DNA of 64,000 nucleotides, taken from contig JANYKN010000144.1 of NCBI GenBank assembly GCA_025361565.1, positions 1 through 64,000 on the forward strand, given 5' to 3'. A program made the position numbers and the translations under genes. Source of the DNA: Bacteroidota bacterium (lineage in GTDB: Bacteria; Bacteroidota; Bacteroidia; Bacteroidales; NBLH01). This document shows positions 1-64,000 of this stretch, piece after piece. Each line of letters starts with the position of its first letter. Position 1 is the stretch's first letter. The notes under the pieces are model-generated. The model saw only the letters and a list, made by a program, of their open reading frames with translations. It had not been told where the DNA came from and did not search any database.

Positions 1-97
1 CAACAAATCGGTTAGAACATACAGGTGTCCTACAAAAAAGAGTAGAAAGTCTCAGAATTGGAACAGTAGTGTGATATTTGAATATTCTTATATATGA

Positions 98-424
98 GAA
101 AACAAAATATTTGTACCAACAAAGTACTTAAATAGAGCCAAACAAATTTACATTTTAAAAATTGGTGAACTAGCTGATGGTAAATTTTTATTTAAAACTC
201 CTACAAATGTTAAAATAAATAAACAAACAGTTTACGCATTAACTTTTGAATTCAAAGCCTCTGATGGACAAGTTTATCAGGCTGTGGCTAAAACACATCA
301 ATACCATAAGCTTGAAGATGAAGAATTTGAAAAACTCGTTTATGATCCGGATATGCCAACCAATGCTGTATTGTTAGACGAATTACCGAATGGGGTTAAG
401 GATTATTTTTTGAATAATTATTAA
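98..424 (+). pseudogene. DUF3592-like protein remnant, N-terminal part missing
   Basis: An open frame of about 108 codons runs from just after a stop at 95-97 to TAA at 422-424, but its only ATG is near the C-terminus. The translation reads like the soluble C-terminal half of Bacteroidota DUF3592-type membrane proteins: KQIYILKIGELADGKF, then VYALTFEFKASDGQVYQAV, then a KLEDEE / LVYDPD / LLDELP tail. No membrane segments precede it in frame. Another frame at 3-74 also looks coding (ending RVESLRIGTVV then TGA) and may be a displaced upstream part. The simplest reading is a gene truncated and frameshifted at its 5' side. An unusual start codon or a gene entering from outside the window cannot be excluded. 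Confidence 0.5.
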
Positions 425-484
425 GGTTTTTATTCGATAAAAGGGTCTGATAAAGATACATATTTATCTAATATAGAAATTCAT

Positions 485-492
485 TATTTTTG
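485..492 (+). promoter_or_regulatory. Candidate -7 element (TATTTTTG) of the ClC gene
   Basis: It matches the Bacteroidota -7 consensus TAnnTTTG and lies 41 bases before the ATG at 534. No clear -33 TTTG is visible upstream, so support is modest. Confidence 0.3.
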
Positions 493-533
493 TTCTCTTT
501 GTTTTAAAAAAGGTAATTCATCTGTATAGTTTC

Positions 534-2309
534 ATGAAAACCCCATCTCTTTTAAAAGGATTTTTAATTTGGCGACTTAAGAATGTGCATTCAAGGCCAT
601 ATCTTATGTTTCTTAGTTTAATAGTTGGAATAGGATCCGGAACTATGGCGGTCATTTTATTTAATATAGTTAGCTTTATTCAAAGATTTTTAAAAGTTGG
701 ATTTACCAGAGATCATTCAAATCTGCTTTATTTGGTATATCCTGTTGTTGGAATCTCTTTATCTGTGTTATTTGTCAGGTTTATATTGCGTCAAAGTTTA
801 GGCCATGGTGTGCCGGGCGTACTTAAAGCTATTTCTATGAACCAGGGACTGATTAAAGCACACAACATGTTTTCATCGGTGATTACCAGCGCTTTGACCG
901 TTGGATTTGGTGGTTCTGTGGGTTTGGAAGGTCCATCAGTTTCAACCGGCGCAGCAATTGCATCCAACATTGGACGATTGTTCCGATTATCTTTTAAACA
1001 TAAAGTATTGTTAATTGGCTGTGGTTCAGCAGCTGCAATGGCTGCAATTTTTAAGGCTCCCATTGCAGGAATTGTTTTTGCCTTTGAAGTAATAATGCTC
1101 GATTTAACAACATCATCTGTAATTCCAATATTAATCGCTTCTGCTTCTGCAACAATAACTTCATATATATTTCTTGGGCAGGATGTTATCTATCCCATCA
1201 ATTTGAAGGAAAATTTCATTTTAACAGATATACCTTATTATATTGCATTAGGTGTTTTTACAGGGCTTATTTCAGTATATTTTAGTCGTGTTTATCTATA
1301 TATTGCTAACATTTTTGGAAAAGTCAAGAGTTCTTTTGTTAAATTGATAGTGGGGGGGAGCATACTGGGTTTGCTGATATTAATTTTTCCTTCTTTATAT
1401 GGAGACGGATATGAATCAGTAAATCATGCATTAGATGGAAATGTATCCTATTTATTCGAGAACTCTTTTTTTTACAAGTATAGTGATAGTCTTTTGGTAT
1501 CTGTTATATTGCTGGCAGCAATCGTTTTATTAAAGGTTTTTGCAAGTTCTGCAACTTTTGGGGCAGGAGGAATAGGCGGAATTTTTGCACCTACACTTTT
1601 TATCGGTGCAAATGCAGGACTCTTGTTTTCTACGTTGGTTAAATATATTGGTTTTGATGAAGTATCAAAAAGCAATTTTGCTTTGGTTGGCATGGCTGGT
1701 TTGCTTGCTGGAGTGTTACATGCTCCTTTAACAGGCCTTTTTTTAATTGCTGAAATTACTGGTGGATATGCTTTATTTTTACCTTTGATGATTACTGCGA
1801 CTTTAGCGTATGCAACGGTTAAATATTTCGATTCAAATAGTGTATATACATTTCAATTGGCAAAGAATAAAGAATTACTAACTCATCATGCCGATAAAAA
1901 TGCTTTGGTAATGATGAAAGTTGATAATTTAATCGAAACTAATTTTAAAACAGTTGATAAAGATGCTACTTTGGGCGAGTTGGTTAAAGTAATCGCAGAT
2001 TCAACCCGAAATATTTTTCCTGTTGTAGATGAAAATAACTATTTTATTGGAGTTGTTAATCTCGATGATATACGGCAGGTTATTTTCCAGCATGAATTGT
2101 ACAATCAAATCACTGTAAATGAATTGATGACAGTCCCATCTGCACATGTTACTCCTGATGATTCCATGGAAGAAGTTGCTAAAAAGATTCAGCAAACAGG
2201 CAGGTTTAATATTGTAGTATTAAGAGATGGAAAATACCTGGGTTTTGTTTCTCGTGCTAATGTATTCCTGAATTATCGTAAAATTCTTAAAAGCATTTCA
2301 GCCGAATAG
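534..2309 (+). CDS. ClC-family chloride channel/transporter with C-terminal CBS pair
   Basis: This is an inner-membrane anion channel or antiporter of the ClC family, 591 residues. The hallmark loops are visible in order: GHGVP near residue 90 (the GSGIP position, with His for Ser), GLEGP near 128 keeping the external gating Glu, GGIGGIFAPTLF near 345, and a late Tyr in the segment SVYTFQL that fits the anion-coordinating Tyr. Two CBS domains occupy roughly residues 455-591. In the segment GIVFAFEVIML the residue aligned with the internal proton Glu of E. coli ClC-ec1 is Val, as in eukaryotic ClC channels. This hints at passive or loosely coupled conduction (inference). The gene is convergent with rimO, which ends 10 bases away. 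The family is certain; channel versus exchanger is not. Confidence 0.93.
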   Translation: MKTPSLLKGFLIWRLKNVHSRPYLMFLSLIVGIGSGTMAVILFNIVSFIQRFLKVGFTRDHSNLLYLVYPVVGISLSVLFVRFILRQSLGHGVPGVLKAISMNQGLIKAHNMFSSVITSALTVGFGGSVGLEGPSVSTGAAIASNIGRLFRLSFKHKVLLIGCGSAAAMAAIFKAPIAGIVFAFEVIMLDLTTSSVIPILIASASATITSYIFLGQDVIYPINLKENFILTDIPYYIALGVFTGLISVYFSRVYLYIANIFGKVKSSFVKLIVGGSILGLLILIFPSLYGDGYESVNHALDGNVSYLFENSFFYKYSDSLLVSVILLAAIVLLKVFASSATFGAGGIGGIFAPTLFIGANAGLLFSTLVKYIGFDEVSKSNFALVGMAGLLAGVLHAPLTGLFLIAEITGGYALFLPLMITATLAYATVKYFDSNSVYTFQLAKNKELLTHHADKNALVMMKVDNLIETNFKTVDKDATLGELVKVIADSTRNIFPVVDENNYFIGVVNLDDIRQVIFQHELYNQITVNELMTVPSAHVTPDDSMEEVAKKIQQTGRFNIVVLRDGKYLGFVSRANVFLNYRKILKSISAE

Positions 2310-2319
2310 CTAAAAATGC

Positions 2320-3621
2320 CTATTGAATAACATATCCAAATAAATCATAATCCTGTGCAGATTCAACTTTAACCTGGTAAAATTCTCCAAGAGGTAATTT
2401 GCTGCCATTAATAGGTATTAAAATCTCATTATCTACCTCAGGTGAATCAAACTCTGATCGACCAATATAAAATTCACCTTCAATCCTGTCGATCAAAACT
2501 TTATATTCGTTGCCAACTTTATTTTGGTTCAGTTTTAACGATATTTCCTGTTGAAGTGCCATTATCTCATCAGACCTTTCTGCTTTTATTTCTTCTGATA
2601 CATCGTCAGTAAGGTTTTTTGCACCATAAGTACCTTCTTCCTCAGAGTATGTAAAAACTCCAAGTCTGTCGAATTGAACTTCCTTAACAAATTCTTTAAG
2701 TTCCTCAAATTCTTCTTGTCCTTCTCCGGGATGACCTACTAACAAAGTAGTTCTAATACTTATATTTGGAATCCGTTCGCGAAGACTTGAAATTAGTTTC
2801 ATAGTAGTTTTCCTATTGTGTCCACGACGCATCAATTTCAACACTTTATCGTTGATATGTTGCAATGGGATATCAATATAACTACATATTTTTTCTTCAT
2901 TTGCCATCAATTCAATTACCTCGTCAGGAAATCCAGCAGGATAAGTATAATGTAACCTAATCCATCCAATTTTTTCAATTTGTGCCAGTTGTTTTAATAA
3001 TTCGGCGAGTTTGTTCTCTTTATATAAATCAAGGCCATAGCTAACCAAATCCTGAGCGATCAGAATTAATTCTTTAACACCTTGTTCTGCAAGATTTTTG
3101 GCTTGCTTTACTAAAAGATCCATCGGAACAGATTGATGCTTGCCTCTTATCAAAGGGATGGCACAAAAAGAGCAGGTTCTGTCGCAACCTTCGGATATTT
3201 TTAAATAGGCAAAATGCTTTGGAGTTGATATGGATCTTTCGCCCAATAATTCTTCTTTGTAATTTACATCAAGTGATTTTACTATTTTTTGCAAATCATT
3301 TACTCCAAAATATTGGTCAACTTCTGGTATTTCTTTTTGAAGGTCTTTTTTGTATCGTTCTGCTAAACAGCCAATAACATATAAATTGTCGATCTTTCCT
3401 AATGATCTGGCTTGTGCATAACTAAGAATTGTTTCAATTGATTCTTCTTTCGAATCTTTAATAAATCCACAAGTATTAATTACAATTGAACGGGCATTTG
3501 AGTCATTGGAATCAAATTCAACTTCAACGTTTCCACCTTTTAATTGAGTAGCCAATTGTTCGCTGTCAACCAGATTTTTTGAACAACCCAGTGTAATAAT
3601 ATTTATTTTATGTTTTTTCAC
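2320..3621 (-). CDS. rimO: Ribosomal protein uS12 methylthiotransferase RimO
   Basis: A radical SAM methylthiotransferase that adds a methylthio group to the conserved Asp of ribosomal protein uS12. The 433-residue length fits the family. The N-terminal UPF0004 domain has the Cys set that binds the second cluster (ITLGCSKNLVDSE, then NTCGFI, then VIGCLAERY). The radical SAM CxxxCxxC motif is CDRTCSFC near residue 147, and a TRAM-like domain ends the protein. The GCSKNLVDSE opening separates RimO from the tRNA enzyme MiaB. It lies downstream of ftsY on the same strand after 156 bases, the usual order in Bacteroidota. Confidence 0.96.
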   Translation of the reverse strand: MKKHKINIITLGCSKNLVDSEQLATQLKGGNVEVEFDSNDSNARSIVINTCGFIKDSKEESIETILSYAQARSLGKIDNLYVIGCLAERYKKDLQKEIPEVDQYFGVNDLQKIVKSLDVNYKEELLGERSISTPKHFAYLKISEGCDRTCSFCAIPLIRGKHQSVPMDLLVKQAKNLAEQGVKELILIAQDLVSYGLDLYKENKLAELLKQLAQIEKIGWIRLHYTYPAGFPDEVIELMANEEKICSYIDIPLQHINDKVLKLMRRGHNRKTTMKLISSLRERIPNISIRTTLLVGHPGEGQEEFEELKEFVKEVQFDRLGVFTYSEEEGTYGAKNLTDDVSEEIKAERSDEIMALQQEISLKLNQNKVGNEYKVLIDRIEGEFYIGRSEFDSPEVDNEILIPINGSKLPLGEFYQVKVESAQDYDLFGYVIQ

Positions 3622-3777
3622 TTATCTGATTTTACAAAAATGAATTATGTCATCGGCTAAAATAGCTTTCAAGCTTAATTTGCCAAAATGCTTATTCATA
3701 ATATATTTTAAAATGATTCTTTTCAGGAAGGTAAATACTTGACTATCACACTACATCTGGAATAAACAAAATGTGTT

Positions 3778-4740
3778 CTAAATTCGAAATAACGAATCAA
3801 CAAATTCTTCTTTATTGAAAATCTGTAAATCTCCTAGTCCTTCGCCAATGCCAATATATTTTACAGGAATTTTAAATTGATCGGAAATGCCAATGACAAC
3901 TCCACCTTTTGCTGTTCCATCTAATTTTGTGAGTGCAAGTGCATTAACTTCAGTAGATTTTATAAACTCTTTGGCTTGTGCAAATGCATTTTGACCAGTT
4001 GAGCCATCTAAAATTAAAAGAATTTCATGCGGTGCATCGGGTATTAATTTTTGCATCACATTTTTTATCTTACTAAGTTCGTTCATTAAGCCAACTTTAT
4101 TGTGTAAACGGCCGGCTGTATCAATAATTACAACATCAGCATGGTTTGTTATTGCTGAATTTAAAGCATCATATGCAACCGAGGCTGGATCTGAACCCAT
4201 TTTTTGCTTTATTATAGTAACTCCAACCCTTTCTGACCAAATAGTGAGCTGATCTACAGCAGCGGCCCTAAATGTATCTGCAGCACCAAGATAAACTTTT
4301 TTACCTGCTTCTTTAAACATATATGCTAATTTGCCAATGGTTGTGGTTTTACCAACCCCATTAACTCCAACTACCATAATTACATATGGTTTTCCATCTT
4401 TACCATTGAAAAGGCTTTCATCCACTTTTGGTGTTGTTGCCTCATTTTCGTTTAGCAGAGCAGCAATTTCTTCTTTCAATATAATATTTAGCTCATCCGT
4501 TCCAAGGTATTTATTTTTTCTGGCCCTGGTTTCGACTCGTTGAATTATTTTAATTGTAGTATCAACTCCAACATCAGAACTGATCAAAATTTCTTCTAAT
4601 TCGTCTAAAATTAAATCATCTACTTTCGATTTACCTGCAACAGCCCGTGAAAGTTTTTTAAATACACTTTCTTTGGTTTTAGTTAAGCCTTTGTCGAGAT
4701 TTTCTTTTTTTTCTTTCGAAAACAATCCGAAAACTGCCAT
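3778..4740 (-). CDS. ftsY: Signal recognition particle receptor FtsY
   Basis: The SRP receptor GTPase, which docks ribosome-nascent chain complexes at the membrane for co-translational insertion. It has 320 residues, the short form without the long acidic A domain of E. coli. The N-terminal helical N domain is followed by the G domain, with P-loop GVNGVGKTTTIGKLA near residue 125, DTFRAAAVDQL, the DTAGR motif (IIDTAGRLHN), and TKLDGTAKGG near the C-terminus. The gene follows the rpmB-rpmG-DUF4295 block, with a terminator-like hairpin in between that may lower read-through. Confidence 0.97.
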   Translation of the reverse strand: MAVFGLFSKEKKENLDKGLTKTKESVFKKLSRAVAGKSKVDDLILDELEEILISSDVGVDTTIKIIQRVETRARKNKYLGTDELNIILKEEIAALLNENEATTPKVDESLFNGKDGKPYVIMVVGVNGVGKTTTIGKLAYMFKEAGKKVYLGAADTFRAAAVDQLTIWSERVGVTIIKQKMGSDPASVAYDALNSAITNHADVVIIDTAGRLHNKVGLMNELSKIKNVMQKLIPDAPHEILLILDGSTGQNAFAQAKEFIKSTEVNALALTKLDGTAKGGVVIGISDQFKIPVKYIGIGEGLGDLQIFNKEEFVDSLFRI

Positions 4741-4781
4741 CTTTTTATTTTTTGTTTAATTTATAACGAAAATAGTAATAC

Positions 4782-4819
4782 AAAAAAAGCTTCCAACATA
4801 AAAGTAGAAAGCTTTTTTT
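4782..4819 (-). terminator. Rho-independent terminator or attenuator between DUF4295 and ftsY
   Basis: An 11-bp inverted repeat, AAAAAAAGCTT at 4782-4792 and AAGCTTTTTTT at 4809-4819, has a 16-base loop and a U run in the minus direction. It lies 20 bases after the stop of the DUF4295 gene and 42 bases before the ftsY start, so it could end or attenuate the ribosomal-protein transcript. Confidence 0.6.
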
Positions 4820-4839
4820 AAAAGTTTGAGAATATCATT

Positions 4840-4998
4840 TTATGATTTCTTGGCAAAATATTCTTTTACAAGTTCATTAGGAACTATGTCTTCTTTGAAT
4901 ATGTATGCTCCTGATTTGGGTGATTTAACCATTTTAATCACTTTTGAAAAGGCTTTACCTTCACCTTTTTGTAATGATGCTACTACTTTCTTTGCCAT
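4840..4998 (-). CDS. DUF4295 small basic protein (ribosome-associated)
   Basis: A 52-residue basic protein beginning MAKKVVASLQKGEGKAF and ending YFAKKS; the middle reads KSPKSGAYIFKED. It is the Bacteroidota-specific DUF4295 family, always found between rpmG and ftsY. The start is set by ATG at 4996-4998, six bases after the end of rpmG. From memory, this family was seen as an extra large-subunit protein (named bL38) in the Flavobacterium johnsoniae ribosome structure; that naming should be verified. The context (bL28, bL33, SRP receptor) agrees with a ribosomal role. Confidence 0.9.
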   Translation of the reverse strand: MAKKVVASLQKGEGKAFSKVIKMVKSPKSGAYIFKEDIVPNELVKEYFAKKS

Positions 4999-5004
4999 AA
5001 TAAA

Positions 5005-5190
5005 TTATTTTATTTCGCGATGAAGTGTTACTTTCTTTAAAATCCGATTGTATTTTTTTAATTCAAGGCGTCCAGGAGTATTTTTTCTGTTTTTAGTAGA
5101 AATATATCGGGATGTTCCTGGCATGCCACTTTCTTTGTGCTCAGTGCATTCAAGAATCACTTGAATTCTGTTTCCTTTTTTCTTAGCCAT
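5005..5190 (-). CDS. rpmG: 50S ribosomal protein bL33
   Basis: Large-subunit protein bL33, 61 residues, starting [20 protein letters not shown]. It contains the family signature [20 protein letters not shown]. The zinc-binding Cys pairs of the C+ paralog are absent, with only one Cys remaining, so this is the zinc-free type. It sits 19 bases after rpmB and 6 bases before the DUF4295 gene, clearly in one transcript. Confidence 0.97.
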
Positions 5191-5209
5191 GATTTATTAT
5201 ATAATCTTA

Positions 5210-5452
5210 TTAATAATTCTTAAGAAATCCTTTTTTAACAGCATCTTTTAAGGTCGACTCTAGTCCATTCTTGTTGATGGTCTTTAATCCTGCCGCAGTT
5301 AATTTAATAGTAACCCAACGGTCTTCTTCTGGTAGGAAAAATTTCTTAACAAATAGGTTTGGAAAAAATTTTCTTTTGGTTCTCTTTTTTGAGTGAGAAA
5401 CATTATTTCCTACCATCATTTTTTTTCCTGTAATCTGACAAATTTTCGACAT
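5210..5452 (-). CDS. rpmB: 50S ribosomal protein bL28
   Basis: Large-subunit protein bL28, 80 residues, starting [22 protein letters not shown]. It carries the TKRKFFPNL stretch and the [19 protein letters not shown] core typical of the family. It is the first gene of the rpmB-rpmG-DUF4295(-ftsY-rimO) block. No clear TAnnTTTG box was found directly upstream on the minus strand. Confidence 0.97.
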
Positions 5453-6025
5453 CTTTCTTTAATTTTATCTTTACTGAAATTCGGTTTGCAAAATTCGTTA
5501 TTATTATTTAAAATATCAAATAAATTTTGAAGATTTTTCAATTATTGTCTAATGAGAGTTGAAATATTTCATAAATATTAATAAATCAATATGTTAACTT
5601 ATATGATTTTAATAATTAGGAATCAGTATTTGGCTTATTTTACTATCTTATTCGGTTATTTAATATGTTTTATAGAGCTGTGGTATTGTAAAAATTGCCT
5701 TTTCTCACCTAATAATTGAATAAATAAAATCAGGTAAAGTTTCTTTCAAATAGTTTATTATTCTTTGATTATTCGTTGAACATGCTGTTATTAAACACTT
5801 GCCTTCCTGTTTAGAGCTTTTTCTGTGTAAATCTAAATATTATGATTAATAAGGTAAAATTAAAAATATTTGCAAATAGAATGTCTTATTGTTGAATTAC
5901 TTATTTTTATCGGCATTTTATTTGTTATGAATTGAAATAGTTATTTATATTTGTTAAAATGTAAAGAAATGTTTTTTTATATCTGCTTTTCGTTTATATT
6001 ATAGTATTGATAAAGAATTTATTGA
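5453..6025. other. Divergent intergenic region without a recognised gene
   Basis: About 570 bases of very AT-rich DNA lie between the divergently transcribed rpmB and the sensor gene at 6026. It must hold both promoters. I see no convincing small ORF, RNA gene or perfect promoter box in it. Confidence 0.6.
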
Positions 6026-8266
6026 ATGAAAATTTCATTTAGAAAAATCAAGCATTTATATTTAGTTTATGGATTATTAAACATTTTTTTAATTGTTATA
6101 ATAATAGCAAGTTCATTTTATTTGTATAATAAACAGGCATTATTATTTATTTTAGAGAACACACTTGGCAAAGAATTATTGAATTTGTCGGTTTATAAAT
6201 CCACAACATTTGATTATGCACTTAAAACTGAATTTGAAGATGATTTTTATCTGAAAACTACAGATAATCAGAGCATTGATTTTATCAAACAAATCAATAA
6301 CTCTAAACAACAGATAAATGAAATTGAGCATGATTTTAAGATAAATAATATTCATTTAAATGAAAGTTTACATGGATTATCTTCTGACTATGAGATATTA
6401 GGGTCACAAAATGCATTGTTATTGGATTATATCAGAAAAATTGGTAATAATGAACACGGATCTCTGCTAAATCTGAAAAATGCGGCCTCTGATTTTGATT
6501 TGAAACTTAAAACTTTTGAACCCAACCAAAATATTAAAGACGATTTAAATCAATCCATGTTTATGATTTCCCTGCTTGTTAGAAATAGGGATGAACTCAT
6601 TCTCCATGACATTGAAATGAAAATGGATAAAATTAAAAAGGATGTTTCATTGCCAGATTCTACTTCAAATAACTATATAATACTTAGGTTGTCAGATTCA
6701 TTTCAGAATTTTGAAAATTATTATAATGAACTTGCAAAGACAATTCTTGAAATTGGAGTTTCAAATCAAAGAGGATTGCTGAAAATAATCGATGATAGAT
6801 ATTCGAAAACTAAAATACGTTTACAGGAATCATTGAAGATAATTCAGGATGAAAAAAATGCGATTGAAATTAAGGCCTTGCTGGTTCTAATCATAATGTT
6901 TTTGGTTGTAGTCGGTTTGAATTTTGGCTCTGCACTTTTTTTTATACAACATTCACGAAATTTTACTTCAGCTGTAAATGTTCATTTTAAAGCCTTAAAT
7001 AAAGGTGAATTTATTAAAATTGATAGAAGTAAGGTGCCAGAAGAAGTGTATGGACTTATTGATGGTCTTGAGCTCTTCTCAAATAAATTTATTAATTCAG
7101 GCAAATTTTTAAAATTACTTTCTTCAGGAAATCTGAATGCAGAAATTGATAAAAATAATCTCTTGGATTTATTTACACCACACATTTTGCAGATAAAGCA
7201 AAGATTTGAAGCACTAAATAAGCAAATCATTGATGAAAGGAAGAAACAAGCTGAAATTCAATGGATTAAAGAAGGTATAGACAAACTTACAGAGGTGATG
7301 AGGCAAGAGTTTGATAATCCGCTTCTGCATTCAAATAAAATAATTTATACCCTAGTTCAGTATTTGGATATTCCTATGGGAGCTATTTATCATGTTAAAG
7401 ATGAAGATGGTAAAAAATATCTTGAAATGGCTGCGAGTTTTGCATATGGCAAGGAAAAGCAATTATATAGAAAAATACTAATGGGCGAAGGCATGGTTGG
7501 CAGCGCCGCTTCAGAGAAAAAAACTTTAAATTTGACCAATGTGCCAGAGGGATATTTCAATGTTATATCAGGGTTCAGTGAATCAAAACCTAAAAATATA
7601 ATTGTCAGTCCAATTAAATTGAATGAAGAAATTTATGGCGTTATTGAATTGGCATCCTTAACCAGATTTAAAGAAGAGGAGATTCGTTTTGTTGAGGAAG
7701 TTTGCAAAGCAGTAGCATATTCATTTGCTATATCAAAAGTTTATATGGATACACTGTTCCTATTTGAAGGCGCGAATATAGAAATTGCTCAGTTAAAATC
7801 TGAAAATGAATCTCTTTTAATTGATAATGAAGATTTAAAGATTGATTACAAAAATTTAAAAGAACATAATACTGATAATGATTATATTGTAGATAAGCTT
7901 AATGAATTTGCAATTATGATCAATCTGGATTTGGATGGAAATATTTTAGATGTAAACTCTCGGTTTGAGCAATTTTTTAAAGCAGAGAAAAAGAAGTTCC
8001 AGCATTCCAATTATAGGGAATATATGATGGATGTTACCAACGAGTTTGATTTTGAAAATATTTGGAGGGATCTTAGGGCAGGTATTCAGCATGAACTTAA
8101 TCAGAAAGTGATTATTGCTCATCAGGAATTTTGGCTAAATCAGCATTATTTTCCAATGAAGGATCAAAGAGGAAGGGTTAAAGGAATAAAAATTATGGCA
8201 TTTGATATTTCCGATAAAATGAAATTAGAGAATCAACTGATTGACAGGAAGCCTCCCACATTCTAA
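6026..8266 (+). CDS. Membrane sensor protein with HAMP-like, GAF and PAS regions, no output domain
   Basis: 746 residues. An N-terminal membrane helix (about 10-33) and a second one (about 285-308) bracket a predicted periplasmic, mostly helical sensor of some 250 residues. A HAMP-like linker follows (310-365), then a GAF domain (about 413-570) with GEGMVGSAASEKKTLNLTN and NIIVSPIKLNEEIYGVIELAS. After a coiled coil (575-625) comes a PAS domain with LDGNILDVNSRFEQFF. The protein ends just after the PAS C-cap (MAFDISDKMKLENQL), where a histidine kinase, cyclase or phosphatase would normally begin. The stop is genuine in this sequence and the methyltransferase starts 10 bases later. It may signal through a partner, or have lost its effector. 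Confidence 0.75.
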   Translation: MKISFRKIKHLYLVYGLLNIFLIVIIIASSFYLYNKQALLFILENTLGKELLNLSVYKSTTFDYALKTEFEDDFYLKTTDNQSIDFIKQINNSKQQINEIEHDFKINNIHLNESLHGLSSDYEILGSQNALLLDYIRKIGNNEHGSLLNLKNAASDFDLKLKTFEPNQNIKDDLNQSMFMISLLVRNRDELILHDIEMKMDKIKKDVSLPDSTSNNYIILRLSDSFQNFENYYNELAKTILEIGVSNQRGLLKIIDDRYSKTKIRLQESLKIIQDEKNAIEIKALLVLIIMFLVVVGLNFGSALFFIQHSRNFTSAVNVHFKALNKGEFIKIDRSKVPEEVYGLIDGLELFSNKFINSGKFLKLLSSGNLNAEIDKNNLLDLFTPHILQIKQRFEALNKQIIDERKKQAEIQWIKEGIDKLTEVMRQEFDNPLLHSNKIIYTLVQYLDIPMGAIYHVKDEDGKKYLEMAASFAYGKEKQLYRKILMGEGMVGSAASEKKTLNLTNVPEGYFNVISGFSESKPKNIIVSPIKLNEEIYGVIELASLTRFKEEEIRFVEEVCKAVAYSFAISKVYMDTLFLFEGANIEIAQLKSENESLLIDNEDLKIDYKNLKEHNTDNDYIVDKLNEFAIMINLDLDGNILDVNSRFEQFFKAEKKKFQHSNYREYMMDVTNEFDFENIWRDLRAGIQHELNQKVIIAHQEFWLNQHYFPMKDQRGRVKGIKIMAFDISDKMKLENQLIDRKPPTF

Positions 8267-8275
8267 TTTTTATGA

Positions 8276-9097
8276 ATGACTCCGATAGAGAAAATGATGA
8301 TTAAATGCAAAATAGAACTACTTTGCCGATACTTAAAGTATTTATTTATTGCTAAACATTCTTCAGGACATGGTATACATTCTCCTTTTATTTTTGAATT
8401 TGTAACAAGTGTTTTATTTGTTTCGGATAAAAATAAAAATTATATCATTAATAATACTTATAGGAAAGAGCTTTGTAGAGATAAGCGCACTATTGACATT
8501 ATTGACAAAGGAGCTGGATCTATGAACCAAAAATCTCCTAAACGTCGGATTAATGATGTTGTCAGAACTTCTTCAATAAAATCTAAATACGGAAAATTAC
8601 TCGCCAGAATTGTAGCATTTTATAAACCAATAAATATAATAGAACTTGGCACATCGCTAGGAATTAGTTCTACATATTTAGCTCTTAATTTACAGTCTAA
8701 TGGTAAATTATTTACAATAGAAGGTGATAAAAATTTGTTTCAAATTGCCAAACAGAATCTTTCATCAAAGTTTAATAAAGAAATTTTTCCTATATATGGT
8801 AATTTTGAAGGTATACTGCCTGAATTACTTAATCAGATTAATGAGCTTGACTTGATCTTTTTTGATGGGAATCACAGAAAAGAGCCTACAATTTTTTACT
8901 TTGAACTATGTTTGAAAAAAATTACAAATCAGACTGTTTTTATTTTTGATGATATACATTGGTCTTCTGAAATGGAAGAAGCTTGGGAATATATAAAATC
9001 ACACTCTGAGACAAGAGTGTGTATTGATTTGTTCCAAATAGGCATTGTATTTTTCAGAAAAGAGCTATCTTGCGAAAATTATATTATCAAATTTTGA
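8276..9097 (+). CDS. Class I SAM-dependent methyltransferase (O-methyltransferase-like)
   Basis: 273 residues. The Rossmann-fold methyltransferase core shows motif I IIELGTSLGISSTYLA near residue 122, an acidic strand-2 end (KLFTIEGDKNL), and the motif DLIFFDGNHRKEPT followed by VFIFDDIHWSSEMEEAW. This fits the O-methyltransferase/YrrM-like group. The N-terminal SGHGIHSPFIFEFV stretch marks a Bacteroidota-specific subfamily of unknown substrate. The gene begins 10 bases after the sensor gene and may be co-transcribed with it. The target molecule is unknown. Confidence 0.82.
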   Translation: MTPIEKMMIKCKIELLCRYLKYLFIAKHSSGHGIHSPFIFEFVTSVLFVSDKNKNYIINNTYRKELCRDKRTIDIIDKGAGSMNQKSPKRRINDVVRTSSIKSKYGKLLARIVAFYKPINIIELGTSLGISSTYLALNLQSNGKLFTIEGDKNLFQIAKQNLSSKFNKEIFPIYGNFEGILPELLNQINELDLIFFDGNHRKEPTIFYFELCLKKITNQTVFIFDDIHWSSEMEEAWEYIKSHSETRVCIDLFQIGIVFFRKELSCENYIIKF

Positions 9098-9243
9098 TAA
9101 TATTTTAGTTAAATATAATAAATTGGCTATAAATATTTAGTGAATTATTTCTTTATATTATTATTCAATTGGTACTATCTAATGAGAAAATCAAATGGTT
9201 TTGCTTATTTGTGAACCAACAAACTTTAAAAAAAGTATTTCAG

Positions 9244-9945
9244 ATGAAAGAATTGATAAGATGTGATGAATTGAAAAAATTTTATCATGTTGGCACGCAG
9301 ACTGTTAAGGCTTTGCGTTCAATAAGTGTTTCAATTTATAAAGGTGAATATGTAGCAATAATGGGACCTTCGGGTTCAGGAAAATCAACCTTAATGAACA
9401 TTATAGGTTGCCTTGACACTCCAACAGGTGGAACCTATATTTTAAATAATACAGATGTGAGCCAACTTGCAGATGATCGATTGGCCGAAATTAGAAATAA
9501 AGAAATAGGATTTGTATTTCAAACTTTTAATCTGATGCCTAGATATAATGCACTCGAAAACGTTATGTTACCGCTAATTTATGCAGGTGTTGGAAAACAT
9601 GATAGAGAAAAAGCGGCTCTTGAAGTTTTGGCGAATGTTGGCTTAAGCGACCGGATAAGCCATAAACCAAACGAACTTTCAGGAGGTCAGAGGCAGCGTG
9701 TGGCAGTGGCAAGAGCATTGGTTAATCATCCTTCTATTATTTTAGCAGATGAACCAACTGGAAACCTTGATTCAAAAACATCAGTAGATATAATGCAATT
9801 ATTTTCTCAAATTCATCAGATGGGAAATACCATTATTTTGGTTACACACGAAGAGGAAATTGCAAAGCATGCACACCGGATTATCAGGTTACGTGATGGC
9901 GAAATAGAGTTGGACGAAGTTAATCAAAATATCTATACAGCTTAG
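9244..9945 (+). CDS. ABC transporter ATP-binding protein, MacB/LolD type
   Basis: A cytoplasmic ATPase subunit of the MacB/LolD/FtsE class. Walker A is GPSGSGKST, the Q-loop region is [21 protein letters not shown], the signature is [15 protein letters not shown], Walker B is [13 protein letters not shown], and the H-loop is VTHEEE. I chose ATG at 9244 ([14 protein letters not shown]), giving 233 residues. The frame can be extended upstream to 9169, but that adds 25 residues unlike the family. No permease gene is adjacent, so the transported substrate is unknown; lipoprotein or macrolide-type mechanotransport is only a family guess. Confidence 0.9.
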
Positions 9946-10077
9946 GACAGTTCTTTCTTATTCCTTTTAATGCTTTGTTGGGAAATATAGTAAATGCCAT
10001 TTGTATTAATGTCTTAATAATCAACGTTAACAGATTTTTAATACAAAAAGTTGACAAATGAAAAATCTGATTTGGAA

Positions 10078-10632
10078 ATGAAAATTTATACAAAGACTGG
10101 AGATAAAGGGAAAACCTCATTATTATCGGGTAAAAGGGTTTCAAAGCATCATCCAAGAATTGAAGCATATGGCACAATTGATGAATTGAATTCATTTATT
10201 GGACTTTTAAGAACTTTTGATTTGGATAAGCAAAGTAACCAGATGCTAGTGGGTGTTCAAAACCAGTTATTTACAATTGGCTCCTCACTTGCTATGGATG
10301 TAAAACGTCCGGAACTTGCCTTGCCAGAAATTGCAATAGAAGATATTGAAGTTATTGAAAATGACATAGATAGAATAGAAGCTATATTGCCCAAATTGAA
10401 AGATTTTATCATTCCTGGAGGTAGCCAGTCGATTGCAATTTGTCATGTTTGCCGCTGTGTTTGTCGTAGAGCAGAGCGATTATGTACAGAATTGGCTGAT
10501 AGTGAACAAGTTGATGATTTAATCATTATTTATATTAACCGTTTGTCTGATTATTTTTTTATGCTGGCTAGGAAAATTGCTTTTGACAATGACATTGAAA
10601 TTCCTCATTGGAAAAGTGATTCCAGGGCTTGA
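10078..10632 (+). CDS. Cob(I)yrinic acid a,c-diamide adenosyltransferase, PduO type
   Basis: Transfers the adenosyl group of ATP to Co(I) corrinoid to make adenosylcobalamin. It has 184 residues from ATG at 10078 (MKIYTKTGDKGKTSLLSGKR). The ATP-binding TKTGDKGKTSL motif is at the N-terminus, followed by RIEAYGTIDELNSFIGL, then PGGSQSIAICHVCRCVCRRAER and a NRLSDYFFMLAR tail, all PduO signatures. A TTG codon at 10051 would add nine unsupported residues. It implies use of B12-dependent enzymes, none of which is in this window. Confidence 0.93.
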   Translation: MKIYTKTGDKGKTSLLSGKRVSKHHPRIEAYGTIDELNSFIGLLRTFDLDKQSNQMLVGVQNQLFTIGSSLAMDVKRPELALPEIAIEDIEVIENDIDRIEAILPKLKDFIIPGGSQSIAICHVCRCVCRRAERLCTELADSEQVDDLIIIYINRLSDYFFMLARKIAFDNDIEIPHWKSDSRA

Positions 10633-10708
10633 ATTTGACTATTTTCAATAAAAATATAATTCATGAAAAGAAATAACAGCAGAAAACTATTTAATATCGA
10701 TTTTTTTA

Positions 10709-10716
10709 TATATTTG
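10709..10716 (+). promoter_or_regulatory. Candidate -7 element (TATATTTG) of the DUF2795 gene
   Basis: A perfect TAnnTTTG match lies 34 bases before the ATG at 10750. The -33 box is not obvious. Confidence 0.45.
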
Positions 10717-10749
10717 CGAAATTTTAGAAATAACTATAAAGTATAAAAT

Positions 10750-10971
10750 ATGTATTGGACGTTAGAATTAGCTTCTAAACTGGAAGACGCCCCTTGGCCT
10801 GCCACTAAAGACGAACTTATTGATTTTGCAATTAGGTCGGGTGCGCCACTAGAGGTTATCGAGAATCTTCAAGAAATTGAAGATGAAGGTGAAACCTATG
10901 AAAGTATTGAAGATATTTGGCCTGATTATCCCAGTAAGGACGATTTTTTCTTTAATGAAGATGAATATTGA
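10750..10971 (+). CDS. DUF2795 family small acidic protein
   Basis: 73 residues, strongly acidic, beginning MYWTLELASKLEDAPWPATK and ending DDFFFNEDEY. It is a highly conserved Bacteroidota DUF2795 protein whose fold resembles a small DNA- or protein-binding helical domain; the function is not established. It stands alone, with its own promoter-like box upstream and a strong terminator immediately downstream, suggesting a monocistronic, well-expressed gene (inference). Confidence 0.9.
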   Translation: MYWTLELASKLEDAPWPATKDELIDFAIRSGAPLEVIENLQEIEDEGETYESIEDIWPDYPSKDDFFFNEDEY

Positions 10972-10978
10972 AAATTAA

Positions 10979-11004
10979 AACGGCAATTTTTAGAAATTGC
11001 CGTT
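10979..11004 (+). terminator. Rho-independent terminator after the DUF2795 gene
   Basis: An 11-bp stem (AACGGCAATTT at 10979-10989 with AAATTGCCGTT at 10994-11004) has a TTAG loop and is followed by a T-rich run. It lies just before the end of the convergent OstA-like gene and may serve both strands. Confidence 0.85.
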
Positions 11005-11014
11005 CTTTTTTTGT

Positions 11015-12733
11015 CTAATTGTCTCTTGAGGAATTTTGTTTTGTATTGTTTGTTTTTTGATTACCCTTTACCTTTTCTTTATTAGGATTGCCTTTTTGTG
11101 GGCTTTTTTCGTTTGTTTTTCCTGGATTTTTTTTGCCTACTTCCTTTCTCTCAATTTTGGATTCTTTCTTTTTCTGTTCATTTATCCAAACAAAAACATC
11201 ATTTTTTGTTTTTGGCCTATGTTTATCGTTCCATTGAAAATTCTCAAATTTCAATTCGTCAGCCGTTAGATAATTTGGTGGATAAAGCGTTCCTTCCGGA
11301 TTTGTATAAAACCAAATTGTGTCAACCTCATTTTTTGTAAAATATATAGCCATATCCTTACAAGTAAGTTTGTTTACCCCAACAAGTTTCTCTTTTTCAC
11401 GGCCAAAATAAATTACAGCACCTTCTTCTTTTACATCAATCTTACTCAGCTTATTATCTTTAAAAAATGCTACCATATCCTTTCCTTTGATTTGGTCAAA
11501 ATGTATGGTGTCCGATTGAGAAACAATCATTGCATCAGTGTTCATGAATACCTGTGAAAGTTCATCATTTTTTGTATACATTTTCACAAAATTAGCGGTA
11601 ATTTGGTTTTTCCCAGACCACATTACTGGTTCGTTATGTAATTCAATGGTTGAATCCAAAGTTGTGTATATCAGGGAATCGCACATGGCCTGAAAATCAG
11701 ATTTGAATAATTTTACTTTGTGATACCCTTTAATTATAGTAAATGCGGTAGTGTCTGTTTTTGTCATCAGCGTATCTTTCATCGATAATAATGTGTCGGC
11801 ATGTAAAAAGAGTGAATCACCTTTTTGAATCTGAATGAACAATGCTCTTTTTGTCATTAATGATTTCCCGGTAAGCTCATGATATTCTCCAACATCTCCA
11901 CGTAATAAAGCATTTTGAGTTGAATCTATTGCTGTTACATTATTAAAGGCTCTGCCTACTCTCTTTTTTCTATCATAGTATAAACTGTCGCCTTTTAATG
12001 TTTGCTTGCCATTTACCAGTATTGCATTTTTATTAAACTGGGCCACATCTTTGGTATGATTGTACCAGCCATTTTCGCAATAAATGAAATTACTTGCTGT
12101 ATCTGTCGAAACTATATTAGTTGGCCCTAGAATATATGATATCTTCTTTTTGGTATTGTGTTTAAGTGTATCGCTGTACATGGTGTATTTTGGATTGAAT
12201 ATTTTCACTTTTTCTTTGAAAAACAATTCATCTTCATTGGCATAATAATATCCTTGCCGACTTATTAAAGTATCTTCACCATTAATAGTTCGGCCACCAT
12301 TGATATATTTTCCAATATCTTCAGAAATATTGTAATCCAGATTATCAGTATATAGAGTCATGCTATCTTTTTTAAGAATTACATTAGACCTCACCCTTGC
12401 AAGTTTTTCAACACCAGAATAGTTTAACGAATCGCCCCAAAGCTCAACAGTATCCTTTAAATCTTCAGTTGGGCTTTGAACATGAATTTTTCCAAAAGCA
12501 GTAAAACTTTTTTCTTTTGAATTATAATAGGCACTATCGCAAAACATGACAGCCGAATCGTGTTTTAAAACCACTTTGCCTATAAGTATTTGTATTCCAG
12601 GCCTTAGTATTTCATTTACTTTTACAATATCTGAATGGACAATAACAATTTCTTTTGTTTTTTGGCCCCAAATAGAATTTGATATTGCACAAAAAATGAG
12701 TAGAAAACTGAAAATTTGGATTATTCGATACAT
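11015..12733 (-). CDS. OstA-like (LptA/LptD N-terminal domain) exported protein
   Basis: 572 residues from the preferred start at 12733 (MYRIIQIFSFLLIFCAISNS), which gives a clean signal peptide; an upstream ATG at 12775 would place 14 extra residues before it. The mature part is built of repeated beta-strand units such as GKVVLKHDSAVMFCDSAYY, AFGKIHVQSPTEDL and DNLDYNISEDIGKY, the OstA-like beta-jellyroll pattern of lipopolysaccharide transport proteins. The C-terminal 50 residues are Lys/Asn/Gly-rich and low in complexity. A role in LPS transport or outer-membrane assembly is likely but not shown. It lies downstream of moxR on the same strand. Confidence 0.85.
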   Translation of the reverse strand: MYRIIQIFSFLLIFCAISNSIWGQKTKEIVIVHSDIVKVNEILRPGIQILIGKVVLKHDSAVMFCDSAYYNSKEKSFTAFGKIHVQSPTEDLKDTVELWGDSLNYSGVEKLARVRSNVILKKDSMTLYTDNLDYNISEDIGKYINGGRTINGEDTLISRQGYYYANEDELFFKEKVKIFNPKYTMYSDTLKHNTKKKISYILGPTNIVSTDTASNFIYCENGWYNHTKDVAQFNKNAILVNGKQTLKGDSLYYDRKKRVGRAFNNVTAIDSTQNALLRGDVGEYHELTGKSLMTKRALFIQIQKGDSLFLHADTLLSMKDTLMTKTDTTAFTIIKGYHKVKLFKSDFQAMCDSLIYTTLDSTIELHNEPVMWSGKNQITANFVKMYTKNDELSQVFMNTDAMIVSQSDTIHFDQIKGKDMVAFFKDNKLSKIDVKEEGAVIYFGREKEKLVGVNKLTCKDMAIYFTKNEVDTIWFYTNPEGTLYPPNYLTADELKFENFQWNDKHRPKTKNDVFVWINEQKKKESKIERKEVGKKNPGKTNEKSPQKGNPNKEKVKGNQKTNNTKQNSSRDN

Positions 12734-12894
12734 ATTTAAATTTTCTAATTTTTGAATGCGTCTATTGAAACGCAAGTTCTGTTTTTTTTATTATTGGAGA
12801 AAAGACTCCCCGGATAACCTGGCAGTTTTGGTTGGAATATTTGTAATTAATATTTCAAAAGAAATCTATATATGAAAAAAGGTAAACTTTAAAA

Positions 12895-13860
12895 TTATTC
12901 CAATAATTCATTTATGATTTTTTCAACACTATATGATTCGGCCTCTGCCTTATAATTTCTAACAATACGATGTCTCAAAATAGGTGCAGCAATAGCTTTA
13001 ACATCTTCGATGTCAGGTGAGTACTTGCCATGTAACACAGCATGTGTTTTAGCACCCAACACCAAATATTGCGAAGCTCGTGGACCTGCTCCCCAGTTTA
13101 AATATTTGTTTGCCAATTCATGAGCATATGGGGTTCCAGGTCTTGTTTTAGCTGCAAGTTTCACCGCGTATTCAACCACATTCTTATTAATTGGAACCCT
13201 TCTTATAAGATGCTGAAAATAAATGATTTCCTCATTTGAAATTACTTGTTCCAATTGAACAATATTATCTGTAGTCGTATTATTCACAATGGTAATTTCA
13301 TCTTCAAGCGATGGATAATCTAGCCAGATGTTAAACATAAACCTATCAAGTTGAGCTTCAGGCAAAGGATATGTACCTTCCTGTTCTATTGGGTTTTGTG
13401 TGGCTAAAACAAAAAATGGCTTATCAAGTTTATATCTTTCTCCAGCAACAGTAACCGCTTTTTCTTGCATAGCTTCCAACAGAGCAGCTTGTGTTTTTGG
13501 CGGAGTACGGTTAATCTCATCAGCAAGAATTATATTGGCAAAAATTGGACCTTTAATAAATTTAAATTGCCGTGCCTCGTTTAAAATTTCAGAGCCTGTG
13601 ATATCAGAAGGCATCAAATCAGGAGTAAATTGTATTCTATTGTATTTTAATCCCAATACCTGGGCTATTGTATTAACAAGTAATGTTTTAGCAAGACCGG
13701 GAACTCCCACCAACAGACAATGGCCATCACTGAGTAAAGTAATGATAACTTGTTGAATTATTGGATCCTGACCAAATATTACTCGACGAATTTCGTTCAT
13801 TAGCCTCTCATTGGCGGCTCTCAAGGCATCAACAGCTTCAACATCATCTTTAAAGTTCAT
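12895..13860 (-). CDS. MoxR-type AAA+ ATPase
   Basis: 321 residues. Walker A is GVPGLAKTLLVN near residue 56, Walker B is IILADEINRTPPKTQAALLEAMQE, sensor 1 is FVLATQNPIEQEGTYPLPEAQLDRFMF, and the C-terminal helical lid contains GAGPRASQYLVLGAK. These are the MoxR subgroup signatures. Such ATPases act as chaperones with DUF58 and VWA-domain partners. Here neither a DUF58 nor a VWA gene is adjacent; the next gene on the strand is OstA-like, which is unusual for the family. Confidence 0.94.
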   Translation of the reverse strand: MNFKDDVEAVDALRAANERLMNEIRRVIFGQDPIIQQVIITLLSDGHCLLVGVPGLAKTLLVNTIAQVLGLKYNRIQFTPDLMPSDITGSEILNEARQFKFIKGPIFANIILADEINRTPPKTQAALLEAMQEKAVTVAGERYKLDKPFFVLATQNPIEQEGTYPLPEAQLDRFMFNIWLDYPSLEDEITIVNNTTTDNIVQLEQVISNEEIIYFQHLIRRVPINKNVVEYAVKLAAKTRPGTPYAHELANKYLNWGAGPRASQYLVLGAKTHAVLHGKYSPDIEDVKAIAAPILRHRIVRNYKAEAESYSVEKIINELLE

Positions 13861-14107
13861 ATATGCAAATTTTATTTTTGTTACTTACAAAATAACTAAG
13901 AAATCGATGATTAATAAAATATTTTAGGATTTGTAATCAATTGATAAATAATTTGACAATATACAAACCTTTATTAATCCAATTAATTGTATTTTTATTT
14001 AAAAAACTCAAACTATTTCAATTATTCGGAAATAAATTTTCCAAAATCTTTGATCATTAATGAACTTTTTAGTGATTATTCATTTGATAAACAGACATAA
14101 ATTTGGA

Positions 14108-14626
14108 TTAATGATAAATGATCAAAGCGTAATGGCCAGCTTTGTATCCGTCGGCAATTTCATCTGCAATAATCTCAATAGCATATTCTTTCATTTCGTG
14201 AGGTTCTACATTTAAACGGGCAACATATGTATTGCTACTTGAACTGCTAAAAAATTTCCAATCATTATTTTCTTTAATATACAAATTAATATTTATTTTT
14301 TTTACCCGATAATCGCCAATTACAAAAATCCCATATTTCCATCCGTCATAAAGGGTTCGATATGAATATTTTGATTTATCCGGAAAAATCAAATCATATT
14401 CCAACCTCACTATTTCAAGTTTCATTGTATCTTCAATGTATTGAATAAGAGGAAGTACATCACCAGTTATAGGCATCATGGATGTTCCATCTTTATTGTC
14501 GCGAAACTTGAAATTTTTGTTTTCGCTATTGCTTTCCTGTCCTACTTTCCTGGGCTGAAGCTGGGAAAGTGCAAAATTATAGCTGAGCAGAATTGAAAAA
14601 AGAATACCAATTAGTTTAATTTTCAT
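14108..14626 (-). CDS. Secreted or periplasmic protein of unknown function
   Basis: 172 residues beginning with a signal peptide (MKIKLIGILFSILLSYNFALS, cleavage probably after ALS-Q). The mature chain is beta-rich (YSYRTLYDGWKYGIFVIGDY, then KKININLYIKENNDWKFFSS), suggesting a small beta-sandwich. I do not recognise the family. A candidate minus-strand promoter box lies about 93 bases upstream. Confidence 0.65.
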   Translation of the reverse strand: MKIKLIGILFSILLSYNFALSQLQPRKVGQESNSENKNFKFRDNKDGTSMMPITGDVLPLIQYIEDTMKLEIVRLEYDLIFPDKSKYSYRTLYDGWKYGIFVIGDYRVKKININLYIKENNDWKFFSSSSSNTYVARLNVEPHEMKEYAIEIIADEIADGYKAGHYALIIYH

Positions 14627-14973
14627 TTGTAATTAATTTAAAGAATGAATTGATTAATAAATGATTTTTCTTATCGCTAAGTAAAGCGAATTTTGGTAAA
14701 AGTTAAAATACAATGTTGCAAAAGTAATGAAATGGATGCAAATTGATCAATCTATTTGTTGCAAAGGTTCATTTATTGTCAATATTTTAAAAAGCTATTT
14801 TTATTATTTTGATACGAGTAATTATAATTTAAACTATATAGTTAAAGGTTAGATGTTGAGAAATTGATACTTCCAGTTATTGGCATTGATAATCGTCTTA
14901 TTTATAATTAAGGCAGAACCTTATTTTTTAATTGATTATTTCCTTTTTTTAGTAATTGATGTATTATTTTTTT
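14627..14973. other. Intergenic region between divergent genes
   Basis: AT-rich and gene-free. It holds a minus-strand TAnnTTTG box (CAAAAGTA read on the plus strand at 14719-14726) for the secreted protein, and at its right end the plus-strand box of the acyl-CoA synthetase gene. Nothing else was recognised. Confidence 0.5.
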
Positions 14974-14981
14974 TAAATTTG
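14974..14981 (+). promoter_or_regulatory. Candidate -7 element (TAAATTTG) of the acyl-CoA synthetase gene
   Basis: An exact TAnnTTTG match lies 25 bases before the ATG at 15006. A TTG at 14956-14958 is closer than the ideal -33 spacing. Confidence 0.45.
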
Positions 14982-15005
14982 TTATAATTCCGAAAAAATG
15001 AAATC

Positions 15006-17060
15006 ATGATAAATAGACAATTATTGGATCCACAAAGCATAGTTGTGGTTGGTGGGTCAAAAGAAACATATAAACCAGGAGGTAAAGTTTTGAAAAACCT
15101 TTTGGATGGAGAATTTAAGGGCGAAATTTATGTTGTTAATCCCAAAGAAAATGAAGTGCAGGGGGTTAAATGTTTTAAGAATATAAATGATTTACCAGAG
15201 GTAGAACTTGCTATAATTGCGGTTCCTGCTAAATTTTGTATCGATGTAGTTGATGTATTGGCAAATCAGAAAAATACTAAAGCTTTTATTATAATTTCTG
15301 CTGAATTCAGTGAACAAGGGATTGAAGGTAAGTTGATTGAAGATAAAATAGTTACAATAATAAATAATGTAGGCGGAGTATTGATTGGACCTAATGGAAT
15401 TGGGGTTTTAACTTCAAAATATCACGGAGTTTTTACAGAACCAATTCCGCAAATGGACAGCAAAGGGGTTGATTTTATTTCAGGATCAGGAGCGACTGCA
15501 GTCTTTATACTCGAAACGGGAATTAGCAGAGGGCTCACTTTTGCAAGTGTTTATTCTGTTGGAAATAGTGCACAAACTGGTGTGGAGGATATTTTGCAAT
15601 ATATGGATGAAAACTTCGATCTGGAAACAAGTTCCAAAATAAAATTATTATATCTCGAAAATATCCAAAAACCGCAATTATTGTTGAAACATGCTTCATC
15701 TTTAATTAGAAAAGGATGTAAAATTGCAGCAATTAAAGCAGGGAGTTCAGATGCCGGAAGCAGGGCGGCATCTTCACATACTGGGGCTCTAGCCACCCCC
15801 GATAGTGCTGTTGAAACGTTATTTCGCAAAGCCGGTATAATACGTTGTTACGGAAGAGATGAACTGGTTACGGTTGCATGTGTTTTTCAGGAGATAAAAG
15901 CAAAAGGTAAAAATTTTGCAGTTATAACACATGCCGGTGGCCCAGCGGTAATGTTGACTGACACGCTTACCAAGAATGGATTAAATGTGCCTATAATTAA
16001 AAATGAATATTCAAGTTTTTTGCTTAATGAGCTATATCCCGGTTCATCGGTTTCTAATCCTATCGATTTTCTTGCAACAGGCACAGCCCTTCAATTGGGA
16101 AATATAATCGAATATGTGGATAAAAAATTTGATGAGATAGATGCCATGATTGTTATTTTTGGAACTCCCGGATTATTTAAAATTTATGATGTATACGAAG
16201 TATTGCATGGTAAAATGTTAAATGCACATAAACCAATCTATCCTGTATTACCGTCAGGCATGGTAGCTGCTGATGAAGTGAAAGCATTTGTTACCAAAGG
16301 GCATGTATATTTTCCAGATGAAGTTTTGCTTGGTGAGGCGCTTGGAAAAGTTTATAATGCTCCCATGCCCATGCATAGTGAAAATGACTCGAAATTGGTA
16401 GATAAAAAGCTCGTTCGAGAAATCATAGATAATGCTCCATCAGGTTATTTACATCCCGACAAAGTACAAATACTTCTTGATGCTTGTGCAATACCAAGGG
16501 TTAAGGAATATGTTGTAGATAGGGTAGGCGATGCGCTTAAAGTGGCAAAACAGCTGTCATATCCATTGGTAATGAAAGTGGTAGGGCCAGTTCATAAATC
16601 AGATGTTGGAGGGGTTTGTCTCAATATTGACAATGATGATCTTTTGTTTGAAAAATTTAAACAAATGATGGATATTACTGGAGCTAAAGCGGTTCTTTTG
16701 CAACCAATGATTTCGGGAACAGAATTGTTTATTGGAGCTAAATATGAAAAACCATTCGGACATTTAATTCTTTGTGGAATTGGCGGTATCTTTATTGAAT
16801 TGCTAAATGATGTTTCTACCGGATTGGTGCCAATTAGTAAGGAAGAAGCTTTAATTATGATTCGATCACTAAAATCATATAAGATTTTCGAGGGAGTTCG
16901 GGGACAAGATCCTATTGATGAAGATGTTTTTGCTGATATTATATTGAAATTAAGTGCTTTGTTGCAAATTGCACCTGAAATTTCTGAACTTGATTTTAAT
17001 CCGCTTTTAGGAAAAAGAGATCAAATTATTGTGGTTGATGCCCGGATAAAAATTGAATGA
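15006..17060 (+). CDS. Acyl-CoA/acetyl-CoA synthetase (ADP-forming), fused alpha and beta subunits
   Basis: 684 residues. It reversibly converts acyl-CoA, ADP and phosphate to the free acid, ATP and CoA. The N-terminal CoA-binding domain (1-130) begins with DPQSIVVVGGSKETYKPG. The ligase domains follow, with the phosphorylated His in AASSHTGALATP (near residue 258). The C-terminal ATP-grasp (about 465-684) shows YPLVMKVVGPVHKSDVGGV and LCGIGGIFIELLNDV. It is convergent with a 2-oxoacid:ferredoxin oxidoreductase operon, sharing a bidirectional terminator, which suggests it takes that enzyme's acyl-CoA products for substrate-level phosphorylation (inference). The acyl specificity is unknown. 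Confidence 0.92.
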   Translation: MINRQLLDPQSIVVVGGSKETYKPGGKVLKNLLDGEFKGEIYVVNPKENEVQGVKCFKNINDLPEVELAIIAVPAKFCIDVVDVLANQKNTKAFIIISAEFSEQGIEGKLIEDKIVTIINNVGGVLIGPNGIGVLTSKYHGVFTEPIPQMDSKGVDFISGSGATAVFILETGISRGLTFASVYSVGNSAQTGVEDILQYMDENFDLETSSKIKLLYLENIQKPQLLLKHASSLIRKGCKIAAIKAGSSDAGSRAASSHTGALATPDSAVETLFRKAGIIRCYGRDELVTVACVFQEIKAKGKNFAVITHAGGPAVMLTDTLTKNGLNVPIIKNEYSSFLLNELYPGSSVSNPIDFLATGTALQLGNIIEYVDKKFDEIDAMIVIFGTPGLFKIYDVYEVLHGKMLNAHKPIYPVLPSGMVAADEVKAFVTKGHVYFPDEVLLGEALGKVYNAPMPMHSENDSKLVDKKLVREIIDNAPSGYLHPDKVQILLDACAIPRVKEYVVDRVGDALKVAKQLSYPLVMKVVGPVHKSDVGGVCLNIDNDDLLFEKFKQMMDITGAKAVLLQPMISGTELFIGAKYEKPFGHLILCGIGGIFIELLNDVSTGLVPISKEEALIMIRSLKSYKIFEGVRGQDPIDEDVFADIILKLSALLQIAPEISELDFNPLLGKRDQIIVVDARIKIE

Positions 17061-17085
17061 TATTCACTTTAAGTTGAACAAAAAA

Positions 17086-17121
17086 ATACCGTTAAAATTG
17101 GAAAACCAATTTTAACGGTAT
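17086..17121. terminator. Bidirectional terminator between convergent genes
   Basis: A perfect 16-bp stem (17086-17101 with 17106-17121) has an AAAA loop, with an A run before and a T-rich stretch after it. It separates the plus-strand synthetase gene from the minus-strand oxidoreductase operon and fits termination in both directions. Confidence 0.9.
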
Positions 17122-17166
17122 TTGTAGTTTTGATTATTAATAAAGGAATTGAACCAATAAATGGTA

Positions 17167-17733
17167 TTAAACAAGTATCGATTTTGTTTCCTGAATTTGC
17201 TTTACAATTTCGTGACCTCTTAAAATGGCTTGTTCATTTAAAGGTAACATTTTATGATGCCTTTCTGGAATTGATTTTTTTAATCCTTTTATTACATTTT
17301 CCATATTTACTATGGGCTTAATTTGCAGATAAGCACCTAAAACAATCATGTTAAAAGTGATGGTGGAACCCATCAATGCTGATTCTTTGGCTGCCTCAAC
17401 AAGATATATATTGATATCCTTTCTTGTTGGGGGATGAGTAATTCCATTGTTATCGTATAATAGGACTCCTCCTGGTTTGACCATTTTTTCAAACTTATCC
17501 ATTGATTGCTGGTTAAGGATGATAGCTGTATCAAATCTATTAATTACGGGGGAGCTAATTCTTTCACTACTTAATATTACAGTAACATTTGCAGTTCCAC
17601 CGCGCATTTCAGGACCATATGATGGCATCCAACTAACTTCCTGATCTTGCATAATACCTGAATATGCAAGAATTTTTCCCATGGATAATACACCTTGTCC
17701 ACCAAAACCTGCTATAATTATTTCTTCAGTCAT
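17167..17733 (-). CDS. 2-oxoacid:ferredoxin oxidoreductase gamma subunit
   Basis: 188 residues. The opening EEIIIAGFGGQGVLSMGKIL and WMPSYGPEMRGGTANVTVI are signatures of the gamma domain (catalytic domain of pyruvate/ketoisovalerate oxidoreductase). The enzyme decarboxylates 2-oxoacids to acyl-CoA and reduces ferredoxin. It is the last gene of the ferredoxin-alpha-beta-gamma operon, 86 bases after the beta gene. Confidence 0.94.
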   Translation of the reverse strand: MTEEIIIAGFGGQGVLSMGKILAYSGIMQDQEVSWMPSYGPEMRGGTANVTVILSSERISSPVINRFDTAIILNQQSMDKFEKMVKPGGVLLYDNNGITHPPTRKDINIYLVEAAKESALMGSTITFNMIVLGAYLQIKPIVNMENVIKGLKKSIPERHHKMLPLNEQAILRGHEIVKQIQETKSILV

Positions 17734-17819
17734 ATTTTAAATATTAAAAATTTGAATCTAGGTAATTAGATTGTAAAATTCAGAAACCATTACAGTTTCA
17801 TTTTTGAATGTTATGTTTG

Positions 17820-18593
17820 CTATAAATCCTTAATATCACCCAAAGGATAATAGGGAAACATATTCTCTTCCATCCATTTATTTGATTTTACCGGTGTCAT
17901 TTTCCATCCTGAATTGCAATTAGAAACAATTTCAATAAATGATAAGCCTTTATTCAGTTTTTGATTCTCAAATGCTTTTCGTATAGCTTTTTTTGACCTA
18001 TTAACAGCTGCAGGTGTATGTACTGCCTGCCTTGTAACAAAACAAGTACCTGGTAATGTTGCAACAATTTCTGTCATTTTAATAGGATGTCCCATCATTT
18101 TTACATCTCTTCCGTATGGAGTTGTTGAGGATTTCATATTGGGTAGGGTAGTTGGAGCCATTTGTCCACCTGTCATCCCATATATACCATTATTGATAAA
18201 GATGATAACAATGTTTTCGCCACGGTTACATGCATGAATGGTTTCGGCTGTTCCAATTGCAGCCAAATCTCCATCGCCTTGATACGTAAAAACAAATTTA
18301 TTCGGGAAGACCCTTTTTATACCTGTAGCAACTGCCGGAGCTCTTCCATGAGCGGCTCCCTGCATGTCGATATTCATAAAATCATAGGCCAATACAGAAC
18401 AACCTACCGGACTAACTCCTATGGTTTGGGATTGAATGCCCATTTCATCTATAACTTCCATGAGTATTCGATGTGCAACCCCATGTCCGCAACCTGGACA
18501 ATATGATAATACATTATCGGTTAGACAGGCTGTTTTTTTAAATACCAGTTCTCCGTCTCTTATTATATCTTGCGCTGTTATTGTATTTTCCAT
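17820..18593 (-). CDS. 2-oxoacid:ferredoxin oxidoreductase beta subunit (TPP-binding)
   Basis: 257 residues. CPGCGHG near residue 33 supplies cluster or TPP-domain residues. The thiamine diphosphate motif runs from GDGDLAAIG to IFINNGIYGMTGGQMAPTT. Length and motifs match the beta subunits of KorB/VorA-type enzymes. Its start follows the alpha stop after two bases, indicating translational coupling. Confidence 0.95.
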   Translation of the reverse strand: MENTITAQDIIRDGELVFKKTACLTDNVLSYCPGCGHGVAHRILMEVIDEMGIQSQTIGVSPVGCSVLAYDFMNIDMQGAAHGRAPAVATGIKRVFPNKFVFTYQGDGDLAAIGTAETIHACNRGENIVIIFINNGIYGMTGGQMAPTTLPNMKSSTTPYGRDVKMMGHPIKMTEIVATLPGTCFVTRQAVHTPAAVNRSKKAIRKAFENQKLNKGLSFIEIVSNCNSGWKMTPVKSNKWMEENMFPYYPLGDIKDL

Positions 18594-18595
18594 AA

Positions 18596-19681
18596 TTAGT
18601 TGTGAATTAATTTTTCTTCAAGTGCATGTAGTACTTCGTCAGGTGAAGGGATCATTCCTCCAAACCTTCCAAAATGCATTACTTTTACTTTGCCTTCAAC
18701 TGCAAGCTTAACATCGTAAACCATTTGTCCAGCACTCATTTCAACCGAAAGAATGCCTTTTACCTGATTGGCTAGTTTGCTAATTTCTTCAGAAGGAAAA
18801 GGCCAAAGAGTAATTGGACGTAAAAGTCCAATTTTAATTCCTTTTTCTCTACCCAATTGTATTACTTTTTGGCATATTCTAGCACTTGTTCCGTATCCAA
18901 CCAATAAATATTCAGCATCATCGCAGGCAATTCGTTCAAAACGTACTTCATCCTGTGAAATTTTCGCATACTTAGCTTGAAGTTTAAAATTGTGTTTTTC
19001 TTGGACTTCTGATTCAAGTGAAAGTGAAGTAATAATATTTCTTTCGCGATTCGCTTTTTTACCGAATGTAGCCCAATCACTATATCTTTTTTCAATTTCT
19101 TCGTCTGTCAATCTTTCTTTTTGAGCTGGCAGATAAACTTTTTCCATCATCTGGCCAATTGCACCATCCGAAAGCATCAAAACTGGATTTCTGTATTTGA
19201 ATGCAAGATCAAAGGAAAGTCCAACAAAGTCGGCCATTTCTTGCACTGAGCTTGGAGCCAGTACTATTAAGTTATAATCGCCATGTCCACCGCCTTTGGT
19301 TGCCTGAAAATAATCGGCTTGTCCAGGTTGAATAGTACCCAACCCTGGTCCACCTCTTTGCACATTTATAATTAAGCATGGAAGTTCTGCTCCTGCCATA
19401 TATGATATAGCTTCGGCCATTAAACTAATACCAGGACTTGAGGAAGAAGTCATGGTCATTTTTCCACATCCGGCTGCGCCATATACCATATGGATCGAAG
19501 CAATTTCGCTCTCGGCTTGCAACACTACCATGCCGGTCCTCTTATGAGGTTCTTCCATGGTGAGATATTCCATTATTTCCGACTGAGGGGTAATAGGGTA
19601 GCCATAATATGCATCAACTCCACAGCGGATAGCTGCTTCGGCAATGGCTTCGTTACCTTTCATTAATCTCAATTCTCTCAT
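18596..19681 (-). CDS. vorB: 2-oxoacid:ferredoxin oxidoreductase alpha subunit (VorB/KorA type)
   Basis: 361 residues beginning MRELRLMKGNEAIAEAAIR. It shows CGVDAYYGYPITPQSEIMEYL and MTSSSSPGISLMAEAISYMAGAEL, the pyrimidine-binding domain of alpha subunits, plus the C-terminal transketolase-like half ending FGRFGGMIPSPDEVLHALEE. The length and text resemble Bacteroidota proteins annotated as 3-methyl-2-oxobutanoate dehydrogenase VorB, which favours branched-chain 2-oxoacids, but 2-oxoglutarate cannot be excluded from sequence alone. Confidence 0.92.
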   Translation of the reverse strand: MRELRLMKGNEAIAEAAIRCGVDAYYGYPITPQSEIMEYLTMEEPHKRTGMVVLQAESEIASIHMVYGAAGCGKMTMTSSSSPGISLMAEAISYMAGAELPCLIINVQRGGPGLGTIQPGQADYFQATKGGGHGDYNLIVLAPSSVQEMADFVGLSFDLAFKYRNPVLMLSDGAIGQMMEKVYLPAQKERLTDEEIEKRYSDWATFGKKANRERNIITSLSLESEVQEKHNFKLQAKYAKISQDEVRFERIACDDAEYLLVGYGTSARICQKVIQLGREKGIKIGLLRPITLWPFPSEEISKLANQVKGILSVEMSAGQMVYDVKLAVEGKVKVMHFGRFGGMIPSPDEVLHALEEKLIHN

Positions 19682-19713
19682 TATCTGTCGTGTTTTATTT
19701 TTTATTCCTTAAC

Positions 19714-19956
19714 TTAGACTGTTTGTACAGATTTAGGTCTTAACCGATGAACCGTTATCACTGAATCGGGGCATACCAATGCGCAATTTACACAGCCTGT
19801 GCAAGCATCTGGGATTTCCATATATGCAAAATGATAGCCTTTTCCATTCACATCCGAAGCTAACTTGATTACATTCGAAGGACATGCAACTACGCATAAT
19901 TCACACCCTTTGCATTTATCGATATCTACGAGTATAGTTCCTTTTATCTTTGCCAT
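19714..19956 (-). CDS. Ferredoxin-type delta subunit, 2x[4Fe-4S]
   Basis: 80 residues with two cluster motifs, CKGCELCVVACP and CTGCVNCALVCP. It is the electron-transfer subunit of the 2-oxoacid oxidoreductase encoded directly downstream (32-base gap) and is the first gene of the operon. A minus-strand promoter box lies 42 bases upstream. Confidence 0.95.
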   Translation of the reverse strand: MAKIKGTILVDIDKCKGCELCVVACPSNVIKLASDVNGKGYHFAYMEIPDACTGCVNCALVCPDSVITVHRLRPKSVQTV

Positions 19957-19997
19957 ATTTATCAGGTAAAAATTATAAATTGTAATATTTTGCGGCT

Positions 19998-20005
19998 CAA
20001 AAGTA
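19998..20005 (-). promoter_or_regulatory. Candidate -7 element of the oxidoreductase operon
   Basis: CAAAAGTA on the plus strand reads TACTTTTG on the minus strand, an exact TAnnTTTG match, 42 bases before the ferredoxin start. It suggests the operon is transcribed separately from the aminotransferase gene upstream. Confidence 0.45.
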
Positions 20006-20073
20006 ATGAATTAATATAAAATGGTGAATTTTCATGATATGTTATAAGTCATATTTTTAAAAATTCTTCAATA

Positions 20074-21420
20074 TTATTTTTTTAATCGATGATGCTCATC
20101 AAATTTTTGTAACCTATATTCAAGATCTTTATATTGATTTTCACTTATTTGCGAAACACAAGCCCGTAATCCTTCCGCTTTTTCACTTCCTGTTATATCA
20201 AGTGATATTGCGCTTATTCCATAATAAAGTAATTTTTCCAATAAATCTATTCCAGTTATTCCTGGATATGCAAATGTAAAATAAAATCCATCTGCAATTG
20301 GATTATTTTCATCCTTATCATATACAATCTTAAAACCATTATCAGTAAACAGTTTTTTCATGATTGCTGCACGTTGGCCATATATTTTAACATGCTCAAC
20401 AAAATTGAATTCACCATCATTTGCTGCTTTGAGCATTGCCGCTAGTCCGAATTGTGTTGAGTGGGTTACTCCTGCGGATAGTGCGTAAAGAACACCATAA
20501 ATCATAGAATAGCCAAAGCCGTCTGTTGAAAAATATCTTTTTAAATCTGGATATCTACGATTAAATAGGTGGTTTGATATGGCCATGGTTCCTATTCTCT
20601 GGCCTGCATAACTAAAAGCTTTTGAGCTGGAAATTAGTAGGATATAATTATCTGTATAATTTGCAACAGTTGGTTGATAGGGCGGTTGTCCAGGCATTGA
20701 ATAATCTTGTCTAAAATCCATCCCAAAATAAGCCAAATCTTCGATAATTATTACATCATATTTATTTGCAAGATCTCCAATAATTTTCAGTTCCTTTTCT
20801 GTAAAACAAATCCATGAAGGATTATTCGGATTCGAGTATAAAATGCTTGAAATTGTGCCTTGTTTTAAATAGGATTCCAGTTTATCTTTAAGATGTTCTC
20901 CTCTATAATTGTATACATCGAAACTTTCGTATTCGTGGCCTAGAACTGTGCATTGTTGTTTGTGAACTGGAAAACCTGGATCTATAAATAAAGTGCCTTT
21001 TTTATTGTGGTCTGTTCTATTAGCAACTAGAAAAGTAGCCATTGAACCTTGCATTGAACCAACAGTAGGTAGGCAACCTTCTTCATTAACATCAATATTA
21101 AGAAATAATTTTACAAAGCGCGATAACTCAGTCTTAAGTTCAGCAACTCCTTCCATCATAGGATATTTTGATGCTACACCTTTTTTTAATGCTTTTATTT
21201 CTGCTTCGGTTCCAATGTCGGGCGGATTTAATCCTGGAACGCCCATTTCCATTCTAACGAATTTCTCTCCTGTTTCTTTTTCAATGTTGTTTACAATCCG
21301 GACCATTTCACGAATTGTTCCATGCCCAACCACGGGCAGTCCTGACTCTTTAATTTTCTGATGAACAACATCATAATTAATTGGGGTATCATTTCTTTTC
21401 ATAACAATTTTTTTAATCAT
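20074..21420 (-). CDS. PLP-dependent aminotransferase, class I/II
   Basis: 448 residues, fold type I. YSNPNNPSWICFTEKEL (the NPNNP loop), IIIEDLAYFGMD (the PLP-ring Asp region) and the Schiff-base Lys in SSSKAFSYAGQRIGTMAI are visible. It is annotated in relatives only as a class I/II aminotransferase. Its place directly upstream of a 2-oxoacid:ferredoxin oxidoreductase suggests it makes the 2-oxoacid substrate from an amino acid. The substrate is not evident. Confidence 0.88.
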   Translation of the reverse strand: MIKKIVMKRNDTPINYDVVHQKIKESGLPVVGHGTIREMVRIVNNIEKETGEKFVRMEMGVPGLNPPDIGTEAEIKALKKGVASKYPMMEGVAELKTELSRFVKLFLNIDVNEEGCLPTVGSMQGSMATFLVANRTDHNKKGTLFIDPGFPVHKQQCTVLGHEYESFDVYNYRGEHLKDKLESYLKQGTISSILYSNPNNPSWICFTEKELKIIGDLANKYDVIIIEDLAYFGMDFRQDYSMPGQPPYQPTVANYTDNYILLISSSKAFSYAGQRIGTMAISNHLFNRRYPDLKRYFSTDGFGYSMIYGVLYALSAGVTHSTQFGLAAMLKAANDGEFNFVEHVKIYGQRAAIMKKLFTDNGFKIVYDKDENNPIADGFYFTFAYPGITGIDLLEKLLYYGISAISLDITGSEKAEGLRACVSQISENQYKDLEYRLQKFDEHHRLKK

Positions 21421-21496
21421 TCTTTATTGAATGAAAACTAAAAAATTTAATTTACTAATTGTATATAGCTAGCTAATTCAATTTTAAGAAATTAAA

Positions 21497-21521
21497 AAAG
21501 CCCCAGTATTTCCAGGGCTTT
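21497..21521 (-). terminator. Probable terminator of the serC-serA-DUF1015 operon
   Basis: AAAGCCC at 21497-21503 pairs with GGGCTTT at 21515-21521; read on the minus strand the stem is followed by a run of T residues. It lies about 190 bases after the DUF1015 stop, so it fits that operon with a long 3' tail. Confidence 0.55.
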
Positions 21522-21713
21522 CCATTCATAGTTTTTCCTTATAGACGAAATATAATTTTCGGCTTTCAAGGTTAATTACTTTAATAAATAATCTCAATAA
21601 GTTATTATTCATTTATTCAAATTTGTTTTTGAAACTTACATTCATTTCGCAAATTAAATTGCTAAAAACAGTACAATCTAAATAAATAGTTAAATCTAAT
21701 AATTATTTTTCTT

Positions 21714-22961
21714 TTATTCCAAACTGTGAAATACCAAGCCACTTCTAAGTTTTGGTTCAAACCACGTTACTTTTGGTGGCATTATCAAATTGTTGTCGGC
21801 AATATCCATTAATTGATTCATTGTTACAGGATATAGTGCAAAAGCTACTTTCATTTCGCCGCTATCCACTCTTTTTTTAAGTTCTCCCAATCCTCTTATT
21901 CCTCCAATAAAATCTATGCGGTTTGAACGCCTTAAATCTTTTATATCTAAAATTGGCGACAATACTTCGTTAGTTAAGATCGTTACATCCAAAACTCCAA
22001 TTGGATCTGTTTCTTTGTAGGTTCCTTTTTTTGCAGTTAAAGAGTACCAAATCCCATCCAGATACATTGAAAAATTGTGAAGGCAAACTGGCCTGTATTC
22101 TTCTTTTCCTTTTTTCTCAATATCAAAACCATTCGAAAGTTTTTGAATTAATTCTTCACTTGAAAGTCCGTTCAGATCCTTAATGGCTCTGTTGTAATCA
22201 ATAATAGTCAATTGGCTGGCTGGGAAAATCACGCTCAAAAAGAAATTATATTCCTCATTGCCTGTGTGGCTTGGATTTTTGCTTTTCCTTTCTTTGCCTA
22301 CCAAGGCTGCAGCGGCTGTTCGGTGATGACCATCAGCAACATATTGATATTGAACTTCTTTTTTGAATGTTTCTTCTATTGTTTTGATATCGTTATTGTC
22401 GGAAACCAGCCAAAAGTGATGACCAAATTCATCAGAAGTTGTGAAGTCGTACTGTGGTTTAGCAACAATAACCCTTTTAACAATCTCATCAATTTTTGCA
22501 TTATCCCGATAAGTGAAAAAAACCGGCTCTGCATTAGCGTTGGACACCCGAACGTGGTTCATCCTGTCCTCTTCCTTATCAGGTCTGGTTAATTCGTGCT
22601 TTTTAATTATGTTGTTGAGATAATCTTCAACGGCTGAACAGCCAACTAAACCATATTGCGTTTTACCATTCATGGTTTGCGCATATATATAATACATTGG
22701 TTTTTCGTCTTGTAAAAACAATCCATCATTAATTAGTTTTTCAAGATTAGATTTAGCCTTGTTATAAACTGCATCTGAATGTAAATCAATATCTTTAGGC
22801 AAATCAACTTCCGGTTTTACCACATGCAAAAACGAATACGGATTGTTTTCAACTTCGATTCTAGCTTCATCGGAATCTAAAACATCATAAGGGCGAGATG
22901 CAACAAGGTGTACAAATTCTTTTTTTGGACGAAAGCCTTTAAAGGGTTTAAAAATTGACAT
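21714..22961 (-). CDS. DUF1015 family protein
   Basis: 415 residues. The N-terminal IFKPFKGFRPKKEFVHLVASRPYDVL, the central YVADGHHRTAAA motif, and GVLDVTILTNEVLSPILDI mark DUF1015, a family often found beside serC and serA in Bacteroidota. The ADGHHR motif resembles nucleotidase or kinase-like active sites (the SbnI-related group), but I do not assign a reaction. It lies 31 bases after serA on the same strand, so it is probably co-transcribed and linked to serine metabolism. Confidence 0.87.
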   Translation of the reverse strand: MSIFKPFKGFRPKKEFVHLVASRPYDVLDSDEARIEVENNPYSFLHVVKPEVDLPKDIDLHSDAVYNKAKSNLEKLINDGLFLQDEKPMYYIYAQTMNGKTQYGLVGCSAVEDYLNNIIKKHELTRPDKEEDRMNHVRVSNANAEPVFFTYRDNAKIDEIVKRVIVAKPQYDFTTSDEFGHHFWLVSDNNDIKTIEETFKKEVQYQYVADGHHRTAAAALVGKERKSKNPSHTGNEEYNFFLSVIFPASQLTIIDYNRAIKDLNGLSSEELIQKLSNGFDIEKKGKEEYRPVCLHNFSMYLDGIWYSLTAKKGTYKETDPIGVLDVTILTNEVLSPILDIKDLRRSNRIDFIGGIRGLGELKKRVDSGEMKVAFALYPVTMNQLMDIADNNLIMPPKVTWFEPKLRSGLVFHSLE

Positions 22962-22992
22962 ATTCTTTTTTCTGATTTTAATTGTTTAATTA

Positions 22993-23913
22993 TTATTTGT
23001 TTACTTGAAATGTTTTATCTCCTGTTGCAAAAAATCCTACAATTTGATTGGCTGCGGCAATACCTGCATTAATATTTGCTTCTTCGGTTTGGGCGCCCAT
23101 CTTTTTTGCAGTAAATAGATACCTGCCGGCAAATTTTTCAAATTCTGATTTGTTATCTGGTTCAATATCTGAAAGATAAGAAAAATCTTTGCGCTCTTCC
23201 ATAAATTTTATCATATCTGCTTCGTGAATTACTTCTTTTCTTGCTGTATTTACCAAAACAGCATTCTTTGGCATTAATGAAAGGAGCTGATAGTTTATTG
23301 ATTGCTTTGTATCTTTATTTGCAGGAATGTGCAATGAAACAAATTGTGATCTTTTATACAATTCTTCAACAGATCCAACTGGTTCAATTCCATCTTTTTG
23401 TATAAGTTCATTGCTTACAAAAGGATCGAAAGCCAAAACTTTCATTCCGAAGCCTTTAGCAATTAAAGCAACATACTTACCTACATTTCCATAAGCATGA
23501 ATACCAATTGTTTTTTCTCTTAACTCGCTTCCTGATGCTCCGTTAAATCCTTTTCGTATGTTATAAATCATCATTCCAAACGCCAATTCTGCAACTGCAT
23601 TGGAATTTTGGCCGGGCGTATTCATTACTACCACTTTTTTATTGGTAGCGGCTGCCAAATCGACATTGTCATATCCTGCACCAGCACGAACAACAATTTC
23701 AAGAGTGTTCGATGCTTCTATTACTTCCTGAGAAATAATATCGCTTCGGATAATAACTGCATTGGCAACTTTTACTGCTTCAATCAGTTGCGATTTTTCG
23801 GTATATTTTTCAAGTAGAACCAATTCATGTCCTGCTTTTTCAATGATTTCTTTAATTTTATTTACAGCAACAGGTGCAAAAGGTTTATCGGTGGCAACAA
23901 GTACTTTTTTCAT
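22993..23913 (-). CDS. serA: D-3-phosphoglycerate dehydrogenase (short SerA)
   Basis: 306 residues, D-2-hydroxyacid dehydrogenase family. RAGAGYDNVDLAAATNKKV, the NAD-binding GIHAYGNVGKYVALIAKGFG (GxGxxG form with His for Gly), and VNTARKEVIHE are present. It lacks the C-terminal ACT domain of long SerA forms. The expected SLHIPANKDT segment is there. With serC upstream and DUF1015 downstream it should carry out the first step of serine synthesis from 3-phosphoglycerate. Confidence 0.9.
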   Translation of the reverse strand: MKKVLVATDKPFAPVAVNKIKEIIEKAGHELVLLEKYTEKSQLIEAVKVANAVIIRSDIISQEVIEASNTLEIVVRAGAGYDNVDLAAATNKKVVVMNTPGQNSNAVAELAFGMMIYNIRKGFNGASGSELREKTIGIHAYGNVGKYVALIAKGFGMKVLAFDPFVSNELIQKDGIEPVGSVEELYKRSQFVSLHIPANKDTKQSINYQLLSLMPKNAVLVNTARKEVIHEADMIKFMEERKDFSYLSDIEPDNKSEFEKFAGRYLFTAKKMGAQTEEANINAGIAAANQIVGFFATGDKTFQVNK

Positions 23914-24094
23914 ATAATTTGATTATTTGGGGTTTAGTAATTAAAAGATGTCTTTTTGTTCGATGGTAAATATTTATTATGATTTGTTCTTCGGATTTAT
24001 AATTGAAATCTGCCTTATCTTATATTTTAATTGATTTCAATTTTAATGGTGTTTATGTGTTTTTGAAGTAGCGACTATTTTTATTTTGGCTAAA

Positions 24095-24125
24095 CCTGCC
24101 CAACCGAATAATAGAGTTGGGCAGG
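24095..24125. promoter_or_regulatory. Stable hairpin between serC and serA
   Basis: A perfect 10-bp stem (CCTGCCCAAC at 24095-24104, GTTGGGCAGG at 24116-24125) with an 11-base loop lies 16 bases after the serC stop on the minus strand. The T run after it on that strand is weak. It may partly terminate, or protect the serC message and set unequal serC:serA expression (inference). Confidence 0.5.
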
Positions 24126-24141
24126 AGTTTTGATGGATTGT

Positions 24142-25203
24142 TTATTTTTTCATTTTTTCAAATTCCTGCATAGCTTCAACCAAAGCTTTTACACTTTCAA
24201 TAGGCAATGCATTGTATGTTGAAGCTCTGAAACCTCCAACTGAACGGTGTCCTTTTAATCCCACCATTCCTTTTTTTGATGTAAAACTTGCAAATTCTTC
24301 TTCTAGTTCTTTATGGCCTTCTGCCATTACAAAGCAAATATTCATAAATGATCTATCTTCTTTGGCAACTGTTCCAACAAATAATGGATTCCTGTCAATT
24401 TCATTGTATAATAAGTTAGCCCTTTCCGCAGCTCGTTTTTCCATACCTTCAACACCACCATTTGCTTTTATCCAAAGCATGGTTTGATATGCTGAGAATA
24501 TTGGAATTACAGGTGGTGTATTGTACATGGAACCACTATCAATATGAGTCTGGTATTTCAACATGGATGGTATTTTCCTGTCCACTTTTCCTAATATATC
24601 ATTTTTAATAATCACAAAAGTAACGCCAGCTGGAGCCAGGTTTTTTTGAGCACCACCATAGATCATAGCATATTTTGAAACATCAATTTTACGGCTTAGA
24701 ATATCGGAAGACATATCGGCAATAACCGGAATATTTAAGGCAAAATCACGTTTAAATTGGGTGCCATAGATGGTATTGTTTGATGTAAAGTGGAAATAAT
24801 CAGCATCAGAAGGGATATCAAATTTAGTAGGCAGACTGTTAAAGTTCTCCGCTTTAATTTCAACAACTTCACCAAATAATTTTGCTTCTTTTATTGCAGC
24901 AGTTGCCCAAGTGCCTGTATTGGCATAAACTGCCTTTTTGTTCATCAGGTTAAAAGGTACCATTGCAAATTGAAGGCTGGCTCCTCCACCTAAGAAAATT
25001 ACAGAATAACCTTCTGGTACATTCAATAATTCTTTCATTAGATTTTGAGCATCCAGCATGGTTTTGTCAAACTCTTTGCTTCTGTGAGATATTGAAGCTA
25101 GTGAAATACCTGTTCCAGCATAATCCTGTAATGCTTTTATTGTTTCTTCTATTACTACATCTGGAAGAATTGATGGGCCCGCAAAAAAGTTGTGTTTTTT
25201 CAT
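24142..25203 (-). CDS. serC: 3-phosphoserine/phosphohydroxythreonine transaminase SerC
   Basis: 353 residues starting [20 protein letters not shown]. It shows [11 protein letters not shown], the phosphate-binding [30 protein letters not shown], and the PLP Lys in [16 protein letters not shown]; the C-terminal [13 protein letters not shown] is diagnostic. It converts 3-phosphohydroxypyruvate to phosphoserine. It is the first gene of the serC-serA-DUF1015 group. Confidence 0.96.
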
Positions 25204-25515
25204 TAGTCTACATTTTAATTAGTGTTTAACTTGAATAGAACATCTTTATATAAATTCAATTAGGAGAAAAATGTTAAATAGTTTAGTGATAATTTGGTTG
25301 TTATGTCTTTTTTCCTGACTTAAAATCAAGTGTTCTATTTTTGATTTGATTATGATTTATTTGAATTTTTATTATGCAAATTTGCGAATAAAAATCTAAT
25401 TGTGAGCAATAAAAAGAGATGATTTATATCAACCCTTTTTTTTATAGTTTGCTTTGGTGATAGGTAAGTTGAAAAGAAACAATTTTGTGTTTACTTCTGC
25501 TTTTATTTAATTTGT
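25204..25515. other. Divergent intergenic region upstream of serC
   Basis: About 310 AT-rich bases between serC (minus) and the promoter of the gene at 25575. No ORF or RNA gene was recognised, and no exact minus-strand TAnnTTTG box for serC was found. Confidence 0.5.
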
Positions 25516-25547
25516 TTTGATAATATCAAAATAAGTTCTTAACTTTG
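25516..25547 (+). promoter_or_regulatory. Promoter of the membrane protein/winged-helix gene pair
   Basis: TTTG at 25516-25519, a 20-base spacer, and TAACTTTG at 25540-25547 match the full Bacteroidota sigma-70 consensus TTTG - N19-21 - TAnnTTTG. This is the best promoter in the window. The -7 box overlaps the left arm of the operator at 25542-25565. Confidence 0.7.
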
Positions 25548-25565
25548 CAAAACAAAGTACTTTAA
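25542..25565. promoter_or_regulatory. Putative operator, copy 1 (ACTTTG-N5-CAAAGTACTTTAA)
   Basis: An inverted repeat, ACTTTG 25542-25547 and CAAAGT 25553-25558, with a 5-base spacer, followed by ACTTTAA. The 13 bases CAAAGTACTTTAA recur exactly at 26533-26545 before the third gene of the cluster, at nearly the same distance (22 and 23 bases) from the start codon. It overlaps the -7 box, so binding there would block initiation. The winged-helix protein encoded between the two sites is the likely ligand (inference). Confidence 0.65.
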
Positions 25566-25574
25566 TTTATATTT

Positions 25575-26207
25575 ATGGATTCAAACAAAAAGCATTTGGA
25601 AGATCTTTCTGAAATCAGATTGATGATGGAAAGGGCATCGAAATTTATTTCTCTAAGTGGATTATCAGGGGTAATGGCCGGTGTCTTCGCTATAATTGGT
25701 GCTGCAATTGCTTTCTGGTACCTTAATGTATTTCTGCCGGAAGCTCAAACGCCCTTTCTTATTAAAGAATTGAGTCTTAAATATGATAGTGTGATATTTC
25801 TTTTACTTCTTGCTTTTATTATTTTCTCACTGGCATTTATTTCCGGAATATTTTTCACAACACGTCATTCACGAAAAAAAAACTTGCCTCTTTGGGATTA
25901 TAGTTCTAAAAAAGTTCTGATAAATCTTTTTATACCGCTTTTTCCAGGGACTTTATTTGTACTTTACCTAATATTTAATGAGTTTTATTTGCTTATTATT
26001 CCTTCGTCACTTATTTTTTATGGGCTATCACTTATTAATGCAGGGCACTTTACATATAGCGATATTAAATATCTTGGTTATATTGAGATATTTCTTGGTT
26101 TGATAAGTTTGGTTTTCTCCCATTGGGGATTAATAATTTGGACAATTGGTTTTGGTGCCATGCACATTGTTTATGGTGTCTTGATGTTTTATAAGTACGA
26201 GAAATGA
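25575..26207 (+). CDS. Multi-pass membrane protein of unknown function
   Basis: 210 residues. A short polar N-terminus (MDSNKKHLEDLSEIRLMMER) precedes about five or six hydrophobic helices, including FISLSGLSGVMAGVFAIIGA, SVIFLLLLAFIIFSLAFISG and VLINLFIPLFPGTLFVLYLI. No catalytic motif is visible. Its TGA overlaps the ATG of the winged-helix gene (ATGA), so the two are translationally coupled. Bacteroidota often pair such a protein with a small HTH regulator; it may sense or sequester that regulator, but this is not established. Confidence 0.75.
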   Translation: MDSNKKHLEDLSEIRLMMERASKFISLSGLSGVMAGVFAIIGAAIAFWYLNVFLPEAQTPFLIKELSLKYDSVIFLLLLAFIIFSLAFISGIFFTTRHSRKKNLPLWDYSSKKVLINLFIPLFPGTLFVLYLIFNEFYLLIIPSSLIFYGLSLINAGHFTYSDIKYLGYIEIFLGLISLVFSHWGLIIWTIGFGAMHIVYGVLMFYKYEK

Positions 26208-26506
26208 AGAATTTCATTCTGGATTTAAATAAAAATTTTGATAACCGTATTCGCCTCGGAATTATGTCTATTCTAATAGTCAATGATTGGGTTGAGTTTA
26301 ATACGCTAAAGGAAATGCTTGAATTGACTGACGGAAATCTAGCAAGTCACATCAGTTCACTTGAAAAGAATGGATACATTGAAACCAAAAAGCAGTTTAT
26401 AGCTAAAAAGCCTAAAACTACATACAGGGTTACTCAATTTGGGCGAAAAGAATTTCAAAAGCATATTGATGCTCTTGAGTCTATTATTAAAAATCAAAAA
26501 GAATAA
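26204..26506 (+). CDS. Winged-helix transcriptional regulator (HTH_34 type)
   Basis: 100 residues. The helix-turn-helix region LVNDW-type opening (RLGIMSILIVNDWVEFNTLK), LTDGNLASHISSLEKNGYIE as the recognition part, and the wing KPKTTYRVTQFGRKEFQKHI match small MarR/ArsR-like winged-helix proteins grouped as HTH_34. It has no ligand domain. It overlaps the membrane gene by 4 bases and lies between two copies of a palindromic site. Autoregulation is likely. Confidence 0.88.
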   Translation: MKNFILDLNKNFDNRIRLGIMSILIVNDWVEFNTLKEMLELTDGNLASHISSLEKNGYIETKKQFIAKKPKTTYRVTQFGRKEFQKHIDALESIIKNQKE

Positions 26507-26519
26507 TTTTTTTAATCTA

Positions 26520-26545
26520 GTACTTTGAATTACAAAGTACTTTAA
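26520..26545. promoter_or_regulatory. Putative operator, copy 2 (GTACTTTG-N5-CAAAGTAC)
   Basis: An 8-bp perfect inverted repeat, 26520-26527 and 26533-26540, spaced by 5 bases and continuing TTTAA. It shares 13 identical bases with copy 1 at 25553-25565. It sits 10 bases before the ATG at 26556 and suggests that the DUF4173 gene has separately regulated expression, or that the regulator acts as a roadblock inside the operon. No exact TAnnTTTG is present here. Confidence 0.6.
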
Positions 26546-26555
26546 CTAAATAAAT

Positions 26556-28121
26556 ATGAATAGAATAATAAAATCAAGGTTTGCTCTTCTGTTAATAGGT
26601 ACTTTATTGTTTAATTATTTGTTCTGGAACGAAAGTCACGGAATAAATATATTGATATTTAGCATTTTTGTTGTTCTTGTGAGTTTTTATTCAGGATTAA
26701 AAACCTCCCTTTTATTTTGGATAATATTAGTTGGATTATTCTTAACCTCGTTTGCAATTGCTTACCACGGTTCGTTGTTTACCATTTTTATGTTTTACGT
26801 TTCAATTGTATTATTCATTGGCTATTTACACGAACAAAAATTAAAATCAGTGGTGTATATCATTGCAGCGTCAATAACTTCACTTTTTAGATTTCCAGGT
26901 ATATTTTATAAAAGCTTAAACCGGATTAATGAAAATAGACCAAAAATAGCAAAGATCTTCAAAATCATTAAGTTGAGCTTGATTCCTTTACTTGTGCTTT
27001 CTGTATTTTATTTCATTTTTATCAATGCAAATCCTGTTTTTGAAAAATATGCAAATTCAACATTTGATATTATTTTATATGAATTGATGCCTTTTCTAAA
27101 TTTGATTTCTTTTCAACGCCTTTCATTTTTTATTTTAGGAATAGCAGTAAATGCCTGGTTTTTATTTAAAACTGATCTTGGAGGATTAGTCCTAAACGAA
27201 ACTTTTAGAAAAGAAGAATTAATTAGACACCGTTTTGTAAGATTGGTCCAAGCTAAAGAATATTTTAATAATTTGAAGGATAAAACACCTGAATTTTATA
27301 AAAAAAAGTTTGCTCTCTCTCTCAAACTCAAAAATGAATTTATTTCAGCTTTGGTTTTATTAATACTAGTAAATGTCCTTTTATTTATTGTCAATATAAT
27401 CGACATTAAATGGGTTTGGTTCGGCTTTAAATACTCCGAAAATTTTGATTTAAGACAATTTGTTCATGAAGGAACCTATTTGTTGATAATTAGCATTTTA
27501 TTATCAATAGGCATCATGTTGTATTTTTTCAGACGTAACCTGAATTTTTATCACAATGCAAGGTGGATTAAAGTCTTGTCTTTTATTTGGATAGTGCAAA
27601 ATATCATATTGACAATTTCAGTAGCAATTAGAAATTTTCACTATATAACTTATTGGGGACTTGCCTATAAGCGGATTGGAGTGATTTTATTTCTAATCGC
27701 TGTTACTTATGGATTGATTAGTCTATTTATAAAAATCAGAAAAAACAAAACTTCATTTTATTTGATAAAAAGAAATACACTTGCTATTTATATCATTTTA
27801 GTTTCAGCAAGCTTGTTCAATTGGGATGATATTATTGCAAGACATAACTTGAACCATCCATTAAGAAATCATATGGAAACCAGTTATTTACTTAGTTTAT
27901 CAGATAAAATTTTACCTTATATTGACCAAAAACAAATCGTTCTTGAACAAAATATCAAATACAATACATACGTTGATTATAGTCCATACACCTATAAAGA
28001 GTATTATCAAATTAGAGTGAAATTATTTATTGAAAATATGAATAAGAAAACATGGTTATCATGGAATTACAAAAACTGGCAAGCATATCAGTACTATAAA
28101 AATAAATTGATTAAAAGGTAA
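26556..28121 (+). CDS. DUF4173/DUF4153-like multi-pass membrane protein
   Basis: 521 residues with about twelve hydrophobic segments and a soluble tail rich in Tyr, Lys and Trp (KTWLSWNYKNWQAYQYYKNK). The pattern LNRINENRPKIAKIFKIIKL, then FVRLVQAKEYF and AYKRIGVILFLIAVTYGLIS matches Bacteroidota DUF4153/DUF4173 membrane proteins of unknown role. It is the last gene of the three-gene group with the winged-helix regulator, 49 bases downstream of it, with operator copy 2 in the gap. Confidence 0.8.
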   Translation: MNRIIKSRFALLLIGTLLFNYLFWNESHGINILIFSIFVVLVSFYSGLKTSLLFWIILVGLFLTSFAIAYHGSLFTIFMFYVSIVLFIGYLHEQKLKSVVYIIAASITSLFRFPGIFYKSLNRINENRPKIAKIFKIIKLSLIPLLVLSVFYFIFINANPVFEKYANSTFDIILYELMPFLNLISFQRLSFFILGIAVNAWFLFKTDLGGLVLNETFRKEELIRHRFVRLVQAKEYFNNLKDKTPEFYKKKFALSLKLKNEFISALVLLILVNVLLFIVNIIDIKWVWFGFKYSENFDLRQFVHEGTYLLIISILLSIGIMLYFFRRNLNFYHNARWIKVLSFIWIVQNIILTISVAIRNFHYITYWGLAYKRIGVILFLIAVTYGLISLFIKIRKNKTSFYLIKRNTLAIYIILVSASLFNWDDIIARHNLNHPLRNHMETSYLLSLSDKILPYIDQKQIVLEQNIKYNTYVDYSPYTYKEYYQIRVKLFIENMNKKTWLSWNYKNWQAYQYYKNKLIKR

Positions 28122-28299
28122 AACAGGCTATGAGAAAAGCAAAAATTTCAAACGTAGATCTTTTGTCGGCAGTTGTATTTATCCCGGATTCATCGTTATT
28201 GATAATAACTGTAATAAGACGTACCTTGAAAAGTATTTTCAGGTTAATGGGTAGAATAGCTGCTTTGTTTATGTTGTGAAAAAACTTTCTGGAATATAT

Positions 28300-28334
28300 C
28301 AAAAGTGCTTTTCATATTAAAAAAAGCACTTTTG
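28300..28334. terminator. Bidirectional terminator between convergent genes
   Basis: A 13-bp perfect stem (28300-28312 with 28322-28334) with a 9-base loop has A and T runs built into both arms. It lies between the DUF4173 gene (plus) and the TPR-phosphatase gene (minus). Confidence 0.8.
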
Positions 28335-28343
28335 GTATATATT

Positions 28344-30707
28344 TTAACCAATTTTTATTCCCATAAGCAACACATCATCAACTTGTTCCAAATTTCCCAT
28401 CCAATTATAAAAATTCTTTTCAACAAGCTTTTCTTGTTCTAGCATTGGGTAATCTTTAATGCTTAAAAAGAATTCCTTAAATCGTTTGGCATTGAATTTT
28501 TTTCCTTCTTCGCCACCAAACTGATCGGGATAACCATCTGTAAATGAATAAATCATGTCTCCTTTTTGAAGCTGGAATATATTGGTAGTAAAGTCTTTTT
28601 CGTACGAATAAATAGCGATTGGTTGCCTGTCTGCTTTTATTTCAAATAAAGTAGCTTTCAGCGATTCATCCTGCGGATAGCAAGCTTTAATATTATCATT
28701 TTCAATTTTTGAAACATCAGTAATTAAGCTATTTTCTCTTACAATATAAAGAGGGTTAAATGCACCCGAGAATTGTAACTCATTGGTATCTGTATTGATG
28801 ATAAAAAATGAAATATCCATTCCGTCTTTGGCTTCGCCTTCTTTACCTGATTGGTGTAATGATGTTTTGATTTTTTCTCTTAAATTGTTCAGTATCTCAC
28901 CTGAACTATCAATGCTTCTGGTGGTTACAGTTTCATTTAAAAACATTAATCCCAACATACTCATAAAAGCCCCGGGAACACCATGTCCTGTGCAATCTGC
29001 GATTGTGATAACAACAAAATTTTTAACTTTTTTCATCCAAAAGAAATCGCCGCTTACAATATTTCTGGGCCTCCAGAAAATAAAGTGTTCCGGCAAAATT
29101 TCTTCAAGCATATCTTTAGAAGGTAAAACTGCGTGTTGAATATTCTTTGCATATATGATACTGTCTTCTATTTCTTTTTTTGCGGCTGTAATAAGCTCAT
29201 TTTTTTCCATTACCAAATCTCGTTGAGCTTCAATTTCTTCTTTGGCTTTTTGAATTTCTTTTTTTTGTTCTTCTAGTATTACGTTAGCTTTGGTTTTTTG
29301 TTTATAGCTTCTGTAAAGTATAAACGCAAATAGAAGCATTGCTACAAGTCCACCTAGTAAAATTGACATTCTCAATCGCATAGCTTTTTGCTCCGCTTCT
29401 TGCTTTATCCTTTGGGTTTCAATTTCCTGGTTTTTTTTGTCAACTTGATATTTGGTTTCTTTTTGAATTTGTTTATGTTCTTCATCGCTATAAATGCTAT
29501 CTTTTATCTTAATATACTTTTTAAAGTAGGTATATGCAGCATTAATATTATTTTGATTTTCGTATGCCAGGGCTAATACATGGTATGCTTCTTCAAGACG
29601 AGGTAAAGCTTGAAGTTTATTACCAATTTCAACTGCTTGTTCTGCGAAACTAATTGATTTATTGAATTTTTTTTGATTTAGATATAAATTGGCCATCTCA
29701 GTAAGCAACTCAGCCTTTTGCTCCAAATCTTCAATTTCTTCATTAATTTTAAGTGAGCGTTGGAAATTAATGTCTGCTTCTTTAAATTTTAGCTCTTTCG
29801 AAAATACTTTTCCTATATTTTTTGTACTAATAGCAATTCCTCTAATATCCTTCACATCTTCTCTGATTTCCAAAGACATTTTATAATATTTAAGAGCATC
29901 ATCATATTTATATTGAAAAAAGTATACATCACCCATGTTGTTGTAAATTGTGGCAGTGCCACGCTTATCTCCTAATTTTTTTTTAATTGCAAGTGACTTA
30001 TTATAATACTCCAAGGCCCAATCATATCTTTTACTCTTAGTGTGGATAATTCCAAGGTTGTTGCAACAACTTGAAACGCTTTCCAAATCATTAATTTTTT
30101 CACTAAGTACCAGGGATTTCTGATAATTGTCAACCGCCAAATCAAAATCGCCCAGATAATAGTATACATTGCCTATATTTCTATAAACTTTTGCAAGACC
30201 TGGGTCATCATTAATTTTAAGTTGAATTTCAAGTGCATTTTTATAATATTTTTCAGCCTCTTCATAATTTCCAACAAGCACCTTGACACTTCCCAGATCA
30301 ACGTAATTACTCGCAACAGCTTTTAAGTCATCAACTGATTGATTTATTGCAAGTGATTTTTCGAAATTGGCAGTGGCTTTTTCATAGTCACCGAGGGCTT
30401 TATAATAATATCCTAAGTTTTTATAGCTTTCCGACATTAGGACATTAACTACTCCTTTTGCTTTTTCATCGTCGGATTTGCTTATTTTAAGGGCTAAATC
30501 AAAGGCTTTAGTTACATAGTAATAGGCAGTATCAGGATTGGATTTGGTATAATTGGCTGATAATTCGTTATATAATCTTATTTTAACTGTGTCTTCTTTT
30601 GCTTTTCTAAGCTGAATCAAAAGAGAATCTGCTTTTGGGTCGGCCTTTAGAAATGAAGCCCCAAAAATGAATATAACTAAAATGGTAAGTATGCTTTTAA
30701 ACCTCAT
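28344..30707 (-). CDS. TPR-repeat membrane protein with PP2C/SpoIIE phosphatase domain
   Basis: 787 residues. A signal peptide (MRFKSILTILVIFIFGASFL) is followed by about eight TPR units (40-400; for example NLGYYYKALGDYEKATANFE and NNMGDVYFFQYKYDDALKYY). Then come a membrane helix (about 447-467), a coiled coil, and a SpoIIE-type PP2C serine/threonine phosphatase domain (540-787). Metal-ligand motifs are GDFFWM, IADCTGHGVPGAFMSM, DGMDISF and FTDGYPDQFGG. It probably senses through the periplasmic TPRs and dephosphorylates a cytoplasmic target, such as a SiaC- or anti-sigma-antagonist-like protein. It is paralogous to the phosphatase domain at 35470-38169. Confidence 0.9.
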   Translation of the reverse strand: MRFKSILTILVIFIFGASFLKADPKADSLLIQLRKAKEDTVKIRLYNELSANYTKSNPDTAYYYVTKAFDLALKISKSDDEKAKGVVNVLMSESYKNLGYYYKALGDYEKATANFEKSLAINQSVDDLKAVASNYVDLGSVKVLVGNYEEAEKYYKNALEIQLKINDDPGLAKVYRNIGNVYYYLGDFDLAVDNYQKSLVLSEKINDLESVSSCCNNLGIIHTKSKRYDWALEYYNKSLAIKKKLGDKRGTATIYNNMGDVYFFQYKYDDALKYYKMSLEIREDVKDIRGIAISTKNIGKVFSKELKFKEADINFQRSLKINEEIEDLEQKAELLTEMANLYLNQKKFNKSISFAEQAVEIGNKLQALPRLEEAYHVLALAYENQNNINAAYTYFKKYIKIKDSIYSDEEHKQIQKETKYQVDKKNQEIETQRIKQEAEQKAMRLRMSILLGGLVAMLLFAFILYRSYKQKTKANVILEEQKKEIQKAKEEIEAQRDLVMEKNELITAAKKEIEDSIIYAKNIQHAVLPSKDMLEEILPEHFIFWRPRNIVSGDFFWMKKVKNFVVITIADCTGHGVPGAFMSMLGLMFLNETVTTRSIDSSGEILNNLREKIKTSLHQSGKEGEAKDGMDISFFIINTDTNELQFSGAFNPLYIVRENSLITDVSKIENDNIKACYPQDESLKATLFEIKADRQPIAIYSYEKDFTTNIFQLQKGDMIYSFTDGYPDQFGGEEGKKFNAKRFKEFFLSIKDYPMLEQEKLVEKNFYNWMGNLEQVDDVLLMGIKIG

Positions 30708-30926
30708 ATTCGGTTCGAAGTTTTTGTATTTTTAAAAAATAAAGATAGTATTTTTTTATTAAGTTTAGAATGAAAACTTTTTTCTCAATCTAATTCTCTA
30801 AAATTCTTGTACATATGATTAATTAATCTATTATCGAAATCATTATCAACAATTGTGCATTTTTTTAATCGATAAATTAAATCTTTTAAATTTTTCAATT
30901 TCTTAAATCCAAGAAATTATAAATGA

Positions 30927-30959
30927 AAAGAGGCTGCACTTATTAAAGCCAGCCTCTTT
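30927..30959 (-). terminator. Terminator of the peptide transporter gene
   Basis: AAAGAGGCTG (30927-30936) pairs with CAGCCTCTTT (30950-30959); on the minus strand the stem runs into a T-rich stretch. It is 22 bases past the transporter stop. Confidence 0.7.
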
Positions 30960-30981
30960 AAAATTGATAATCTATATTTAA

Positions 30982-32832
30982 TTATGCACTTACTCTGGTA
31001 GCATTTTCTAGTCTCTTCATGATTGAGAAAATAAATATAGCTGAAAGTAAGCAACATACAATAAATATGGACCACAATTGCCATAAATCTAATTTGCTCC
31101 AGAAATTACTGCCTACAAATAAAAATTTATTTCCAACAGCAGTAGCCAATAGCCAGCCACCTTGCATTAAACCCTGAAATCTTGGAGGTGCAACTTTAGA
31201 AACAAACGATAACCCCATTGGGCTTAAGAATAGTTCTGCAATTGTCATGATTAAATAGCCACTTATTAGCCAATAAGGCATAACCCTTGATGAATCAGGC
31301 ACCGGATTGTATTGTGTTTTACCGGCGGCATCTATAAATTGCAATTCGTGAGGAGATACTAAATTAAGTGAAGCTACAAGAATAACTAAAAATCCAACGG
31401 CCGCGATAATCATTCCAATGCCTATTTTTTTTGGTGTTGAAGGTTCCAGATTATTTTTTCGCATCCATGCAAAAGCTGCCATTACAGGGAAGGTAAGTGC
31501 TACAATAAAAAGTGGATTGAATGATTGGAATACTTCAGGAGCAATAGCATTTTGTGCATTGTATCTCGAAACCAGCCAATAGGTTAAAGCACCGAGGCCA
31601 ATAAACATTCCACCTCCAATTAATTTGGGGTTTACTTTTTTACTTGAGAAAAGTAAAATTAAACCGGCAATTGTACCAATAAAAGCAAGAATTGATTCCA
31701 GATTGAAAAATATATTGGTAAAGGCATCAACAGTTTTAACAGTATAATCACGGGCAAAAAATGTTAGTGTTAATCCATTTTGATGGAACGACATCCAAAA
31801 GAAAATCACAACTATAAAAACAAGAATCAATGAAGAAATTCTAGGTAGCTCTTCTTTTGTTGAAATCTGTATAATCCAGGCAATAAACCCGATAAAAAGT
31901 CCTACAGCCATTCCAAGAGCAAAATCATCCAATAAAAAATGGAAAATAACGGATGTAGTTAACATTAAACCTATTGCCAGTAAAATAGCGACCGGACTGG
32001 TAGTTGAGTTCTTTTTCAATGATCCATTTTCGTTTCCTGGTGTACTTTCAACTATTTTAGAAACTGTTGTCAAATGTTTCTTGAAAATAACATACACCAA
32101 CAACGAAATAATCATGGTGCCTGCGGCAATCGCAAAAGCCCAATTATATCCTTTGGCAAAAGCATCAATATATTGTTGAGCAAAAGCGCCTAAATCAGTT
32201 ACATGTGAACCAGAAACTTTATCGGCAAGGGTTTGAAATACAGCTGTATCTTGCAATGATCCTTTGTTAAAAGCATGACACATTGCTGGTAAACTACCAT
32301 CGTGCTGGAAACCTTGAGTACCTAAAAACCAATTGCGGATTCCATTAGCAACAAAGGGTGCGAAAAATGCGCCTACGTTGATACCCATATAAAAAATCAG
32401 GAAAGCTGAATCGCGAACACTTGAATATTTAGGGTCGTCGTACATTTGTCCTACAACTGCCTGAAGATTGCCCTTAAACATGCCGTTTCCTATGGCAATA
32501 ATCATAAGGCCCGAAAGACTTAACCACAAATATTTAACATCAGCAACCGTAGGATAAGCCATTAATAAATATCCCAAAAACATGATAATGAGACCTATCA
32601 AAATAACTACTTTATACTTTCTTGTTGCATCTGCAATAATTCCACCAATTAGGGCCATTGCATAAATTCCGAAATAAAACCAACTATAGTAGCCTCCAGC
32701 TGTCTTTTCTGTTAAGCCATATTTGGCTTGGAGGAATAAAACTAAAATTGCCATCATGGTATAAAAGCCAAAGCGCTCGCCCATATTGGCAAAAAAAGCC
32801 ACAAGTAATCCTTTAGGATGTCCTTTTAACAT
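30982..32832 (-). CDS. POT-family proton-coupled oligopeptide transporter
   Basis: 616 residues, MFS fold with about 14 membrane helices. The N-terminal MGERFGFYTMMAILVLFLQ carries the ExxER-type proton/peptide motif. IGNGMFKGNLQAVVGQMYDD and DSAFLIFYMGINVGAFFAPF are PTR2 signatures, and a late LSPMGLSFVSKVAPPRFQGLMQG motif closes the domain. It imports di- and tripeptides with protons, which suits an amino-acid-fermenting lifestyle. A minus-strand -7-like box lies at 32906-32913. Confidence 0.94.
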   Translation of the reverse strand: MLKGHPKGLLVAFFANMGERFGFYTMMAILVLFLQAKYGLTEKTAGGYYSWFYFGIYAMALIGGIIADATRKYKVVILIGLIIMFLGYLLMAYPTVADVKYLWLSLSGLMIIAIGNGMFKGNLQAVVGQMYDDPKYSSVRDSAFLIFYMGINVGAFFAPFVANGIRNWFLGTQGFQHDGSLPAMCHAFNKGSLQDTAVFQTLADKVSGSHVTDLGAFAQQYIDAFAKGYNWAFAIAAGTMIISLLVYVIFKKHLTTVSKIVESTPGNENGSLKKNSTTSPVAILLAIGLMLTTSVIFHFLLDDFALGMAVGLFIGFIAWIIQISTKEELPRISSLILVFIVVIFFWMSFHQNGLTLTFFARDYTVKTVDAFTNIFFNLESILAFIGTIAGLILLFSSKKVNPKLIGGGMFIGLGALTYWLVSRYNAQNAIAPEVFQSFNPLFIVALTFPVMAAFAWMRKNNLEPSTPKKIGIGMIIAAVGFLVILVASLNLVSPHELQFIDAAGKTQYNPVPDSSRVMPYWLISGYLIMTIAELFLSPMGLSFVSKVAPPRFQGLMQGGWLLATAVGNKFLFVGSNFWSKLDLWQLWSIFIVCCLLSAIFIFSIMKRLENATRVSA

Positions 32833-33229
32833 ATCTTAATCATTTAGGTTTAAGTTTTTCTATACTTTTAGTGCATATAAAATCTATGCAAACATTGAAA
32901 GTTGACAAAAATATAAATCTTTTCCATTTTTCTATATGATATTTAACATTTTATCGTGCTTTATTTTCTTTTAAAGTTCAGATAATCATTATTAAATCTA
33001 ATATTTGGAGTTATTTGATTGAACATAAAAATGATTCATTTACTGTGTTTGACTTTTTATTCCTATAAATTTTTCAACAATATTAAATTTGTTAAATTTG
33101 TTTAAATGATTTCATTAAACATCAATCGCTTTGTTTCAATTTGATGCAAAATTGATGAATATGTTATTTTGTTAATTTTAACATATATAAAGTGGGTTAT
33201 AAAAACAACGAGTATTAAAAATATCTACA
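32833..33229. other. Divergent intergenic region
   Basis: About 400 AT-rich bases between the peptide transporter and nnr. A minus-strand TAnnTTTG match (CAAAAATA at 32906-32913) is the only element I can point to; no gene was recognised. Confidence 0.45.
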
Positions 33230-34750
33230 ATGAAAATTTTAAATTCAGAACAAGTTCAAAAACTTGATGCTTATACGATTATGAATGAACCAATTCTTTC
33301 AATTAATTTAATGGAAAGAGCAGCAAGAGTTTGTACAAATTGGATAGTGAAAAATATTAAGCCAAACATGCTTGTTTCAGTTTTTGTAGGTCCAGGAAAT
33401 AATGGTGGTGATGGTTTGGCAATTGCACGTATGCTTGCAGATATGGAATATGTTGTAAAAGTTTTTATTTGTGGCAATAAGCTTTCACCTGATTCTTTGA
33501 TAAATTATGAAAAGCTTTTAATTCAGAAGTTGGTATACATCAAATTTATTGTAGAAGGTGATGAATTGCCACGAATTAAATCAAATGAATTAATTATTGA
33601 TGCACTTTTTGGTTCTGGACTTACAAGGCCAATTATCGGATTTTTCAGTGAAATTATTCAACATTTAAATCGTGGATTTGCAAAAGTTCTGTCTATTGAT
33701 ATTCCTTCAGGTTTTTTCAGTGAAGCGAATTCTCATTTGACTAAATCACTTGACGGTGGTTATATAAATGCAATCAGGGCAAATGAAACTTTGAGCCTTG
33801 AATTGCCTTTTTTATCTTTTATGCTGCCTGATGCACAAAACCATGTTGGTAATTTACATATTTTGCCAATCGGTTTAAGTCAGACCTATTTGAATGAAAT
33901 TGAAACTGACCATTTTTATATTGATATAGAAATGGCATCTTCAATTCTGCAAAAGAGGAGAAAATTTGATCATAAAGGTACTTATGGACATGCGTTAATT
34001 ATTGCAGGTAGTTACGGAAAAATGGGGGCAGCTATTCTGTCCTGCAAAGCATGTATTCGTTCAGGCGTGGGTCTGCTTACTGTTCATGTTCCCGTAAGTG
34101 GATATGAAATTATGCAAATTTCAGTACCTGAAGCAATGGTTTGTATAGATGAATCTGAAACCAGATTTTGCAAGACTGAAGAGCAGGGGCATTACACCAG
34201 CATTGGATTGGGACCAGGGTTGGGTATGCTAAAGGCAACAGTAGAATTACTTAGGAAACTTTTGAAGAATTCAACGAAACCTGTTGTTTTAGATGCTGAT
34301 GCCATTAACATAATTGCTGACAACAAAGAAATGATTCACGATTTGCCATTAAATAGTATTTTAACACCGCATCCAGGTGAATTTAGGCGATTGGTTGGTG
34401 ATTGGGATAATTATTACCATCGGTTGCAAATGCAAATTGAGTTTTCGAAAAAATACAAGGTATTTATTGTGCTTAAGGGAGCCCATACATCCATTTCTTC
34501 ACCTGAAGGCAAGTGTTACTTTAATTCAACCGGTAATCCAGGAATGGCAACAGCAGGCAGTGGAGATGTACTTACAGGTATTATTACCTCTTTGCTTGCT
34601 CAGGGCTACACATCTAAGAATGCTGCTATACTTGGTGTTTATCTGCATGGATTGGCCGGCGACCTGGCTTCGGAAAAAAATGGGCAACAAGCATTAATAG
34701 CCGGAGATATTGTTGAAAATTTAGGTACCGCATTTAAAGCAATTAATTAG
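33230..34750 (+). CDS. nnr: Bifunctional NAD(P)H-hydrate repair enzyme Nnr
   Basis: 506 residues. The N-terminal YjeF epimerase domain (1-220) has VSVFVGPGNNGGDGLAIARM and IIDALFGSGLTRP. The C-terminal ADP-dependent dehydratase domain (about 235-506) has YGHALIIAGSYGKMGAAIL, the TPHPGEF motif and NPGMATAGSGDVLTGIITSL. It repairs the hydrated, damaged forms of NADH and NADPH. It stands alone with a convergent DUF2007 gene. Confidence 0.95.
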   Translation: MKILNSEQVQKLDAYTIMNEPILSINLMERAARVCTNWIVKNIKPNMLVSVFVGPGNNGGDGLAIARMLADMEYVVKVFICGNKLSPDSLINYEKLLIQKLVYIKFIVEGDELPRIKSNELIIDALFGSGLTRPIIGFFSEIIQHLNRGFAKVLSIDIPSGFFSEANSHLTKSLDGGYINAIRANETLSLELPFLSFMLPDAQNHVGNLHILPIGLSQTYLNEIETDHFYIDIEMASSILQKRRKFDHKGTYGHALIIAGSYGKMGAAILSCKACIRSGVGLLTVHVPVSGYEIMQISVPEAMVCIDESETRFCKTEEQGHYTSIGLGPGLGMLKATVELLRKLLKNSTKPVVLDADAINIIADNKEMIHDLPLNSILTPHPGEFRRLVGDWDNYYHRLQMQIEFSKKYKVFIVLKGAHTSISSPEGKCYFNSTGNPGMATAGSGDVLTGIITSLLAQGYTSKNAAILGVYLHGLAGDLASEKNGQQALIAGDIVENLGTAFKAIN

Positions 34751-34764
34751 CTGTCTTGCTTGAA

Positions 34765-35004
34765 TTAGCTTGATGAATCTCTAGATTCCATATATTCACG
34801 TACAAGTCGTTCTGCTTTTTCAAAATTCTCGGCCAAAACATAAATTTGCGTTCCCACTGTCGAATTGGGATCAACCCATCCAGCCATAATACTTTCATCC
34901 ATTTTGTTTTTAATTATGGTTTCAATCCCATGGGATTCAATATATTGATTTATAAAACTTGCATCAACGGTTGATCCTGAAAATATTTCATATATATCTT
35001 GCAT
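34765..35004 (-). CDS. DUF2007 domain protein (putative signal-transducing)
   Basis: 79 residues. The pattern DIYEIFSGSTVDASFINQYI, ending with VLAENFEKAERLVREYMES, matches DUF2007, a small ferredoxin-like-fold domain of unknown binding partner. It is convergent with nnr at a distance of 14 bases. A minus-strand -7-like box (CAAATATA at 35033-35040) lies 29 bases upstream of the start. Confidence 0.8.
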   Translation of the reverse strand: MQDIYEIFSGSTVDASFINQYIESHGIETIIKNKMDESIMAGWVDPNSTVGTQIYVLAENFEKAERLVREYMESRDSSS

Positions 35005-35469
35005 TGTTTTTTTATTATAAATTTAATTTAGACAAATATAGAGTATTCAACATTAACTTGATGCGAAAATTGAAAACAAATAAGTTAATATTTCAGATTT
35101 AAGATTGGGATTTTAAAGTTTGCTATTAATTTATAAATTTCATTCAAATAATAATTACCATTTCCGCCATTTAAAATATGCCATAACTTAGCTGAACTAT
35201 AAGTATATGAATTTATTTTAGAAATTTTGCACACTAAGAATGAAAAGTAAAATTAATTTGGTACAATGCTTGATAATCATTTGATAAAGGGAATTAATTT
35301 TATAAAATATAAATGAAAATTGAATTTATTTGTGCTAATAATATAGATGTATTCTTTAATATTTGTAAAAAATAGTTGACATTAAATAAATATTAGCTTA
35401 ATTTTTGTCAAATATTAAATATATTGTATTTTTATTCTCTTTAATTTAACATAATTTCTTGGTTTTAAA
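35005..35469. other. Divergent intergenic region
   Basis: 465 bases, very AT-rich. Besides the box at 35033-35040 for the DUF2007 gene I see no gene, repeat or exact promoter for the phosphatase gene starting at 35470. Confidence 0.5.
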
Positions 35470-38169
35470 ATGAAATTAAAAACTGGAATTAATATATTCC
35501 TACTGCTTATTTTAGCAATAAATCTGTCTGCAAATCTGAGTGCACAAAGTGCAAGAGAAAAACAGATAGCAAAACTGCTTTATGAGCTACCACTCTATCT
35601 GCGTTGGGAAAACGATGATAATATTGAAATCATTAAAATTGGTGTACTAAAAGGTTCTCCTCAATTCATAGCTGAATTAAAGCGAGTTTCCAAAGGTGGA
35701 TATGATAACATTATTCAGATTGAAGTAATCAATTTTGCTAGTGTTTCTGATATAAAAGAAACCCACTTGCTTTATCTACCTATGGAGCAAAATAGTGAAT
35801 ATGTTAATGTTTTCAGGAAAATTTCAGGTTATAATACTGCATTGGCTACTGAAGAATATACGGTGAAAAAAGAGATTATGATTAATTTCATTAAAGAAGA
35901 GAGTGGATATAGTTTCGAAATTAATGCAGATAACCTTAAAGATGCAAATGTAACCTTTGAAGCTTCAATTGTTCAATTAGGTGGCACAATTATTAGTACC
36001 AAAGCTCTATTTAATGAATCTGAAAAGAGTTTAAAAGAGGAAAAAAAGAAAGTAAGGAACCAACAGGGCCAGATGAAAAAGCAAGAAGCCCAAATTGAAG
36101 AGCAAAAAGCAAGTATCGAAAAACAACAAAAAGAACTTGACAAGCAAAAAGATAAGTTACTAAGTCAGGCTGACGACATTGCAAAACAAGAAGAAAAGCT
36201 AAGGCTTTCGAAATCAGAATTATTAAAATTAGAAAATAATTCCAAAATTACTAAAGCTGAACTCGATAAAAAGACTAAAGATTTGGTTGAAAAAGAAAAA
36301 TCAATTAAAGTTCAGCAAGACAGGATTAATCAACAAATGATACTCTCAAGAAAGCTGGAAAAAGAAATTAATGCAAGACAAGAGAAGATTGATAAGCAAA
36401 AATCAGAAATTTTAGCACAACAGCTGGAAATCACAGTCAAAAATAATATTCTTTTAATTTTCTTTTGTCTTTTAGTGGTTATTCTTGTGTTAACTTTTTT
36501 TATTCTTAGAGGATACAGGATAAAAAAAAGGGATAATAAGTTACTTGCACAGCAAAAAATTGAAATCGAGTCAATCAACAAAGAGCTTGAAAAACTTTCA
36601 ATAGTAGCAAGTGAAACGTCAAGTGCTGTAATTATTTTAGACACAAACGGACGTTTTGAGTGGGTCAATATTGGCTTTACTAAAATGTATGGATATAATC
36701 TTCAACTACTTAATAATGAACTGGCTGATAATATTTATGAAGCAAGCAATCATCCTGAAATTAAGAAATTGATGAATATTTGCCTGAATGATAAGCGTCC
36801 GGTTATTTATGAATCTTACGTTACTGCCCGAACAGGAGAAGAAAAGTGGGCACAAAGTACACTTACACCAATTTTGTCAAATGATGGAGAAGTTACAAAA
36901 TTGGTACTTATTGATTCTGATATTTCAAAAATTAAGGAAGCAGAGAATGAAATTCTTAGGCAAACCCAGAAAATAACCATTCAAGCGGCAGAGCTTGAAA
37001 AGCAAAATGCTGAACTGGAAAAATTGTCTCTTGTTGCAAGTAAAACTGATAATTCGGTAATTATTGCAAATGTTGATGGTGAAATAGAATGGGTCAACGA
37101 TGGTTTTACGAGGTTACTTGGAATGCCATTTTCCGAGTTTTCGGCTGAATATGGCAATAATATGTTTAAATCAAGTTTAAATCCGCGTTTAAGAGAGCAA
37201 TTACAATCGGCTATTAAAGAAAAAAAATCAATAATCTATTCAGCCAAAGCAAGCACAAAAGATGGTCGTATGATTTGGATTCAAACCACTATGACACCTA
37301 TTTTTAATGGCGACGGCGAACTTCGGAAATACATTGCAATTGATGCAGATATTACTAAAATAAAAGTTGCCGAAGAAGAAATTTCGAGGCAGAAACAAAA
37401 AATTACAGATAGTATTATTTATGCATGTAAAATTCAAGAAGCAGTATTACCACCAGATGAATATCTAATTAAACTATTTCCAGAAAACTTTATCTTGTTT
37501 AAACCAAAAGACATTGTTAGTGGTGATTTCTATTGGGCTTCACATCGAGGAGATAAGGTAATGATTGCAGCTGCCGATTGCACTGGTCATGGTGTGCCTG
37601 GAGGATTTATGAGCATGTTGGGTATGACTTTTTTAAATGATATAGCAGGTCGGCTTGATGAAAATGAACTAAATGCCGGTCTTATGCTCACCTATTTAAG
37701 AGAAAGTGTGAAAATGTCATTGCGTCAAACCGGAAAGGAAGGAGAGGCCAAGGATGGGATGGATGTTGCATTGTGTATTTTTGATAAAAAAACGATGGAG
37801 TTACAGTTTGCCGGAGCAAATAATCCACTTTTGATTGTAAGGGAAGACGGTGATGAGTTGGAACTGATTAACGTAAAACCTGATGAAATGCCAATAGGTA
37901 TTTATTATAATGAAAAAGAGACCTTTACAAATCATAAGATTCAATTAAAGCATGGTGACTTATGTTATATTTTTTCAGATGGATATGCAGATCAATTTGG
38001 AGGAAAAGGTGGTAGGAAATTTATGGTAAAGCGATTCAAAAATATGCTGGCCATGCACTCAGATAAACCTATGTCTGAGCAAAAAAGGATAATCGATAAA
38101 GCTTTTAATAGTTGGAAAGGCAATAACAGGCAAATTGACGATGTTTTGGTTATAGGCTTTAAAGTTTAA
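35470..38169 (+). CDS. YfiR-like / coiled-coil / two-PAS / SpoIIE phosphatase membrane sensor
   Basis: 899 residues. A signal peptide (1-26) leads to a YfiR-like (DUF4154) periplasmic domain (about 28-170), with INFIKEESGYSFEINADN matching the family's final strand region. A long Gln/Lys/Glu-rich coiled coil (175-322) precedes a membrane helix (325-347). Two related PAS domains follow (about 377-485 and 520-625; both have a D/NGxxEWVNxGFT core). The PP2C/SpoIIE phosphatase (642-899) has GDFYWAS, AAADCTGHGVPGGFMSM, DGMDVAL and FSDGYADQFGG. It resembles SiaA in being a membrane PP2C, and it is convergent with siaC and a double siaB, its likely partners (inference). Confidence 0.9.
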   Translation: MKLKTGINIFLLLILAINLSANLSAQSAREKQIAKLLYELPLYLRWENDDNIEIIKIGVLKGSPQFIAELKRVSKGGYDNIIQIEVINFASVSDIKETHLLYLPMEQNSEYVNVFRKISGYNTALATEEYTVKKEIMINFIKEESGYSFEINADNLKDANVTFEASIVQLGGTIISTKALFNESEKSLKEEKKKVRNQQGQMKKQEAQIEEQKASIEKQQKELDKQKDKLLSQADDIAKQEEKLRLSKSELLKLENNSKITKAELDKKTKDLVEKEKSIKVQQDRINQQMILSRKLEKEINARQEKIDKQKSEILAQQLEITVKNNILLIFFCLLVVILVLTFFILRGYRIKKRDNKLLAQQKIEIESINKELEKLSIVASETSSAVIILDTNGRFEWVNIGFTKMYGYNLQLLNNELADNIYEASNHPEIKKLMNICLNDKRPVIYESYVTARTGEEKWAQSTLTPILSNDGEVTKLVLIDSDISKIKEAENEILRQTQKITIQAAELEKQNAELEKLSLVASKTDNSVIIANVDGEIEWVNDGFTRLLGMPFSEFSAEYGNNMFKSSLNPRLREQLQSAIKEKKSIIYSAKASTKDGRMIWIQTTMTPIFNGDGELRKYIAIDADITKIKVAEEEISRQKQKITDSIIYACKIQEAVLPPDEYLIKLFPENFILFKPKDIVSGDFYWASHRGDKVMIAAADCTGHGVPGGFMSMLGMTFLNDIAGRLDENELNAGLMLTYLRESVKMSLRQTGKEGEAKDGMDVALCIFDKKTMELQFAGANNPLLIVREDGDELELINVKPDEMPIGIYYNEKETFTNHKIQLKHGDLCYIFSDGYADQFGGKGGRKFMVKRFKNMLAMHSDKPMSEQKRIIDKAFNSWKGNNRQIDDVLVIGFKV

Positions 38170-38245
38170 TGCAAAATATTAGTATTATATTTAAAATGTG
38201 TTTATAAACCATTTATTTGATTATTATCTTTGGATATCTCAAAAA

Positions 38246-38271
38246 AAAAAACTGCCAGAAAGCAGTTTTTT
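38246..38271. terminator. Bidirectional terminator between phosphatase gene and siaC
   Basis: AAAAAACTGC (38246-38255) pairs with GCAGTTTTTT (38262-38271) around a 6-base loop. A and T runs on the two sides allow termination of both converging genes. Confidence 0.75.
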
Positions 38272-38283
38272 ATATTTATCTGA

Positions 38284-38706
38284 TTAAAAAAAGTTTTCAT
38301 CGTCATCGTCCTGATCTTCATCTAAGATACTTTTCTCGTATTCGACCATTTCGAATTTAACATTTACCAAATTTGTAAACCTTATTCCCAGGGCATGCAT
38401 GTCTTCATCTATTTTATCATAATGCCAGCGAATAACCACATTGCTCTTTTGATTAATCTTATCGATTAGAAATATCAATTCGAAAATTTGTTTTGATGAA
38501 GCTGTATTCAGATATTCAATATTGAAATCAAAAACAGTCGTTGGATTGGCTTCTTCACGATATTTTTTAAGCCATGCAAGAACAGGAGCATAAAACTCAA
38601 TAGCGTTTTCGGGCAATGAAACATTTGATATTTTGAACACATTATTAAGTGGATCAAAAATAATTTCCGGTGTATCTTCTGTTGCCTTTATAATTAATGG
38701 TTTCAT
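38284..38706 (-). CDS. siaC: SiaC-family (DUF1987) regulatory phosphoprotein
   Basis: 140 residues. The family core is visible: IIFDPLNNVFKISNVSLPEN, then VFDFNIEYLNTASSKQIFEL. By count, the Thr in YLNTASSK is residue 68, the same number as the phosphorylated Thr of Pseudomonas aeruginosa SiaC. The C-terminal tail is highly acidic (DEDQDDDDENFF). In Pseudomonas, SiaC is phosphorylated by SiaB, dephosphorylated by SiaA, and in its dephosphorylated form activates the diguanylate cyclase SiaD. Here no cyclase is present, so the output must differ or lie elsewhere. It lies 24 bases after the double siaB gene. Confidence 0.88.
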   Translation of the reverse strand: MKPLIIKATEDTPEIIFDPLNNVFKISNVSLPENAIEFYAPVLAWLKKYREEANPTTVFDFNIEYLNTASSKQIFELIFLIDKINQKSNVVIRWHYDKIDEDMHALGIRFTNLVNVKFEMVEYEKSILDEDQDDDDENFF

Positions 38707-38730
38707 TCGAAAATATAGTTTACGATTAAA

Positions 38731-39888
38731 TTATTTCAGTTTAATTGAGGTTTGTAGTGTGAAAAAAGAATAATCATCATTGACTTTTGTGAAATCAAAT
38801 GCAATTTTACGATGGCTTTTTAAGCGAATATCAATAAATCCTAAACCTGTTTTTTGAGGATCCACAGCTGATTGATCAAGAAGAATTTTATTGAAATAGT
38901 CATTTAATTCATCTTCATTTAATTCGTTAATAAATTCAAGTCGTTCTTTAAAAACATCAACTTTTGAACTTTCTACGTAATTTCCTGATGTTAAAATAAA
39001 ATCATCTTCAGTTTGGCTCAGGTAAAAAATACCTGAATTACCGTCTGGATAGTCCTCAATATTTTCGCCATGTTTACTTATGTTTTGCAACATTTCAACC
39101 ATAATATAATAAACTTTTTTTGCAGGACTGCTCATGCTCATTTGCCCTTTGATAATTGATAAAAGGCTTAGTATGTTATTTTGATTAAAATTTCCGTTAA
39201 AATTGAGTAAAATATCCTTTTTTGATAATAAATGATTTAAACTCTTAATGCTTTTAATTGACTCGTTATCAGTTATATCATGTTCTTCTATCCCTAATTC
39301 ACCTCTTGATGGTATTTCTGTTTGAAGGTAAAAGTACGACCAATATAAATCAACATATTCAAAATCGAACGACAATTTATTACCAGATCGCCTTGCCATT
39401 TCAATTAGACCCAAGCCTGCACCTCCTTTGTCTGATAATTCACCAGTACTTAATATTTCCCGATGCAAATTTTTAAGTTCTTCGCGGTCAAGGCTATTAA
39501 CACGCTCTAAACGTTGTTTTAATGAGTCTACTTTACTATTTACAATTAAATTTCCAGTAGTAATCAGGTAACGGTTACCTTTCTTTTGAATGGCAAAAAT
39601 ACCTGAAAAATCTCCGGTATCTCCGGTATCACCAGAACTACCTGACAAATCATCCTGATGCCGGGTTACATTCTGTAATCCTTCAACCATTATGAAGTAA
39701 ATTCGATTTTGAAGGGATGATTTATCAACTAATTTTTGAAGGTTGGTTTCCGCCAATGAAAGTATTTTCCGCGTGAGGGTTTGGGTAAAATTTCCACGGT
39801 ATATATATTCAAAATCCCCATTCTCAACTCTTTGAAAAAGATCGTAGGTGATTTTTAACGGTTTATTTATGTTTTTTCTTCTTATCAT
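38731..39888 (-). CDS. siaB: SiaB-family protein kinase with two tandem kinase-like domains
   Basis: 385 residues, about twice the length of P. aeruginosa SiaB. Domain 1 (1-195) has the ATP-binding N-box-like helix FIMVEGLQNVTRHQ and a glycine loop DKGGAGLGLIEMARRSGNK. Domain 2 (about 215-385) repeats them as YIMVEMLQNISKHGE and DPQKTGLGFIDIRLKSHRK. Each domain also has the SGIFxI/L strand and a TGNxxxxSKVD segment. Both copies keep the key Asn, so both may bind ATP, though one may be regulatory. Domain 1 carries an odd Ser/Gly/Asp/Thr insert (SGSSGDTGDTGDF) not matched in domain 2. It is encoded directly upstream of siaC. Confidence 0.87.
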   Translation of the reverse strand: MIRRKNINKPLKITYDLFQRVENGDFEYIYRGNFTQTLTRKILSLAETNLQKLVDKSSLQNRIYFIMVEGLQNVTRHQDDLSGSSGDTGDTGDFSGIFAIQKKGNRYLITTGNLIVNSKVDSLKQRLERVNSLDREELKNLHREILSTGELSDKGGAGLGLIEMARRSGNKLSFDFEYVDLYWSYFYLQTEIPSRGELGIEEHDITDNESIKSIKSLNHLLSKKDILLNFNGNFNQNNILSLLSIIKGQMSMSSPAKKVYYIMVEMLQNISKHGENIEDYPDGNSGIFYLSQTEDDFILTSGNYVESSKVDVFKERLEFINELNEDELNDYFNKILLDQSAVDPQKTGLGFIDIRLKSHRKIAFDFTKVNDDYSFFTLQTSIKLK

Positions 39889-40422
39889 AAGTCTGCTTGT
39901 TCAACTTTTACCGGTTAATATCGAAAAGACTAAATTCTAAATCTAAATATAAAATATGCCCGTAAAATTGTGCCAAAGACTTAAACTAATGAATCTTTTT
40001 TACAGCAATTTTTTCTAGTTATGTAACAAAAATAGTAGATTTTTTTGATATACAAACCATTTTTATCTTTAATATCTGATTTAATGACTTTTCTAATCAA
40101 TTTATTATAAAATAAAACTTAGGTTTATATCAAAAGGTTTGCTGCCACTCAATAACTTCTTAGATTCTAATAAGTTGTAGTTTAAATTTTATTGAATAAT
40201 TATTTATGAAATTTACTAACACAAGTATGTTTATCTCATTCAAACGAAAAATTAATCTTCCATTCTGTATAATTCTTTTGTTTTTGGCTAATAAGCTGTA
40301 TTTTTGGAATCCGGTTTTAATAGTATTTTGGCTAGTTTAAGTGAATTAATTTTCTTTTGACTTTATATTGCTGTAAGTATGTTTATGGCAGAATTATTTA
40401 TTATAATCTAATCAATATTTAA
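39889..40422. other. Divergent intergenic region
   Basis: 534 AT-rich bases between the siaB-siaC pair and the outer-membrane protein gene. It contains a possible 37-codon frame (40227-40340) with one hydrophobic stretch, but nothing supports its translation. No exact promoter box was found. Confidence 0.45.
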
Positions 40423-41118
40423 ATGTTTTTAAAAGTGAATCAATTGAAATTGAGTGGAGTAATATTAATTCTTTTTATTACTTCTAACTTTAGTATGCCT
40501 GAATTTTGCTTTTCACAGGCAGGTACATCGCTTGGAATAAAGGCAGGAGCAGGATTGTCGCGATATTTTTTTATAGTTGCTGCCGATCAGGTACCAATTT
40601 ACCAAAATTTTGTTCCAGTTTATCAAACTGGTTTGATATTTAATCAATTAAATAAAAAGAATGTTGGAGTTCAAATCGAACTGGATTATACTCAAAAGGC
40701 TTGGGAGCAAACAACTGGCGAATCAGGCAAATATAAAGTAGTAATTGATAATATTGAATTTCCTTTTTTAACACACTTTAGAATTGGGAAAAAGAAATCA
40801 GCATGGATCATTAATGCAGGTCTTCATTTTACTCATGCTTTTAACGCAAGAGTGGATAGTTCAGGAATTACAAATGGTTCTATTATTGAATATGCTGCTT
40901 TAAAATACAGTAAATTTGATTATGGCCTCGATGGAGGATTGGGTTATGAAATTGGCAAGGACAATGGAATATTTCTAATCCAAATCATGTATACTCAAGG
41001 AATGAAAAATATAATTGAAAGAGATCCTAACAAAGTATATCGTTCACTTAATCAAAGTGTGTTTATGAGTTGTATTTATAAAATCCCTTTATCCAAAAAA
41101 ATTGCCAAAAAAAAGTGA
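40423..41118 (+). CDS. Outer-membrane beta-barrel protein (PorT/OMP_b-brl_2-like)
   Basis: 231 residues. A signal peptide (VILILFITSNFSMPEFCFSQ) precedes alternating strands typical of the PF13568-like barrels of Bacteroidota: GTSLGIKAGAGLSRYFF, then FVPVYQTGLIFNQLNKKNVG and VGVQIELDYTQKAWEQ, ending QSVFMSCIYKIPLSKK. An eight-stranded barrel is likely. No ligand or function is evident. Confidence 0.78.
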   Translation: MFLKVNQLKLSGVILILFITSNFSMPEFCFSQAGTSLGIKAGAGLSRYFFIVAADQVPIYQNFVPVYQTGLIFNQLNKKNVGVQIELDYTQKAWEQTTGESGKYKVVIDNIEFPFLTHFRIGKKKSAWIINAGLHFTHAFNARVDSSGITNGSIIEYAALKYSKFDYGLDGGLGYEIGKDNGIFLIQIMYTQGMKNIIERDPNKVYRSLNQSVFMSCIYKIPLSKKIAKKK

Positions 41119-41188
41119 AATAAAGCTAAGTATAGTTTATAAAGGATAGTATATTGGATTAATCAATAAAAAATATTTTTATGATATC

Positions 41189-41851
41189 ATGAGTATAAAA
41201 TCAAATATAAAGGAATTGCTTAATTCTATTCCGCCAGCTATTAAATTGGTGGCAGTTTCAAAAACCAGGCCAGTTGGTGATATTCTTGATGCGTATCATT
41301 GCGGTCAAAGAATTTTTGCTGAGAATAAAGCTCAAGAAATGGCTATTAAATATGATCAGTTACCAAAAGATATTGAGTGGCATATGATTGGTCATTTGCA
41401 AACCAATAAAGTTAAATTTATTGCACCATTTATTGGACTTATCCATTCTGTTGATAGTTTGAAACTTCTGGAAGTAATTAATAAAGAAGCTTTAAAAAAT
41501 AGGAGAATCATTAAATATTTGTTTCAAATCCATATTGCAAAAGAAGAAGCTAAATTTGGCTTATCTTTTAGTGAACTTGAAGCGATATTGAACAGCAGCG
41601 AATTTCAATCACTTTCGAATGTATGCCTTGTGGGATTAATGGGGATGGCAACATTCACACATGATGAAGACATAATTCGGTCAGAGTTTTTGGTAATTAA
41701 AAATTATTTCGATTTAATCAAACAGAAATACTTCAGTAATGAACTGTCATTTTGCGAATTGTCAATTGGAATGTCTTCCGATTACAAAATTGCAATTGAA
41801 ACAGGAAGCACACTGGTTCGGATAGGAACTTCAATTTTTGGCATCAGATAA
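41189..41851 (+). CDS. YggS/PLPBP family pyridoxal-phosphate homeostasis protein
   Basis: 220 residues, fold type III PLP-binding barrel. The PLP Lys lies in IKLVAVSKTRP, and FAENKAQEM, WHMIGHLQTNKVK, LMGMATFTHDE and LSIGMSSDYKIAIETGSTLVRIGTSIFG are the family blocks. It buffers free PLP and affects amino-acid and vitamin B6 balance. It follows the barrel gene after 70 bases, on the same strand. Confidence 0.95.
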   Translation: MSIKSNIKELLNSIPPAIKLVAVSKTRPVGDILDAYHCGQRIFAENKAQEMAIKYDQLPKDIEWHMIGHLQTNKVKFIAPFIGLIHSVDSLKLLEVINKEALKNRRIIKYLFQIHIAKEEAKFGLSFSELEAILNSSEFQSLSNVCLVGLMGMATFTHDEDIIRSEFLVIKNYFDLIKQKYFSNELSFCELSIGMSSDYKIAIETGSTLVRIGTSIFGIR

Positions 41852-41871
41852 AGCAAAAAATATACTACTTT

Positions 41872-43059
41872 CTATGCAAATATTGGTCCGGAACCTATTA
41901 ATTCTTCATTTTCGTACCAAGCTGCAAATTGTCCTGCTGTAATTCCACGTTGTGCATCTTTAAATAAAATATACATTCCTTCTAGCTCCATTTTTATTGT
42001 GGCTTCCTGCAATGGTTGTCTGTATCTGTGCCTAACCATATAATTTCGTTGTTCTCCTTTTGCCATTTTTAAATCTGTTCTTAAAAAGTGGATTTCATTT
42101 TGCTGCAAAAAAAGTGCTTTTCTGAAAAGTCCCGGATGCTCTTGACCCTGACCAACATATATTATATTTTCGTCTATATCTGTTGCAATTACAAATAATG
42201 GAAATGGTTTACCTCCAATATTTAAACCTTTTCGTTGACCAACCGTATAATAATGAGCACCATTGTGTTCACCAATTTTATTTCCATCCATTCTTGAATA
42301 TTTGAATGGTGCAGCTATTTTTATTATATTTTCAATGTGATCAATTTCAGGTAATGTGTGTAGATTTTTATAATAATCTTCAGGAATTTCGATAATATCG
42401 CCTTTTTTTGGCAAAAGCTTTTGCTGTAAAAAAACAGGAAGGTCAACTTTACCCACAAAACAAATTCCCTGTGAATCTTTTTTATCTGCGGAAGCCAATT
42501 TGAGTTCTTTCGCTATTGCCCTAACTTCTGGTTTCAATAAATCACCTATTGGAAATAAGGCTTTTTGCAATTGTTTTTGCGATAACTGACATAAAAAATA
42601 GCTTTGGTCTTTATTTGGATCTTTTCCAGCTAATAATTTGTATACTTCTTTACCCTCTATAATTTCAGTTTCTTTTCTGCAATAATGGCCCGTAGCAACA
42701 TATTCAGCACCTAACTTGACGGCTTCGTCAATAAAAACATCAAATTTTATTTCCCTGTTGCATAATACATCAGGATTTGGCGTACGGCCTTTTTGATATT
42801 CCGAAAACATGTAATCAACAACTTTTTGACGGTATTGAATGCTTAAATCTACTGTTTTGAATGGAATTTCAAGTTTTTTTGCAACTAGTTGGGCAAACAT
42901 TAAATCATTATCCCAGGGGCAGTCTCCGGTCAGTACCCCGGTTGTATCATGCCAGTTTATCATGAAAAGTGCGGTCAAATCATGTCCCTGTTTTTTTAAA
43001 AGATATGCAGCAACACTTGAATCAACACCACCAGATAAGCCTATCACAACTTTTGCCAT
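41872..43059 (-). CDS. mnmA: tRNA-specific 2-thiouridylase MnmA
   Basis: 395 residues. The PP-loop GLSGGVDSSVAAYLLKKQGH is at the N-terminus. Catalytic Cys residues lie in NPDVLCNREIKF and SQGICFVGK, and HYYTVGQRKGLNIGGKPFPL is the central signature. It thiolates U34 of tRNA for Lys, Glu and Gln. The C-terminal beta-barrel (HRYRQPLQEATIKMELEG) is complete. Convergent with yggS. Confidence 0.96.
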   Translation of the reverse strand: MAKVVIGLSGGVDSSVAAYLLKKQGHDLTALFMINWHDTTGVLTGDCPWDNDLMFAQLVAKKLEIPFKTVDLSIQYRQKVVDYMFSEYQKGRTPNPDVLCNREIKFDVFIDEAVKLGAEYVATGHYCRKETEIIEGKEVYKLLAGKDPNKDQSYFLCQLSQKQLQKALFPIGDLLKPEVRAIAKELKLASADKKDSQGICFVGKVDLPVFLQQKLLPKKGDIIEIPEDYYKNLHTLPEIDHIENIIKIAAPFKYSRMDGNKIGEHNGAHYYTVGQRKGLNIGGKPFPLFVIATDIDENIIYVGQGQEHPGLFRKALFLQQNEIHFLRTDLKMAKGEQRNYMVRHRYRQPLQEATIKMELEGMYILFKDAQRGITAGQFAAWYENEELIGSGPIFA

Positions 43060-43209
43060 TTTGAAAATAGATTAATTATTTTTATTCTTTTATTTTTAAA
43101 CCTGAAATTTGCGAGCGATTATTGCATTACTGCTGATTATAATTTTCTATGAGAAACAAAATTTAATATGGCATAAATTGAAGAGCCTCTAATATTAAAT
43201 ACTTAAAAA

Positions 43210-44121
43210 TCAGTGTTTAAACTGATATTTAAGAAAATTCAATTTGAAAAAATTAATTGTTCGTCTATATAAGCTACTTTTAAAATAAAGCCTATAATTA
43301 TTGGCTATTTGTTGATCAATTTCTTGTAATTCAATTATTTCAGGTACTTTGTTGGCCATTTCTGAAATAAACCTTTTTGTGGCTTTTACATGACTACCAC
43401 TACCATCGGTGCCCGTATTTTGGACAAGCGATTTTACTGGATAAACATTCAATTTGTTTTGTTTAAAACAAGCATAATTAAAACGTATAGCCCACGAATC
43501 AATTTTTCCCAGCATTTGTTTTAATAACATAATTGTCACATCTTCACCGCATTGATTAAATTTTTCAATTAAATTTTTAGTAGAGATAAAATGATTAAAA
43601 TCAGAGACTTTCCAATCAATACTTGACCAGCGATTTTTCCATGTTGCCCAGCCCCATGAATTTATCCGATTAAATAGAAACAATTCATGTTTATAATCTG
43701 TTGGAATATCTATTGGCAGGCAATATCCTGAAATTGAAAATATATTTGCATTATTTTCATAGAAATCCAGTGCACTGTTCATATATCTTAAAAAATATTC
43801 GCTCAGTTGAAGATCATCTTCTAAAATAATTGCTTTATCAAATTGATTAAATATTTGACTTATACCGTTAATTACAGAATTTGCCAAACCCTGGTTGGTA
43901 TCACTTGCTGATATCGTTATTTTTTTAAAGCCAACGATTTGATTCATATATTTTCTAACCAAACTTACATTTTCTTTATCATGCTCATTTTTAGATCCAT
44001 CAGAAAAAAAATAGATTTCAGAATCCTTAGCAAGTTCATCCTTTAATAAAGATTCTATGGTTTGTTTTAAATGATCGGGTCGGTTATAGGCAAACAAAAC
44101 TATAGGTGCAAGTTGTTTCAT
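43210..44121 (-). CDS. Glycosyltransferase, GT-A fold (GNT-I-like)
   Basis: 303 residues. The N-terminal PIVLFAYNRPDHLKQTIESL, FFSDGSKNEHDKENV, SASDTNQGLANSVINGI and the metal-binding AIILEDDLQLSEYFL are the usual blocks of a GT-A transferase related to the GNT-I group. SWGWATWKNRWSSIDW is the acceptor-side motif common in Bacteroidota members. It likely adds a sugar to a surface glycan. No other glycan genes are adjacent. Donor and acceptor are unknown. Confidence 0.85.
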   Translation of the reverse strand: MKQLAPIVLFAYNRPDHLKQTIESLLKDELAKDSEIYFFSDGSKNEHDKENVSLVRKYMNQIVGFKKITISASDTNQGLANSVINGISQIFNQFDKAIILEDDLQLSEYFLRYMNSALDFYENNANIFSISGYCLPIDIPTDYKHELFLFNRINSWGWATWKNRWSSIDWKVSDFNHFISTKNLIEKFNQCGEDVTIMLLKQMLGKIDSWAIRFNYACFKQNKLNVYPVKSLVQNTGTDGSGSHVKATKRFISEMANKVPEIIELQEIDQQIANNYRLYFKSSLYRRTINFFKLNFLKYQFKH

Positions 44122-44312
44122 TGAAAAATAATTATTTGCTGTGATATTGTTTGCGTAAAGAAGATAATTGTATTATTTGATAGTTTTAAATGTTGTAAAA
44201 ATGGTGTTTGACATAAAAACCTAACTTATTATAAAAACTATTTCGATGATAATTATTCTTTTTAAAAGTGCAATTATATAAGTTCAAGATTTATTAAAAA
44301 CGATTCAGTAAG

Positions 44313-44837
44313 TTAATGCTGTATTTTCTTTGTTTCGAGCAAACGAATTAATTCAATAATTAAATTTCGTTTTTCTTCTTTCATTTCATTTAGATTTTCA
44401 TAGAGAGCCTGAGCCAAAGAGTCGATAAGTTCTATATCATATTCCTTTTCGAAACTTTCAATAATAGTAAATACTTCAAAAGAAATCAGAAAATCACTCG
44501 AATGAACCATCCCAACTAAAAAACTCAAATAGTCACTATAATCAAGTCCTGAATGCCAACATGATACCAATAGTTCTTTTCGTATCGAAAAGTATTTTTC
44601 ATTTTTTAATGCCTCAATAATTACTTCTGTACATGCCTGATTTTTGAGTTCATTCAACAATTCAATAATGGCCTGATTGATTTCCTTATTAGGATTGGCA
44701 ATTAACAGGTCGAACAATACGGGTAATATTTTAGGATCGCCTGAATTCCTTATTTGGTTTATTGCAAAAAGTATATCTTTTGTATTGTCACTTTGTAGTC
44801 TTTTTACAAGCAATTTAATACCTTTGTCTTCCGTCAT
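44313..44837 (-). CDS. HEAT-repeat-like helical protein
   Basis: 174 residues, all-helical. Repeated helix pairs can be read: DNTKDILFAINQIRNSGDPK, ILPVLFDLLIANPNKEINQA, and ACTEVIIEALKNEKYFSIRK, the pattern of HEAT/armadillo repeats. It is probably a cytoplasmic scaffold; no enzymatic motif is present. Its promoter box abuts that of the divergent lipoprotein gene. Confidence 0.72.
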   Translation of the reverse strand: MTEDKGIKLLVKRLQSDNTKDILFAINQIRNSGDPKILPVLFDLLIANPNKEINQAIIELLNELKNQACTEVIIEALKNEKYFSIRKELLVSCWHSGLDYSDYLSFLVGMVHSSDFLISFEVFTIIESFEKEYDIELIDSLAQALYENLNEMKEEKRNLIIELIRLLETKKIQH

Positions 44838-44858
44838 CTATAAATTATTTTTAACTTG

Positions 44859-44874
44859 CAAAAGTATAAATTTG
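44859..44874. promoter_or_regulatory. Abutting divergent -7 boxes (HEAT gene and lipoprotein gene)
   Basis: CAAAAGTA at 44859-44866 is a perfect minus-strand TAnnTTTG box for the HEAT gene. TAAATTTG at 44867-44874 is a perfect plus-strand box for the lipoprotein gene. They touch with no base between them. A CAAA at 44884-44887 could be the minus-strand -33 box (17-base spacing). Polymerase could hardly occupy both at once. Confidence 0.5.
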
Positions 44875-44973
44875 TTTATTATGCAAAAATAAATAGTACA
44901 GGAAGTCGTGCAATTTATTATAAAATGGTCTTTTACTAAATCTATACTGTTAACAGTGCAAACATTAGACACA

Positions 44974-45858
44974 ATGAAACTATCACTCAAACTAGCTCTT
45001 TTAATGCCAATCGCATTTTTTTTGTTGCTTCAATCGTGTAATCTTAATAGTAATAAGACATCAGCAAATGATGGAGCTGATGCAATTGATACAAATATAC
45101 TTTTAGCCTCAACCATCGAAGTTTTTAAAACAATACCATCACCTGTTTATGCAGCTGAGCTTATTAATAAAGCAGGAGTAAAATTTGATGAAAAAATTTT
45201 AAATCCGGTAAAGAATGTTCCTTATTACGAAACTAGTCAAAGTATGGCCTTAAACCTTGGAGTTTATTGCGCCGATTTGAGTTTTACCAGTTTTTATGAT
45301 CAAAAACAAATTACAATGGATTATCTCGCAGCAATCAAAACAATTGCTGATGGTTTAGGCTTAATAAACCTGCTAAAACAAAATGATATTATTAAGCTCG
45401 AAGATAATATTTATAACAAAGACAGCATTAAATTGTTGGTTTCAAATATTTTTTTATCCTCAGGTCAATTTTTGAATGATAATAATCGGCCTCAAATTGC
45501 TTTGATGGTAGAAGTTGGGGGATGGATTGAAGGTATTTATATTGCCATGGAACTGGCCAAACAATCGGGACATATAAATAAAGAATTGGTAGATAGGGTA
45601 TCTGAACAACGGAATTCTCTAATTCTGGTGATCAACTCACTAGAGAAATTTTCGAATATTGAACAAATAAATGAAGTATTGCTGGATATGAACAAGCTTA
45701 AAGTAATTTATGACAAAATGTTAGTTCCAAGTGGTGATAATTCGAAAACGACAAATTCTTTAACAAGTGAAAATAATTCAACAGCAAATATTACCCCTGA
45801 GATATTTCTTAGTCTTTATCACGAAATTAACAGAATTCGAAACAGCTATACACAGTAG
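44974..45858 (+). CDS. Lipoprotein of unknown function
   Basis: 294 residues from ATG at 44974, chosen because it places a lipoprotein signal at the N-terminus (LALLMPIAFFLLLQSCNLNS, Cys of the lipobox LQSC). An earlier in-frame ATG at 44908 would add 22 residues before it. The mature chain is helical, with YYETSQSMALNLGVYCADLSF and VGGWIEGIYIAMELAKQSGH, and has a Ser/Thr/Asn-rich region before the last helix. I do not recognise a family beyond Bacteroidota lipoproteins of similar build. Confidence 0.75.
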   Translation: MKLSLKLALLMPIAFFLLLQSCNLNSNKTSANDGADAIDTNILLASTIEVFKTIPSPVYAAELINKAGVKFDEKILNPVKNVPYYETSQSMALNLGVYCADLSFTSFYDQKQITMDYLAAIKTIADGLGLINLLKQNDIIKLEDNIYNKDSIKLLVSNIFLSSGQFLNDNNRPQIALMVEVGGWIEGIYIAMELAKQSGHINKELVDRVSEQRNSLILVINSLEKFSNIEQINEVLLDMNKLKVIYDKMLVPSGDNSKTTNSLTSENNSTANITPEIFLSLYHEINRIRNSYTQ

Positions 45859-45917
45859 ATTTTGTAAAAAGTTTTCTATTCTTAATGCATTTTTTATTAT
45901 TCTAATTAATTAATAAC

Positions 45918-48131
45918 GTGTTAATTAAAAGTAAATTCCTGATATTTCTATTGTTTTCGTATTTAATTTGTACTGCAAACATAAATGGTCAGGAAAAAGA
46001 CTCGATCAGGCCAAAAGTTGGACTTGTTTTAAGCGGTGGAGGAGCAAAAGGTCTGGCTCATATTGGAGTATTAAAAATGCTGGAAAAATATAAGATCCCA
46101 ATCGATTATATTACCGGAACCAGTATGGGTAGCGTTGTTGGTGCCTTATATGCTATTGGTTATTCTGCTGCTGAGATTGAAAATATTGCAACTTCCTTGA
46201 ACTGGAGTGAAGTATTTGACGGCAGCACTCAAAGGAATCTAATTTCGATTGAAGAAAAGGACCAGGAAGGTAAATTTATTCTTGAAGTGCCTGTAAAAAA
46301 AGGCAAACCTGTAATTCCAACTGGATTACTTTTAGGACAAAAACTGGAGATGGAATTAGCCAATATTACCTGGTCTGTACATGGAGTCGATGATTTTTCA
46401 AAATTTCCTATCCCATTTGCATGCGTTGCAACTGATATTGAAACCGGTGAAGCGGTTGTAATCAATGGTGGATATTTGCCTGATGTAATTCGTGCCAGTA
46501 TGGCCATTCCAAGTGTTTTTAGTGCTGTAGATTTAAATGGCAGGTTATTGGTAGATGGATGCCTTTCCAGAAACTTTCCGGTAAGCGATGTTCGTAAAAT
46601 GGGCGCTGATATTGTAATAGGAGTTGATGTAGCTGCTCCGTTATACAAAAAAGCACAATTGAATTCGATGATTAAAATAATGGAACAGGCGTCTAGTTTT
46701 ATGAATGAACAAACTTGCATAAAAGAAACTAAACTTGTTGATATTCTGATAAAACCCAATATTGAGGGATATGATGCAAGTAGTTTTGGTGCAGTTGATT
46801 CGTTAATAAAAAATGGCGAAAAAGCTACTATTTTAGTTGAAAATCAACTTATTAGCCTAAAAGAGAAATTGAGCCATTATAAAGAAGTTGTAAGAACGAA
46901 CAGAACTCCTCCTTCTTTACATTCTATTTTTATTAATAAAGTGGAATTCGAAGGTTTGAATCGAGTATCTAAAAATTTAATTAAAAGCAAATTACGTATT
47001 AAAGACTCAAGCTGGGTTACTCTAAATGATATCAAAGATGCTGTTGCAAAAGTATATGGGAGTAAATATTTTGAAAAAGTTAATTATAGGATAGTACAAT
47101 CATATACTGGAACAAAGCTGGTTATCAGGGTCGTTGAGCAGCCTTTTTCAATATATAAAACCGGAATAAATTTCAATAATTATTTTAGTGCTTCTTTAAT
47201 TTTAAATGGTACGTTTCGAAATATTTTGGGTGAGGGATCCCGGCTCTTGCTAACAGCCAAGCTTGGTTTGTCGCCTGAATTTTCTGTTGATTATTCAATT
47301 TATACCAGTTTGAAACCCAGCGTTGGATTCCGTATACAAAGCGAATATTATAATTTCGAAGAAACATTATACGGTAAAGAAGATTCTATTAATTTAAATA
47401 TCAGCAACCATTCTTTTGTTAGCAGAATAGGTTTTGTTTCGTCATTAAGTAACTCTGCTCTTTTTATGCTAGGTGCAGAAATAAGTTATAAATTATTTAA
47501 CCCACTTAATTTTAATTTGACAGGATATTATCCGGAAACGGCAGGTATTCAATTATTTAGTCAAATAAGATTGGATACTTATAATAGAAATATATATCCC
47601 AGTTCGGGTGCTTCATTAAACATATATGCCAGTTATATGTTTGATGAATTAATAAAAACAAATACTAATTTTAATTTTGATGATAAATACTGGAAGTTCA
47701 TTGTCAATTACGAACAATATTTTCCTGTGAATAAGAAACTAACCTATAAACACTCTTTGAACACCGCCATAAGCCTTGCTGATAGTTTGTTTTATAATGA
47801 TAAATTTTTCATGGGAGGAGAAATAAATTTTAAAAATTATATTTTCCCATTAACGGGATACAAATTTATGCAAATAGCCGGACAAAATATTGTGACCGCA
47901 GGAATAGGACTCAGATATGAGCCATGGCGTGATAAGTTCATTTTATTAGATGCAAATGCTGGTGTTGCAGAAACACAGATTAAAGATATTTTTAATCCTG
48001 AAAAAATTTATTTGGGAACCTCAATTGGTGTTGGAATAAAAACAATTATTGGTCCAGTTGAGTATAAAATAAGCATTAATAATTTTGACAGAAAGCTAAA
48101 CCAATGGATACAAATTGGTTATTTCTTTTAA
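45918..48131 (+). CDS. Patatin-like phospholipase fused to POTRA and BamA-like barrel
   Basis: 737 residues, GTG start. The signal peptide ends near INGQ. The patatin domain (about 30-310) has the oxyanion loop GLVLSGGGAKGLAHIGVL, the nucleophile elbow GTSMGSVVG, and the catalytic Asp in LLVDGCLSRNFPV. A POTRA-like domain (about 335-410, FINKVEFEGLNRVSKNLIKS) leads to a C-terminal 16-strand-type Omp85 barrel ending IQIGYFF. This is the layout of PlpD-like (type Vd) secreted phospholipases, where the barrel exports or anchors the lipase at the outer membrane. Confidence 0.92.
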   Translation: MLIKSKFLIFLLFSYLICTANINGQEKDSIRPKVGLVLSGGGAKGLAHIGVLKMLEKYKIPIDYITGTSMGSVVGALYAIGYSAAEIENIATSLNWSEVFDGSTQRNLISIEEKDQEGKFILEVPVKKGKPVIPTGLLLGQKLEMELANITWSVHGVDDFSKFPIPFACVATDIETGEAVVINGGYLPDVIRASMAIPSVFSAVDLNGRLLVDGCLSRNFPVSDVRKMGADIVIGVDVAAPLYKKAQLNSMIKIMEQASSFMNEQTCIKETKLVDILIKPNIEGYDASSFGAVDSLIKNGEKATILVENQLISLKEKLSHYKEVVRTNRTPPSLHSIFINKVEFEGLNRVSKNLIKSKLRIKDSSWVTLNDIKDAVAKVYGSKYFEKVNYRIVQSYTGTKLVIRVVEQPFSIYKTGINFNNYFSASLILNGTFRNILGEGSRLLLTAKLGLSPEFSVDYSIYTSLKPSVGFRIQSEYYNFEETLYGKEDSINLNISNHSFVSRIGFVSSLSNSALFMLGAEISYKLFNPLNFNLTGYYPETAGIQLFSQIRLDTYNRNIYPSSGASLNIYASYMFDELIKTNTNFNFDDKYWKFIVNYEQYFPVNKKLTYKHSLNTAISLADSLFYNDKFFMGGEINFKNYIFPLTGYKFMQIAGQNIVTAGIGLRYEPWRDKFILLDANAGVAETQIKDIFNPEKIYLGTSIGVGIKTIIGPVEYKISINNFDRKLNQWIQIGYFF

Positions 48132-48168
48132 TATATGGTTAAGTGAGATATTATGTGTAATGTCTTTA

Positions 48169-48948
48169 CTAAATTTCAATTTCTCCTTCAAATACTAATA
48201 TTGCAGGACCTTTTAAATAAACGTTTTCATAACAATCTCCTTTTTTTTCGAAACTAACTTGTAAGTTTCCACCCAAGGTTTTTATTTCTATGATATTCTG
48301 ATTGGTTTTAAATTTAGAATAATAAGCAATGGCTGAAGCTACTGAGCCTGTTCCGCAAGAATAAGTTTCATCTTCCACACCTCTCTCATAGGTGCGCACA
48401 GCAAGGCCATTCTCAATTTTAGAGACAAAATTTACATTGGTGCCTTCTTGCTTGAAATTTTCACTATATCTAATTTTTTTGCCTTCATTAAATACATCGA
48501 TTGAGCTAACATCAGATACAAAACGAACATAATGAGGAGAGCCTGTATATAAAAATGAATATTCGTCATTTTCTGCTATTTTATTAACATTCTGCATTTT
48601 AAGCTTAATCAGATTCTGGGTATCAAAATTTGCTTCATGAGGGCCGTCGCTTGCTAAAAATTTTGCAAAATTATCAACTATTCCCAAATGTCTGGCAAAG
48701 GCAGTAATGCACCTGCCCCCATTTCCACACATTGTTCCTCCTGAACCATCGGAATTATAATAATCCATTTCGAAGTGATATTCAGGATTTGATTTTAATA
48801 ACATCAATCCATCGGCTCCAATTCCAAATCTTCTGTGGCAAAGCTTTTTAATTTGATCTGTACTCAGTTTTTGCAACAACAATTTACGATTGTCAATTAA
48901 AATGAAATCATTTCCAGTTCCGTGATATTTATAAAAATGAATAAGCAT
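48169..48948 (-). CDS. dapF: Diaminopimelate epimerase DapF
   Basis: 259 residues. It converts LL- to meso-diaminopimelate for lysine and peptidoglycan synthesis. KYHGTGNDFILIDN is at the N-terminus. The two catalytic Cys lie in GTMCGNGGRCITAFAR and TYSCGTGSVASAIAYY, and ERGVEDETYSCG is diagnostic. A minus-strand -7-like box (CAAAAGTA at 49015-49022) lies 67 bases upstream. Confidence 0.96.
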   Translation of the reverse strand: MLIHFYKYHGTGNDFILIDNRKLLLQKLSTDQIKKLCHRRFGIGADGLMLLKSNPEYHFEMDYYNSDGSGGTMCGNGGRCITAFARHLGIVDNFAKFLASDGPHEANFDTQNLIKLKMQNVNKIAENDEYSFLYTGSPHYVRFVSDVSSIDVFNEGKKIRYSENFKQEGTNVNFVSKIENGLAVRTYERGVEDETYSCGTGSVASAIAYYSKFKTNQNIIEIKTLGGNLQVSFEKKGDCYENVYLKGPAILVFEGEIEI

Positions 48949-49014
48949 TTTCTACGTTAAATTAAGTTAATCACTTGTTTAAAATTTTTCAATTCGTTTA
49001 TTTTACATCTGGAA

Positions 49015-49022
49015 CAAAAGTA
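49015..49022 (-). promoter_or_regulatory. Candidate -7 element of dapF
   Basis: It reads TACTTTTG on the minus strand, an exact TAnnTTTG match 67 bases before the dapF start. Confidence 0.4.
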
Positions 49023-49230
49023 CAAATTATGTTTATTGGTGTAGGCTAATTTTTAATTTAAAACATTAAGTTTTCCTTAACCTAGGTTAAAAATGATTAA
49101 TTAAGCAATGTATATTAAATAATTTTAAACATAAAACGTTATTTGATCGATAAATTGAACAATTTTAATATTCTATTATTATTTTATTTATTCAAATTAA
49201 ATTTTATAAACAGTTAAAAAAGAGAGCAAT

Positions 49231-50652
49231 ATGAAAGTTAAAAATGTAATTTTTGTTTTATTGATTGCAACTTTTGGGGGTATTGTTGCTATTGCAGGAA
49301 ATAAACTCCTTTTTGACAAAGAACAAACCATATCAAAACCAAATGATGCTACTTATTCTTCCGCCAGATTTGTGAACCAATCACTTACCAGTTCAGCAAT
49401 CGATTTCACTGAAGCCGCAGAAAAAACAATTCATGGTGTGGTTCATATTAAAACAACCACAGAGGGAGAACAAGGTTATACTATTTACGATTTTTTATTC
49501 AAGCAGCAACCTTCAACCCCTAATTATGGAATTGGTTCTGGTGTAATTATCTCTTCTGATGGATATATTGTTACTAATAATCACGTAGTAGAGATGTCTT
49601 CAGATATTGAAGTGGTCTTGAATGATAAACGCAGTTTCAAAGCAAAAGTAATTGGAACAGATCCATCTACAGATTTGGCCTTACTCAAAATTGATGCTAC
49701 TGATTTACCTGTAATTCCGATTGGAAATTCAGATGATGTAAAAATTGGTCAATGGGTATTGGCTGTTGGAAACCCATTCAACCTTACTTCAACAGTAACT
49801 GCGGGTATTGTTAGTGCCAAAGGTCGAAATATTAATATTGTACAGGGTCAGTATCCGATTGAGGCATTTATTCAAACAGATGCTGCTGTTAATCCCGGTA
49901 ACAGTGGTGGGGCGCTAGTAAATACCGCAGGTGAGTTGATTGGCATAAATGCTGCGATAGCTACTCAAACCGGCTCATATTCCGGCTATTCCTTTGCAAT
50001 CCCTACCAGTATAGTAACAAAGGTGGTTTCGGATTTAAAGCAATTTGGAGTTGTACAAAGAGCTGTTTTAGGTGTTGCTATTTTAGATATGACTGATGAA
50101 CTGGCAAAATCATTGAACATGGATAAAATTGAAGGAGTCTATGTAGATGAAGTGATAAAAGATGGTACTGCTGAAAAGGGAGGAATCATGAAAAATGATG
50201 TAATCACTAAAATTGGAGAACGTAATGTAAATACTGTTGCTGAACTTCAAGAACAGGTAAGCACATACAAGCCGGGCGATAAGGTGGAAATTACAATCAT
50301 CCATAATAATGGGATTAAAAAAGTACAGGTAATCCTTCAAAATAGAGTAGGTAACACAGAAGTTGTTGGTTCAGATAATCTTTCAGTATTAGGAGCCACT
50401 TTTACAGCACTATCCAAAAAGGAAAAGGAAAACCTTGGTTTAACATGTGGAGTAAAAGTAAATCAATTAGTTCCTGGAAAATTATTAAAAGCCGGAGTGC
50501 GCGAAGGATATATAATCACACATATCAATAAAATTCCTGTAAACACTGTTGATGATATTGCCAAAGGATTACAGGATGCAAATGGTGGCGTTTACCTCAG
50601 AGGTGTTTATTCCAATGGATTAGTGGAGTATTATGCTTTTGGAATGGATTAA
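49231..50652 (+). CDS. Deg/HtrA family periplasmic serine protease with two PDZ domains
   Basis: 473 residues. A membrane anchor or signal (VIFVLLIATFGGIVAIAG) precedes the trypsin-like domain. The triad is His in VTNNHVVEMSSD, Asp in DPSTDLALLKI, and Ser in NPGNSGGALVNTAG. Two PDZ domains follow (about 275-375 and 385-470, the first with GVYVDEVIKDGTAEKGGI). It degrades or refolds damaged envelope proteins. A strong terminator follows. Whether it is DegP- or DegQ-like cannot be told. Confidence 0.95.
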   Translation: MKVKNVIFVLLIATFGGIVAIAGNKLLFDKEQTISKPNDATYSSARFVNQSLTSSAIDFTEAAEKTIHGVVHIKTTTEGEQGYTIYDFLFKQQPSTPNYGIGSGVIISSDGYIVTNNHVVEMSSDIEVVLNDKRSFKAKVIGTDPSTDLALLKIDATDLPVIPIGNSDDVKIGQWVLAVGNPFNLTSTVTAGIVSAKGRNINIVQGQYPIEAFIQTDAAVNPGNSGGALVNTAGELIGINAAIATQTGSYSGYSFAIPTSIVTKVVSDLKQFGVVQRAVLGVAILDMTDELAKSLNMDKIEGVYVDEVIKDGTAEKGGIMKNDVITKIGERNVNTVAELQEQVSTYKPGDKVEITIIHNNGIKKVQVILQNRVGNTEVVGSDNLSVLGATFTALSKKEKENLGLTCGVKVNQLVPGKLLKAGVREGYIITHINKIPVNTVDDIAKGLQDANGGVYLRGVYSNGLVEYYAFGMD

Positions 50653-50712
50653 TGTAATCAACCTTAAAACAACAGAAAGCGTGGACACTTGGATTAAAAA
50701 TATTTAATTACC

Positions 50713-50753
50713 AGCATTTAATGAGTTTTTAATAGAAAAACTTATTAAATGCT
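50713..50753 (+). terminator. Rho-independent terminator after the HtrA gene
   Basis: An 18-bp stem with one G-U pair (50713-50730 with 50736-50753), a 5-base loop, and a T run directly after it. Confidence 0.88.
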
Positions 50754-51022
50754 TTTTTTTAGTAATATCTATTTTGCTTGATGAACAATTAATAAATTAA
50801 AATATACGTGCTTATAATTTGAGTTAAATAGAAAGGTAATAAGTTTAACTTTCTGTTTGATAATCTTTTTAGTTCGTTATTTTCTCACAAAAAAAAAACT
50901 TCGATTGATGTAAAAATTGGCTCAATTGATGTAATTGATTATGGAAAGATTAAAATAATCAGGATCTTAGAAATTGTACTTTTTGACCATAAACATCATT
51001 TTATAAACACTAAATGATAAGA

Positions 51023-51883
51023 ATGAGACAATTAAAAATAACTAAATCTATAACAAACAGGGAAAGTGCATCCCTGGACAAGTATCTTCAGGAAATTGGG
51101 AGAGAGGAACTTATCTCAATGGAAGAAGAAGTAGAATTGGCGCAGCGAATTAGAAAAGGTGATCAGGTAGCTCTTGAAAAATTGACCAGGGCAAATTTAA
51201 GATTTGTTGTTTCTGTTGCCAAGCAATATCAAAATCAAGGTCTTACTTTACCTGATTTAATTAATGAAGGAAATATTGGTTTAATAAAAGCTGCCGATAA
51301 ATTTGATGAAACCCGAGGTTTTAAATTTATTTCGTATGCTGTGTGGTGGATAAGACAATCCATTCTTCAAGCCCTGGCTGAGCAGTCGAGAATAGTGAGG
51401 TTGCCTCTGAACCAGGTTGGATCGCTAAACAGGCTGAATAAAGCATTCTCCCAATTTGAGCAGGAATTTGAAAGGATTCCAACACCGCAGGAGCTTGCCA
51501 AAGTTCTTGAAATCCCCAATGATAAAGTTACCAGTACGCTTAGGATTTCAGGAAAACACATATCGGTTGATGCTCCTTTTTCGGATGATGAAGAAAATAG
51601 CCTGCTCGATGTTCTTATCAATGAAGATACTCCAAAGGCGGATAATGTACTTATCAAAGAATCATTGATTAAAGAGATTGACAGGGCATTATCAACACTT
51701 ACTGATAGAGAAAAGGGTATAATTAAAGCATTTTTCGGTATTAATTGTACCGAATTGACCCTTGAAGAAATAGGCGATAAATTTGGGCTAACCCGCGAAA
51801 GGGTAAGACAGATTAAGGAGAAAGCAATAAAAAGATTAAGGAGTGTTTCTAAAAGTAGATTGCTGAAAGGCTATTTGGGTTAA
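51023..51883 (+). CDS. rpoD: Primary sigma factor RpoD/SigA
   Basis: 286 residues from ATG at 51023 ([20 protein letters not shown]), the invariant Bacteroidota start; an ATG at 51014 adds three residues. It lacks region 1.1. Region 1.2 ([20 protein letters not shown]), region 2 ([40 protein letters not shown]), region 3, and region 4 helix-turn-helix ([20 protein letters not shown]) are complete. It directs recognition of the TTTG/TAnnTTTG promoters seen in this window. The strong terminator follows. Confidence 0.97.
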
Positions 51884-51975
51884 ATCAGGTTTGAAACTCC
51901 TGATTTCTCATTTTCTATTTTTATTAATAAGGTTAGTAAGCCAAAGTTTAGTTTTTAAATTTTGGACAATGTATT

Positions 51976-52009
51976 AAAGGCTGAAACTTTTCCGAAAGTT
52001 TCAGCCTTT
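51976..52009 (+). terminator. Rho-independent terminator of rpoD
   Basis: A perfect 15-bp stem (51976-51990 with 51995-52009) has a TCCG loop and is followed by a run of about eight T residues. Confidence 0.92.
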
Positions 52010-52354
52010 TTTTTTGTTAGACTTCATTGCAGTATTCGATTTATTATTCGAAAACCTGTTCTCGCTTTCCTATAAGAATGCTTTGCATTTTTGGCAATCA
52101 TCAAATTTATCCTAATATCTGATTTAAAATTGATAATAATTTAAAAGATTATTTGAATAACATAAATAATTAGGAATTGCTATCAAAATTAAAGGGGTGT
52201 AAATATAAAATAATATAAAATAATTAATATATAATCAAAATATATTGGGTGTAAATCAATAAAATATATAAATATTTGGAGTGATACGTAAAAATGAATA
52301 TGTTTGTTCCCGATTTTGAAGACCGTTTTTGATTAATAATTAAATAAAATTGCA
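52010..52354. other. Intergenic region upstream of the ammonium transporter
   Basis: About 340 bases, increasingly AT-rich, with several near-repeats of ATATAAAATAA and two copies of GGGTGTAAAT (52195 and 52244 regions). The paired GGGTGTAAAT could be a regulator site for nitrogen control, but that is a guess. No gene was recognised. Confidence 0.4.
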
Positions 52355-53686
52355 ATGGGTAAAATTAAAGTTCAACATTTATTTCTTCTCGCTCTATTTC
52401 TTTTAGTGGGCCCCGACATTTTTGCACAAGGTAACATACCAATTGATTCCGGAGCTACTGCCTGGATGCTGACTTCAACGGCCCTGGTACTATTAATGAT
52501 TCCGGGATTAGCCATGTTTTATGGTGGATTGGTCCGTTCTAAAAACGTGTTGGGTACCATGATGCATTCTTTCAGTGCAATGGGTATTATGACTGTATTA
52601 TGGATGACCATTGGTTATAGCATGGCTTTTGGACACAATGTTTTAGGCGGTTGGTTCGGGTGGAACAATGATTATTTTTTCTTAAACGGAATTGATGAAT
52701 CAATAATGAAAGGTGGAATACCAGAATATGTGTTTACCATGTTTCAGGGAAAATTTGCCATAATTACACCTGCACTTATTGCAGGAGCTTTTGCCGAAAG
52801 AATTTCATTTAAAGCTTATATGGTTTTTATTGCCCTTTGGGGAATTCTGGTTTACAACCCGCTTTGCCATTGGGTGTGGGCTCCGGATGGATTTTTGTTT
52901 AACATGGGGGCAAATGGTGCCATTGACTTTGCTGGCGGAACTGTAGTTCATATCAGTGCAGGGGTTAGTGGTGTGGTTGCTGCCTTATATTTGGGGCCAC
53001 GCCGAGGTTTCCCTAAAATAGGGGCAAGGCCCAATAATCTGGTAATGACAATTATTGGAGCCGGTTTACTGTGGGTTGGATGGTTTGGTTTCAATGCAGG
53101 AAGCAGCATATCCAGTGGATTGAGTACTGCACAGGCTTTAACTGCCACACAAGTTGCAGCAGCAGCAGGTTCTTTAACCTGGATTATCATCGAATCGATA
53201 CACCAGGGAAAACCTAGTGCACTTGGCTTTGTCAGCGGTATCCTGAGCGGATTGGTAGCTGTTACGCCCGCTGCCGGAGTGGTGAAACCTTACGGTGCAC
53301 TTATACTTGGAATGATTGCCTCTACGGTTTGTTATATATTTATTAGTAAAAAATACAAATTTGGTTTTGACGATACCCTTGATGCTTTTGGAATACATGG
53401 AGTAGGAGGTATAGTGGGTGCACTTTTTCTTGTTTTCTTTATCCGCGACAGCTGGATGAAACAAGCTGCTATAAATAATGGCGGTATTTGGACCATTTGG
53501 GAGCAATTGGGTGTGCAGGCCACCGCAGTTGGATTATGCATTTTATACGCAACAACGCTTACATTTGCCATTTTATTTGTAGTGGACAAAATCTTTAAGC
53601 TGCGTGCTACTTCTGATGAAGAAATGAAAGGTATGGATACGGTTTACCATGGCGAAAGTGCTTATGGTATGTTGAACCCTAATTAG
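52355..53686 (+). CDS. amt: Ammonium transporter (Amt family)
   Basis: 443 residues. A signal peptide (HLFLLALFLLVGPDIFAQG) precedes eleven membrane helices. AWMLTSTALVLLMIPGLAMF, YNPLCHWVWAPDG (first conduction His) and FGIHGVGGIVGALFLVFF (second conduction His) are family landmarks, together with FAGGTVVHISAGVSGV. It imports ammonium and is followed by its PII regulator gene, the usual amtB-glnK pairing. Confidence 0.96.
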   Translation: MGKIKVQHLFLLALFLLVGPDIFAQGNIPIDSGATAWMLTSTALVLLMIPGLAMFYGGLVRSKNVLGTMMHSFSAMGIMTVLWMTIGYSMAFGHNVLGGWFGWNNDYFFLNGIDESIMKGGIPEYVFTMFQGKFAIITPALIAGAFAERISFKAYMVFIALWGILVYNPLCHWVWAPDGFLFNMGANGAIDFAGGTVVHISAGVSGVVAALYLGPRRGFPKIGARPNNLVMTIIGAGLLWVGWFGFNAGSSISSGLSTAQALTATQVAAAAGSLTWIIIESIHQGKPSALGFVSGILSGLVAVTPAAGVVKPYGALILGMIASTVCYIFISKKYKFGFDDTLDAFGIHGVGGIVGALFLVFFIRDSWMKQAAINNGGIWTIWEQLGVQATAVGLCILYATTLTFAILFVVDKIFKLRATSDEEMKGMDTVYHGESAYGMLNPN

Positions 53687-53687
53687 T

Positions 53688-53770
53688 AAATGGAAATTGG
53701 TTATTGGAAATTAGTCATTAGATATTAGAAATTGGCTGTTAGTCATAAGAAATTAGTCATTTGGAATTGT
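53688..53770. repeat. Short degenerate direct repeats (GAAATTAGTCATTAG-like)
   Basis: Between amt and the PII gene, variants of TTGGAAATTAGTCATT occur four times in about 80 bases (GGAAATTAGTCATTAG, ATTAGAAATTGGCTGTTAG, AAGAAATTAGTCATTTGG). They look like a slipped or decaying tandem array. Function unknown. Confidence 0.6.
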
Positions 53771-53879
53771 TAAATAATTGAAATAATAAAATGATCATTT
53801 GGCTAATTTATTTCTGACTTTTACATTAGAGGATTTAAATTTTAGACACAAAGTATTTGAAAAATATAAAACAACATAA

Positions 53880-54224
53880 ATGAAACTTATCATAGCAATT
53901 ATACACGAAACCCAGCTTGACCTGGTACGTGAAGCTTTAATTGAAGCCGAAATTACTAGGATTACTGTTAGCCGTGTTTCGGGACATGGAAAGCAACGAA
54001 AAGAAGAAATTTATCGTGGCAAAAAAGTAATCCCCAGCTTAAACCCTAAAATGAGACTGGACATAGCGGTAAACGATGAATTTGTCGATATCACTGTAGA
54101 TACCATTATCCGAACTGCCAAACGGCACTCGGAAGGTGAAATTGGTGATGGTAAAATATTCATTGTACCGCTTGAAGAATGCATCCGTATCCGTACGGGG
54201 GAAAGGGGTAGTACGGCCATTTAG
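53880..54224 (+). CDS. PII nitrogen regulatory protein (GlnK-like)
   Basis: 114 residues. The N-terminal MKLIIAIIHETQLDLVREAL, the T-loop region RVSGHGKQRKEEIYRGKKV, the B-loop TAKRHSEGEIGDGKIFI and the C-terminal IRIRTGERGS identify a PII trimer protein. It gates the Amt channel and senses 2-oxoglutarate and ATP/ADP. The T-loop keeps the Tyr of YRG but has Val where E. coli GlnB/GlnK have the uridylylated Tyr51. Control by uridylylation is therefore unlikely. It lies about 190 bases after amt. Confidence 0.94.
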   Translation: MKLIIAIIHETQLDLVREALIEAEITRITVSRVSGHGKQRKEEIYRGKKVIPSLNPKMRLDIAVNDEFVDITVDTIIRTAKRHSEGEIGDGKIFIVPLEECIRIRTGERGSTAI

Positions 54225-54264
54225 GAAGTAATTTGTAGCCTCATTGTTTATCCCAAATTAATAG

Positions 54265-54304
54265 GCATGCCAAACCCCAGGGTTTCAAAATCCTTGGGGT
54301 TTAA
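54265..54304. repeat. Dispersed AAACCCCA hairpin repeat, copy a
   Basis: GCATGCC followed by AAACCCCAGG, a 10-base loop, and CCTTGGGGTTT form an imperfect hairpin just after the PII gene. The same element, including the GCATGCC lead, recurs at 55542-55580 and, without the lead, at 57886-57916; a half copy is at 54566-54583. Confidence 0.7.
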
Positions 54305-54486
54305 GCAATGCATATAACTCCATTTTTTTATTTATGATTCCGTCTGTAAAACGGATTATCCAAACTCATCCCCAGCCCTTCTCTAAGGTTTTAGAGAAGG
54401 GTGACTGACGCTGAAACCGACGAGGCAATTGTATTTTTGATTCACGCTTTTGCTTTGTACTTTTTTAACAATCTTCAAGTTCCAAG
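54298..54486 (+). repeat. Long direct repeat, copy 1
   Basis: About 185 bases repeat at 54577-54763 with roughly 85-90 percent identity by eye. Shared blocks are TGCATATAACTCCATTTTTT (A/C variation), TGTAAAACGGAT, GGTTTTAGAGAA, GGTGACTGACGCT, CAATTGTATTTTTGATTCAC and the T-rich end. No ORF spans it. Confidence 0.8.
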
Positions 54487-54576
54487 CACTTGAACCATAA
54501 GAAGAAATTGCTAGCCGCCTGCAGTTAAAAATGGTTTTAAAAGTTCGAAGGTTGCTGAAAGGCGCGAAACCTCAAG

Positions 54577-54763
54577 GTTTAACCAATGCACATAACTCCA
54601 TTTTTTATCTATGATTCCACCTGTAAAACGGATCCAAAACTCAACCGTCTTCTCTATGGTTTTAGAGAAAGGTGACTGACGCTTTAACCGACGAGACAAT
54701 TGTATTTTTGATTCACGCTTTGGCTTTGAACTTTTTTAATAATCTCCAAGTCCCCAGCAACGC
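54577..54763 (+). repeat. Long direct repeat, copy 2
   Basis: This is the second copy of the repeat at 54298-54486, starting about 279 bases further on. It suggests tandem duplication of a roughly 280-base block, after which the parts between the copies diverged. Confidence 0.8.
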
Positions 54764-54921
54764 TCGCCCCTCTCTTTTTGCCAAAGAGAGGGGGATGGGG
54801 GTGAGTTAAGAATTGAGGCATGAGTTACACACTAGCACCAGCTATGAGCATGTTAAGGTTTTAATGTTTAAGCCGCAATACCACCTTCTCAAACGACGAG
54901 GTAGTTTATTCAAAAAAACCG

Positions 54922-54929
54922 TATATTTG
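54922..54929 (+). promoter_or_regulatory. Candidate -7 element (TATATTTG) of the antitoxin gene
   Basis: An exact TAnnTTTG match lies 48 bases before the antitoxin ATG. No clear -33 element. Confidence 0.4.
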
Positions 54930-54976
54930 TGTAAAACCAAATCTATAGGAATATAACAACATAATAGAAATTCAAT

Positions 54977-55210
54977 ATGGATATTCAAACGCAAAAAGCA
55001 ATTATCATTGAACAATTTAAATTGGTAGATGATATTGACCTTATCAATGCAATCAAAAATCTACTTGATTATGCGTTGAAAAAACAATCTGAGATTTATC
55101 AAATTCCTGAAGAGCACCAGATGTTGGTAATGGAACGATTTGAAAAAATCAGGAAAAACCCCAGACGACTTTTGGATTGGGACGAAGCTAAGAAAACGCT
55201 GAAAACCTAA
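54977..55210 (+). CDS. Antitoxin-like small protein of a RelBE/ParDE-type pair
   Basis: 77 residues, charged and helical: QKAIIIEQFKLVDDIDLINA, then a short loop and RKNPRRLLDWDEAKKTLKT at the C-terminus. This resembles Bacteroidota antitoxins whose C-terminal DWDEAKKTL tail binds a RelE/ParE toxin. Its TAA overlaps the ATG of the next frame (TAATG), a coupled toxin-antitoxin arrangement. The toxin is frameshifted, so the antitoxin may be an orphan. Confidence 0.75.
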   Translation: MDIQTQKAIIIEQFKLVDDIDLINAIKNLLDYALKKQSEIYQIPEEHQMLVMERFEKIRKNPRRLLDWDEAKKTLKT

Positions 55211-55522
55211 TGATAAAGCATAAAATACAAATTGAACCTGAGGCCCTGGCAGATATTCAGGATATTACCGAATGGTACAATCAAAAACAAACAGGACTTG
55301 GTAATAGGTTTCAGGAAACTACCATTAAACAAATTAATAGCTTACAAGGACCCTCAAATTTATGTAATCCGCTATAATGAAATTAGATGTTTACTTGTTA
55401 AAAAATTTCCTTATATGGTGCATTTCTACATTAATGAAGAAGCAAAAACCATCGAGATACTAGCTGTATTAAGCACTGCCAGAAACCCAAGGATTTGGGC
55501 AGAAAAAACAAATAATCCTTAA
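55210..55522 (+). pseudogene. RelE/ParE-family toxin, frameshifted
   Basis: From ATG 55210 one frame reads MIKHKIQIEPEALADIQDIT and on to FQETTIKQINSLQG, then stops at 55374-55376. Another frame continues the family smoothly from KDPQIYVIRYNEIRCLLVKK through YMVHFYINEEAKTIEILAVL to ISTARNP-like LSTARNPRIWAEK and stops at 55520-55522. The change of frame falls near 55335-55340 at TTACAAGGACCC, and a single extra base (or two missing bases) explains it. Together the parts make a full-length ParE-like toxin of about 100 residues. Inactivation of the toxin or a programmed frameshift are the two options; inactivation is likelier. Confidence 0.8.
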
Positions 55523-55548
55523 ACAAAAAGCTTACGATATAGCATGCC

Positions 55549-55579
55549 AAACCCCAAGGTTTCCAAAACCTTGGGGTTT
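55549..55579. repeat. Dispersed AAACCCCAAGG hairpin repeat, copy c
   Basis: AAACCCCAAGG (55549-55559) and CCTTGGGGTTT (55569-55579) form a perfect 11-bp stem, extendable by three T-A pairs. The leader GCATGCC is shared with copy a. It follows the toxin remnant and may act as its terminator. Confidence 0.75.
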
Positions 55580-55658
55580 AATTGTAATTGAAATCCGCTG
55601 GGGGCTGTATCAAGACTGTTTTCTGGTCGTTGAGATGGTTGCTGAGCCTGGTCGTTGA

Positions 55659-55707
55659 GCTTGTCGAAACGATACTTAATTTCAATAACTTACACATTTC
55701 GACAAGC
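55659..55707. repeat. Inverted repeat GCTTGTCGAAA / TTTCGACAAGC
   Basis: Perfect 11-bp arms (55659-55669 and 55697-55707) around a 27-base spacer, within GGTCGTTGAGC... and ...GCGTTCGACTGAGCTCACGC. This GTCGTTGAGCTTGTCGAAA motif resembles intergenic repeats common in Bacteroidota genomes. Confidence 0.65.
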
Positions 55708-55970
55708 GTTCGACTGAGCTCACGCCGAAGTCTCAATGTCCCCCCCAAAATGGCGCAAGTTTAGGCCTTAGCCATAACTTGTGACTATTCTCATTTTTAG
55801 TAGTTTAAGTACAAGTTAAATAACTAATCCAAAAATGATCTCATTTGTTTGCTACGCTGGTCCAAGTTTTGAAAACTTGAACCATGAGTTGTGGAATACT
55901 TGGAACATATGGAGGCCTTGTTTAAAACGACATAGCGGGGCGCTATGCCGAGCGGGGGTCTAATATTTTA
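55708..55970. other. Intergenic stretch, gene-free
   Basis: No coding frame or RNA gene was recognised. It holds short palindromes such as CAAGTTTTGAAAACTTG (55863 region) and GGGGCGCTATGCCGAGCGGGG (55936 region), of the same decayed-repeat character as the flanks. Confidence 0.4.
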
Positions 55971-56390
55971 TTAATGAATATACTTAATAGGATATCTTAA
56001 TGTTTTAACTTCAGAACTATCTTTATACATCACAACTTTCCCAAATTTATCCCTCAATAATTTGCTCAAATCAGGATCAGATGGTAAATATAAAATCCAA
56101 AATTTATCCCCTTCACTCACTATACCTAAACCTTCAGAATAATCATACCAGTTATACTTCTTTCCATTTAATGTGTAGTTAAAGTTAATATAATTATATC
56201 CACGTGACCAGAATACGTGATCATAATGCCCAATTGCTAAATGTCCTTCTTTTTCTAATTTATTATTACCAATTATATTCTTTATAGCAAGAAATCCAAG
56301 CACAAAAAATAATAAAAGACCAATAATAGGAATTGGCAGCATAATATAAAATAATATATTATTCCTTTTTTTAGGTTTATTTTCTAACAT
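55971..56390 (-). CDS. Small single-pass membrane protein (DUF3592-like)
   Basis: 139 residues. One strong membrane helix (ILFYIMLPIPIIGLLLFFVL) near the N-terminus is followed by a short beta-rich domain: EKEGHLAIGHYDHVFWSRGY, then INFNYTLNGKKYNWYDYSEG and KFWILYLPSDPDLSKLL. The order GHL/GxV strand, aromatic strand, then YxPxDPxxS is the DUF3592-like pattern also present in the broken gene at 98-424. Function unknown. It sits among repeats and may be accessory. Confidence 0.65.
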   Translation of the reverse strand: MLENKPKKRNNILFYIMLPIPIIGLLLFFVLGFLAIKNIIGNNKLEKEGHLAIGHYDHVFWSRGYNYINFNYTLNGKKYNWYDYSEGLGIVSEGDKFWILYLPSDPDLSKLLRDKFGKVVMYKDSSEVKTLRYPIKYIH

Positions 56391-56744
56391 GATTTTATTA
56401 TTTTTGATTATTTCTTTTTTTAATGTAAACTAATATCCATATTGTCCATACCAATCAAAAAAAGTCTTAGTGCCATTTGCACCAAACCCACGCTAGGCGA
56501 AGCGTCCCGCTTCGTCCCTTAATTTCCGACCTCCATCCAATTTCTCCAATACCGTTTTCCATTTAGTTGTCATCATTATTGTCTGGTTTATATCTTTTGT
56601 GCTGCTCAATATCCTCAGCAACCATCCCCAGTAACCTTGTAAAAGTATTCAATAGATTTGCTATTTCCAAGATTCATCAATCAATATTTTGTCCTGCTTT
56701 GTGTTTTACCTTAAATCAGTAGGCGTATAATAAAATAGCTGACA

Positions 56745-56808
56745 ATCACGGGGTGACTAAATTCAGTTTGGTTTTCAATTTCCTGTGAATCAAAGAGTCA
56801 CCCCGTGA
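56745..56808. repeat. 13-bp perfect inverted repeat (TCACGGGGTGACT)
   Basis: TCACGGGGTGACT (56745-56757) and AGTCACCCCGTGA (56796-56808) are perfect arms with a 38-base spacer. GC-rich arms stand out in AT-rich DNA. It could fold as a hairpin RNA or be a dispersed repeat. Confidence 0.65.
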
Positions 56809-56859
56809 CTTGCGGATTTTAGGTATTACACCCAAATTGTGCCAACATATTGTTCTGAA

Positions 56860-57195
56860 AGTACAACACAGCATGTCGTATCTTTCATCTGCTTTATGAA
56901 ACATCAAACACAGCAAGTCTCATCTTTCATCTGCTGTATCGTACATCCAACACAGCATGTCTCATCTTTCATCTGTTGTATTGTACATCCAACACAGCAT
57001 GTCTCATCTTTCATCTGCTGTATTGTACATCCAACACAGCATATCTCATCTTTCATCTGTTGTATTGTACATTCAACACAGCAAGTCTCATCTTTCATCT
57101 GTTGTATCGTACATCCAACACAGCATGTCTCATCTTTCATCTGCTGTATTGTACATCCGACACAGCATGTCTCATCTTTCATCTGCTGTATAAAC
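56860..57195. repeat. 42-base minisatellite, eight contiguous units
   Basis: The string ACACAGCA recurs at 56866, 56908, 56950, 56992, 57034, 57076, 57118 and 57160, exactly 42 bases apart each time, with no spacers. Units 2-7 differ at only six positions, four of which fall on the same codon position. Because 42 is divisible by three and the unit has no stop in several frames, long repeats stay open: plus strand about 125 codons (56839-57216), minus strand 97 codons (56904-57197) with repeat KDETCCVGCTIQQ-M. See findings. Confidence 0.92.
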
Positions 57196-57216
57196 ATTCA
57201 AAGAAAAAGGCGTTAA

Positions 57217-57382
57217 AAAAGATTGACGTTGCTAGTCAACATGAAGCAACAATCCAATAATATTAATTGGCAACATTCAAGATTTTAGCCTTTTGCACTG
57301 TAGTTTTAGCAAATTTACTGGCAGCGGTGATCTTTTTTACTTATTGCTACGCAATTACGTGAGATCGCCTTTGGCTAAGTTG
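57217..57382. other. Gene-free stretch between minisatellite and hairpin
   Basis: No coding frame, RNA gene or promoter recognised. Confidence 0.4.
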
Positions 57383-57413
57383 TTACTTTTTTGGGTGGTA
57401 GCCAAAAAAGTAA
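57383..57413. repeat. Hairpin repeat TTACTTTTTTGG / CCAAAAAAGTAA
   Basis: A perfect 12-bp stem with a 7-base loop (57383-57394, 57402-57413). This TTACTTTTTTGG...CCAAAAAAGTAA element looks like a recurrent Bacteroidota intergenic repeat and lies 130 bases before arm A of the long inverted repeat. Confidence 0.6.
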
Positions 57414-57544
57414 AGCCTATTTAATTCTACTTTGGCAGATTGGGTTAAAATCGTAAAAGGGTATAAATAATTAAATAATTAGCGAACTGAAATTATGACT
57501 CGTTGTTTTTATTTTCCACGAAAAGAACAATTCTTATAATCTTC

Positions 57545-57707
57545 TTTTCCTTCGGCATGATGCATTTTAAGTATCCTCAAAAGTTCTGTATTTTCTTTTT
57601 TCTTTTCCATGATGAAAAGAAACAAAAATCTAGACAAAAATATCCTTTTCGGTTCATTTACTTTCAATAGGAGCACGGCCGACGGATTTTTGTCGAAGAA
57701 CGCCTAA
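57545..57707 (+). repeat. Long inverted repeat, arm A, with a 32-codon frame
   Basis: About 160 bases match the reverse complement of 61188-61352, with near identity from GTTCTGTATT to the end. Inside, 57609-57707 encodes MMKRNKNLDKNILFG, three to five variable residues, then STADGFLSKNA and a stop. The arms bracket the GH3/serine-hydrolase gene and its surroundings (3.5 kb). Confidence 0.85.
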
Positions 57708-57885
57708 AGTTCAGTGTAGTTCCGGCAATATTGAAGCCATTTTTTATTTTTCCTTGTGGGCTAGAAGATATTAATATCTAATAAAATCAATATTATTTTA
57801 ATTTACCAAAGTAATATTAATTAGGTTTTCTTAAATTATTATAAAATTAATATTTTAACTGAGATTACATTGAATGAAACCTATC

Positions 57886-57916
57886 AAACCCCAAGGTTTC
57901 AAAAACCTTGAGGTTT
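57886..57916. repeat. Dispersed AAACCCCAAGG hairpin repeat, copy d
   Basis: AAACCCCAAGGTTT (57886-57899) pairs with AAACCTTGAGGTTT (57903-57916) with one mismatch and a 3-base loop. It is of the same family as copies a and c. Confidence 0.7.
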
Positions 57917-58048
57917 AACCATCCCCAATAAATCCAAATCCAACAAAACTTCCACTTTTATTTATATTTTTAACCAGATTTACTGTTTAAAATTGTCAAA
58001 AAGTAAAAAATAATTTGAAAATTTCTATTGTAATGAAATTTATAGCAT

Positions 58049-58056
58049 TAAATTTG
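58049..58056 (+). promoter_or_regulatory. Promoter of the GH3/serine-hydrolase gene
   Basis: TAAATTTG at 58049-58056 with a TTG at 58028-58030 (18-base spacing) fits the Bacteroidota consensus. It lies 27 bases before the ATG at 58083. Confidence 0.5.
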
Positions 58057-58082
58057 CCTCTCTCTAATGAAAGATATGTAGA

Positions 58083-61052
58083 ATGAAAGTGATAAAGATT
58101 TCTCTTAAAGTAGTATTGTTCAGTATACTGATTTTCTTTGGCAGTAGTTTTATTCAATCAAATAGTCCGGTTAAAACAAATGAATTTGAAAACAATGATC
58201 CCGATTTTACAAGGTATAAAAGCCGGTGGATCGATTCGGTGTATAATTCGCTTAGCCTCGATGAAAAGATTGGTCAGTTAATTATGGTGGCAGCTTATTC
58301 CAATATGGGGCTCGAACATCAAAAATCCATTGAAAATATTATAGCTAAATATAAACCTGGTGGCGTGATTTTTTTTCAGGGTGGCCCTGTTCGTCAGGCC
58401 AGACTTACCAACCTGTATCAAAGCATTTCTAAAACGCCGCTGTTAATTGCCATGGATGCTGAATGGGGCCTTTCGATGCGGCTGGACAGTACGCCTGTTT
58501 TTCCAAGGCAAATGATGATGGGTGCAATCCAAAACGATAAAATTCTTTATGATTTTGGTATTGAGGTAGGCCGCGAATGCAATAGGCTAGGGGTTCATAT
58601 TAATTTTGCCCCGGTAATTGATATAAACAATAACCCACGAAACCCGGTAATCAATAGCCGTTCTTTTGGCGAGGAGCGTGTTAATGTAGCCCAAAAAGGC
58701 TTTGCTTATATGTTTGGTATGCAATCTCAAAAAGTAATTGCAACGGCCAAGCATTTTCCCGGACATGGCGATACGGACGCCGATTCGCACAAAACACTTC
58801 CAGTGCTCAATCAATCGTTTCAAAGAATGGATTCTTTGGAATTGTTTCCGTTTAAATATTTGATAGATAATGGGCTGGCCGCTGTAATGGTTGGCCACTT
58901 GCATGTTCCTTCCATCGATTCTTCTTTTAATAGTGCTTCCAGCCTTTCGCCCAAAGTTATAACTGGTTTGCTAAAGGATAAACTCGGATTTAAAGGCCTT
59001 GTTTTTACCGATGCCTTGGGAATGCAGGGTATTACCAATTACAATGCGCCTGGTATGGTTGCGGTTAAGGCTTTTATGGCCGGTTCCGATATTCTATTGA
59101 TGCCTTCGGATATTGGTGCAGCCATTTCAGAAATTAAATCTGCCATTCAATCCGGATTGATTACCGAAGCACAGGTAAATGAACGCTGTTACAAGATATT
59201 GCAAGCTAAAAGATGGGTAGGCCTTGACAGGTATCGTCCAATAGAGTTAAAAAACCTGGTCAGCGATATTAATTCTACTGATGCGGAATATGTACAACAA
59301 AGAATCATTGAATCGGCCATAACGCTGGTTGAGAACAAAAACACCATCATCCCATTTAAAAAGTTGGATTCATTAAAGATTGCATCAGTTTCAATTGGTA
59401 ACGGCAATAATACCGTTTTTCAAAAAACAATGGACTTATATGATGATGTAACGCATTTTGCAATCAATAAAAATGCAAATTTGGATGAATATAAGGCGCT
59501 TATGGGTAAATTGATTCATTATGATGTTGTGGTAGTTGGGTTTCATAAATCAAATAATTCACCATCGGCATTTGGATTGACCGCCCAATCGATCTGGTTT
59601 GCCCACGAATTGACAAAATACACCAAAGTGGTAGCTGATATATTCGCCAGCCCTTATTGTTTGGCCAAATTTAAAAGGAATAAGTTTAGTGCCATTATAT
59701 TATCGTATGATGATTGTGATATGAGCCAGGATTTTTCGGCACAATTACTCTATGGTGGAATAGCTGCGCAGGGCAAGCTTCCGGTTTCTGCCAGTGATGA
59801 ATATCCGGTTAGAACAGGTATCTCTGATGATAAGATTCGTTTGAAATATGCCATTCCGCGTGAATTGAATATTGATGATTTTAAGTTGAAAAAAATAGAC
59901 AGTATCATATTAAATGCCATTAGCGAAAGGGCAATGCCCGGCTGCCAGATTGTTGCGGTTAAAGATGGTGTGGTTTTTTATAATAAATCTTTTGGCTATC
60001 AAACTTATGACAATAAAATACCAATCGATAATGATGCAATTTACGATTTGGCATCGGTTACTAAAATATCTGCCACCCTCCCAGCCATTATGAAATTTAC
60101 CGAAGAAGGTAAAATTGATCTAAACAGTAAGATGTCGAAATATATTAGGGCGCTTGATACCACGAATAAAAAAGATATTCTGGTAAAACAGGTACTTGCG
60201 CATCAAGCCAGGTTAATTGGTTGGATTCCTTTTTATATGAGAACTTTCGAAAGGGATTCGAATGGTAGGTATTCACTAAATAAAATGATTTATAGCTCAA
60301 CAAAAGACTCCGTTTACCAATTGCGGGTTGCTGAAAATATGTATATGCGGAAAAGCTATGTAGACACCATGTATAATCGGATTTATAATTCTCCCTTACG
60401 TAAACGTTCCGGTTATTTCTATAGCGATTTGGGTTTTTATCTCTTCTATAAAATCATTTCGGATAGAATCAATAAGCCATTTCCAGAATACCTGAAGGAT
60501 ACTTTTTATGCACCCATGGGGCTAACTACCATGTGCTACAATCCCATTGATAAGTTTCCGAAGGAAAGGATAGTACCAACCGAATTTGATAAAACCTACA
60601 GAAAGCAATTGGTACAAGGTTATGTGCATGATTATGGTTCTGCTATGATGGGTGGTGTTTGCGGACATGCAGGTCTGTTTTCAAATGCAAATGATTTGGC
60701 TAAATTGATGCAAATGTATCTTCAAAATGGTGAGTATGCCGATCAAAGGTTCATCGATGCCAAAACCATGGATTTATTTACAAATACTGCATACAGCAAA
60801 AGCAAGAATAGGAGGGCGCTTGGTTTCGATAAACCAGGCTCAAATAAAAAGAGCCCTGTTTGCAGCGAGGCTTCAGCTTTGAGCTATGGTCATACCGGGT
60901 TTACTGGTGCCATGACCTGGGTAGATCCCAAAGAACAATTTATTTTTGTTTTCCTTTCAAACCGCATTTATCCAAGTATTAATAATAACAAATTGGTTAA
61001 TATGCACATCAGAAAAAAAGTTCAGGAAGTCTTCTATCAATCATTTTTATAG
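58083..61052 (+). CDS. Fusion of GH3 (NagZ-like) glycosidase and class C beta-lactamase-like serine hydrolase
   Basis: 989 residues with a signal peptide (KVVLFSILIFFGSSFIQS). The GH3 domain (about 50-390) has AKHFPGHGDTDADSHKTLP with the NagZ catalytic His-Asp pair, and VFTDALGMQGI with the nucleophile Asp near residue 309. A GH3 C-terminal-like domain follows (400-590). The serine-hydrolase domain (about 610-985) has SVTK (Ser near 657), YSD near 779 and HTG near 936, the SxxK, YxN-like and KTG-like motifs of the AmpC/AmpH fold. It is likely periplasmic or lipid-anchored and acts on peptidoglycan, cutting both sugar and peptide or amide bonds. This fusion is known in Bacteroidota; the exact substrate is not. 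It is flanked by a 160-base inverted repeat. Confidence 0.92.
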   Translation: MKVIKISLKVVLFSILIFFGSSFIQSNSPVKTNEFENNDPDFTRYKSRWIDSVYNSLSLDEKIGQLIMVAAYSNMGLEHQKSIENIIAKYKPGGVIFFQGGPVRQARLTNLYQSISKTPLLIAMDAEWGLSMRLDSTPVFPRQMMMGAIQNDKILYDFGIEVGRECNRLGVHINFAPVIDINNNPRNPVINSRSFGEERVNVAQKGFAYMFGMQSQKVIATAKHFPGHGDTDADSHKTLPVLNQSFQRMDSLELFPFKYLIDNGLAAVMVGHLHVPSIDSSFNSASSLSPKVITGLLKDKLGFKGLVFTDALGMQGITNYNAPGMVAVKAFMAGSDILLMPSDIGAAISEIKSAIQSGLITEAQVNERCYKILQAKRWVGLDRYRPIELKNLVSDINSTDAEYVQQRIIESAITLVENKNTIIPFKKLDSLKIASVSIGNGNNTVFQKTMDLYDDVTHFAINKNANLDEYKALMGKLIHYDVVVVGFHKSNNSPSAFGLTAQSIWFAHELTKYTKVVADIFASPYCLAKFKRNKFSAIILSYDDCDMSQDFSAQLLYGGIAAQGKLPVSASDEYPVRTGISDDKIRLKYAIPRELNIDDFKLKKIDSIILNAISERAMPGCQIVAVKDGVVFYNKSFGYQTYDNKIPIDNDAIYDLASVTKISATLPAIMKFTEEGKIDLNSKMSKYIRALDTTNKKDILVKQVLAHQARLIGWIPFYMRTFERDSNGRYSLNKMIYSSTKDSVYQLRVAENMYMRKSYVDTMYNRIYNSPLRKRSGYFYSDLGFYLFYKIISDRINKPFPEYLKDTFYAPMGLTTMCYNPIDKFPKERIVPTEFDKTYRKQLVQGYVHDYGSAMMGGVCGHAGLFSNANDLAKLMQMYLQNGEYADQRFIDAKTMDLFTNTAYSKSKNRRALGFDKPGSNKKSPVCSEASALSYGHTGFTGAMTWVDPKEQFIFVFLSNRIYPSINNNKLVNMHIRKKVQEVFYQSFL

Positions 61053-61187
61053 GTGTGTATTGAAATTTTATAAGTAATTTTCCTTTAGTAAATTGAAGTA
61101 ATATAGAAATTCTTGGAAATTAATATCTTGTAGTCAAAAAGGAAAAACAAAAAAATGATTTAATTATGCCCAATACTACATTGAGAT

Positions 61188-61352
61188 TTAGGCGTTCTTC
61201 GACAAAAATCCGTCGGCCGTGCTCCACGCATAAGTAAAAGTACCGAAAAGGATATTTTTGTCTAGATTTTTGTTTCTTTTCATCATGGAAAAGAAAAAGG
61301 AGAATACAGAACTATTGAGGATACATAAAAGTTTTATGTCGAAAAAAAAGAA
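61188..61352 (-). repeat. Long inverted repeat, arm B, with the same 32-codon frame
   Basis: Reverse complement of arm A (57545-57707). On the minus strand, 61188-61286 encodes MMKRNKNLDKNILFGTFTYA, then WSTADGFLSKNA and a stop, the same length as in arm A. A longer frame reaches 61391 but the conserved part starts at the double Met. Neither promoter nor transposase is linked to it. Confidence 0.85.
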
Positions 61353-61538
61353 GGTTAAATGGATTGGTCTTTTTGCGAAAAATAAAAACAAAAGACTTTA
61401 TTTCATTTCGTTAATTGTTGAGTTATGAACTCATTAGTATTTATCTTTTTAAGATCTTAACTCGATTTGCCAAATTTAAATTAAGATAGACTTTCAATTT
61501 TTTATTAAATATTTAGATTAAAACAATTTTAGTATAGA

Positions 61539-61546
61539 TATATTTG
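61539..61546 (+). promoter_or_regulatory. Candidate -7 element (TATATTTG) of the GIN-domain gene
   Basis: An exact TAnnTTTG match lies 41 bases before the ATG at 61588; no clear -33 box. Confidence 0.4.
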
Positions 61547-61587
61547 TATTTCCATTTTACTTTATCAAAACCAAACATCTTATACCC

Positions 61588-62304
61588 ATGAAAAAAATTA
61601 CATTCTTCTCGTTATTTATAATTTCCTGGATGTTAATAATCCAATCCTGCTCCATGTTTTGCGAAAAAGGACGTGGAAAAATCGCCACCGAAACCAGAAC
61701 TCTAACCCCATTTGATGAATTGGAGATTGAAGGTCAGGCAGAAGTATTTCTGGTACAAGGTTTAGAACCTTCATTAAAAATAAGTATCGACAGTAATCTA
61801 CTTGAATATGTAAAGACCAAAGTTTCTGGGACTACATTAAAGATTTATGAAAGTAAATGCATTAAGGAAATCTCTGAATATAAGATTTATATAACTGCAA
61901 AGAATTTAACAGAATTGGCAATAAATGGTTCAGTTAAAATGAATTGCGACAGTCTGTTTAGAACTGATAAATTAGTGATTACAACCGATAATTCAGGTAA
62001 TATCAGTTTAAATGTTGATGCTGAAAATTTAGAGACTGTTACCAAAGGTTCTGGTTCACTAAAACTTGCCGGAAGGGCAGCCAATTTTGATATTACTTTA
62101 AAAGGTGCGGGTTCAATTGATGCATTTGGTTTACAGGCAAAAAATGTTGATGCCAGTGTAAAAGGTGCAGGAACCTGTAATATTAGTGTCTCTGAAAATT
62201 TACAAGGCCAGGTTAGCGGAAGTGGTAAGCTTTTCTACAAAGGAAATCCTAAAAAAGTGCAAACCAATAATACAGGAACAGGTATTATACAAACAAAACA
62301 ATAA
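61588..62304 (+). CDS. GIN-domain (DUF2807) lipoprotein
   Basis: 238 residues. A lipoprotein signal (FSLFIISWMLIIQSCSMF, Cys of IQSC) is followed by a single-stranded beta-helix-like head GIN domain. Characteristic text is RTLTPFDELEIEGQAEVFLV, TELAINGSVKMNCDSL, TVTKGSGSLKLAG and ASVKGAGTCNISVSENLQGQ. It is a putative surface or adhesin-like protein of unknown ligand, common in Bacteroidota. It ends 6 bases before the convergent hydE. Confidence 0.88.
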   Translation: MKKITFFSLFIISWMLIIQSCSMFCEKGRGKIATETRTLTPFDELEIEGQAEVFLVQGLEPSLKISIDSNLLEYVKTKVSGTTLKIYESKCIKEISEYKIYITAKNLTELAINGSVKMNCDSLFRTDKLVITTDNSGNISLNVDAENLETVTKGSGSLKLAGRAANFDITLKGAGSIDAFGLQAKNVDASVKGAGTCNISVSENLQGQVSGSGKLFYKGNPKKVQTNNTGTGIIQTKQ

Positions 62305-62310
62305 AAACGC

Positions 62311-63402
62311 TTAGATATTTTTAGTCCTGTTTTTAAAATGGGTCGAATCTCCCCATTCTCCATAAGCAACCGTATCTCCTGTCATTGCAATACGTGCTTC
62401 GAGGCAATTGGTACAATCATCAGCACCTTCATCAATACAGGGTTTGTTTTCGTATAATTGATAATTTACACGGTTATGGCTCGGGGTAATATTCGGCATG
62501 ATGATATTGGCTCCTGCTTTTATCGCTTTTTCCCGCCCAATCGGATCAATTGCCTGTAATGCTGTTGCTGCTGCGATGTTGATATCTTTCATCATAATCC
62601 TGAGAATTGATATCATCCGCAAGCTAAGATAAAATCTGTCTTTTAGGGGCATCAATTTATCCCTGAACTCATACAGTGGAGTGTCGTGGTGCTCAATATA
62701 GGGGCCCATTCCAACCATATCAATATCAAAGTTCTTGAAAAACAACAAATCATTGGCCAAATCTTCATAGGTCTGAAATGGGAGAGCAATCATTACACCG
62801 GTTCCCGTTTGATAGCCGGCTCTTTTTAAATCGTAAAGTGCCTGTATCCGCGATTCAAAATTATGTTTTTTGTTGTGTGGGTGTATTTTATAATAAAGCT
62901 CCTTATTTGTGGTTTCAATACGAAGTAAATATCGATGGGCACCAGCGTTAAACCATTTTTGATAGGTTTCAAGGCTTTGTTCACCTAACGAAAGCGTAAT
63001 ACCAATTTCGTTATTGGTGGTTTCTTTAACCTTGCGCAACAGTTCTTCGATTCTTAAAATAAAAGCCTCATCACTACGCTCTCCACTTTGGAAAACCACC
63101 GATGCATATTTATTTTTATGAGCATACTGAACTGCTTCTAAAATTTGATCATCACTAAGATCATATCTCACAACTTCCTTATTGCCTGCCCTAATGCCAC
63201 AATAATAGCAATTCTTTGTACAGTAGTTCGAAAATTCGACCAATCCACGATAATAGGTTTTTAGGCCTACATATTCTTTTTTTATTTCATTGGCTTTGGC
63301 AAAAATAACTTGCTGTTCCTTGTCATCCGATTGTAAAAGTTGAACGATATCTTCTTTTGAAAATTCGGTTTGTTCTAGTATTTCTGATATTGACTTAGTC
63401 AT
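62311..63402 (-). CDS. hydE: [FeFe]-hydrogenase H-cluster radical SAM maturase HydE
   Basis: 363 residues. The radical SAM motif CTKNCYYCGIRAGNKEV lies near residue 65. FQSGERSDEAFILRIEELL, GAHRYLLRIETTNKELYYKI, GTGVMIALPFQTYEDLANDL and NIIMPNITPSHNRVNYQLYE match HydE rather than BioB. It helps build the diiron subcluster of [FeFe]-hydrogenase. Neither hydF, hydG nor a hydrogenase gene is in the window, so they lie elsewhere, which is common. It implies hydrogen metabolism. Confidence 0.93.
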   Translation of the reverse strand: MTKSISEILEQTEFSKEDIVQLLQSDDKEQQVIFAKANEIKKEYVGLKTYYRGLVEFSNYCTKNCYYCGIRAGNKEVVRYDLSDDQILEAVQYAHKNKYASVVFQSGERSDEAFILRIEELLRKVKETTNNEIGITLSLGEQSLETYQKWFNAGAHRYLLRIETTNKELYYKIHPHNKKHNFESRIQALYDLKRAGYQTGTGVMIALPFQTYEDLANDLLFFKNFDIDMVGMGPYIEHHDTPLYEFRDKLMPLKDRFYLSLRMISILRIMMKDINIAAATALQAIDPIGREKAIKAGANIIMPNITPSHNRVNYQLYENKPCIDEGADDCTNCLEARIAMTGDTVAYGEWGDSTHFKNRTKNI

Positions 63403-63600
63403 TTTAGCTTTAATTATTGCAATAGGAAGTGGGATGTAAAAGTAGTAATTCAGTTTGAGAACAAAGAAAATTAAAAATTAATATCTGGGATTATCTTTCT
63501 AACAATTTAAAACTTAAAGTGCTTTTTTGCTTTCCTATTTCTGGATGGTTAAATCTCAAAGTGTTCCAAATCCTTTGGGATCTGTTGGTTTTATGATAAA

Positions 63601-63626
63601 AAAAAACCTGAGTTAACAGGCTTTTT
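63601..63626 (-). terminator. Terminator of the peptidyl-prolyl isomerase gene
   Basis: AAAAAACCTG (63601-63610) pairs with CAGG and the following T run (63617-63626) around a 6-base loop, with one bulged C. On the minus strand it lies just after the stop at 63635. Confidence 0.65.
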
Positions 63627-63634
63627 TATTCAAT

Positions 63635-64000
63635 TTATTGTTTGTTCCATCCCGTAAAATTGAAGGAACAATTCTTATAGTTTCCGTCAATTCTAACAAA
63701 GGTATCTTTTAGTTTTTCTTTAACCCATTTGTTCATCTCATCTTGTTTTTTCTGGTTCAGCGCCATATCCTGAATCATTTGATAATCATCTTTCAGGTTC
63801 ACTGTATGAGCCTTGGTGGTGCGGATTAAATAGATAATTTTAAAAGTAGACAAACCTGTTGGATCTTTAGCTTCAAAAGCATCTGATATTTCGCCTGCTT
63901 TTATATTTCGTAATGCAAAATTTGTACTCGGATCAATTTGTTTTGCTTCAAATTCTGCATCTCCGGTATAAGGATTTACCATTTTGCCTCCATTCAGGCG
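63635..64000 (-). CDS. Parvulin-type peptidyl-prolyl isomerase, C-terminal part (cut by window edge)
   Basis: The frame stays open past the ATG at 63982 to the window end (adding RLNGGK), so this is the last 121 residues of a longer protein. KMVNPYTGDAEFEAKQIDP, NIKAGEISDAFEAKDPTG and KIIYLIRTTKAHTVNLKDDY match the end of a parvulin domain followed by the C-terminal helices of Bacteroidota SurA/PpiC-type exported isomerases. Such enzymes assist folding of outer-membrane proteins. The N-terminal part lies beyond base 64000. Confidence 0.85.
   Translation of the reverse strand, partial: RLNGGKMVNPYTGDAEFEAKQIDPSTNFALRNIKAGEISDAFEAKDPTGLSTFKIIYLIRTTKAHTVNLKDDYQMIQDMALNQKKQDEMNKWVKEKLKDTFVRIDGNYKNCSFNFTGWNKQ

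Follow-up and report, generated by a model that had tools for sequence, protein, structure and literature searches.

A predicted SiaABC-type partner switch with a double SiaB kinase in a Bacteroidota bacterium, probably with an output other than c-di-GMP

The locus at positions 35,470-39,888 of the DNA studied here, a stretch of 64,000 nucleotides (positions 1-64,000 of contig JANYKN010000144.1, assembly GCA_025361565.1, from a Bacteroidota bacterium) that we call the window, probably encodes a partner switch of the SiaABC type in which the kinase would act as an intramolecular heterodimer and the output would be something other than c-di-GMP. This reading is built on domains, motifs, a phosphosite, synteny and a lack of detectable cyclases, all taken from the sequence and from structure models.

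Components of the locus

Re-reading of the sequence placed three open reading frames at the positions given in an earlier note on this DNA, with the phosphatase gene running convergently to the siaC and double-siaB genes and a shared hairpin in between. The features are as follows:

35470..38169, plus strand: SiaA-like sensor phosphatase with a signal peptide, a periplasmic YfiR/HmsC-like domain, a periplasmic coiled coil, one transmembrane segment, two PAS domains and a SpoIIE PP2C domain
38246..38271, no strand assigned: bidirectional hairpin resembling an intrinsic terminator, between the convergent genes
38284..38706, minus strand: SiaC (PF09345/DUF1987), predicted phosphoacceptor Thr68 in YLNTASSK
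38731..39888, minus strand: double SiaB kinase of 385 aa (PF19788/DUF6272), two domains
39313..39888, minus strand: N half of the double SiaB, residues ~1-192, canonical SiaB; N-box E69/N73, G1 N113, lid GGAGLG at 155-160
38734..39267, minus strand: C half of the double SiaB, residues ~208-385, SiaB fold; N-box E265/N269, G1 N303, altered lid KTGLG

The double siaB gene is separated from siaC by a gap of 24 bp, and the two genes are probably co-transcribed. Named by eye from the sequence, the flanks of the locus contain NAD(P)HX epimerase/dehydratase-like, outer-membrane protein, YggS-like and tRNA thiouridylase-like genes.

In profile searches the phosphatase (899 aa) matches DUF4154 (YfiR/HmsC-like; residues 34-171), two PAS domains and SpoIIE (residues 694-898), and it contains a single strong transmembrane segment at about residues 319-352; profiles and transmembrane segment agree with the membrane-bound PP2C enzyme described before. 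It carries GDF-685, DCTGHG-703, DG-762, SDG-836 and DD-890, the usual motifs of PP2C phosphatases. The SiaC protein (140 aa) covers the whole PF09345 model (E 3e-33; 114.4 bits, cut-off 24.5), and the Thr of its NTASS motif is residue 68, so that profile and residue count bear out the proposed DUF1987 protein with Thr68 in YLNTASSK. All three proteins score below the cut-offs of the NCBIfam equivalogs of the SiaABCD set (NF038263, NF038264, NF038265): the PP2C part of the phosphatase reaches 173.7 bits against the SiaA cut-off of 700 (NF038263), the kinase 98.6 bits against 225, and SiaC 69 bits against 150.

The double SiaB kinase and its asymmetry

The gene at 38731-39888 had been suggested to carry two consecutive SiaB domains, each with an N-box and a glycine motif, and profiles, motifs and fold now agree on this point. 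Its product matches both PF19788 (E 6e-68; 227.1 bits, cut-off 26.6) and the SiaB_fam_kinase model NF038262 (250.7 bits, cut-off 85) in two stretches. The N half (EGLQN-69, TTGN-110, GGAGLG-155) contains the full set of GHKL motifs, and the C half (EMLQN-265, TSGN-300, KTGLG-346) contains the Glu, the Asn, G1 and GLG without the first lid glycines. The best Foldseek match of the predicted structure of the entire protein (pLDDT 83.6, pTM 0.81) is SiaB itself (6kko_A; E 3.6e-8). Superposition of the C-half model on the 6kko crystal structure gives a VIA Z of 18.7 over 164 residues, and the N-half model resembles SpoIIAB/UsfX (Z 11.8-12.9). The profile searches and structure predictions that the earlier note had called for thus confirm the SiaB/DUF6272 and DUF1987 assignments; as far as the sequence allows, the profiles, the crystal fold and the N-box Glu/Asn also speak against its concern that the second half might fail the SiaB profiles or lack an ATP site.

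We found 91 double kinases, all in Bacteroidota-type genomes. All 91 of their N halves group in a single clade and 89 of the 91 C halves in another, which indicates a single duplication; on the evidence of these sequences, one ancient event gave rise to all 91. The SiaC partners of the double kinases likewise fall into one clade (71 of 74). Nine double-SiaB genes and 23 SiaC genes are present in the host genome, and 16 of the 91 double kinases (two in the host genome, 14 elsewhere) are SiaB-SiaB-SiaC fusions, which tie the kinase to its substrate; one such fused protein was modelled with a pLDDT of 88 and a pTM of 0.76. Surveying the neighbourhoods of double-SiaB genes, as had been proposed, uncovered many parallel modules, a lineage-wide double kinase, SiaC fusions and the candidate outputs discussed below.

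A tandem repeat with two equivalent active sites and no functional asymmetry appears unlikely to us. It is true that both halves retain the N-box Glu, Gln and Asn, the G1 Asn and GLG in nearly all copies, the N-box Glu and Asn being kept in at least 98% of the N halves and of the C halves. However, the two lid glycines are present in 98-100% of the N halves and in about 92% of single SiaB proteins, against at most 18% of the C halves at either position; the Arg at position 166 is replaced mostly by a hydrophobic residue in the C halves, and the C half of one paralogue has even lost GLG. Judged by the sequences of the family, the lid change of the C halves is old and fixed. The pairing of an active with a regulatory domain, one of two options raised earlier, gains support from the family-wide loss of the first lid glycines in C halves and the retention of GGAGLG in N halves. 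The other option, dimerization within one chain, would fit the dimer seen in crystals of Pseudomonas aeruginosa SiaB (PMC7647112, PMC7278518, PMC8457831), by analogy with which a pseudo-dimer geometry may be envisaged.

Candidate outputs of the switch

The lack of a GGDEF gene near the locus, pointed out before, is correct and extends genome-wide: profile searches that were positive in control genomes found no GGDEF, EAL or PilZ protein in the host genome, which is 98% complete. As far as sequence allows, the diguanylate cyclase partner that might have been encoded elsewhere is consequently not detectable. It could be argued that the output remains c-di-GMP, made by a diverged cyclase that the profile missed or by one encoded in the 2% that the assembly lacks, as SiaD of P. 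aeruginosa is activated by SiaC (PMC8457831) and a GGDEF match exists in two of the 38 SiaC-containing relatives. The other 36 have none, which makes a c-di-GMP output very unlikely here, and the SiaC of the window is altered at residues that contact SiaD (D79F, R103D, E110R). Taken together with the host genome's lack of GGDEF, EAL and PilZ, we regard this explanation as highly improbable. Control of transcription, in which a sigma or anti-sigma factor would be sequestered in the manner of RsbW/SpoIIAB and SiaC would serve only as the antagonist of the kinase, is more plausible than that, and still improbable. The kinase has the SpoIIAB/RsbW/UsfX fold, with Z of 11.5-12.9 to SpoIIAB and UsfX, and a gene for a primary-type sigma-70 factor lies no more than four genes from SiaB/SiaC in 13 loci, in five of them directly upstream on the same strand. 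Yet these 13 loci look as if a single gene order (rpoD, HtrA-like, DapF) had been inherited, not as if the association had arisen anew several times; a primary sigma factor would be an odd target, and it was SiaC, not SiaB, that bound the output SiaD in P. aeruginosa (PMC7278518). A search of the window locus itself found no gene for a sigma factor, a cyclase or any other evident effector.

We give similarly little credence to the view that the convergent phosphatase gene lies there by chance and that another SpoIIE protein of the genome acts on the SiaC of the window. The 41 SpoIIE matches in the host genome and the separate transcription of the phosphatase and kinase genes around the terminator would accommodate it, but the convergent next gene encodes a SpoIIE phosphatase in 15 of the 91 double-SiaB loci, always in that orientation (chance ~4e-16) and with varying sensor domains, and the closest homologue locus (L078) keeps a YfiR-PAS-PAS-SpoIIE gene at the matching place.

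The neighbours of SiaC in sister modules support the suggestion of a possibly new output. A gene for a TerB-ABC transporter protein comes right after SiaC in 41 loci; almost all of these belong to the 80 SiaC loci surveyed in relatives, about half of which they account for. Across 79 genomes, this gene is found in 37 of 38 with SiaC and in none of 41 without, a match that may partly reflect common ancestry of the genomes. A gene for a pentapeptide/K+-channel-like protein directly follows eight of the 16 fused SiaBB-SiaC forms. In ABC-linked SiaC proteins, the face that contacts SiaD (taken from PMC8457831) exceeds random columns in conservation (0.86 vs 0.64; 0.96 vs 0.71), whereas in double-SiaB-linked SiaC its conservation is no higher than that of the rest of the protein, and lower in the fusions; a single common effector for this class is therefore not indicated. 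The face as scored may also touch SiaB or SiaA. Next to the window locus there is no transporter or channel gene, and the SiaC clade closest to that of the window (L079-L090) has no common neighbour, the adjacent genes varying between FtsA/FtsZ, CHAT and histidine kinases. The output of the window switch is not encoded nearby.

Proposed mechanism and relation to known systems

From these features we infer a sensed signal, phosphotransfer, a dimer geometry and effector binding that would operate as follows. The periplasmic YfiR-like domain would perceive an envelope signal and, by way of the PAS pair, control how active the cytoplasmic SpoIIE phosphatase is. Thr68 of SiaC would be phosphorylated by the double SiaB and dephosphorylated by the phosphatase. 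The N half would provide a canonical ATP site, and the fixed change of the ATP lid suggests that the C half, with its catalytic Glu and Mg-binding Asn, serves as a built-in dimer partner with a probably modified or regulatory site. By analogy with SiaC-SiaD in Pseudomonas, unphosphorylated SiaC would bind its target, here not a GGDEF enzyme, through the alpha2/alpha3 face. This target is probably the TerB-ABC transporter protein in the sister modules, perhaps the pentapeptide/K+-channel-like protein in the SiaBB-SiaC fusions, and would be encoded elsewhere for the SiaC of the window.

The closest studied counterpart, SiaABCD of P. aeruginosa (PMC7647112, PMC7278518, PMC8457831), shares the SpoIIE/PP2C membrane phosphatase, the SiaB-family GHKL kinase and Thr68 of SiaC. 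In contrast, the kinase of the window consists of two asymmetric SiaB halves in a single chain, the phosphatase gene lies convergently outside the operon and encodes a YfiR sensor, and neither SiaD nor any other GGDEF protein is detectable. SpoIIAB-SpoIIAA and RsbW-RsbV (PDB 1th8, 6m36, 8ih8) resemble the system in the kinase fold, the N-box Glu/Asn and, as predicted here, Ser/Thr phosphorylation of a small STAS-like partner with reversal by a PP2C enzyme; they differ in that SiaC is not of the STAS sequence family, the kinase is double and the window locus is devoid of a sigma factor. The double SiaB is also distantly similar to slr1658 (E 1e-11) and SiaC weakly to the slr1659 profile (E 0.045) of the slr1658-slr1659 superfamily (NF047703, NF047705), with both matches far below the cut-offs and slr1658 not doubled as far as its profile shows.

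To our knowledge, and in the literature that we searched, SiaC (DUF1987) has been studied in a single role, that of turning on a diguanylate cyclase. We found no paper about Bacteroidota Sia systems, nor any that deals with TerB-ABC proteins together with SiaC. SiaC has been proposed to modulate adjacent proteins (PMC8457831). It is quite possible, and we advance this tentatively, that the switch dispenses with a second messenger, dephosphorylated SiaC directly binding and gating membrane machines (TerB-ABC, the pentapeptide/K+-channel-like protein, and a third target for the SiaC of the window), and that fusion has turned the double SiaB into a heterodimeric kinase in which one half is catalytic and the other modified. 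Genomes with no detectable cyclase carry as many as 23 copies of SiaC here, and the conserved neighbours of these copies are candidate targets that can be named. If true, a partner switch would have been reused as a general protein controller, and the doubled kinase with its altered half would be a natural heterodimer whose sites could be mutated separately, which is impossible in a homodimeric kinase.

The three genes and their sensor

The three genes lie where the earlier note had placed them, and the phosphoacceptor threonine that it had assigned to residue 68 of SiaC sits at exactly that position.

35470-38169, plus strand, SpoIIE phosphatase gene (899 aa)
38246-38271, hairpin with T runs on either side, between the SiaC/SiaBB pair and the phosphatase gene converging on them
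38284-38706, minus strand, siaC (140 aa)
38731-39888, minus strand, double-SiaB gene (SiaBB, 385 aa), separated from siaC by 24 bp

Profile searches detected two SiaB-family domains in the 385-aa protein (PF19788, E = 6e-68; NF038262, 250.7 bits, cut-off 85) and identified the 140-aa protein as SiaC (PF09345, E = 3e-33); judged by their sequences, these proteins are members of the SiaB and SiaC families. The phosphatase is ordered as DUF4154 (YfiR/HmsC-like)-PAS-PAS-SpoIIE and retains its metal-site motifs. Since its N-terminus resembles a signal peptide and its single transmembrane segment follows the coiled coil, both the YfiR domain and the coiled coil should reside in the periplasm. A TPR-repeat SpoIIE phosphatase encoded 5 kb away from the module (28344-30707) is another possible SiaC phosphatase.

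A SpoIIE phosphatase gene adjoins the double-SiaB gene in 15 of 91 loci and is convergent every time, a recurrence with a chance probability of about 4e-16. Its sensor is a YfiR domain in the window and in two homologous loci (L078, L088), and TPR or two-component-propeller domains elsewhere. Across loci the sensor varies around a constant core of kinase and substrate.

An asymmetric double kinase

The earlier note had named a second half unlike SiaB as a refuting case, but the C-terminal half is itself a SiaB domain. It has its own stretch of profile match, and its residues 210-382 in the structure model (pLDDT 83.6, pTM 0.81) fit the SiaB crystal structure 6kko_A (Z 18.7, rmsd 2.4, 164 residues); the N-terminal half superposes on UsfX/SpoIIAB (Z 12-13). 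A comparison of 91 double SiaBs found the G1 Asn in 100% of N and C halves alike, and both N-box residues, Glu and Asn, in 98-100%. The ATP lid differs: its first two glycines occur in at most 18% of C halves, but in 98-100% of N halves and in 92-93% of single SiaBs. In the C halves Arg166 is mostly replaced by hydrophobic residues. One such double SiaB (L069, 9215-10384), with a convergent adjoining SiaC, has lost the GLG motif from its C half (KPDLSII). In the tree one clade takes in all N halves (91/91, support 0.905) and another nearly all C halves (89/91, support 0.989); a single duplication thus most likely gave rise to the double SiaBs, and their asymmetry is old. Their SiaC partners likewise fall into one clade (71/74).

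Distribution and neighborhoods

The host genome (6.76 Mb, 199 contigs, 98% complete, 2.6% contamination) encodes 23 SiaC copies, nine double and eight single SiaBs, and 41 SpoIIE matches. SiaC is rare across the phylum sample (14 of 247 genomes, host included, the other 13 with 1-3 copies) and bimodal across the order, where 38 of 79 genomes are positive. The high count in the host is not an assembly artefact, because its order relatives often reach 10-21 copies. In a scan of named genomes, the best 80 matches to the double-SiaB query, which gauge neither the ratio of doubles to singles nor absence elsewhere, all belonged, going by the record titles, to MAGs of Bacteroidota type, a handful of which carried the label Chlorobi; 14 of the matches were SiaB-SiaB-SiaC fusions.

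In three rumen Bacteroidales loci (L082, L086, L089) the double-SiaB/SiaC pair lies immediately 3' of ftsA-ftsZ. A primary-type sigma-70 gene is directly upstream of the double SiaB on the same strand in five loci (L129 4798-5658, L131, L140, L153, L119) and a few genes distant at further ones. SiaC genes without an adjoining SiaB occur at L064 7220-9683, L066 8455-10299 and L067 9065-9859, some as tandem pairs or triplets and one directly after a SpoIIE phosphatase.

Candidate outputs of the switch

Profile searches that gave matches in control genomes detected no GGDEF, EAL or PilZ domain in the host genome; the cyclase encoded elsewhere, which the earlier note had named as a refuting case, was thus not detectable, and GGDEF is missing from 36 of 38 SiaC-positive relatives. 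Residues of Pseudomonas aeruginosa SiaC touching the cyclase SiaD include Y65, N67, T68, S69, I71, M75, D79, R103, L107 and E110 (PMC8457831); the window SiaC keeps Y65, N67, T68 and L107 and carries D79F, R103D and E110R.

Sister modules are informative on possible outputs.

L057 6546-9623 and L058 5832-8942, TerB + ABC ATPase + ABC2_membrane genes (~1030 aa), adjoining SiaB-SiaC in many relatives
L061 945-2963, SiaB-SiaB-SiaC fusion, then L061 3021-4553, pentapeptide-repeat/TIGYGD protein; the arrangement recurs in other MAGs

The TerB-ABC_tran-ABC2_membrane protein is encoded near SiaB/SiaC in 45 loci and by the immediate neighbor gene in 41 (24 on the same strand, 17 convergent). Nearly all of them belong to a set of 80 SiaC loci fetched from relatives; these loci were the highest-scoring SiaC matches and are hence biased to canonical SiaC. 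A frequent order there is SpoIIE phosphatase-SiaB-SiaC-TerB-ABC-lipoprotein-like protein-small protein. TerB-ABC occurs in 37 of 38 SiaC-positive and 0 of 41 SiaC-negative genomes (Fisher 8e-22, shared ancestry ignored). The SiaD-binding face is more conserved in ABC-linked SiaC than random columns (0.86 vs 0.64; 0.96 vs 0.71), average in double-SiaB-linked SiaC and below average in fusions. The comparison is no more than suggestive, as SiaB or SiaA may also bind there. The window locus has no TerB-ABC gene; the five of the host sit elsewhere in its genome.

A pentapeptide-repeat/Ion_trans_2 gene lies directly 3' of the fusion on the same strand in 8 of 16 cases, and all six complete copies carry the K+-channel filter motif TIGYGD. 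It is found in 20 of 79 genomes, each SiaC-positive, is solitary in several, and is missing from the window locus.

We envisage that an envelope signal most likely acts through the YfiR domain to shift phosphatase activity; SiaC would be dephosphorylated at Thr68, bind its target, and be phosphorylated again by the double SiaB, whose N half would supply the canonical site and whose C half a built-in partner in an intramolecular dimer. The sequence itself shows the domains and motifs behind this scheme; its reactions, its dimer and the SiaC target are inferences. The window module very probably works like SiaABC. 'SiaABCD' would be the wrong filing for it, since its proteins score under the SiaABCD equivalog cut-offs and SiaD is missing. 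Compared with SiaABCD, what is new is a kinase that is doubled and asymmetric, and a proposed output other than c-di-GMP.
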